This document shows positions 1 to 34,488 of a DNA stretch of 34,488 nucleotides, in pieces. Within the stretch, counting starts at the first letter, position 1. Each line of letters opens with the position of its first letter. The notes under the pieces are model-generated. The model had not been told where the DNA came from. It saw only the letters and a program-made list of their open reading frames with translations, and did not search any database. Both the position numbers and the translations under genes were made by a program. Source of the stretch: Myxococcaceae bacterium (GTDB taxonomy: Bacteria > Myxococcota > Myxococcia > Myxococcales > Myxococcaceae); assembly GCA_003818285.1 (NCBI GenBank), contig RPRB01000032.1:1-34488 (forward strand), given 5' to 3'.

Positions 1-138
1 ACTCCGGAGATCGACGCCCAGGAGCGGGCGTACCTGGTGGCGCTCCAGAACTCCTACCGGCTCGAGATCGTGGGCGGCGAGCTGGTCATGCACAGCGAGA
101 GCCTGGAGAAGCCCCTCCGGTTCCGCCGCATCCGGTGA
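1..138 (+). CDS. META/HslJ-like domain protein, C-terminal end only
   Basis: Reading frame 1 is open from the first base of the window and stops at TGA 136-138, giving the last 45 residues of a protein whose start lies outside. The tail reads as an alternating hydrophobic/polar strand pattern (LVALQNSYRLEIVGGELVM, then a strand ending LRFRRIR). This matches the usual end of META (HslJ-like) domains, where a YxIxGdxLxL strand is followed by a short final strand carrying an aromatic residue. META proteins are commonly envelope-associated, but nothing in the visible part shows location or function. The next gene starts about 100 bases downstream on the same strand. The assignment rests on a short segment and is tentative. 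Confidence 0.55.
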   Translation, partial: TPEIDAQERAYLVALQNSYRLEIVGGELVMHSESLEKPLRFRRIR

Positions 139-242
139 GGGGCGGCGAGACGTCCGGTCCGTCCGGGGGCTCGTGCCCTTCCGTCGCCAGGAGCTGAAGC
201 CCGTGCGATCTCCCCCGATGCCCCTCCGTGCGTGGCCGAGCC

Positions 243-1160
243 GTGAGTGAGATCGTCGTCATCGGCGCGGGCGTGGTGGGCCTGACGAGCGCCGTCGCAC
301 TCCAGGAGGCCGGGTACCCGGTGCGCGTCGTGGCCGCCGAACGACCGGAGCAGACGACCTCCGCGGCCGCCGGAGCGCTCTGGTACCCGTTCGAGGTCGG
401 CCCTCCCGATGCGGTGAACCGCTGGGCGCGGGCGACGCGGGAGTGGCTGCTGCAGCTCAGCCGCAACACTCCCGAGGCGGGGGTCGACGTCCTGACGGCC
501 CGGGAGTGCGTCGCGGATGCGCGCCGCCCGTGGTGGGCCGACTCGGTGGACGGTCTCCGGCTCATCGAGGGGCCGCAGCCCAGCGGAGGTCGGCTCGCCT
601 GGGAGTTCGAGGCGCCTCGGGTGGAGCCGGCGCTGCACCTCCGCTGGCTCGAGTCCCGGCTCTCGCGCCCGATCGAGATCGCCCGAGTCGATCGGACGGA
701 CGACGTTCCTGGGGACCTGGTGGTGAACTGCACCGGCATCGGGGCGCGACGGCTCACCGGCGATACGACGCTCCACGCGCTGCTGGGCCAGACCGTGCTC
801 GTCGAGCCGGGCGAGGTGGACCTCGGGAAGATGTACGGGGACGAGCGGGACCTCTCGGCGATGCTCTACGTGATTCCTCGCCGAACCGAGGTGGTCCTCG
901 GCGGCTGTGCCCTCCCCTTCGACGGCGACGTCCTGCCCCCGCCCGACCCCGCCCTCCGGGCTGCCTTCCTCGAGCGGGCGCGCGCCGCTGGCTTCCGTCA
1001 CGGGCGAGTGCTGCGCGACGCGGTCGGCCTCCGGCCGGTCCGCCCGGAGGTTCGGGTCGAGCGGGAGGAACGCGTCATTCACCACTACGGGCACGGCGGT
1101 GCGGGCTACACCCTCGCCTGGGGTTCGGCAGGGGACGTCGTCGCGCTCGCGCGTGGCTGA
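243..1160 (+). CDS. D-amino-acid oxidase-like FAD-dependent oxidoreductase
   Basis: About 305 residues. The N-terminus has a Rossmann FAD-binding motif (GAGVVG, residues 8-13), followed by the TTSAAAGALWYP stretch typical of D-amino-acid oxidases. Near the C-terminus HHYGHGGAGYTLAWG is the second FAD-contacting signature of the same family. Tyr209 in LYVIPRRTEVVLGG and the arginines of GLRPVRPEVR lie where the substrate-carboxylate Tyr and Arg of DAAO sit. The family oxidatively deaminates D-amino acids to 2-oxo acids, ammonia and H2O2; the exact substrate cannot be read here. There is no signal peptide, so it is probably cytosolic. Start: GTG 243 places the FAD motif at the usual distance from the N-terminus; GTG 228 is an in-frame alternative adding five residues, and neither has a strong ribosome binding site. 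It converges on truA, 28 bases away. Confidence 0.88.
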   Translation: MSEIVVIGAGVVGLTSAVALQEAGYPVRVVAAERPEQTTSAAAGALWYPFEVGPPDAVNRWARATREWLLQLSRNTPEAGVDVLTARECVADARRPWWADSVDGLRLIEGPQPSGGRLAWEFEAPRVEPALHLRWLESRLSRPIEIARVDRTDDVPGDLVVNCTGIGARRLTGDTTLHALLGQTVLVEPGEVDLGKMYGDERDLSAMLYVIPRRTEVVLGGCALPFDGDVLPPPDPALRAAFLERARAAGFRHGRVLRDAVGLRPVRPEVRVEREERVIHHYGHGGAGYTLAWGSAGDVVALARG

Positions 1161-1188
1161 GGACCGAGCGCGACCCCGCGCTGAGCCC

Positions 1189-1958
1189 TCAGGTCCCGGT
1201 GCCCCCTCCGTTGCGCGGACCCCCACCGTAGGTCACTTCCACCAGGGTGAGCCCGTGTGCCGGCGCGGTCGGACCGGCCAGCGTCCGGTCCTTCGCCGCG
1301 AGCACCTCGGCCACCCACGCCGGCGGGCGCTTTCCCCGGCCGACCTCGACCAGCGAGCCGACGATGTTCCGTACCATGTGCTTGAGGAACGCCGTCCCTT
1401 CCACCTCGATGCGCAGCACCTCGCCCTCCTCGTGCAGGGCGAGCTCGCGGAGCGTTCGCCGCGGGTGGGGTGCCTCGCAGTCCGCCGCGCGGAAGCTCGT
1501 GAAGTCGTGCGTCCCGAGCAGCGCCGGCGCCGCGGCACGCATCGCCTCCACGTCCAGCGGGGTGAAGACTTCCCAGTGCGTCCGCCGGAGGAGTGGCGCC
1601 CGGACCGACCGGCGACAGAGGAGGTAGCGATAGCGCTTCCCCGTCGCCCAGCGCCGCGGGTCGAACCCGTCCAGCACCTCCTCCGCCGCCACCACCGCCA
1701 CGTCCGCGGGCAGCATCGACGACAGTCCCCGGACGTACGCCTTCGCCGGCAGGGTCTTCGGCGCGTCGAACGCCACCACCTGCCCGAGCGCATGCACCCC
1801 GGCATCGGTCCGTCCGGCCGCCGCGGTGGACACCGGCGCACCCAGCAGCTCCGCCAGCGCCGCCTCCAGCACCTCCTGCACGCTCCGCCCGTTCGGCTGC
1901 CGCTGCCAGCCCACGAAGTCCGTGCCGTCGTACTCCAGGGTGAGGCGGACCCGCGGCA

Positions 1959-1959
<1 letters not shown>
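1189..1959 (-). CDS. truA: tRNA pseudouridine(38-40) synthase TruA
   Basis: 256 residues, the normal length for TruA. The N-terminus LTLEYDGTDFVGWQRQP is the family signature. GRTDAGVHA carries the catalytic aspartate (Asp52), which attacks the uridine base. HMVRNIVGSLVEVGRG near the C-terminus is also strongly conserved. TruA isomerises uridines 38-40 in the anticodon arm of many tRNAs. The ATG (1957-1959) shares one base with the stop codon of the upstream kinase (TGATG arrangement), so translation is probably coupled and the gene is last in a four-gene minus-strand operon. Confidence 0.97.
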
Positions 1960-3103
<1,144 letters not shown>

Positions 3104-3107
<4 letters not shown>

Positions 3108-4090
3108 CGCCCGGAGGTTACCACCCCGAGGCTCAGGACCCTGACCTTGAGACGCGGCTCCTCGCCGCGGGCTACCGGGAAGTCGACCGGCGAGGCGTCG
3201 GGGCGGGCCACCTCCTCCGCCGTCCGCCCCGCCCGTCGCACACCCTCCGCCAGCGCCGCCTCGAACCGCCGCGCGCACAGTGCCGCCACGTTGCAGGCGG
3301 CGAGCAGCCAGCCGCCCGGGGCGACCAGCGGACCCGCCCGGGCCACCAGCTCCGGCCAGTCCCGCGATGCGGAGAAGGTGCCGGACCTGGCCCGCGCGAA
3401 GCCCGGTGGGTCGAGCACCACCGCCTCGAAGCGCTCGCTCCGCTTGGTGAGCCGGCGAATCCAGTCGAACACGTCCCCCGCGAGCCGATCCGCCGGCGGC
3501 GGAGTCTGCGCGTTCAGCCCGGCGTTCTCCTCGGCCCAGGCCAGCGAGCGCCGGCTGAGGTCGACGTCCACCGCGCGCGCCGCGCCCCCCGCCCGGGCCG
3601 CGACGGAGAAGGCGCCGGTGTAGGCGAAGCAGTTGAGCAGCGCCGCGCCGCGCGCGTGAGAGCGCACCCAGCCCCGGGCCTGGCGCATGTCGAGGTAGAG
3701 GCCCACCGCCAGCCCCTCGCCCGGGCGAATACGGAAGACCAGCCCCTGCTCGCGCACGTCCACCGCCTCCACCGGCTCGCCCCGGAGCGGCAGCGCGGGC
3801 GCACGTGCCGCCCGCTCCTCGCCCCGCAGAGTGCCCGCCTCCCGGGGGCGCGCCTTCCAGTAGACGGCCCGGAGGGGAAGCAGCTCGCTCGCGGCGTCAG
3901 CCACCGGCCCCGGATCCCGGGCGTCGTAGGTGCTGAGCACGCCCACGTCGCCGAAGAGGTCGAGGGTCAGTCCCGGGAGGCCATCCCCGGCCCCGTTGAT
4001 CCAGCGGAAGGCGGTGGTGTGCCCCTCCTCCCGGAGCGGCGCGCGGCGCTCCAGCGCCCGGGCGAGGAGCGCCCGCGCTCCGGCACTCAT
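3104..4090 (-). CDS. Class I SAM-dependent methyltransferase, RlmI-like, lacking the PUA domain
   Basis: 328 residues. An RlmI-type N-terminal region (TTAFRWINGAGDGLPGLTLD) is followed by a Rossmann methyltransferase domain with the SAM motif LLNCFAYTGAFSVAA (about 151-165), a DPP motif (227-229) and Cys266 in LLAACN, which sits where the m5C methyltransferase family keeps its cysteine. RlmI methylates a cytosine of 23S rRNA. The usual N-terminal PUA RNA-binding domain of about 70 residues is absent, and the protein starts almost directly at the linker, so substrate choice may differ. ATG 4088-4090 overlaps the stop of the upstream amidohydrolase-like gene by 4 bases (ATGA), and its own stop overlaps the kinase start. 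An RNA substrate is likely; the exact site is not determinable. Confidence 0.85.
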
Positions 4091-5295
4091 GCGACCGCGC
4101 GGCGGACCGCGGCGGCCTCGGCCAGCAGGGGGAGCAGCTCGCTCCCGAGCAGCTGGCCCTCGCGGACCACCACCCGACCGTTCACCACCGTCCAGGAGAC
4201 CGGGGCGCGCATCGAGGCCGCCAGGACCTCGATCGGATCCTCCCGGTCCGGGAGGAGATCCACGAGCACCAGATCCGCCATCGCCCCCGGGACGATGCGC
4301 CCCGCCGGACGGCGAAAGATGCGCTCGAGGAATCCGGCCGGCCCGTCACCCAGCACCTCGGGAACCCGTTCCCGGGCCCAGAGCCGCCCGATGCGCGCCG
4401 CGCGGTGGGCGAGGATGCGCCCGGCGGTCCACTGCTCGCGGAGGTCCCCCACCCCGGCGCTGGCCAGCACCACCCGGTGCGCCGGTTGCCACACCGACTC
4501 GAACCCGTGCTGCTCGCCCAGGAGGTCCGCCAGCGGGCTCCAGGCCACGAGCACCGCCGTCTCCGCCAGCCGCTGCGCCTCCGCCCCATCGACGGCCCGG
4601 GCGTGCGCCGCCACGGTGGTGGCGCCGAGGAGGGCGTGCCGGTCGAGCCGCTCGACCATGCGCATCCGGTGCTGCTCGAAGTGCTCGGCGAGCTCGGCGC
4701 TCGTTTCCGCAAGGCGCAGGTGCACGGGTGCGCGGAGGGCCTCGGCGTCCCGCCTCACCGCCCGGAGCAGCTCGTCGGACGCGGTGAGGCAGCTCGCGAA
4801 GCCGAGGCCCGCCCGCACCAGCGGATGCTCGGCGGTGCTTCGCGCCGCTTCTGCGTTCAGCTCGTGGGTCGCGATGGCATGCCGGCCCTCCGCGGCGAGC
4901 GAGGACACCAGCCGGGCCCCCAGGCCACGGGCCACGGACAGCCGGCCGGCCAGCGCCGCGGCGGCGTCGTCCACGCCCTCCACCTGATCGAGGAAGGTGG
5001 TCACCCCCGCGCGCAGGGCCAGCGCGAGGCCCGCCGCCGCGACCGCGGACGATTCCGACGCGGTGAGCGCCCGCCGCGCACCCGGCACGTGACCGAGACG
5101 GGCATGTCCGTCCACCCGTCCCGGCACGAGGAGCCGCCCGCCCGCCTCGATGGCCCAGTCTCCGGGTCGCACCGGCTCGTTCCCGTCCGGCGACACCCGG
5201 GCCACCATCCCGCCCTCCACCACCACCGCGCGGTGCAGGTGCAGGGCCCCACGGTCCAGCAGGGTGCAATCCTTGACGAGCAGGCGGCCTTCCAT
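4087..5295 (-). CDS. SsnA-like amidohydrolase-fold protein, probably catalytically inactive
   Basis: 402 residues. The overall pattern follows SsnA-type amidohydrolases along the whole length: N-terminal beta domain, PGRVDGHARL, GVTTFLDQ, ERLDRHALLG, then a C-terminal return with PGAMADLVLVDLLPD and TVVNGRVVVREG. The metal-site residues are mostly gone. The usual HTH reads His64-Ala-Arg66, a conserved mid-domain His is Gly165, the usual HxHxAE reads HLRLAE with Arg194 replacing the metal His, and the catalytic Asp of the GTDG motif is Ala280 (ASAG). Only His231 of the AH motif remains. The frame is intact and dense, so this looks like a maintained pseudoenzyme rather than a decayed gene. It is first in an overlapping operon with the RlmI-like methyltransferase, kinase and truA. 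A binding or regulatory role is possible, but its function is unknown. Confidence 0.82.
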   Translation of the reverse strand: MEGRLLVKDCTLLDRGALHLHRAVVVEGGMVARVSPDGNEPVRPGDWAIEAGGRLLVPGRVDGHARLGHVPGARRALTASESSAVAAAGLALALRAGVTTFLDQVEGVDDAAAALAGRLSVARGLGARLVSSLAAEGRHAIATHELNAEAARSTAEHPLVRAGLGFASCLTASDELLRAVRRDAEALRAPVHLRLAETSAELAEHFEQHRMRMVERLDRHALLGATTVAAHARAVDGAEAQRLAETAVLVAWSPLADLLGEQHGFESVWQPAHRVVLASAGVGDLREQWTAGRILAHRAARIGRLWARERVPEVLGDGPAGFLERIFRRPAGRIVPGAMADLVLVDLLPDREDPIEVLAASMRAPVSWTVVNGRVVVREGQLLGSELLPLLAEAAAVRRAVA

Positions 5296-5369
5296 GCAGA
5301 CATCACTGTAACCGGTGCCGCCCCCGGGCCGAGCATGTGTGCACGGGGGGGACTAAGCTTGCAGTTCCG

Positions 5370-6344
5370 ATGGCTGATCCGGCGTGGAGCCTTCCCCTCT
5401 GCATTCGCTGGGATGAGGAGCTGTCGCTGCTGACCGGCGACGGCGCCCTCCCCGGCTGCCCGCCGCCCGCGCCCGGCATGTCGGTGGCGGTTGCGCTCGG
5501 CGTCGATGCGGGCACCGCCCGTGCGCTCGATGCCCGCGCGCGCCGGGGCGGCGGGGTGGAATTCGTCCGCACGGCGCCCGGTCCTGCCGGCACGCCGCGC
5601 TGGCTTCGGGTGGGGATGGAGACCACCGGAAGCGCGGTGGAGGCACGGGTGCACGACGTCGGGGCGCTCCTCGAGGGCGCGCCGCCGCTGCAGATCTCCC
5701 GGCTGTCCAGCTCGCTGAGCCACGAGCTCCGCAACCCGCTCTCCAGCGTCAAGATGGCCGTGCAGACGCTCGCCCGGAACGAGGGCCTCTCGGCGCGCGA
5801 CCAGCGCCGGCTCACCATCGCCCTCCGGGAGATCCGCACCCTCGAGCGGATGCTCTGGATGTTCAGCGAGTATGGCCGCGAGGCACCGCTCTCGGTGGAG
5901 ACCTGGTCGCTCCCGGACCTGATCCAGGAGTCCAGCGGCCTCATCGAGCATGATCTCGCCGAGCGCAGCATCCGCCTCGAGCTGGTGGGCGCCGAGGGAC
6001 TGCCCCACGTGCGCTCCGACGGCGTTCGCCTTCGTCCGGTCCTGGCCCAGCTGCTGCTCAACGTGGCCGCGAGCCTCGGCGAGGGGCAGCCGCTGCTGGT
6101 CACCCTGCGGGGCTCGGAGCGGGGGGTGGAGGTCGAGCTGCTCGACGAGCATGCCGCCCTCGAGCCCGGCGATCAGGAGCGGGTGTTCGAGCCCTTCGGC
6201 TCCCGTCTGGCGCGGGGGGCAGGCCTGTCCCTGGCCGCGCTCCGCCGGGTGCTCCAGCAACAGGGAGGAGAGGTCACCGCCGTGGCCGTCCCACCGCCTG
6301 CCCGCGGCGTCTTCTTTCGCCTCGACTTCGCGAGGGCTGCCTGA
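5370..6344 (+). CDS. Cytosolic histidine kinase with divergent ATP-binding domain
   Basis: About 324 residues, no membrane segment. Residues 1-105 form an unrecognised N-terminal sensor region. A HisKA dimerisation domain follows with SHELRNPLSSVK, His118 being the phosphoacceptor. The ATPase half is present but divergent: the N-box is LLLNVAAS (Asn231), the usual DxGxG lid motif is replaced by DEHAAL (259-264), VFEPFGS remains, and the G2 box is GAGLSLA (283-289). Start: ATG 5370 gives a compact protein; ATG 5337 upstream is in frame but would add only eleven unremarkable residues. The stop is 2 bases before the sigma-54 activator that follows, its obvious partner. The gene is divergent from the amidohydrolase-like gene across a 74-base gap that must hold both promoters. 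ATP binding and kinase activity may be weak. Confidence 0.86.
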   Translation: MADPAWSLPLCIRWDEELSLLTGDGALPGCPPPAPGMSVAVALGVDAGTARALDARARRGGGVEFVRTAPGPAGTPRWLRVGMETTGSAVEARVHDVGALLEGAPPLQISRLSSSLSHELRNPLSSVKMAVQTLARNEGLSARDQRRLTIALREIRTLERMLWMFSEYGREAPLSVETWSLPDLIQESSGLIEHDLAERSIRLELVGAEGLPHVRSDGVRLRPVLAQLLLNVAASLGEGQPLLVTLRGSERGVEVELLDEHAALEPGDQERVFEPFGSRLARGAGLSLAALRRVLQQQGGEVTAVAVPPPARGVFFRLDFARAA

Positions 6345-6346
6345 CC

Positions 6347-7768
6347 ATGGACACGCTCCTCCTCGTCGACGACGACGTCTCGCTGCTCGAGTCGCTCACC
6401 CTCCATTTCGAGGACGCGGAGAGGGACGGGCAGCCGCGGTTCCAGGTGGTCACCGCGACCACCGCGGCTGCGGGACTGCAGAAGGCGCGAGAGTCCCCCC
6501 CGTCGCTGGTGGTGCTGGACATGATGCTCCCCGACCGGAGCGGCCTGGACCTCATCGAGGAGATGAAGTCCGTCTGCGGCGACGCGCCCATCGTCCTCGT
6601 CACGGCGTACCACGACATGGAGAGCACCATCCGCGCGATGAAGCTCGGGGCGTTCGACTACATCCACAAGCCGTTCTCCGATCCCGCCGCGCTGGACCTG
6701 GTCATCAACCGCGCCCTCAGCGTCCGCCAGCTCAGCCGCCGCGCGGCGACCGCGGAGCTCGACACCACCGCGCCCGCCCGCCTGGGAGACCTGGTGGGCC
6801 AGACGCCGGTGATGCAGAAGCTGGTGAAGGAGATCGGCAAGGTGGCCGCTGCCCCCCGGGCCACGGTGCTCATCACCGGCGAGTCGGGGACCGGCAAGGA
6901 GCTGGTGGCCCGGGTCATCCACAACTACTCGTTCGACGACCCGCGGCCGTTCGTGGGCATCAACTGCTCGGCCATCGTCGAGACCCTGCTCGAGTCCGAG
7001 CTGTTCGGGCACGAGCGCGGCGCCTTCACCGGCGCCGCTACGAGCAAGCCCGGCAAGTTCGAGGTGGCCGACGACGGGACCGTCTTCCTCGACGAGATCG
7101 GCGACCTCTCGCCCCAGCTGCAGGGCAAGCTGCTTCGCGTCCTCCAGGAACGGGAGTTCGAGCGGGTGGGCGGCACCAAGCGCGTCACGCTCCAGGCCAG
7201 GGTCATCGCCGCCACCCACCGCGACCTCACCGAGGAGGTGAAGACCGGCCGCTTCCGCGAGGACCTCTATCAGCGGCTCCAGGTCATCGCCCTCCACGTG
7301 CCGCCGCTCCGCGAACGCCGGGAGGACATCCCGCTGCTGGTGAAGAGCCTCCTGGAGCGAATCAATGGCCGGGTCCACAAGCGGGTGACCCGCGTGCCCC
7401 CGGAGGTGATGGAGGCGCTGGTGCGGCTCCCGTGGAGGGGGAACGTGCGGGAGCTGGAGAACGTCCTCACCCGGGCCATCGTCCTGTCGCCCGGCGAGGT
7501 GCTCCTGGCGGAGAGCCTTCCTCGGGCCGAGGTCCCCGCGCCCGGCGAGCAGAGCGACGCCCTGAGCTGGCTCGCGCCCGCGGACGGTCCGCTGCCCACC
7601 CTCGAGGAGGCCGAACGGCAGCTCATCGAGCGGGCGCTCGTGCTGACCCGCGGGCACAAGGGCCGGGCCTGTCAGATGCTCGGGATCAGCCGACCCACCC
7701 TCGAGCGCAAGCTCGCCAAGTACGGGGCTGCACGTTCCGTGAAGCCTCCCCTGAAGACTGTCAGCTGA
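6347..7768 (+). CDS. NtrC-family sigma-54-dependent response regulator
   Basis: 473 residues in three domains. The receiver domain (1-125) has acidic residues DDD (8-10), phosphoacceptor Asp58 in VVLDMMLPD and Lys108 in IHKPF. The central AAA+ domain (about 147-385) has Walker A GESGTGKE (178-185), the sigma-54 contact loop GAFTGA (225-230), Walker B VFLDEIGD and an arginine finger region (GRFREDLYQRL). A Fis-type helix-turn-helix follows (about 430-462; GRACQMLGISRPTLERKLAKYG). It remodels RNA polymerase-sigma-54 closed complexes at its target promoters. Start ATG 6347 lies two bases after the histidine kinase stop, so the two are co-translated and should form one phosphorelay. The target genes are not visible. 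It ends just before the Crp-type promoter region. Confidence 0.96.
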   Translation: MDTLLLVDDDVSLLESLTLHFEDAERDGQPRFQVVTATTAAAGLQKARESPPSLVVLDMMLPDRSGLDLIEEMKSVCGDAPIVLVTAYHDMESTIRAMKLGAFDYIHKPFSDPAALDLVINRALSVRQLSRRAATAELDTTAPARLGDLVGQTPVMQKLVKEIGKVAAAPRATVLITGESGTGKELVARVIHNYSFDDPRPFVGINCSAIVETLLESELFGHERGAFTGAATSKPGKFEVADDGTVFLDEIGDLSPQLQGKLLRVLQEREFERVGGTKRVTLQARVIAATHRDLTEEVKTGRFREDLYQRLQVIALHVPPLRERREDIPLLVKSLLERINGRVHKRVTRVPPEVMEALVRLPWRGNVRELENVLTRAIVLSPGEVLLAESLPRAEVPAPGEQSDALSWLAPADGPLPTLEEAERQLIERALVLTRGHKGRACQMLGISRPTLERKLAKYGAARSVKPPLKTVS

Positions 7769-7774
7769 CTGAAA

Positions 7775-7803
7775 TTGTCGGGTGAGGCACGGTTGGATAG
7801 AAT
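7775..7803 (+). promoter_or_regulatory. Sigma-70-type promoter of the Crp/Fnr gene
   Basis: TTGTCG at 7775-7780 (four of six matches to TTGACA) and TAGAAT at 7798-7803 (five of six to TATAAT) are separated by exactly 17 bases. The segment is clearly more AT-rich than the surrounding DNA. Predicted transcription would start near 7810, leaving a leader of about 190 bases before the ATG at 8004. The inverted repeat at 7805-7840 lies directly on the expected start point. Confidence 0.6.
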
Positions 7804-7804
7804 A

Positions 7805-7840
7805 TTGAACGTTTCGTTCAGTCCAGTTCAGAACGTTCAA
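7805..7840. promoter_or_regulatory. Inverted repeat / probable operator at the Crp/Fnr promoter
   Basis: TTGAACGTT (7805-7813) and AACGTTCAA (7832-7840) are a perfect 9-base inverted repeat with 18 bases between them. Inside and overlapping are further symmetrical elements: TGAACG-TTT-CGTTCA (7806-7820), GTTC-A-GAAC (7826-7834) and the palindrome GAACGTTC (7831-7838). GTTCAG occurs twice (7816, 7826). The cluster begins two bases after the -10 box, where a bound repressor would block transcription. A dimeric regulator binding GAAC/GTTC half-sites is the natural reading; autoregulation by the downstream protein is possible but not shown. Confidence 0.55.
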
Positions 7841-8003
7841 ACGATTCGTCCAATCCCCTGTCCACTGGGAAGCCTCGGACCTGTCCTCGCGCCCCGGAAG
7901 GTGTCGAAGTTCTGATGTTTTGCTCGGAGTGGTACAGACCCCGGAGCACGGCACGCGTCTTGGAGTGATTCCTCGCACACGTCAGCCTCGAGAGGACCTC
8001 TCT

Positions 8004-8750
8004 ATGCACGGCTACAACCGCCCCCTGGGGCCCATCGGCTCCAACGTCGTCCCCCCGCTGCAGACCACGTCCTCGGGAATGCTGGTGACGCCCAACAAGG
8101 TCACCACGCCCCAGGAGTCGATCGACTTCAAGGGCTACTTCAAGGTCGAGACCTTCCCGCACAACGCGGTGATCTACCGCCCGGGCGACGCGAGCGACCG
8201 CGTGTACCTGCTCAAGACCGGCCGGGTCCGGCTCATGCGGCTCGGCCGGAACAGCCAGCGTTCCGTGGTCTCCATCCTCCGCCCCGGCGACCTCTTCGGC
8301 GAGCTCTTCCGTCCGGAAGGCACGCCCGTCGAGGAGCTGGCGGTGTCGGCCGGCGAGGCCGAGGTGTGGAGCATCGAGGGGCGTGACTTCCGGGCCCAGC
8401 TCGAGGCCCGCCCCACCCTGGCGGTGGACGTGGTGCGCGCCTACGCCGAGCGGGTCCGCTCGCTCCGCAAGCGCGTGCTCGGGCTGACCTTCAAGGAGGT
8501 CCCGGCGCGCCTGGCCGACACCCTGCTCACCCTGGCCGAGGCCCACGGCGAGCGGTGCCCGCACGGCGGCGAGACGGACCTCCGCGGCATCACCCAGCAG
8601 GACCTGGCGGACCTGGTCGGCGCCTCGCGCTCCTTCGTGTCCACGCTCATCAACGAGATGAAGCGTGACGGGATGCTCGGGAACGTGGGCCGCATCCTCT
8701 GCGTGCGCGACCAGAAGGCGCTCCGGAAGATCGCCGCCGCCGAGAAGTAG
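8004..8750 (+). CDS. Crp/Fnr-family transcriptional regulator
   Basis: 248 residues. A flexible N-terminus of about 40 residues precedes a cyclic-nucleotide-binding-type beta-roll (about 45-135; RPGDASDRVYLLKTGRVRL, LRPGDLFGELF) and a long dimerisation helix (140-160). The C-terminal Crp-type winged helix (165-240) has the recognition helix in ITQQDLADLVGASRSFVSTLINEMK. In the phosphate-binding cassette GELF is kept, but the Arg-Ser pair that contacts cAMP in E. coli Crp is replaced by residues around PVEEL (109-113), so cAMP binding is doubtful. No Fnr-type N-terminal cysteine cluster is present. Start ATG 8004 is chosen for the GAGAGGA ribosome binding site about 7 bases upstream; the frame is open to 7920 but lacks support there. 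It is transcribed from its own promoter with an operator-like repeat. Confidence 0.92.
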   Translation: MHGYNRPLGPIGSNVVPPLQTTSSGMLVTPNKVTTPQESIDFKGYFKVETFPHNAVIYRPGDASDRVYLLKTGRVRLMRLGRNSQRSVVSILRPGDLFGELFRPEGTPVEELAVSAGEAEVWSIEGRDFRAQLEARPTLAVDVVRAYAERVRSLRKRVLGLTFKEVPARLADTLLTLAEAHGERCPHGGETDLRGITQQDLADLVGASRSFVSTLINEMKRDGMLGNVGRILCVRDQKALRKIAAAEK

Positions 8751-8777
8751 ACGCCGGGAAAAGCGCAGTCAGGCACG

Positions 8778-8793
8778 GGCGAGAAGGCTCGCC
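8778..8793 (+). terminator. Short GC hairpin after the Crp/Fnr gene
   Basis: GGCGAG-AAGG-CTCGCC forms a perfect 6-base-pair stem with a 4-base loop, 27 bases after the Crp/Fnr stop codon and ahead of the MutS-like gene. No T-run follows, so it would be a weak or factor-assisted terminator. Confidence 0.35.
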
Positions 8794-8828
8794 GCCAGCC
8801 CTCCCACGGTGGCAGTCTCCCTCGCCCC

Positions 8829-10661
8829 GTGCCAACCCTTCCCGAGACCAGGGCCCAGGCGGCCCAGCGTCACCGCGACGAGCGCGCCCGGGCCGAGGCC
8901 GTGGCCGGCGCCCTGGACCGCCGCATGGCGGGCGTGGCCAACGCGCGCGTGGTGGCCTTCCTCGCCTCCGCGGCGTTCCTCCTCCTCACCATCTTCCACC
9001 GCCTGCCGACCTGGGGGTACCTCCCGGCGCTCGCCGCGGCCCTCGCCTACGCCGCGCTCGCCATCTGGCACGGGCGGCTGCTCCAGGCCGAGGCGCAGGC
9101 CCGGGCCGTGGCGGCCTATCACCAGCGTGGGGAGGACCGGCTGACCGGCGCGTGGCATGCGCATCCGCCCGGGGGGCCGCCGCTCGAGCAGCTCGCCGAG
9201 CACCCCTACGCGCTCGACCTCGACGTGTTCGGCCACGGCTCGCTGTTCCAGCTTCTCGACGAGGCCGCGACCGCGCACGGTGAGCAGCGGCTGGCGGACT
9301 GGCTCTCGAGCCCCGCCTCCCCGGACGAGGTCCGGCATCGCCAGTCGCAGGTAGAGGAGCTGGCCACCCGCCCGGAGTTCCGCCGTGACCTCGCGGTGGA
9401 GGGCCGTCTCGGGGGCAACGCCCGCGTCTCGCCGCGGGCCTTCATCGCCTGGGCCGAGTCGCCGACGTCGATGGACGAGGTGCGCTGGATGCGGCCGCTC
9501 GCCGTGGTGGTGCCGCTGCTCTGGGCGGTGATCGTGGCCGGGGCGGCGGTGGACCGCCTGCCGGGGGAGCTGCCGTGGCTCTTCCTGCTGATCTCCGCCG
9601 CGATGCTGCTCCGCGCTCGCCGCGGCATCGTCCGGAGCTTCGAGGGGCTCGAGCTGGGCCAGCGCGGTGAGGACCGGCTCGCCCGGGCCCTGTCCCGACT
9701 GGAGCTGGAGCCCTTCACCTCGCCCGAGCTCCGCGCCCTCGCCCGCGGCACGGAGCGGGCGGTCGCCCCGAGCGTGGCGATGCGCCAGCTGGCCCGCCTC
9801 GCCACGCTGGCCGAGCAGCGGCGGAACCAGCTGCACGTGGTGGTGAACGTGCTGACCCTCTGGGACCTGCACGTCTTCTTCCGCCTCGACGACTGGCGCC
9901 GGAAGAACGGAAGCGAGGTGGCAGGGTGGCTGGACCGGCTGGCCGACGTCGAGGCGCTGTCCTGCCTCGGCGGCTACCTCCATGACCGGCCGGATCTGAC
10001 GACGCCCGTGGTGACCGAGGAGGGCCCGCGCTTCGTGGCCGAGCGGCTGTCCCACCCGCTCCTCGACGACGCCGTGCCGAACGACGTCTCGCTGGAGGGC
10101 CCGGGCCAGCTGCTCCTGGTGACCGGTTCGAACATGTCCGGGAAGTCGACGCTGCTCCGGGCGATCGGGCTCAACACGGTGATCGCGCTCGCCGGAGGCC
10201 CGGTCTCCGCCCGGCAGCTCTCGCTCTCGGCCCTTCACACCTGGACCAGCATGCGCGTGCAGGACTCGCTCGAGCAGGGCGTCTCGTTCTTCTACGCCGA
10301 GGTGCGGCGGCTGAAGCAGGTGCTCGAGGGCGCCGGCGCGCACCCCCGGGCCTCGCTGGTCCTGGTGGACGAGATGCTGCTCGGGACCAACACCCGCGAG
10401 CGCCGGCTGGCCTCGGAGGAGGTCCTCCGGCTGCTGGTACAGACCGGGTGCATCGGCGCGGTGACCACCCATGACCTGTCGCTGGCCGAGCTCGCGCGGG
10501 TCCCCGGGAGCACGCTCGTCCCGGTGCATTTCCAGGACGTCCTGGAGGACGGCCGGATGCGCTTCGACTACACCCTCCGGCACGGAGTGGTGCAGAGCAC
10601 CAACGCGCTCCGGGTGCTGGCCCTGGCCGGCATCCCGGTGCGCGGCGACGCCCGCGAGTGA
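8829..10661 (+). CDS. Membrane-anchored MutS-family ATPase
   Basis: 610 residues. Two hydrophobic hairpins (about 40-80, and 222-262) predict four membrane segments. Between and after them lie helical regions resembling the MutS lever/core, and the C-terminal third is a MutS-type ABC ATPase: Walker A TGSNMSGKST (432-441), Walker B LVLVDEMLLGTN (around 508-520) and a conserved histidine in AVTTHDLSLAEL. The mismatch-recognition and connector domains of true MutS are absent, so this is not the repair protein. Such membrane MutS-like proteins are widespread in Bacteroidetes and Myxococcota, but their role is unknown. GTG 8829 is the chosen start; no strong ribosome binding site is visible. The M1 peptidase gene follows after 16 bases and is probably co-transcribed. 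Confidence 0.88.
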   Translation: MPTLPETRAQAAQRHRDERARAEAVAGALDRRMAGVANARVVAFLASAAFLLLTIFHRLPTWGYLPALAAALAYAALAIWHGRLLQAEAQARAVAAYHQRGEDRLTGAWHAHPPGGPPLEQLAEHPYALDLDVFGHGSLFQLLDEAATAHGEQRLADWLSSPASPDEVRHRQSQVEELATRPEFRRDLAVEGRLGGNARVSPRAFIAWAESPTSMDEVRWMRPLAVVVPLLWAVIVAGAAVDRLPGELPWLFLLISAAMLLRARRGIVRSFEGLELGQRGEDRLARALSRLELEPFTSPELRALARGTERAVAPSVAMRQLARLATLAEQRRNQLHVVVNVLTLWDLHVFFRLDDWRRKNGSEVAGWLDRLADVEALSCLGGYLHDRPDLTTPVVTEEGPRFVAERLSHPLLDDAVPNDVSLEGPGQLLLVTGSNMSGKSTLLRAIGLNTVIALAGGPVSARQLSLSALHTWTSMRVQDSLEQGVSFFYAEVRRLKQVLEGAGAHPRASLVLVDEMLLGTNTRERRLASEEVLRLLVQTGCIGAVTTHDLSLAELARVPGSTLVPVHFQDVLEDGRMRFDYTLRHGVVQSTNALRVLALAGIPVRGDARE

Positions 10662-10677
10662 GAGGGAGCTCCCGACG

Positions 10678-12429
10678 ATGGCCCGACTGGACCCGCACAG
10701 CCAAACCGACCTGGGGCAGCCGCACCAGAAGCACCTCTCCTGGAAGGCCGAGGTGGACTTCGCGGGGAGGACGCTCCGGGGGACGGCGACCCTGCGTTTC
10801 GATCGCGGCGGCTCGCCGGTGGACCTCGACAGCCGGGGGCTCGTCATCGAGTCGGTGACCGCCGTGGACGGAGGGCCGCTGCGATTCGAGCTCGGCTCTC
10901 CGGAGCCCATCCTCGGCGAGCGGCTCCGGGTCGATCTCCCCCCGGGCGTCGACACCTGCGTCATCCGCTACCGGACCGGCGCCGACGCCTCGGCCCTGCA
11001 GTGGCTCGAGCGCGAGCAGACCGCGGGAGGGAAAGCGCCGTTCCTCTACAGCCAGTGTCAGGCGATCCACGCCCGCTCGGTGGTGCCGCTCCAGGACACG
11101 CCGCGCCTCCGCATCACCTACGAGGCGGAGCTCACCGTGCCAGCGGCGCTCCGGGCCCTGATGGCGGCGGCGTTCGTCGACCGCGAGGTCCGGGGGGATC
11201 GAGCCGTCGAGCGCTACCGGATGGACGAGCCCATCCCGCCCTACCTCTTCGCCTTCGCGGTGGGGGACCTCGAATTCCGCGACCTCGGTCCCCGGAGCCG
11301 GGTGTGGGCGGAGCCGTCGGTTGTCGGTCGGGCCGCGCACGAGTTCGCGAGCGTGGACCGGATGCTCACCTCGGCCGAGGCGCTCTTCGGTCCCTACCCC
11401 TGGGGACGCTTCGACCTCCTGGTGCTCCCGCCCTCGTTCCCCTACGGCGGGATGGAGAACCCGCGGCTCACCTTCCTCACCCCCACGCTCCTCACCGGGG
11501 ACCGGTCCCTGGTGAGCGTGGTGGCGCACGAGCTGTCACACAGCTGGACCGGGAACCTCGTGTCCAACGCCAGCGCCGAGGACTTCTGGCTGAACGAGGG
11601 GTTCACCGTCTTCGCCGAGCGGCGCATCCTCGAGGTGCTCGAGGGCCCGGAGATGGTGGCGCTGCACGCCGCGGTGGGCCGGCAGGCGCTCGACGAGGCG
11701 GTGGCGAACTTCCGGGACCGCCCGCAGCTCACCCGCCTCCGCACCCGGCTCCAGGGGGTGGACCCGGACGACGCCTTCAGCCAGGTCCCGTACGAGAAGG
11801 GCTTCCTGTTTCTCCGGGCGCTGGAGGACGCGGTGGGTCGCCCGGCGTTCGACGGGTTCCTCCGCCGCTACATGGAGACGTTCCGCTTCCAGTCGGTCAC
11901 CACCGAGGAGCTGCTGGACCTGGTCCGGACCGAGCTTCCCGGCGCGCTGGAGGCGGTGGATGCGCCCCGGTGGATCGACGGAGAGGGCGTGCCTCCCGGA
12001 GCGCCGGTGGCCCGGAGCAGCCGGCTGGAGCAGGTGGAGGCGCTGAAGGCGCAGGTGCCGCCGCCGGCGGCGAAGGACTGGTCCCCCTGGGAATGGCAGG
12101 TGTACCTGAACCACCTGCCGCGACCGTCGCCGGCGGAGCTGATGACCGAGCTCGACGAGCGGTTTCACCTCACCCGGGCCGCCAACCCCGAGGTGCTGGT
12201 CGCCTGGCTCACCGTGGCGATCCGCAGCGGGCATGTGCCGGCGGTGCGCCGGGCCGAGGAGCTGCTCGGCGAGGTGGGACGGATGAAGTACCTCAAACCG
12301 CTGTACGCCGCGCTGATCGCCGGGCCGGGGACACGGCCGCTCGCCGATGCCTGCGCGCGCCGGTACCGGATGCGGTACCACGTCATCGCCGCAGCGGGAG
12401 TGGATTCGCTCCTGCGCAAGGGAGCCTGA
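10678..12429 (+). CDS. M1-family zinc aminopeptidase (LTA4-hydrolase-like)
   Basis: 583 residues, the normal length for the leukotriene-A4-hydrolase/cold-active aminopeptidase branch. An N-terminal beta-rich domain (1-190) precedes the thermolysin-like domain with the exopeptidase motif GGMEN (257-261), the zinc site HELSH (284-288) and the third zinc ligand Glu307 in NEGFTVF, exactly 19 residues after the second His. The C-terminal helical part (about 440-583) matches the LTA4H C-terminal domain. It removes N-terminal amino acids from peptides. There is no signal peptide, so it is cytosolic. Start ATG 10678 has the ribosome binding site GAGAGGGAG a few bases upstream, 16 bases after the MutS-like gene. 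A hairpin follows the stop. Confidence 0.95.
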   Translation: MARLDPHSQTDLGQPHQKHLSWKAEVDFAGRTLRGTATLRFDRGGSPVDLDSRGLVIESVTAVDGGPLRFELGSPEPILGERLRVDLPPGVDTCVIRYRTGADASALQWLEREQTAGGKAPFLYSQCQAIHARSVVPLQDTPRLRITYEAELTVPAALRALMAAAFVDREVRGDRAVERYRMDEPIPPYLFAFAVGDLEFRDLGPRSRVWAEPSVVGRAAHEFASVDRMLTSAEALFGPYPWGRFDLLVLPPSFPYGGMENPRLTFLTPTLLTGDRSLVSVVAHELSHSWTGNLVSNASAEDFWLNEGFTVFAERRILEVLEGPEMVALHAAVGRQALDEAVANFRDRPQLTRLRTRLQGVDPDDAFSQVPYEKGFLFLRALEDAVGRPAFDGFLRRYMETFRFQSVTTEELLDLVRTELPGALEAVDAPRWIDGEGVPPGAPVARSSRLEQVEALKAQVPPPAAKDWSPWEWQVYLNHLPRPSPAELMTELDERFHLTRAANPEVLVAWLTVAIRSGHVPAVRRAEELLGEVGRMKYLKPLYAALIAGPGTRPLADACARRYRMRYHVIAAAGVDSLLRKGA

Positions 12430-12449
12430 GCCGGCGAGGCCCGGGAGGT

Positions 12450-12467
12450 GCCCGACGGCGGTCGGGC
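12450..12467. terminator. Hairpin between convergent genes
   Basis: GCCCGAC-GGCG-GTCGGGC is a perfect 7-base-pair stem with a 4-base loop in the 43-base gap between the stop of the M1 peptidase and the stop of the minus-strand gene at 12473. Its position suits a bidirectional terminator, although neither side has a T-run. Confidence 0.45.
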
Positions 12468-12472
12468 GGGAG

Positions 12473-12850
12473 TCAGCCGAGCGCGTCGAGCTGCCGCGGC
12501 TCGGGCTCGTACCGGAGGCGGAAGGACGTGCCCTCCGACGGCCAGGACTCGTCCACCGTCGAGCCCTCGAGCATCTCCAGCCGGCCGTCGGCGATGCGCA
12601 CGACGAAGCTCGCTCCGTGAACCAGACCTTCGAAGTCGGCGAAGACATCGCCAAACCAGACCGCATCCTTCGCGAGCGTCGCCGGCGGCAAGTCCTCGGG
12701 GACCATCAGGTCGGAGAAGAACCCCACCGGGGTGAACGTCCTCTCGAGCACCCGGACCCGTTCCAGCTGGGCACGGAGCGCCGGGAAGCTGGGATGGTCC
12801 CCCGAGAAGAGCTTGTCGAGGACGGCCCGCTCGAGCGCAGTCAGCTCCAT
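12473..12850 (-). CDS. Conserved hypothetical protein, 125 residues
   Basis: The protein begins MELTALERAVLDKLFSGDHP and contains an RTFTPVGFFSDLMVP segment and a mixed alpha/beta pattern ending with acidic residues. I have a general impression of similar small proteins with a GVGFFTD-type motif in other proteobacteria, but know no function for them. It has no signal peptide, membrane segment or metal motif. ATG 12850 lies 7 bases after the stop of the DNA methyltransferase gene, so the two are almost certainly in one transcript. The frame is open well upstream inside the methyltransferase, but that part is an antisense-type shadow. Confidence 0.75.
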   Translation of the reverse strand: MELTALERAVLDKLFSGDHPSFPALRAQLERVRVLERTFTPVGFFSDLMVPEDLPPATLAKDAVWFGDVFADFEGLVHGASFVVRIADGRLEMLEGSTVDESWPSEGTSFRLRYEPEPRQLDALG

Positions 12851-12857
12851 GCAGCAT

Positions 12858-13790
12858 TCACCCCCGGGTCCGGCTGCGCCGCGGACCGAACGAGTCCCCG
12901 GCGGGTCCCGCCCCGTCTGACTCGGCCTCCAGCCGCGCCCGGGCGAGCGCGAGCCAGGTGGGGTCCTGCTCGATGCCGAGGAAGCGACGGCCGAGCCTGA
13001 GCGCGGCCACCCCGGTGGTCCCGCTTCCGGAGAACGGGTCCAGCACCAGCCCTCCTGCAGGCGCGGTGGCCTCGATGATGCGCCGGAGCAGCGCGACCGG
13101 CTTCTGCGTGGGGTGCTTCCCCTGCGCCTTCTCCTCCAGGCGCGGGCTGGTGAGGGTCCAGATCCGCCCCTGCCCGTCGGCGTCCAGCTCCTCGTCACCC
13201 GGTCGCGGGAGCGCCCACACATCACGCATCTGCTTCCCGCCGTTCTCCGCCTTCATGCGAGGGTAGTCGAAGTGGTGCTGGAGCCGTCCCGGCCGGCGGG
13301 GCGCCGCCCAGATCAGGATCTCCGAGCTGTGGGTGAAGTAGCGGCAGGAGAGGTTCGGGCTCGCGTTGGGCTTGAACCAGGTGACGGTGTTCAGCAGTCG
13401 CCAGCCCAGCGACTGGAGCGCGAAGCCGGCGGAGAAGATCACGTGCTGGGTGCCGGAGATCCACAGCGAGCCGCTCGGCTTCAGCACCCGGCCGCACGCC
13501 TCGATCCACCCCTTCGTGAAGCGGTGGTCCTCCTCGATGCCGCGCGAGGCGTCCCAGGTCCCCTTCCCCACCGGCGCGCGCCGGCCGGAGTGGCAGGTGA
13601 ATCCGCCGTTGCTCAGGAAGTACGGCGGATCGGCGAAGACCAGGTCCACGCTGGTCTCGGGCAGGGCCGCGAGCCTCTCGAGGCAGTCCCCCGCGTGAAG
13701 CGCCCAATCGGGGCCCGAGGCCCACGCGGGGAGCTCGGGAAAGGGAGCGCTCGGAAGGCGCGGGCGAGGTGCGCGGGCAGTGCTGGGCAT
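12858..13790 (-). CDS. Site-specific DNA methyltransferase (N6-adenine or N4-cytosine), beta class, solitary
   Basis: 310 residues. The catalytic motif DPPY (54-57; [16 protein letters not shown]) precedes the SAM-binding motif [10 protein letters not shown] (251-260), with the target-recognition region between them. This order is the beta class of amino-methyltransferases. [16 protein letters not shown] just before motif I is the usual conserved helix. DPPY is most often found in adenine-N6 enzymes. No restriction endonuclease or other modification gene is nearby; the only partner is the small unknown gene 7 bases downstream, so this is probably an orphan, possibly regulatory, methyltransferase. 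Target sequence cannot be read. Start ATG 13788-13790; 281 bases upstream are non-coding and hold the palindrome. Confidence 0.92.
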
Positions 13791-13903
13791 GCCCGGGGCA
13801 CGCTACCGGACCGATCGATCCCGGCAACTTCGGATCGAGTGCTACAGGCATGGCGCTGGCGAAGCGCGTGGGGGTGCCGTTCGGCAGCCCGAGCCGCCCG
13901 GGC

Positions 13904-13948
13904 GATCCTTTCTGCACGTGGGATTGCACGCCACGTGCAGAAAGGATC
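13904..13948. repeat. Perfect 17-base inverted repeat (large palindromic hairpin)
   Basis: GATCCTTTCTGCACGTG (13904-13920) and CACGTGCAGAAAGGATC (13932-13948) are exact reverse complements around an 11-base loop. Each arm holds the palindrome CACGTG, and both outer ends are GATC. CCCGGGC and GCCCGGG flank the arms at slightly different distances. It lies in the 281-base gap between the DUF1385 stop and the methyltransferase start, all on the minus strand. No T-run follows on either strand, so a simple intrinsic terminator is only partly satisfactory; a REP-like element or a protein-binding site are alternatives. The rest of the gap (13791-13903, 13949-14071) shows nothing I can assign. Confidence 0.8.
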
Positions 13949-14071
13949 ACTCAGCCCGGGCGCGCTTCCCAGGTCAGCGGCGAGCCACCTCTCGCATCCA
14001 TGCCGTCCGCCCATCAGCGCCCGGTGCCGGAGCCGGGGGCGTGCCCACGTCGGGGCGGAAGGTGGGGGATG

Positions 14072-15097
14072 TCACGCCGCCGCAGCGACCGCGAAGTCCG
14101 GGTAAACCTGCACGCCGTCCGCGGCGCGGGGGCGCCCCTCCTCGCGGGCCAGCGCCCGATCCAGCGCGAGGAGCGCGATCTCCAGCTGGTCGTCGGTGGG
14201 CTCGACCGTGGTGATCCGCTGCAGCCACAGGCCCGGGCTCACCAGCGCCTTCAGCAGCCGAGGGCAGTCCGCCCGGGCCGAGCGCTTCTGCAGCTCGTAG
14301 GCGATGCCGGCGACCGGGAAGGCGAGCCCGATCTTCAGGACCAGCACGAACAGCGTCTGCACCGCGCCGATGGCGGAGATCGTGGGAACGAACGGGAGGA
14401 CCAGGATGTGCACCAGCACCGCCACGCCCACCACCACGAACAGGAAGCTCGTCCCGCAGCGCGGGTGCTGCGTCGTGAAGCGCCGCGCGCTCTCCACGGT
14501 GAGCGGCAGGCGCGACTCGTAGGTCCAGATCGCCTTGTGTTCCGCCCCGTGGTACTGGAACAGCCGCTGCGCATCCTTCGTCCGCGCCACCAGCGCGAGC
14601 CAGCCGACGAGGATGGCGATCCGGAACACCCCGTCCACCAGGTGGAAGAGGAGCCCCTTGAGGCTCGGGTCACGCCCGAGGAGCTTGAACAGCCCGAGGG
14701 TCAGCAGATGCGGGGCGGCGATGAACAGCCCCACCATGAACAGGAAGGAGATGCCGAGCATCAGCCCGCGCGTCAGCTCGGACGTAGACTTCCTCTCGCT
14801 CGGGGCCGGAGCCAGACCGGCCGGCGCGGCGGAGGCGGACGGGTTCTCGGACTCGGCCTGCTCCGCGCTGAAGGCCAGCGCGGTGAAGCCGTTCCACACC
14901 GACTCGATGAGCACCACCGCCCCGCGGAGGAACGGCTTGCGGAGCAGCTTCGCCCGCGGCCAGAGCGTCTCCCACGCCTCCTCGCGGACCGCGATCTGCC
15001 CATCCGGACGGCGGACGGCGACCACGAGGCTCCCCGGAGAGCGCATCATCACGCCCTCCAGGACCGCCTGGCCGCCGATGTAGGGGCGCTCGCCCAA
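14072..15097 (-). CDS. DUF1385 membrane protein
   Basis: 341 residues. The N-terminus [17 protein letters not shown] and the central [18 protein letters not shown] with RCGTSFLF are the family signatures. Several hydrophobic stretches (about 108-130, 150-170, 215-240, 243-265) predict a polytopic inner-membrane protein with a loop rich in Ala/Pro/Ser at 80-105. DUF1385 genes very commonly follow rpmE, as here, but no function is established. Start is TTG 15095-15097, 14 bases after the rpmE stop, which places the conserved IGGQAVxEGVMMR motif at its usual N-terminal position. prfA and prmC, which often follow this gene, are absent; a palindrome and a DNA methyltransferase come next instead. 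Confidence 0.93.
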
Positions 15098-15111
15098 GCC
15101 CGCCGCCCTGC

Positions 15112-15369
15112 TCAGGCCTTGGCCTTCGGCGCCTTCTTGCTGCCCGGAGCCGCGGGAGCAGGAGCCCCCGGCTTGGCCTCGTACTTCTTGCGGAACCGCT
15201 CGACACGGCCCTCGGTGTCCACCAGCTTGTACTTGCCGGTGAAGAAGGGATGGCAGGCCGAGCAGATCTCGACGTGGAACGAGCCCCGGGTGCTGCGGGT
15301 CTCGATCGTGTTGCCGCAGGCGCAGGTGATGCGGGCGGGGGGGTAGACCGGGTGAAGGTCGGGCTTCAT
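15112..15369 (-). CDS. rpmE: 50S ribosomal protein bL31 (zinc-binding form)
   Basis: 85 residues. [20 protein letters not shown] and [23 protein letters not shown] are diagnostic of bL31. Cys16, Cys18, Cys36 and Cys39 form the zinc site, so this is the C+ type that needs zinc. The last 20 residues are an Ala/Pro/Lys-rich tail beyond the usual 70-residue core. It sits in the large subunit at the inter-subunit bridge and is loosely associated. The gene is first of an rpmE-DUF1385 pair, with about 120 bases upstream for a promoter. Confidence 0.98.
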
Positions 15370-15463
15370 GGTGCGGACGACTCCAGGGTGTCGGACCGCC
15401 TTGCCCCGGGAGACCTCATGTCCCCGGAGGACCGGCGGGCGAAGCAGGGTCCTCTAACAGCGA

Positions 15464-15486
15464 CCCGCCCCCATCTCAAGGGCGGG
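15464..15486 (-). terminator. GC hairpin after the pal-cpoB pair
   Basis: CCCGCCC (15464-15470) and GGGCGGG (15480-15486) form a perfect 7-base-pair stem with a 9-base loop, starting 4 bases after the cpoB-like stop on the minus strand. The position suits a terminator separating this operon from rpmE; only a short T-containing stretch follows. Confidence 0.45.
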
Positions 15487-15490
15487 ACCG

Positions 15491-16279
15491 CTACTTCTTC
15501 CCCTTCGGCGGCGGCGATTTCTTCAGTCCTGCCAGGCCCTTCTGGGCCAGCTTGGCCTCGGGCGCCTTCGGGTAATCCTTGACGACCTGCTCGTAGGCGA
15601 GCCGGGCGGCTTCGGGGTTCTTCAGCCGGGCGAAGCAGTCGCCGCTCCGCACGTAGGCCAGCGGCACGGACTTCGACTTGCCGAAGCTCTTGATCAGCTG
15701 TCCGTACTCCGGCAGCGCGTCGGGGCAGTTGTCCTGCGCGTAGTACGACTCGGCCAGCGCGAAGTGTGCGTCCCCGGCCAGATCGTCCTTGGGCCACTTC
15801 CGGATGAAGTCCTGGTAGAGGACCCGGGCGGTCTGAAGGTCACCCGACTTCGCCTTGCTCTGGGCGAGGGCAAAGAACTCCTTCTTGTCGGTGGGCCGCT
15901 GCACGTCGTCCCCCGACTTCTTGTCCACCGCCGCCGCCCGGTCCTGGAGCGCGTCGAGGTTGTGGGTGTAGGCCTCGACCTGTCCCCGGAGCACCGCGAG
16001 GTCCTCGATCACCTTCTGCAGCTGGACGCTGGTGTCGGCCCCGCTCCTCCGCGAGGCCTGGTCGAGCGAGTCGAGCGCCTTGGTGACCTCGGCGATCTTC
16101 TGGTCGATGCGCGGGAGCTGCTGGTCCACCTTGTCCGCCATCGCCTTCTGCTCGGTGCGGAGATCCTTGTCCAGCTTGTCCACCCGCGTCTCGAGGTTCT
16201 TCCCCGCCTCGGACGAGTAGAAGCAGCCTCCGAGGGCGAGGACTGCCCCGATGGAGAGCGCGGCGCGTGCGACCCGCAT
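15491..16279 (-). CDS. CpoB/YbgF-like TPR lipoprotein
   Basis: 262 residues. A lipoprotein signal ends at LGGC (Cys19). It is followed by a long coiled-coil segment rich in Lys/Asp/Gln (about 26-120) and a TPR domain (about 130-255; FFALAQSKAKSGDLQTARVLY, HFALAESYYAQDNCPDALPEY). This architecture is that of CpoB (YbgF), which in other bacteria links the Tol-Pal system to PBP1B-dependent cell-wall synthesis during division. The usual protein is soluble and periplasmic; here it appears lipid-anchored. Its ATG directly abuts the TAG stop of the OmpA-domain gene upstream, so the two are co-translated. tolQ, tolR, tolA and tolB are not in this window. Confidence 0.85.
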   Translation of the reverse strand: MRVARAALSIGAVLALGGCFYSSEAGKNLETRVDKLDKDLRTEQKAMADKVDQQLPRIDQKIAEVTKALDSLDQASRRSGADTSVQLQKVIEDLAVLRGQVEAYTHNLDALQDRAAAVDKKSGDDVQRPTDKKEFFALAQSKAKSGDLQTARVLYQDFIRKWPKDDLAGDAHFALAESYYAQDNCPDALPEYGQLIKSFGKSKSVPLAYVRSGDCFARLKNPEAARLAYEQVVKDYPKAPEAKLAQKGLAGLKKSPPPKGKK

Positions 16280-17029
16280 CTAGTGGCGGAACTCCACCCG
16301 CCGGTTCGCGGCCCAGGCGTCCTCGTTGTGCCCGTCGACCGTCGGCCGGTTCTCCCCGTAACCCACGGTGTCCACCTTGGCCGGTGCCACCCCGAGGTCC
16401 ACCAGGTACTTCTTCACGCTCGCCGCCCGGCGCTGGGAGAGGTGGAGGTTGTACTCCTCGGTGCCCCGCTCGTCGGCGTGGCCCTCGAGGACGATCTTCT
16501 TCACGGTGCCCTTCTTGATGCAGTCGGACAGGTCGTTGAGCTGGGTCCGGGCCTCGGGGGTCAGCGCGCTGTCATTGAAGCCGAAGCGGATCGGCGTCCA
16601 GTTGCACTTGTCGATGGCGGCGGCCTTGGCGCAGACGCCGGCCTGGCAGGTCTCGCCCGTGCCGCAGTCAGCGTCCGCGGCGCAGGTGTTGGGGACGCAC
16701 TGGTTGTTCTTGCACCGGGCACCGGGTCCGCAGTCGCCGTCCGCGGTGCAGGCCCTCGGCGTGCACTTGCCGTTGGCGCAGCTGGAGCCCGCGGGGCAGT
16801 TCTGATCGGTGGTGCACTCGGGCTTGGGGGTGCACTTGTTGCCCTGGCACACGAACCCGTCCTTGCAGTTCGCGTCGGTGGCGCACTCCTGGCATTGCCC
16901 GTTGACGCAGACTTCGTTGTGCGACTTGCACTGCTCGTCCGAATCGCACTTCGGATACGTGGGAGGACATCCGGTGAGAACCGCAACCCCCAGGACTCCC
17001 AGCGCCAGCACACCGAAACGGCGGGACAT
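16280..17029 (-). CDS. Pal/OmpA-type lipoprotein with five cysteine-rich repeats
   Basis: 249 residues. The lipoprotein signal ends at LTGC (Cys21). Next come five tandem cysteine-rich modules of about 20 residues (roughly 27-132), each of the form C-x4-5-C-x5-C-x4-C, for example CATDANCKDGFVCQGNKC. The last 110 residues are an OmpA C-terminal peptidoglycan-binding domain with GHADERGTEEYNLHLSQRRA and GYGENRP...NRRVEF. Pal anchors the outer membrane to peptidoglycan; the cysteine repeats are an unusual insertion and should form disulfides in the periplasm. Start ATG 17029 has an excellent ribosome binding site (GGAGGAG, 17035-17041); a GTG two codons upstream would overlap that site. It is followed without gap by the CpoB-like gene. 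Confidence 0.9.
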   Translation of the reverse strand: MSRRFGVLALGVLGVAVLTGCPPTYPKCDSDEQCKSHNEVCVNGQCQECATDANCKDGFVCQGNKCTPKPECTTDQNCPAGSSCANGKCTPRACTADGDCGPGARCKNNQCVPNTCAADADCGTGETCQAGVCAKAAAIDKCNWTPIRFGFNDSALTPEARTQLNDLSDCIKKGTVKKIVLEGHADERGTEEYNLHLSQRRAASVKKYLVDLGVAPAKVDTVGYGENRPTVDGHNEDAWAANRRVEFRH

Positions 17030-17083
17030 GCGCACTCCTCCAAAGGTGGCCGCGTGCCCTGGGCGGCCCGATCCCTGTTGCCC

Positions 17084-17113
17084 GCTGTACCGTCATGCTG
17101 TGATGGCAGTCAA
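17084..17113 (-). promoter_or_regulatory. Sigma-70-type promoter candidate of the pal-cpoB pair
   Basis: On the minus strand TTGACT (17113-17108; five of six to consensus) and TACAGC (17089-17084; three of six) are 18 bases apart. Transcription would begin near 17077, about 50 bases before the ATG at 17029. The -35 is good and the -10 weak. Confidence 0.42.
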
Positions 17114-17185
17114 AAGAAATTCGAGGGATGCGCGTTTGCGCGGCCGCGAAGTTGCGGCCCGCCGACCGCGACCAGGAGTGCGGTG

Positions 17186-18658
<1,473 letters not shown>

Positions 18659-18681
18659 ACGTCCGGACCGGCAGGTGCCGC

Positions 18682-18697
18682 CGCCGCTACCGCGGCG
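18682..18697. terminator. Short hairpin between convergent genes
   Basis: CGCCGC-TACC-GCGGCG is a perfect 6-base-pair stem with a 4-base loop. It overlaps the stop codon of the minus-strand lipoprotein gene and begins 24 bases after the response regulator stop. A bidirectional terminator is possible; there is no T-run. Confidence 0.3.
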
Positions 18698-19469
18698 TGG
18701 AGGGCGTGGGGGCCATCCGACGCGGCGCGGAAACCCGTGACGGCGCCCCCGCCGAAGAGCTGAGGGGCCGACCGAACCCTGTCGCTGGCCCACCCGGGCG
18801 AGCGCTGGACGCCATCCGGTAGTACGGAGCAAGCGCGGCGTTCGACGGATTGCGGAACTCGGCCGAGTTGTCCACCAGGCGGTCGGTCCCCCTCGGGGCG
18901 CCGACGTTCATGAGGATCGCCAGCGCGCCGGCGACCTCCACGTCCGACCAGCGAGCCATGGTCGCCGGGAGCGAGACCGAGACGGGCTCGATGCGGGTCC
19001 CGCACCCGCGGCTCCCGGAGTAGTAGCTCCCGGTCCAGCGCACGTCCCAGCCGCAGGTCCCGATGCGGCCGTTGATCCGGTCGACCGACAGCTCGAAGGT
19101 GCTGATCGCGCCCCCGAAGATCCCGTTCACCAGGAGCCCGGCCGGGGTTCGCTCCACCTTCACCTGGAAGGGCGCGCCCCGGTACACGCCGGCGCCCTCG
19201 TCCTCGCTGAACCCCACCACCACCGGCACCCCGGCGGCGCGCCCGCGGATCTCCCCGTTGCTCCTCCCCAGGGCGAAGTCCGGCTGGATTCCGAGGATCT
19301 CGTCGTCGGTGACCCGGACACCCCAGTGATCCGCCTGTCCACCGATCTCGAACGTGTCGACGGTGCTCGCCCGGGCGATGCCCCAGTCGGGTGCAGGCGC
19401 GGTCTCGACGGGAGCGTGGGCACAGCCGGCGGCGAGCAGCAGCGCAAAGGGGAGAGCACGAGGAACCAT
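18687..19469 (-). CDS. Hypothetical lipoprotein
   Basis: About 260 residues. The signal MVPRALPFALLLAAGC ends in a lipobox (Cys16), so the mature protein should be lipid-anchored. The body is beta-rich, with repeated short strands (FEIGGQADHWGVRVTDDEI, GAISTFELSVDRINGRIG) and two cysteines around a WDVRWTGSYYSGSRGCG segment. The C-terminal 50 residues are low-complexity Ser/Pro/Arg. I do not recognise a family. Start ATG 19467-19469 is chosen because it begins the signal sequence and has GGAG 8 bases upstream; the frame is open to 19556 but that part is not signal-like. xthA ends 79 bases upstream on the same strand. Confidence 0.75.
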   Translation of the reverse strand: MVPRALPFALLLAAGCAHAPVETAPAPDWGIARASTVDTFEIGGQADHWGVRVTDDEILGIQPDFALGRSNGEIRGRAAGVPVVVGFSEDEGAGVYRGAPFQVKVERTPAGLLVNGIFGGAISTFELSVDRINGRIGTCGWDVRWTGSYYSGSRGCGTRIEPVSVSLPATMARWSDVEVAGALAILMNVGAPRGTDRLVDNSAEFRNPSNAALAPYYRMASSARPGGPATGFGRPLSSSAGAPSRVSAPRRMAPTPSTPR

Positions 19470-19548
19470 GACCGACACTCCGTTCGAGGGCCGACCTCCG
19501 GAGCATAGGCCGGACGCGGCCGTGGCTTCGACGCAGCCCATCACGGGG

Positions 19549-20358
19549 CTATTCACCGAACGAGTCGGACGGAGGCTCCGGCTCGCCGGGGAGGCGGAAC
19601 CGGGCCCAGACCGGCGCGTGGTCCGACGGCTGTGGACCCTTCCGTGCCTCCCGATCGATGCCCGCCGCCTGCAGCGCGGTTGCGAGCGGTCCGGTGGCGT
19701 AGATGTGGTCCAGCCTCAGGCCCCGGTTTTTCTGGAAGCCGAGCATCCGGTAGTCCCACCAGCTGTAGCGGCCCGGCTCGGGGTGGAGCCGCCGGAAGGT
19801 GTCCTCGACCCCGAACTCCACCGCTCGCTTCAGCGCCGCCCGTTCCGGGAGCGAGAAGAGCGTCTGGCCCTCCCAGAGGCGAGGGTCCCAGACGTCCCGC
19901 TCCTCCGGTGCCACGTTGAAGTCGCCGCACACGGTGAGCGGCTGATCGGGCCGGTGCCGCACGTCGAGCCAGCGGCGAAGCCGGCCGTACCATTCGAGCT
20001 TCTGCTGGTACGCGGGTGAGCCGACCGCTTGCCCGTTGGGCGCGTACACCGAGGTCACCCGGACGCCCGCCACCGTGGCGCTCAGCACTCGGGCGGCGTC
20101 GTCGTCCTCGCCGTCCAGGAAGCCCCGCTCGACGCGCTCGGGCTCGTTCCGGGCGAGGATCGCCACCCCGTTGTAGCTCTTCTGGCCGAACAGCGCCGGG
20201 TGGTAGCCGAGCGCCCGGACCTGGTCGGACGGGAACTGCTCGTCGGTGCACTTCAATTCCTGAAGACAGACGACGTCCGGGCGCCGGGCCTCGAGCCAGC
20301 CGAGGAGCCGGTCGGTCCGGGCGCGCACCGAGTTGATGTTCCAGCTGGCGACGAGCAC
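19549..20358 (-). CDS. xthA: Exodeoxyribonuclease III (AP endonuclease, XthA/ExoA-like)
   Basis: 269 residues, the usual length. The exonuclease-endonuclease-phosphatase fold motifs appear in order: ASWNINSVRAR (4-14), the metal-binding Glu34 in CLQELK, SVYAPNGQ, GDFNVAPEERDVWDP, SWWDYR, LRLDHIYATGPL and the catalytic SDHAPV near the C-terminus. It cleaves DNA at abasic sites and removes 3' blocking groups in base-excision repair. GTG 20356-20358 puts the first conserved Asn seven residues from the start, as in relatives; the frame continues upstream antisense to the TPR gene and I do not use it. It is divergent from the TPR lipoprotein across 183 bases. Confidence 0.95.
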   Translation of the reverse strand: MLVASWNINSVRARTDRLLGWLEARRPDVVCLQELKCTDEQFPSDQVRALGYHPALFGQKSYNGVAILARNEPERVERGFLDGEDDDAARVLSATVAGVRVTSVYAPNGQAVGSPAYQQKLEWYGRLRRWLDVRHRPDQPLTVCGDFNVAPEERDVWDPRLWEGQTLFSLPERAALKRAVEFGVEDTFRRLHPEPGRYSWWDYRMLGFQKNRGLRLDHIYATGPLATALQAAGIDREARKGPQPSDHAPVWARFRLPGEPEPPSDSFGE

Positions 20359-20477
20359 GGTGGGGCCCGGTACCGTCGCACAGGCGGGGCGGCTGCGCAC
20401 CACCAGGTCGAGGGCCCTCGCTGACACGCGCGCGGGCGGCTGGCCGCGCCCGGGACCGTTCTCCCTGGGTTCCCCGA

Positions 20478-20492
20478 TGGCACGGCGGGCGC
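20478..20492 (+). promoter_or_regulatory. Sigma-54 (-24/-12) promoter candidate of the TPR lipoprotein gene
   Basis: TGGCACG (20478-20484) matches the -24 element perfectly. Its GG (20479-20480) and the downstream GC (20491-20492, in GCGCA) are separated by exactly 10 bases, as the -24/-12 rule demands; the two T residues of the usual TTGC are missing. It is intergenic and points at the ATG 20542, with a start near 20504. In DNA this GC-rich a chance match is possible. Confidence 0.45.
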
Positions 20493-20541
20493 AGTGGGAA
20501 CTCCCGAGGGACCACCCGAGGTCCCGATGAGGAGCTCGTCG

Positions 20542-21462
20542 ATGTCGAAGCATCTGCTGGCCGTTCCGCTCGCCGCCGCACTGGTGGTGGGCTGTCAGAA
20601 GTCCCCCGTGCCGTCGCCGCCCGTGTCCCGCGTGCAGGCGCCGGTTCCCGCCGCCACGCCGGCACCCGCGCCGGCGATCGCCCAGGCGCCGAAGCCGACC
20701 GGCGCCCCGGTCGATGCCCTGGCGCTGCCCCGCTCGGGCCCGCCCGGCGTGGACCACCTCGCGCGGGCGGAGAAGCTGCGCGACGACGGCGACACCGCCG
20801 GTGCTCTGGTCGAGGCACGCCGGGCCCTCGCCGACGACGGGGAGGACGTCGACGCGCTCGCGCTCATCGCCCGGCTGGCGCGCGCCTCCCGGCAGCTGAC
20901 CCTCGCCGCCGAGGCCTACGAGAGGCTGGGGCGCATCGACCCCGAGGACACGGTCCCCCTGGTGCAGGCGGCGCGGATGCGCCTGGTCTCCGGGAACGTC
21001 GAGGCCGCCGAGGCGCTGGCCCGCTCGGCGGTGGGCCGGGACGAGGGGAACGTCGAGGCCTGGCAGGCGCTCGGCCGCGCCCAGCTGAGCTCCGGGAACC
21101 TCGCCGGAGCCATCCAGACCCTCGAGCAGGCTCGCACCATCGACCCCTCGCACGGGTGGGTGCTGAACAATCTCGGCTTCGCCTACCTCCGGGCCAGCCG
21201 CAACCCGGAGGCGCTGGAGGTGCTCGAGCGCTCGGCCGAGCTGCTCCCCGAGGCCGCGGTGGTGCACAACAACCTCGGGGTCGCCCGGGAGCGCACCGGT
21301 GACCTGGACGGCGCGCGGGAGGCCTACGCCCGCTCGGCGCTGCTCGCTCCGAAGTACGTGAAGGCGCGGGTGAACGGCGAGCGCACCGCGATGCTCCGCT
21401 CGGCACCCGACGCCGGGGTCGAGGAGACGCACGTGCCCGAGGCCGATGACGGCGAGGAGTAG
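20542..21462 (+). CDS. TPR-repeat lipoprotein
   Basis: About 306 residues. Signal MSKHLLAVPLAAALVVGC with lipobox cysteine 18, then a Pro/Ala-rich linker (about 20-62). At least five consecutive tetratricopeptide repeats follow (about 72-290); clear ones include AWQALGRAQLSSGNLAGAIQ and VVHNNLGVARERTGDLDGAR. The tail is acidic. TPR lipoproteins of this type act as protein-binding scaffolds, such as in secretion, pilus or cell-wall assemblies; the partner is unknown here. Start ATG 20542 is preceded by AGGAG at 7 bases; ATG 20527 is in frame but would contain that site. It is preceded by a sigma-54-type promoter candidate and followed by a large hairpin before the penicillin-binding protein gene. 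Confidence 0.88.
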   Translation: MSKHLLAVPLAAALVVGCQKSPVPSPPVSRVQAPVPAATPAPAPAIAQAPKPTGAPVDALALPRSGPPGVDHLARAEKLRDDGDTAGALVEARRALADDGEDVDALALIARLARASRQLTLAAEAYERLGRIDPEDTVPLVQAARMRLVSGNVEAAEALARSAVGRDEGNVEAWQALGRAQLSSGNLAGAIQTLEQARTIDPSHGWVLNNLGFAYLRASRNPEALEVLERSAELLPEAAVVHNNLGVARERTGDLDGAREAYARSALLAPKYVKARVNGERTAMLRSAPDAGVEETHVPEADDGEE

Positions 21463-21480
21463 GCTCGCCCCGGATTGGAC

Positions 21481-21525
21481 GCCGGTCCGACGCTTCACCC
21501 CAGGCCGGGGGAGCGTCGGACCGGC
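21481..21525 (+). terminator. Strong 14-base-pair hairpin between TPR and PBP genes
   Basis: GCCGGTCCGACGCT (21481-21494) and AGCGTCGGACCGGC (21512-21525) are exact reverse complements around a 17-base loop that can itself fold (CCCC at 21498-21501 with GGGG at 21508-21511). It starts 18 bases after the TPR stop and ends 40 bases before the PBP start. No T-run follows. It should end TPR transcription, or attenuate read-through into the PBP operon. Confidence 0.65.
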
Positions 21526-21565
21526 AGGCAATTCCGGTGTTACGCTCTCCAGCTTCCATTCCCCG

Positions 21566-24094
21566 ATGGCCCGCCGCACCTCTCGACCGTCCCTCCTCCG
21601 CCGGCTCCTCCTGGTCCTCGGCGCGCTCGTGCTCGCGCTGGTCGGCACCGTGGTCGGGGTCTTCCTCTGGTTCAACCGGGGGCTGCCGTCCGTGGAGGCG
21701 CTGCGCGACTACCGGCCGCCCCAGGTCACGAAGGTCACCTGCGCCGACGGCAAGGTCTGCGCGGAGTACTTCCTCGAGCGGCGCACGCTGGTGGACGCGG
21801 CGACGCTTCCCGCACACGTGCGCAACGCCTTCCTCGCCGCGGAGGACGCGGACTTCTACCGGCATGAGGGGCTGGACTACGTCGGCATGGTCCGCGCCGG
21901 CATCAAGGCGCTCCTTCCGGGCGGGCACCTCACCGGCGCCTCCACCATCACCCAGCAGGCCTGCCGAAATCTCTTGTTGTCCCAGGAGCGCAAGCTGAGC
22001 CGGAAGATCCGCGAGTGGATCCTCACCCCGCGGATGGAGCGCGCGCTGACCAAGGATCAGATCCTCAACCTGTACCTGAACCAGATCTACTTCGGGCACA
22101 ACCGCTACGGGGTGGAGGAGGCGGCGCTCTACTACTTCGGCAAGCACGCCTCGGGGCTGAGCGTCGCCGAGGCAGCCATGCTCGCCGGGGTCGTCCAGCA
22201 GCCGGAGCGCATCAACCCCGTCACCAGCATGACCCGGGCGAAGGGGCGGCAGACCTATGTCCTGGGGCAGATGCTGAAGCACGGGCTGCTCGCCGCCCGC
22301 GAGCATGACGCCGCGCTGAAGGCGGAGGTGGTGCTCGGGCCCCGGCCGGCGCCGCCGGTGGGCCCGTACTACGTCGAGGAGATCCGCCGGATGCTGGTGG
22401 CGCGTTACGGGGACACGGCGGTCCTCACCAGCGGGATGCGGGTGGAGATCGCCATGGAGCCGAAGCTCCAGGCGCTCGCCGATACGGCGCTCCGCGAGGG
22501 GCTGGAGACGCTCGACCGGAGGATGGGGTACCAGGGCGCGCTGGGAGAGCTGGAGGGAAAGCGATTCGCCCAGCTCCGGACCTTGCTGGAGAAGCGCATC
22601 GCCGACACGGGCCGCCGCAGCCAGGAAGGAGCGCTCCTGGTGGACCTGTCCCGCCTCGCCCAGCCGAAGCAGACCGCGGCCGACGACGAGGGCGCGGAGG
22701 AGCGGCCGGAGACCAGCGCCGAGGGCGAGGCCGCGCCCACCTCGGACGAGGTCCTCGTCCGGGCGGTCCCGCTCGTGCCACTCAAGGAGGGGCTGCGCCT
22801 CGGGGGCTACGTCACCCAGGTGGACGATTCCCGGAAGACGGCCACGCTCGACTTCGTGGGCCGCCAGGGGATCCTCGTCTTCTCCACCGTCGCCTGGGCG
22901 CGGCCCCGCGGCGTGGGCAAGTGGACCCAGGCGCCGGCCAAGCTCTCCGACGTCCTGAAGCCGGGCCAGCTGGTACGGGCGCGCGTCCTCTCGGTGCCCC
23001 CGGCCGGCAAGCCGCTCGAGGTGACGCTGGACCAGGTGCCCGAGGTGCAGGGAGCGCTGACGGTCATCGACCCCGCCACGCGGCGGGTCCTGGCGCTCAG
23101 CGGGGGCTACGACTTCGCGCGCTCGTCGTTCAACCGCGCCACCCAGGCCCACCGGCAGCCCGGCTCGGCGTTCAAGCCCTTCCTCTACGCGGCGGCGCTG
23201 CAGAGCCAGAAGTTCACCCCGGTCTCGGTGCTCAACGATGCGCCGGAGGCGGTGCGCGATCCCTGGACCGGGAAGGTGTGGAAGCCGCACAACTACGAGC
23301 GGAGCGGGTTCGAGGGCCCCATGACGCTGCGGCAGGCGCTGACCAAGTCCAAGAACACGGTGTCCGTCCGGCTGATCGAGGCCATCACCCCGCAGGTGGC
23401 GATCGACTTCGCCCGGCGGGCCGGCATCCGCTCGGAGATGCCGGACAACCTGACCCTCGCGCTGGGCACGGGTGAGGTGACGGTGCTCGAGCTGGCCAAC
23501 GCCTACACGACGTTCGACACCCTGGGGAAATATGCCGATCCCGTGCTCCTGGTCCGGGTGACCGACGTGCGCGGCACGACGCTCGAGGAGCACCAGGCGG
23601 CACCGGAGGAGACCATCCCCCCGCCGGTGGCCTACGTCGCCACCTCCCTCATGCGGAGCGTGGTGGAGGAGGGAACGGCCGTGGCCGTCCGCGACCTCGG
23701 GCGGCCGGCGGCGGGGAAGACCGGGACCGCCAACGAGTACCGCGACGCCTGGTTCAGCGGCTACACGCCGGACCTGGTGGCCACCGCCTGGGTCGGGTTC
23801 GATGACCACTCGAGCCTCGGCACCGGGGAGACGGGCGGCCGGGCGGCGCTGCCCATCTGGCTCGGCTTCATGCGCGCGGCGCTCGATGGAAAGCCGGCGC
23901 GCGACTTCGAACTGCCGCCCGGTGTGCAGACGGTCCGGGTGGACCCGAGCTCGGGGCTGCTCGCCGGCGCGCACGTGCCGGGGCGGGCGGAGAGCTTCCT
24001 CGAAGGCACGGCGCCCACGGCCGAGGCGCCAAAGCCGGGCGAGGCCACCCCGGACCGCTTCCTCATGGAGGAGCCCGGCCGGGACCGCCTGTGA
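21566..24094 (+). CDS. Class A penicillin-binding protein (PBP1A-like)
   Basis: About 842 residues. One N-terminal membrane segment (about 12-36) is followed by a GT51 glycosyltransferase domain: AAEDADFYRHEG with catalytic Glu93, GASTITQQ, and RKLSRKIREWILTPRMERAL. A central OB-like region contains an acidic insertion (around 372-400). The transpeptidase domain has Ser534 in SAFK (534-537), SKN (595-597) and KTGT (718-721). All active-site motifs are intact, so it should both polymerise and cross-link peptidoglycan. Start ATG 21566 begins the basic, signal-anchor-like N-terminus; an upstream in-frame ATG (21446) would run through the hairpin and is rejected. Its stop overlaps the next gene (GTGA). 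It is the first gene of a four-gene overlapping operon ending in a histidine kinase. Confidence 0.95.
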   Translation: MARRTSRPSLLRRLLLVLGALVLALVGTVVGVFLWFNRGLPSVEALRDYRPPQVTKVTCADGKVCAEYFLERRTLVDAATLPAHVRNAFLAAEDADFYRHEGLDYVGMVRAGIKALLPGGHLTGASTITQQACRNLLLSQERKLSRKIREWILTPRMERALTKDQILNLYLNQIYFGHNRYGVEEAALYYFGKHASGLSVAEAAMLAGVVQQPERINPVTSMTRAKGRQTYVLGQMLKHGLLAAREHDAALKAEVVLGPRPAPPVGPYYVEEIRRMLVARYGDTAVLTSGMRVEIAMEPKLQALADTALREGLETLDRRMGYQGALGELEGKRFAQLRTLLEKRIADTGRRSQEGALLVDLSRLAQPKQTAADDEGAEERPETSAEGEAAPTSDEVLVRAVPLVPLKEGLRLGGYVTQVDDSRKTATLDFVGRQGILVFSTVAWARPRGVGKWTQAPAKLSDVLKPGQLVRARVLSVPPAGKPLEVTLDQVPEVQGALTVIDPATRRVLALSGGYDFARSSFNRATQAHRQPGSAFKPFLYAAALQSQKFTPVSVLNDAPEAVRDPWTGKVWKPHNYERSGFEGPMTLRQALTKSKNTVSVRLIEAITPQVAIDFARRAGIRSEMPDNLTLALGTGEVTVLELANAYTTFDTLGKYADPVLLVRVTDVRGTTLEEHQAAPEETIPPPVAYVATSLMRSVVEEGTAVAVRDLGRPAAGKTGTANEYRDAWFSGYTPDLVATAWVGFDDHSSLGTGETGGRAALPIWLGFMRAALDGKPARDFELPPGVQTVRVDPSSGLLAGAHVPGRAESFLEGTAPTAEAPKPGEATPDRFLMEEPGRDRL

Positions 24095-25311
24095 GCCCTG
24101 GACCGGCGCTCGTCGCCGCGCTCCTCGCCGCCGCTCCCGGTCCCTCCGCGCTGGAGGCGCTCTCCGAGCAGCTTCGGGCGCAGGTCGTCGCCGCGCATCC
24201 CGAGCCGCCGGTGGCGGTCGCCGTCGAGGCTTCCTCGGCGGCCCTGGCCGAGACCACCGCGGCGCTGGTCGCGACGCGCCTCGGGGAGTCGGGCCTTCCC
24301 GCGGTGGTCATCGGCTCCGGAGAGGACGCCGCGGCACGCGCGCGGAGCGCCGGAGCGCGTAGCCTCGTTCGCCTCCGGCTCCAGGTCGCGGCGGAGGTGC
24401 TGGGGGCCGGAGAGCTGCGCTCGGTGTGGCGGAACTTCTGGGCGGGCCGCGCCGCGCCGGAGACCGGTCCCACGCGGGTGCTCTCGGCGGCCGTCCCCGT
24501 CGACCGGGCGACCCAGCTGCTCGCCGCAGGACCCGGACAGGGCGCCGGGCTGGTGCTCGACCCGGCGCCGCTGGCCCGGCTCCCGGTGCGGACCGCGGCG
24601 CTGGCCACGGGCGACCTCGACGGCGACGGGCGGCCAGAGGTCGCGGTGCTCGCCGGTGGCGAGGTGTCGGTCCTGGACGGCGCGGGGTCGCTGCTCGCGC
24701 GACACTCGCTCCTGGACCTGCCTCCCGCGGCGACTCCGGCTCGCGAGCCGTTCGGCACCCTGTGCATCGGCGAGGGTCGCCTCGTCGTGGCCTGGGCGCG
24801 CGCGGACGGGTCACTGGCGCTCCGGCTCCAGGGAGGGCAGCTGGTGCGCGGCACGGGCGGGGGAGCGCCGACGCTCGGCTGCGGCGCGTCCGCCGAGCCC
24901 GCCAGCTTCGCTCCCGGCGCCGCGAGGCTCGTGCTCGCGCGCGGACCCGAGCGTGAGCCGTTGTGGGGCGGAGACGCGCGGGCCGGGCACCGCCTCCTGC
25001 TGCTCCCCGACGGGACGGCCCGCTGGTTCCAGCCCGGATCGGAGGTGCGCGTGCTCCGCGACGTCGGGGCCGGGGCCGCCCTCGTGTCCTGGCGGGGCGA
25101 GATGCGGGTGGCGGCGAGCAGCGCGGCCGCCGCGCCCGCCGAAGACCGGCTCCGGCTCGTGGGCCCGGGGCCGGAGGAGCCCTCGGTCGCGGTGCCGGGA
25201 CGCATCCTCCAGGTCTGCGGCGGCGCGCCGGGACCGGGACCGGCGCTGGTGCTCGGGCTGTGGACGGCGGACGGCGGGTCGGAGCTCCGCGTGGTGCGAG
25301 GGCCGCCGTGA
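24091..25311 (+). CDS. FG-GAP/VCBS-like repeat protein of unknown function
   Basis: 406 residues. A short hydrophobic N-terminus (about 5-15) may be a weak signal. Residues 20-130 form an alpha/beta domain without a family I recognise. A calcium-binding-type FG-GAP/VCBS motif, TGDLDGDGRPEVAVL, lies at about 173-187, and the rest is a series of short beta-strand units (LSVLDG, LLLLPDGTARWF, LVLGLWTADGG) suggesting a propeller-like fold. The start GTG overlaps the PBP stop by 4 bases (GTGA), and its own stop overlaps the following gene the same way, so translation is coupled. FG-GAP domains usually act outside the cytoplasm in binding roles; a periplasmic location is inferred. Confidence 0.72.
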   Translation: MSPGPALVAALLAAAPGPSALEALSEQLRAQVVAAHPEPPVAVAVEASSAALAETTAALVATRLGESGLPAVVIGSGEDAAARARSAGARSLVRLRLQVAAEVLGAGELRSVWRNFWAGRAAPETGPTRVLSAAVPVDRATQLLAAGPGQGAGLVLDPAPLARLPVRTAALATGDLDGDGRPEVAVLAGGEVSVLDGAGSLLARHSLLDLPPAATPAREPFGTLCIGEGRLVVAWARADGSLALRLQGGQLVRGTGGGAPTLGCGASAEPASFAPGAARLVLARGPEREPLWGGDARAGHRLLLLPDGTARWFQPGSEVRVLRDVGAGAALVSWRGEMRVAASSAAAAPAEDRLRLVGPGPEEPSVAVPGRILQVCGGAPGPGPALVLGLWTADGGSELRVVRGPP

Positions 25312-26657
25312 GGCGGGGAGCAATTCTGGTGCTCCTCGCGGCCGCGGCGCCTCTGGAGGCGCGGGCCGCGGCCCGGGCGCGGGACGGCGGGACGCTGCGC
25401 CTGGCGGTGCTCCCCGAGGTTCGCGCCGATCGCTGGGGGGAGACGCCGGAGGGGGCGGCCCTCCGGGAGCTCGTCGCCGCCCCGCTGTGCCGCGTGGAGG
25501 GGGGCGGGCGCGTGCAGCCGGTGCTGGCCAGTGTCCAGCGCACGGCCGACGGCGTCTCCGTCGTTCCCAGGCCGGGGGCCCGGTTCTCCTCCGGCGCGCC
25601 GCTCGGCACGGCCGAGCTGGCGCAGGCCTGGGCGCGGGCGGTGGAGCGGAGTCCGGTCGCCCGCGCCGCACTCGGGCCGGTGCGGGAGCTCGCGCCGACG
25701 CTGGAGCAGCAGTCGCGGGGGAAGGCCGCGGGACTTCTGCTCCCCCTGGCCCACCCCTGGCCGGACCTGGAGGTCAGCCTCTGTCACCCGGCGCTTGCGC
25801 CAGTGCTCGGTGACGGGGGGAGCGACGGCGTGGGGCCCTACGCCCCGGACGGCGCCGAGCGGGGCCGCGCCGTGCCCGCGTTCCCGGAGGGCCGGCCCCA
25901 CCCGGATGGATTCCTGGTCTCCACGCTGGCGCGCCGCGCGGCCCAGCGGGCGCTCGAGACCCGGAGCGCGCAGGTGCTGCTCGGGGACGGTGGGGAGGCG
26001 GCGGCTCCGGCGCTGTTCGCCACCTATCTCGTGTCGAGGCCCCAGGCGCGCCCGATGGTCTCGCTGCTCGAGACACGGCTGGATCGCCCGGCGCTGGTGC
26101 GGAGCTTCGTGGGCAGTCCGGCGGCGGCGATGCCGGGCCTCCTTCCGCCGTCGCTCGGCGGGCCCGAGCGGTCTGCGTCGGCCGGCGGAAGCCCGGGCCG
26201 TGGCTCGGGGACGGCGCTGCTCCTGTATGCAGCGGACCGGCCGGGGCAGCGAGCCGTGGCGCAGCGGCTCCAGATCCTCCTCCGGGACGCAGGAGTCTCG
26301 CTCAGGCTCGGCGCGCGCACCCCGGAGGCGCTGGACCGTGACTGGCGCGCCGGGCAGGGAGACCTCGCGCTCCGCTCGGTGCTTCTCCCGCCGGTGCCGG
26401 CGGCCGCGCTGGCGGTGGTGCTGGAGCTGGCCGGCGATCCGGGCGCGGGCCGGCGCGAGCTCGCGGGCCTCGGAGCTCTGGCCGACGAGCGGGAACGCGC
26501 GGCCCGGACGCGCGAGCGGGCGCTCCAGCTCGCGGGCGCCCTCCCCGTCGTGCCGCTGTACGTGGAGGGGCTCCGAGCACGCCTCGACCCGGCGCTGGTG
26601 GACGTGCGGCGGGACGCCTTCGGGCTCTGGACCCTCGACGACGCGTGGTGGCCCTGA
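25308..26657 (+). CDS. Degenerate family-5 solute-binding-protein-like protein
   Basis: About 449 residues. A signal peptide (about 1-22; GAILVLLAAAAPLEARAAA) predicts export. The segment LRELVAAPLCRVEGGGRVQP followed by a DGVSVVPRPGARFSSGAPLGTAELAQAW pattern follows the start of peptide/nickel-type SBP_bac_5 proteins (usually a 'lxPGvxFhdGtPltAeDV' pattern). The C-terminal RTRERALQLAGALPVVPLY also fits the family, which typically ends with a section listing the peptide-binding lobe. The middle is short and divergent, and no lipobox is present. No ABC permease or ATPase is nearby. It overlaps the preceding gene (GTGA) and the following histidine kinase (TGATG), so a ligand-sensing accessory to that kinase is plausible. 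Confidence 0.68.
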   Translation: MRRGAILVLLAAAAPLEARAAARARDGGTLRLAVLPEVRADRWGETPEGAALRELVAAPLCRVEGGGRVQPVLASVQRTADGVSVVPRPGARFSSGAPLGTAELAQAWARAVERSPVARAALGPVRELAPTLEQQSRGKAAGLLLPLAHPWPDLEVSLCHPALAPVLGDGGSDGVGPYAPDGAERGRAVPAFPEGRPHPDGFLVSTLARRAAQRALETRSAQVLLGDGGEAAAPALFATYLVSRPQARPMVSLLETRLDRPALVRSFVGSPAAAMPGLLPPSLGGPERSASAGGSPGRGSGTALLLYAADRPGQRAVAQRLQILLRDAGVSLRLGARTPEALDRDWRAGQGDLALRSVLLPPVPAAALAVVLELAGDPGAGRRELAGLGALADERERAARTRERALQLAGALPVVPLYVEGLRARLDPALVDVRRDAFGLWTLDDAWWP

Positions 26658-28327
26658 TGGCCGCGACCCGAGGGATGCGGCTCCGCACGCTCCTGCTCCT
26701 CGCCTTCGCCCTGCTGGCGCTCCTCCCCCTGGCGGTGACGGTGCCGCTCGCCTCGCGACGCATCGAGGAGACGTTCGCCCGCGAGTTGGCCGCCCGCGCC
26801 GACGCGGCCGCGACGCTCGGCTCCACCGAGCTGGACCGGCTCCGGGCCGAGGTGGAGCAGTCGGTGAGCGCCTGCGCCGCGGACCCTCTCACCGAGGCGG
26901 TGGCGCTGCAGCTGGAGTCCGGCCTGCCGCCCGCCGCGGACGCGATGCGCGGCGTGGCCGAGGGACGGCCGCTGACGGTCCTCACCCTCCGCGACGCCTC
27001 GGGAGTGACTCGCTCCAGCGCCTTCCTTCCGGCTCGGGTGGGCGACGTCGAGCCCGGACTCTCCACCGTCCGCACCGGCGAGGCCCCGGTGCTGGTTCCG
27101 GTCGAGGTGCAGAACGCCGAGGGCGTCCAGCTCCGGCCGGCCCTGGTGGCGGCCCGTCCGGTGGAGGCGGCGCGCGGCACGGCCATCCTCGTCGGGGGTC
27201 AGGTGCTCGACGAGGCCTGGGTCTCGCGCCTGGCCCGGCTCACCGCCGCGCGGGTCGAGCTGCAGGGGCCGGGGCTCGCGCCCGCGGCGGCCGGTACCGC
27301 CGAGGGGCGCACCGTGCGGCGCGCCCTCCCCCTCGGGCCCGCGGAGCTGACCCTCGGCGTGGGGAGCGCGGCGGTGGACGAGACGCGGGCCACGCTCCTG
27401 AAGGCGCTCGTCACCGCCGGGGCACTGGGTCTCGGTCTGGCGCTGATTGCCGGCTTCCTCTTCGCCCGGGGCATCACCCGCCCGGTGGAGGCGCTCACCG
27501 AGGGAGTCCGCTCGGTCGCGGGCGGCGCGCTCGACACCCGCGTGCCGGCCACGGGCAGCGGCGAGGTGCGGGTGCTGGTGGACGCCTTCAACCGGATGGC
27601 CGAGGACCTGGGTCACGCCACCCGGGCGCTGCGGGCCGCGGAGCAGGCGGCGGCCTGGGAGGGCGTGGCGCGCAGCCTGGCCCACGAGCTCCGCAATCCT
27701 CTAACCCCGCTCCAGATGTCGCTGGAGACGCTGCTCGCGGCCAGGAAGGCGCGAGACGGGCGCTTCGAGGCGCTGTTCGTCGAGAGCGCGCCAGCGATGC
27801 TCGAGGAGGTGGAGCGGCTGCGGCGCACCATCGACGCCTTCGCCCGCTTCGCCCGGCTCCCCGCGGCGCAGCTCGAGCCACTGGACCTCACCGCCTGGAC
27901 CGAGCAGGCGCTCGGTCTCGCCGGCGCTCGGCCGGGGGTCGCGCTCCGCTGGGAGCCGGGACCTCCGCTCGCCGTCCGGGCGGATCGGGATCAGCTGGCG
28001 CAGCTGCTCCACAACCTCCTCCGGAACGCCGAGGAGGCGATGCCTTCGGGCGGCCAGGTGACGGTGCGGACCCGGGGCGACGCAGACCGGGCGGTGCTGG
28101 AGGTGGAGGACACCGGCCCCGGCATCCCGGCCGACGCCCGGGCCCGGGTACTCGAGCCGGGAGTGACGACCAAGGCCAGCGGCACCGGCCTGGGGCTCGC
28201 GCTGGGAGCGCGCATCGCCCAGGGACACGGGGGCACCCTGGAGGTGGACACGGCGCCCGGCGGTGGCGCGCTGCTGAGGCTCCGGATTCCGCGGGAGGCA
28301 GCGGCGGGGGTGAGGCTCACTCCCTGA
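26657..28327 (+). CDS. Membrane histidine kinase, NtrY-like
   Basis: About 556 residues. Two membrane segments (about 10-30 and 248-270) flank a periplasmic sensor region of roughly 215 residues. A HAMP domain follows (about 270-322; FARGITRPVEALTEGV), then HisKA with AHELRNPLTPLQ (phosphoacceptor His343) and a HATPase domain with N-box LLRNAEEAM, G1 DTGPGIP and G2 GTGLGLALGARI. All kinase motifs are intact. HELRNPLTPLQ is typical of NtrY-type kinases. ATG 26657 shares one base with the stop of the solute-binding-like gene. No response regulator adjoins it. The 3' end overlaps the convergent gene by 11 bases (28317-28327). Confidence 0.93.
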   Translation: MAATRGMRLRTLLLLAFALLALLPLAVTVPLASRRIEETFARELAARADAAATLGSTELDRLRAEVEQSVSACAADPLTEAVALQLESGLPPAADAMRGVAEGRPLTVLTLRDASGVTRSSAFLPARVGDVEPGLSTVRTGEAPVLVPVEVQNAEGVQLRPALVAARPVEAARGTAILVGGQVLDEAWVSRLARLTAARVELQGPGLAPAAAGTAEGRTVRRALPLGPAELTLGVGSAAVDETRATLLKALVTAGALGLGLALIAGFLFARGITRPVEALTEGVRSVAGGALDTRVPATGSGEVRVLVDAFNRMAEDLGHATRALRAAEQAAAWEGVARSLAHELRNPLTPLQMSLETLLAARKARDGRFEALFVESAPAMLEEVERLRRTIDAFARFARLPAAQLEPLDLTAWTEQALGLAGARPGVALRWEPGPPLAVRADRDQLAQLLHNLLRNAEEAMPSGGQVTVRTRGDADRAVLEVEDTGPGIPADARARVLEPGVTTKASGTGLGLALGARIAQGHGGTLEVDTAPGGGALLRLRIPREAAAGVRLTP

Positions 28328-30137
28328 CCGGAGTGGCCTTCAGGGCCGCGCGCCCGTCCTTCACGTAGACCTGGAAGCGAACGGTGCGGCAGCCGTACTT
28401 CTGCACCAGCTGGTCGCGGTTTTTCCGGAGCTTGCCGGCGAACTTCTCGAAGGTGAGGCCGTCGCCGCTCTCGCCGCAGCGCTCGCGCACGGCCAGGAAC
28501 TCGTGGAAGACGTCCTGGAAGTGCACCTCGTCGGGGGGCACCGGCTTGGGGAGCGGCTGGGGCCGCGGGCCCGAGATGCGTGCCGAGGCGAGCAGTTCCG
28601 GCGACGGGTCCGCGACGCGGGTGGCCTCGGGGATGGCGTGGACCGCGGGTGCGAGCGCCGCGGCCGGCGGGAGGTTGAAGTCCGGCAGGTTGGGAATCGG
28701 GTACGCCGTCGTCGGCTGGTGGTCGTAGTCGAGGGGAGCGGGTTCCGGAGGGGGTGCCGGCTTCGGGGCGTGAGGGCGCGGCGGTGTGGCCGGGGATGGC
28801 GAGAGCCGCTGCGAGGGCGGGCGAACCGGCTGCGCCGGCTCGGGCGGCGGGGGCATGGAGTCCAGCAGGGCGGCGAGATCGTCGCGTGGCGCCTCGCGAG
28901 GAGTCCGCGGTCCGGGCAGCCCGTCCAGCGCGCCGTGGGGCTCGGGTTCGTCCCGGGGGCCCACGGCCTCCGGCGGGGGTGGCGGCGGCTCCGCCGGGCG
29001 CGCCGGTCCGTCCTCGAGGTCGATGGCGGTGCGCGAGCGCCCGACGGCCGGAGTGACCTTCTCCAGCGGGCGGGCGCTGGCGTCGGGCGCGCGGAACACC
29101 GGAGGTGGGGAGGTGGGGAGGCCGAACAGGCCGCGACGGCGGCGGGTACCCGGCTCGGTGTCCTCCTGGGGGTGAGCGTGCGGGACGGGCGCGTCCTGCC
29201 CCATCCACACCCACAGCGCGGCCAGTCCGGCGAGAAGGAAGGCCATGGCTCCGAAGCTGAAGCGCTGGGTGTCGGCCAGCGCGGACATGGCAGGCTCGGT
29301 GCTCACCATGGCCAGGACCTCGAGCGGCTGCCCGGGCACGCCGCGCCGCAGCGCGACCCGGAGCGCCGGGTCCGGCCCGCTGGCGAAGAGCGGCAGGCGC
29401 AGGGGACCGAGCGACCCGGCTGGGCCCCGGACCACGACGGCGGGCTTGCCCACCGGCGTCTCGCGGAGGGCCTCGGCGAGGCGAGCCTTCTCCTGCCCAC
29501 CGCTGGCGATCAGCTTTCCTCCCTGGACGAGGCCGAGCGCGGAGAAGCCGGTCTCGAGCGCCACCTGGTCGGCGATGCCCTCGGGAAGGAGCGGCCCGCC
29601 GACGACCAGCATCCCCACCGCGCGGGCCTCCTTGTCCGAGCCGAGGAGCGGAAAGGAGAAGAACAGGTACGGGGTCCCGAAGGCCTCGCGGGTCTGTCCG
29701 TCGCTGCCGGCGCCGGCGACCGCGTCGGCGTCGAGGCCCTTCAGCGAGGGCGCGGGGTCGTCCGTTCCTCTCACGAAGACCGCCCCGTTGTCAGCGCGGA
29801 TGCCGAGCACCAGACCGGGCCGGAGCCCGGTGGAGACCGCGTCGGCGGCGTTGCCGCGCACGTTGCTCAGCCGCTGCGAGGCCAGCTCTGACTTCCCGGC
29901 GCGCAGCGCGTCGGCGGTGACGAAGGCCCCCGGCGAGCTCCCCAGCCGGAGCGCCAGTCCCTGGAGCTCCGCCCGGCGCCCGGCGAGGCGCACCGAGACC
30001 ACGTCCGCCCCGCGCAGGGCGTAGACCGCGGCCTGGTCCACCGCCTTGTCGCTGAGGGACGACGCGGTGAGGGAGAGGTCCGCGAGCCAGAGCGCGAGCG
30101 CCGGCAGCGCGAACAGAAGCAGCTTGATGCGGGACAT
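28317..30137 (-). CDS. MXAN_5187-type membrane protein
   Basis: 606 residues. An N-terminal membrane segment (about 4-25) and a second near 290-312 enclose an extracytoplasmic sensor-like domain (GMLVVGGPLL, LGLVQGGKLIASGG resemble dCache/single-Cache strands). A long Pro/Ala-rich cytoplasmic linker (about 320-530) leads to a compact C-terminal domain (about 535-606) with FHEFLAVRERCGESGDG, LTFEKFAGKLRKNRDQLVQK and FQVYVKDGRAALKATPVR. That C-terminal domain is what I recognise as the MXAN_5187 type, characteristic of myxobacteria; its function is unknown. The ATG has a ribosome binding site GGAAGGGG directly upstream and a good promoter. It converges on the histidine kinase gene with an 11-base overlap. 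Confidence 0.88.
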   Translation of the reverse strand: MSRIKLLLFALPALALWLADLSLTASSLSDKAVDQAAVYALRGADVVSVRLAGRRAELQGLALRLGSSPGAFVTADALRAGKSELASQRLSNVRGNAADAVSTGLRPGLVLGIRADNGAVFVRGTDDPAPSLKGLDADAVAGAGSDGQTREAFGTPYLFFSFPLLGSDKEARAVGMLVVGGPLLPEGIADQVALETGFSALGLVQGGKLIASGGQEKARLAEALRETPVGKPAVVVRGPAGSLGPLRLPLFASGPDPALRVALRRGVPGQPLEVLAMVSTEPAMSALADTQRFSFGAMAFLLAGLAALWVWMGQDAPVPHAHPQEDTEPGTRRRRGLFGLPTSPPPVFRAPDASARPLEKVTPAVGRSRTAIDLEDGPARPAEPPPPPPEAVGPRDEPEPHGALDGLPGPRTPREAPRDDLAALLDSMPPPPEPAQPVRPPSQRLSPSPATPPRPHAPKPAPPPEPAPLDYDHQPTTAYPIPNLPDFNLPPAAALAPAVHAIPEATRVADPSPELLASARISGPRPQPLPKPVPPDEVHFQDVFHEFLAVRERCGESGDGLTFEKFAGKLRKNRDQLVQKYGCRTVRFQVYVKDGRAALKATPVRE

Positions 30138-30168
30138 CCCCTTCCTTTGGGGCCAGTCGGGACAGCCC

Positions 30169-30198
30169 TTTATAGGCCGTGGGCGCGCGGCCCAGCAA
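30169..30198 (-). promoter_or_regulatory. Sigma-70-type promoter of the MXAN_5187-type gene
   Basis: On the minus strand TATAAA (30174-30169; five of six to consensus) lies 18 bases downstream of TTGCTG (30198-30193; three of six). Such an AT-rich hexamer is rare in this DNA. Transcription should begin near 30162, leaving about 25 bases before the ATG at 30137. Confidence 0.6.
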
Positions 30199-30231
30199 GG
30201 GAACGAGGCCGCGACCGCGAGGGGGTGAACC

Positions 30232-30582
30232 TCACTCGGTGGGGAGATCTGCGAGTGAAGGACCGGAGTGGTCGTGACGGCGGTCGAGGTACTTCTTGGC
30301 CGCGCGCTCCACGCGATCGCAGGCGGCGGCGATGGCGCGGTGAATCTCGTCGGACTGCTCGGTGACGTGGAGCGCGGGGTGACCGGGGACGTGCACGGTG
30401 ACCCGTGCCTCCTTGTCCATGCCGCCCTTGTTCTCGCCGGTGGTGTCGACCAGGTGCACCTCGACCTGGACGGCGGGTTCGCGTCCCAGCACCCGATCCA
30501 GCGCGCGGCCCAGATGGACCTCGCAGTACTCGCGGAGCGCGTCGCTGACCGGGATGTGAACGCCTCGTACCAGCACTTGCAT
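30232..30582 (-). CDS. Short ribosome hibernation factor (HPF/RaiA family)
   Basis: 116 residues. QVLVRGVHIPVSDALREYCE is the standard start of the S30AE fold, followed by strands VQVEVHLVDTTG and ARVTVHVPG and the helix SDEIHRAIAAACDRVERAAKKYLDR. Only the S30AE domain is present, so it is a short HPF/RaiA type without the C-terminal dimerisation domain of long HPF. Such proteins bind the 30S decoding region in slow growth and silence ribosomes. AGGAGG lies 8 bases before the ATG. It is divergent from the DUF2007 gene (46-base gap). Confidence 0.92.
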   Translation of the reverse strand: MQVLVRGVHIPVSDALREYCEVHLGRALDRVLGREPAVQVEVHLVDTTGENKGGMDKEARVTVHVPGHPALHVTEQSDEIHRAIAAACDRVERAAKKYLDRRHDHSGPSLADLPTE

Positions 30583-30628
30583 CGGAGCAGCCTCCTTGGG
30601 GCTTCCTGTTTGTTATGGTGCCTGGGCC

Positions 30629-30949
30629 ATGGAACGCAACCCCGAGTCGGAGCGATTCGTCCAGGTGGCCCAGGCGGAGGACCCGTTCACTGCCGATGCC
30701 CTGGAGGCGGTTCTGCGGAAGGCGGGGATGGCGGTGCTGCGCACGGACCACCCCGGTGGCTCCGGGGTGGAGGCGCTGGGCTCCGGCTGGGCGCTGCCGT
30801 GGTTCGAGCTGAGCGTGCTGGAGGAGCACGTGGCGCGCGCCCGCGAGCTGGTGGAAGCCGAGCGGCTTCGGCTGGCGGAGGAAGCGCCCGAGGCCGAGCG
30901 CGCGGCCGAGGAGGAGGAGCGCGAGTCAGAGACGGCCAAGCCGTCCTGA
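30629..30949 (+). CDS. DUF2007 domain protein
   Basis: 106 residues. FVQVAQAEDPFTADALEAVL followed by RKAGMAVLRTDHPGG and WFELSVLEEHVARARELVE reproduces the DUF2007 pattern: a strand, a helix that picks a 'leaf' from another subunit, and a terminal helix. The C-terminal 25 residues are Glu-rich and probably disordered. DUF2007 proteins are small cytosolic proteins thought to be signalling-related; no reaction is known. Start ATG 30629 is chosen because it begins directly at the domain; the frame is open to 30596. Converges on the DUF1460 gene (16-base gap). Confidence 0.85.
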   Translation: MERNPESERFVQVAQAEDPFTADALEAVLRKAGMAVLRTDHPGGSGVEALGSGWALPWFELSVLEEHVARARELVEAERLRLAEEAPEAERAAEEEERESETAKPS

Positions 30950-30965
30950 CGACCGCTGCCGGCGC

Positions 30966-31829
30966 TCAGCGGGTGGTGCTCGACACCGCGTCGGCGGCGG
31001 GACGCGGATCGCGGATCTCCCAGAGCGACACGCCCTGAATCCTCCAGGCGTAGCGAGCGTGGCGGGCGAGCAGGTGTGAGAGCTCCTCGTCCACCACCCC
31101 GTCCTTCCAGCCGCGGGTCGCGTGTCGGAGGTAGGTGTGCCCGCTCCGCTGGACGACGAACCCGAGGTGGCTGACGCGGGTGATTCGCCAGGGAGCGTCC
31201 TCGCGGACGACGAGAAGGAGCGTGCCCGAGGGCCACCGGGCGGCACGGGCGGCGACCTGGTCCACCGGCAGGACCGAGAGGGGAAAGCGTCCGGTGCGAC
31301 GCTCTTCGGAGGGAAGCGCCAGCGCCCGGGCGGTGCGGGAGGCCCAGGCCTCGGCGCCGATGACCTTGCCGTCCTGGACGACGCCATCGCCACCGAGCTG
31401 CGCGGTGACGTCGCGCACCATGCCCTTGGAGGCATTGGACGGGAGCCACTCGGCCTCCATGAGGTGGTTGCGCCCGGCGTAGTCCGGCCGGCCCCGGTAG
31501 CGAATGGAGTCGAGCACGTGCACCACGTCCTCGACCGAGCTGGAGAGAGCCAGCGCCATCACCGTCTCGACGAAGGTGAGGCAGTCCACCCGGTCCAGCC
31601 GGAGGCGCGGGTCGGGGTCCTGGCCCTCCCCTTCCCCCAGCGGCGAGTGCGCGTAGGGGATTCCGCGGAGCTGCTCGGAGAGCCCGAGGAGCCGCACGTC
31701 GAGCGAGCCGCCACGGACCGAGGCCAGCAGCGCCTCAAGCCGCGCATCGTCCGCTCCCGGGTGCGGAGGCGGGACGAGGAGGACGAGACCGAGGGCGGCG
31801 CCGAGGAGCACGGGGAACCCGGGCATCAT
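30966..31829 (-). CDS. DUF1460 putative N-acetylmuramoyl-L-alanine amidase (NlpC/P60-like fold)
   Basis: About 287 residues. A hydrophobic N-terminus (MMPGFPVLLGAALGLVLLVPPP) looks like a signal peptide. DCLTFVE carries the nucleophile cysteine (Cys83) in the DUF1460 pattern, and the later SHLGFVVQRSG supplies the histidine (His221); DYAGRNHLMEAEWL between them is also typical. DUF1460 enzymes are cysteine peptidases/amidases acting on cell-wall peptides, so a periplasmic role in peptidoglycan turnover is likely. Start: two adjacent ATGs (31824-31829) begin the signal; GTG 31850 is in frame and cannot be excluded. It is 52 bases downstream of the decarboxylase gene on the same strand. Confidence 0.85.
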   Translation of the reverse strand: MMPGFPVLLGAALGLVLLVPPPHPGADDARLEALLASVRGGSLDVRLLGLSEQLRGIPYAHSPLGEGEGQDPDPRLRLDRVDCLTFVETVMALALSSSVEDVVHVLDSIRYRGRPDYAGRNHLMEAEWLPSNASKGMVRDVTAQLGGDGVVQDGKVIGAEAWASRTARALALPSEERRTGRFPLSVLPVDQVAARAARWPSGTLLLVVREDAPWRITRVSHLGFVVQRSGHTYLRHATRGWKDGVVDEELSHLLARHARYAWRIQGVSLWEIRDPRPAADAVSSTTR

Positions 31830-31881
31830 CGTCCCCGGGCGGGTGGCCACTGTCCAATGTGGGATGAAGGAGGCGTCCCCC

Positions 31882-33309
31882 TCAGCGCCGGGCGGCGAGC
31901 GTGGCTGCGGTGTCGCGGAGCCGGGCCCAGAGCGCGGTCACGTCCCCGGCGGTGGTGCCGGTGGCCCCGATGGAGACCCGGAGAATCTGGGCGCCCTTCA
32001 CCACCGCCGGGGTGAGGTAGGCCTTCCCCGAGGCGTTGATGGCGCGGGCCAGCGCAAGGTTGTGCGCGTCGAGCGCGGCCGCTTCCAGGCCCGAAGGGCT
32101 GTGGCGGAAGGCGACCGTCTGCAGGGGGACGGGCGCGAGCCGCTCCCAGCCGGGCGTGGCGTCGATCTGCTCCGCGAGCCAGCGGGCGAGCGCGAGGTGG
32201 CGGCGGACCTCGGCGCGGATGCCCTCCACGCCGAGTGCGGAGAGGACGAACCACACCTTGAGGGAACGGAAGCGGCGGCCGAGGGCGATGCCCCAGTCAC
32301 GGTAGTTCTTCACCGCGCCGTCCTGCGCGGTGCGGAGGTAGCTCGGGTCGGTGGCCATGACCCGCACCAGGTGGTCGGGATCGCGCACGTGGTAGGCGGT
32401 GCAGTCGAAGCCGATGCCGAGCCACTTGTGGGGATTCCACACCACCGAGTCGGCCTGCTCGACCCCTTCCCACATCCAGCGCAGCTCGGGGCAGGCCATG
32501 GCGGTGCCGGCCATGGCAGCGTCGACGTGCAGCCACGCGCCGTGTGCGCGGGCAATCTCGCCGATGCGGGCCACCGGGTCGATGGCGGTGGTGCCGGTGC
32601 TGCCCACCGTGGCAACGATGGCGCAGGGTCGGCGGCCGGCCTCCACGTCGGTCCGGAGCGCCTCCTCGAGCGCGTCGGGCCGGAGGGCATGCGCGTCGTC
32701 GGTCGGCAAGAGGCGGAGGTTGTCCCGGCCGAGGCCGGCGAGGAGCGCCGCCTTCTCGACAGAGCTGTGCGCCATCTCCGAGGCGTAAACGGTGAGCGGC
32801 GCGGTCTCCCCCTGCAGCCCGCCGCGTCCCTGGCCGTGACCGGTGGTGCGCTCGCGCGCGCACAGGAGGGCGACCAGGGTGGCGGTGCTGGCGGTGTCCT
32901 GGATGACGCCGGAGAAGGTGGGCGGGAGGCCGACGAGCTGGCGCAGCCACTCCATCGCCACCTCCTCGAGCTCGGTGGCCGCGGGGCTCGTCTGCCAGCT
33001 CATGCCCTGGACGCCGAGGCCGGCGGCGACCAGGTCGGCCAGGACCGAGGGCAGCGCGGAGTTCGACGGGAAGTAGGCAAAGAACCCGGGGTGGTTCCAG
33101 TGGGTGATGCCGGGAAGGACGGCGGCGTCGAGCTGCGGGAGGAGGCCCTCCAGGGGAACGCCATGCTCGGGTGGAGCGGAAGCGAAGTGGCGGCGGACGT
33201 CGCCCGGCTGGGCCGGGCTCATGACGGGCAGGTCGGGCAGGCGTTCCCGGTAGGCGGCCACCCACTCGATCAGCTGGTGTCCAAGTGCGCGGAACTCGTC
33301 GGGTGTCAT
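31882..33309 (-). CDS. Pyridoxal-phosphate-dependent aromatic amino acid decarboxylase-like (group II)
   Basis: 475 residues, the usual length of the aromatic-L-amino-acid decarboxylase/Tyr decarboxylase family. N-terminal THWNHPGFFAYFPSNSA is the family signature, followed by GVIQDTASTATLVALLCARE, AHSSVEKAALLAGLG, GTTAIDPV and HVDAAMAG. The PLP Schiff-base lysine is Lys295 in WNPHKWLGIGFDC. It should decarboxylate an L-amino acid such as Tyr, Phe, Trp or DOPA; which one is not readable. No signal peptide. Start ATG 33309 matches the family N-terminus; no strong ribosome binding site. It is divergent from the Rof-like gene, 63 bases away. Confidence 0.93.
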   Translation of the reverse strand: MTPDEFRALGHQLIEWVAAYRERLPDLPVMSPAQPGDVRRHFASAPPEHGVPLEGLLPQLDAAVLPGITHWNHPGFFAYFPSNSALPSVLADLVAAGLGVQGMSWQTSPAATELEEVAMEWLRQLVGLPPTFSGVIQDTASTATLVALLCARERTTGHGQGRGGLQGETAPLTVYASEMAHSSVEKAALLAGLGRDNLRLLPTDDAHALRPDALEEALRTDVEAGRRPCAIVATVGSTGTTAIDPVARIGEIARAHGAWLHVDAAMAGTAMACPELRWMWEGVEQADSVVWNPHKWLGIGFDCTAYHVRDPDHLVRVMATDPSYLRTAQDGAVKNYRDWGIALGRRFRSLKVWFVLSALGVEGIRAEVRRHLALARWLAEQIDATPGWERLAPVPLQTVAFRHSPSGLEAAALDAHNLALARAINASGKAYLTPAVVKGAQILRVSIGATGTTAGDVTALWARLRDTAATLAARR

Positions 33310-33372
33310 CGGAGCCGCGACGGTACACCTTGCCCCGCGGCGCCGAGAGGTCGATGTTCGCGAGCGGAAGAC

Positions 33373-33630
33373 ATGAGCCGGCTCGAACAGGACCAGGTGG
33401 GCAGCTGCAGCTTCGTGGACGTGCTCGAGGAGGCGGTGCTGGTGAAGCGCCCGGTGGCGATCGAGCTGCGCGACGGCACGACGTTCATCGACCAGGTCAC
33501 GGACGTGACCACCGAGTCGGGGCAGGACTTCGCGGTGTTCCGGAGCCACGCCCGGGTGCCGGTCAAGGAGATCGCCGCGGCCACCCGCGGCGAGCCACCC
33601 CGCCGGCCAAGCCCACCCGACGCCCCCTGA
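33373..33630 (+). CDS. Small Rof-like (YaeO, Rho-binding antiterminator-type) protein
   Basis: 85 residues. SCSFVDVLEEAVLVKRPVAI then ELRDGTTFIDQVTDVTTESG and ARVPVKEIAAATR resemble Rof/YaeO: a cysteine near the start, DxLE, a central LxDG turn, and a final strand with hydrophobic Ile. Rof proteins bind Rho and block its RNA entry. The similarity is a pattern by eye on a short protein, so this is a cautious call; an Sm-like fold would be the neutral version. The C-terminal 15 residues are Pro-rich. ATG 33373 has GCGGAAG upstream. It is divergent from the decarboxylase. Confidence 0.55.
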   Translation: MSRLEQDQVGSCSFVDVLEEAVLVKRPVAIELRDGTTFIDQVTDVTTESGQDFAVFRSHARVPVKEIAAATRGEPPRRPSPPDAP

Positions 33631-33632
33631 CA

Positions 33633-33677
33633 GGGGCTCGGTGAGGGCTCTGCCCCCCAGCCCCGAAGGGCCCGGGG
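33633..33677 (+). terminator. Nested GC hairpins after the Rof-like gene
   Basis: GGGGCT (33633-33638) pairs with AGCCCC (33659-33664), enclosing GGGC-TCT-GCCC (33645-33655). An alternative stem CCCCG/CGGGG (33661-33665, 33673-33677) overlaps it. It lies between the Rof-like stop and the next gene start. No T-run follows. Confidence 0.4.
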
Positions 33678-33727
33678 TGCCCGCCGTTGCAGGCTGAGGG
33701 GCGCGTCTGCTAGCCCGTCGGGCACCG

Positions 33728-34488
33728 ATGGCGCGCTTCGAGGTCTTCATTCCCGCCGCGGAGCCCGGCAGCTTCGACGTCACGCTCCGCGTGGACGCAG
33801 CGAACTGGATTCAGGCCCTGAAGGCGGGCTTCCACCGTCTCGGCGAGCAGGGGCTCTTCCCGCACAACGTGATGGTGGACGTGCAGGACGACGGCTCGGT
33901 CCACGTCACCGACACGAGCAGCACGCGGGTGTTCCGCATCCGGGAGATGTCCGAGGCGGAGATCGCTGCATCCAAGGTGAAGCCCCGGCCGACGCCGATC
34001 GGCACGCCGGTGCCTCTGGCCGAGCCAGTGGTCCCCCCGCCGACCCCGGCAATGGTGGACCCGGTGAGCCAGACGCTGGGCCCGGAACCGCCGCTGGTGG
34101 GCGTGGCGCGCCAGGTGAGGGACCCGCACCGGACGAGCGGGATGGACGTGCCGCCCGGAGGCTTCGAGGCCACGGTGGTGCGGCCACCGGACCGGCCGAC
34201 GTCGCCGATGGCCCCGCGCCAGACGCCGATGAGCACCCCGCGGGTCATCCTGCCGCCGACCGACGAGCTGGTGACCACGCCGAAGCCGCCCCAGGGACCC
34301 ATCGGGCGCCGGAAGCTGGCCCGCACGCCCGCGGCGCAGATGGAGGACGTGCTGGCCGACGTGTTCGAGCGGGTGCAGGGCGTCTATCAGCGGCGCGACG
34401 CCGCGGACGGGCTCGGCTACCTGCTCGATCTCGCCATGGAGAAGATCCCGGCCGAGGCGGGGAGCGTGTTCTCGAGCGAGCTGGTCTC
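33728..34488 (+). CDS. GAF-domain protein, N-terminal part (cut by window end)
   Basis: 253 codons are visible and the frame is still open at the window end. Residues 1-85 form a small folded domain (MARFEVFIPAAEPGSFDVTL, HNVMVDVQDDGSVHVTD). A Pro/Thr-rich linker (about 86-195) follows, and from about 205 a helix-rich segment (MEDVLADVFERVQGVYQRRD, then LGYLLDLAMEKIPAEAGSVF) matches the entry to a GAF domain. It is probably a cytosolic signalling or scaffold protein. No ribosome binding site stands out; ATG 33728 begins the first domain. The function is unknown. Confidence 0.75.
   Translation, partial: MARFEVFIPAAEPGSFDVTLRVDAANWIQALKAGFHRLGEQGLFPHNVMVDVQDDGSVHVTDTSSTRVFRIREMSEAEIAASKVKPRPTPIGTPVPLAEPVVPPPTPAMVDPVSQTLGPEPPLVGVARQVRDPHRTSGMDVPPGGFEATVVRPPDRPTSPMAPRQTPMSTPRVILPPTDELVTTPKPPQGPIGRRKLARTPAAQMEDVLADVFERVQGVYQRRDAADGLGYLLDLAMEKIPAEAGSVFSSELV

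Follow-up and report, generated by a model that had tools for sequence, protein, structure and literature searches.

A conserved myxobacterial operon links a PBP1A peptidoglycan synthase and two exported proteins to the sensor kinase CrdS

The CrdS-CrdA kinase-regulator pair of Myxococcus xanthus has been described together with Che3 (PMC3510030), and work on CrdS has so far concerned its chemistry and the timing of fruiting-body development. CrdS both phosphorylates and dephosphorylates CrdA (PMC3510030), and starvation is the published condition for its switch to kinase. The crdA gene (Mxan_5153) lies beside the che3 genes (MXAN_5144-5151), among whose products CheW3 has 145 aa and Mcp3B 605 aa. 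The CrdS-CrdA literature, Willett and Kirby (2011) aside, deals with developmental timing and not with a PBP1A operon, a sigma54 promoter or two exported proteins; it names neither the signal of CrdS nor the direct targets of CrdA.

Other described systems resemble parts of the operon found in the window analysed here (the whole stretch of 34,488 nucleotides from a Myxococcaceae bacterium, contig RPRB01000032.1). In Vibrio cholerae a transport-type solute-binding protein, CBP, is thought to control the membrane sensor kinase ChiS, which it represses (PMC5519180). By analogy, CBP-ChiS is the nearest working model for the operon, and it is a precedent for the statement in a preliminary description of this DNA that solute-binding folds can act as receptors for membrane kinases. 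However, CBP serves an ABC transporter, binds chitin oligosaccharides and is accompanied by no peptidoglycan synthase, whereas no transporter was recognised with the operon here. NtrYX of Rhodobacter sphaeroides likewise unites a membrane kinase and a sigma54-type regulator tied to envelope and peptidoglycan genes, with a similar H-box, and controls wall genes (PMC7240162). NtrYX, in contrast, comprises no PBP1A operon, and the assignment of the regulator in the window to NtrX or NtrC was rejected, as it falls below the NCBIfam cut-offs (NtrC, 452 of 558.6 bits; NtrX, 413.5 of 600).

LpqW of Mycobacterium has a role in cell-envelope synthesis. Its structure (2grv) displays a family-5-like fold without a transporter role; it concerns another envelope polymer, has no kinase and is one fold match among many. 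In Pseudomonas aeruginosa the TPR lipoprotein LpoP is paired with the class A synthase PBP1B (PMC7267771), a combination also seen in the window, although the synthase here is of the 1A type and TPR repeats are too generic for a claim of homology.

The operon in the window consists of genes for a TPR lipoprotein, PBP1A, a propeller protein, a solute-binding-like protein and CrdS, all on the forward strand, with crdA kept nearby. The class A peptidoglycan synthase (21566-24094) shares a GTGA overlap (24091-24094) with the gene of an exported FG-GAP protein (24091-25311), which overlaps in turn, again by GTGA (25308-25311), the gene of an exported family-5 solute-binding-like protein (25308-26657). 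The junction of the latter with the kinase gene (26657-28327, alternative in-frame GTG start at 26645) is formed by TGATG at 26655-26659. These are the four intact genes, overlapping at all three junctions, of the preliminary description, and its open reading frames and coordinates are borne out. The four-gene unit holds in its members but not in its start, since the TPR lipoprotein gene (20527-21462; start at 20527 or 20542, lipobox LVVGC), which ends about 100 bases ahead of the synthase gene, belongs in front; it was recognised by TPR families and by its position before the synthase gene in relatives.

The synthase is a complete class A PBP, as had been proposed, with the Pfam domains Transgly (6e-59), PCB_OB (3e-8) and Transpeptidase (8e-31) and readable SAFK, SKN and KTGT motifs. 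The GT51, OB and transpeptidase domains, together with a score over the cut-off for TIGR02074 (PBP_1a_fam, 550 bits), place it in the 1A type. Four proteins with a GT51 domain are encoded in the genome of the window. Class A PBPs number three in M. xanthus, which grows moderately more slowly when PBP1a1 alone is lost (PMC10475089). Since the M. xanthus operon synthase is encoded about 33 kb from crdA, it is probably PBP1a1, an assignment that relies in part on locus tags.

The solute-binding-like protein of the window matches SBP_bac_5 on its own at E 0.15, below the Pfam threshold. Its family-5 assignment, already given earlier, proved right for the protein family through the orthologues, 26 of 31 of which match SBP_bac_5 (E up to 0.1, best 9.6e-26), and through the predicted fold. 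The AlphaFold2 model (pLDDT 90.7, pTM 0.89) was compared by Foldseek and matched cluster-C solute-binding proteins (E about 1e-19, with query TM-scores as high as 0.70); an unrelated fold, which would have spoken against the earlier description, was thus not obtained. Lmo0135, YliB, PrgZ and MppA are among the sequence matches in the PDB. Compared with its solved relatives the protein is short, and most Myxococcaceae orthologues have a trimmed stretch between the strands of the first domain. Cys 61 and Cys 159 never vary in the Myxococcaceae-centred alignment, which suggests a disulfide between them; they are not kept in Anaeromyxobacteraceae. As previously stated, no ABC partner accompanies the protein: no transporter gene was recognised beside its gene in the window or in the inspected loci, and a distant partner is possible. 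Profile matches of the SBP_bac_5 type at L170-L172 do not lie in such an operon.

The FG-GAP protein, one repeat of which exceeds the Pfam cut-off, is modelled by AlphaFold2 (pLDDT 86.7) as an alpha/beta domain (residues ~20-146) followed by a beta propeller (~158-402). Foldseek matches include TolB and BamB, with low TM-scores. Homology to TolB was considered and not supported: there is no TolB_N match in Pfam, and the profile comparison was not significant, with a control scoring better. The likeness to TolB is one of architecture only.

The kinase has the HAMP-HisKA-HATPase_c composition in Pfam, in agreement with the intact membrane kinase reported before, and its periplasmic sensor domain spans about 220 residues. 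Its sensor motif SSGHLPxRxGDPD is kept as far as Anaeromyxobacteraceae. The M. xanthus orthologue (L114), read from the first ATG, comprises 578 aa and carries H371, E372, N375 and the N-box Asn 482, in addition to V365, R368, L369, I373, P376, P379 and I380, in exact register with CrdS of PMC3510030, where the purified form covers residues 346-578. As the length of 578 and the residues H371, E372, N375 and N482 agree with that numbering, the operon kinase is, by alignment, the CrdS orthologue.

The kinase had been described as lacking a response regulator, in an arrangement without a described counterpart. The kinase itself is no orphan and has been described: besides being the orthologue of M. 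xanthus CrdS, the kinase has its cognate regulator in the same window, at 17186-18658 (+), outside the region covered before. This crdA orthologue shares 67.7% identity with the M. xanthus protein beside che3 and contains a receiver with Asp53 (counted from the ATG at 17186), a sigma54-activating AAA+ domain and an HTH domain. Next to it lies, divergently and outside the operon, the crdB orthologue (16280-17035, -), encoding a Cys-rich OmpA-type lipoprotein (OmpA E 7e-23; 55.6% identity to the M. xanthus OmpA lipoprotein encoded next to crdA/che3). In M. xanthus the regulator gene diverges from a group of genes for an OmpA-type lipoprotein, a 145-aa CheW-like protein and a pair of large membrane-type proteins, of which one has 605 aa. 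Since residue numbering, Asp53 and these che3-type neighbours fit the published ones, the kinase-regulator pair is, judged from sequence and gene neighbourhood, CrdS-CrdA.

The two organisms differ in that che3-type genes adjoin crdA in M. xanthus, whereas in the window crdA adjoins crdB and no che3 genes were recognised beside it. The crdB orthologue and, after it, a YbgF/CpoB-like TPR gene occupy 15491-17035 on the minus strand; the latter stands at the place taken in M. xanthus by che3 genes, so that Che3 is not linked to crdA in the window. A second kinase/sigma54-regulator pair occupies 5703-7768 (+), with a kinase-like stretch at 5703-6341 and a receiver-AAA-Fis regulator gene at 6347-7768. 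Regulator matches of 43-54% downstream of the kinase in some genera were set aside as another, large protein that aligns without a receiver. It is represented at 12906-16616 of L070 and likewise in L080, L085 and L137: about 1240 aa, with an AAA-type N-terminus, a sigma54-activator-like C-terminus and no receiver, encoded on the opposite strand immediately 3' of the kinase gene.

The search for the gene order in relatives, proposed in the preliminary description, found it kept from Myxococcaceae to another class of Myxococcota. In 91 of 96 Myxococcaceae genomes the genes of the solute-binding-like and propeller proteins occur once each and side by side. The order PBP, propeller, solute-binding-like protein, kinase was examined in 19-kb stretches from 20 of the 91 and in 42 named loci, partly of the same genomes; it is kept wherever the contig shows it, mostly with 4-base overlaps, and the junction between the solute-binding-like and kinase genes is often the tightest. 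A phylum-wide profile search returned the same order in Anaeromyxobacteraceae and in families f7, f8 (kinase lost at contig ends), f17, f10 (another order of the class) and f11 (another class). The propeller gene was not detected at the locus of family f5 (L156); at that of f16 (L168) the solute-binding-like and kinase genes stand together, and PBP and propeller genes were not detected. Since Myxococcaceae, Anaeromyxobacteraceae and other families, as far as a second class, share the order, it is not due to chance and represents an old operon across Myxococcota.

The TPR gene precedes the PBP gene in most Myxococcaceae and in f7, f8, f10 and f11. In Anaeromyxobacteraceae the regulator gene lies directly upstream of the PBP gene, and at L158 the genes of the regulator, TPR protein, PBP, propeller protein, solute-binding-like protein and kinase form one row of six. 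A regulator orthologue passes in 89 of the 91 Myxococcaceae genomes with the solute-binding-like gene; the 5 genomes lacking that gene yielded none. A record titled Comamonas sp. KCTC 72670 (L113) contains the operon as in Myxococcus (same order, 39% identity of the solute-binding-like protein); its organism name is probably wrong.

A sigma54 -24/-12 promoter, TGGCACGGCGGGCGC, is predicted at 20478-20492 (+). It sits in the gap between the operon and a divergent exonuclease III-type gene (19549-20400, -; exonuclease/endonuclease/phosphatase family), whose position is kept in many Myxococcaceae. Sites were scored against TGGCAC-N5-TTGC over 10 positions, with GG and GC obligatory; the window copy attains 8 of 10, and stronger copies occur in relatives. 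TGGCACG-N4-YCGC or a near variant precedes the TPR gene; in Anaeromyxobacteraceae it precedes the PBP gene instead. Among 35 distinct stretches upstream of the TPR gene, which come from related genomes and so are not independent samples, 21 have a site of at least 9 of 10 and 28 one of at least 8. A site at 9 of 10 was met upstream of the inner genes once in 183 cases, and across all loci the background is 0.034 sites per kb and strand (about 0.01 expected per stretch). A sigma70 promoter scan found none. Downstream of the operon lies an AmiA-like gene (PF07313; 30966-31850, -), which together with a small gene (30232-30582) stays close to the operon in several Myxococcaceae.

In many Myxococcaceae a dyad like GTGTGGC-N6-GCCACAC is located 37-39 bases upstream of the sigma54 element. 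Noticed after the fact, the dyad with TGGCAC occurs 12 times in the 96 genomes, 11 of them by position at the TPR-gene promoter, and it is a candidate CrdA site. Since CrdA belongs to the sigma54 activators, the promoter is most naturally read as placing the operon under CrdS-CrdA control, and we infer autoregulation of this kind.

The most likely explanation of the locus is that the operon and CrdA constitute a self-regulating envelope feedback circuit with the middle proteins reporting the state of the wall to CrdS, because the genes of the exported proteins overlap those of the synthase and the kinase and stand behind a promoter of the type served by CrdA; we hold it with moderate confidence. 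The two exported proteins would be co-produced with the synthase. The solute-binding-like protein, alone or with the propeller protein, would contact the conserved periplasmic domain of CrdS, and this contact would adjust the kinase/phosphatase balance to the condition of the wall or PBP1A. CrdS would phosphorylate CrdA, and CrdA~P would open the sigma54 promoter, raising synthase and sensor together. The sensor roles suggested earlier for the middle proteins, namely recognition of peptidoglycan fragments and reporting to the kinase, may be correct; conservation and fold are compatible with them. Several facts count against the feedback circuit: starvation, rather than wall damage, is the published trigger of CrdS; crdA is located 8-100 kb upstream of the operon, on the same strand, in most Myxococcaceae; the promoter copy of the window is weaker, and the dyad is absent from the window; and M. 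xanthus without aPBPs is viable (PMC10475089). The starvation trigger can be reconciled with the circuit if CrdS follows a change in wall synthesis, the link being that wall synthesis would change on starvation and sporulation. It is also conceivable, as a tentative proposal, that the locus is an undescribed wall-surveillance relay, in which a class A PBP is co-produced with a repurposed solute-binding protein and a propeller protein that inform CrdS about wall synthesis and CrdA~P feeds back on this sigma54 operon, and that the developmental role in M. xanthus is a later use of an older, phylum-wide envelope loop.

In the main rival to the feedback circuit, the TPR lipoprotein and both middle proteins work with PBP1A, Lpo-like, as its activators, anchors or assembly factors, while CrdS senses something different through a periplasmic domain of its own and the shared transcript only keeps doses in step. 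A TPR lipoprotein beside a class A PBP does recall Pseudomonas LpoP, the propeller protein combines an alpha/beta domain with a propeller and finds the periplasmic scaffold proteins TolB and BamB among its fold matches, and CrdS carries its own, conserved sensor domain. Yet the f16 pair without detected PBP or propeller genes and the f5 locus without a detected propeller gene tie the solute-binding-like protein to the kinase, and the junction between the two is often the tightest; we consider this explanation rather unlikely. The solute-binding-like protein could instead receive food or prey signals in the form of peptides or muropeptides, with the kinase reporting nutrients and the link with PBP1A only readying wall growth. 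It is starvation that switches CrdS, family-5 proteins bind mostly peptides, and the murein-peptide binder MppA belongs to the best PDB matches; however, nickel or opine binders score at least as well as MppA, the protein is diverged and of reduced length, and the lack of recognised ABC transporter genes beside it also makes such a receptor improbable. That the genes are mere neighbours without a common function is very improbable: high-GC myxobacterial genomes are densely packed and synteny is common to close relatives, but the order survives between classes while the surroundings change, and the promoter class is the one served by the kinase's own regulator.

Through this operon the CrdS kinase acquires a connection to cell-wall state that can be tested. 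As crdS closes a conserved PBP1A operon that also has genes of two exported partner proteins and a sigma54 promoter, the signal of CrdS and the targets of CrdA become directly testable in a tractable organism. If the feedback circuit is true, myxobacterial development would be tied to the state of the cell wall, and a transport-type binding protein would have been taken over for wall surveillance.
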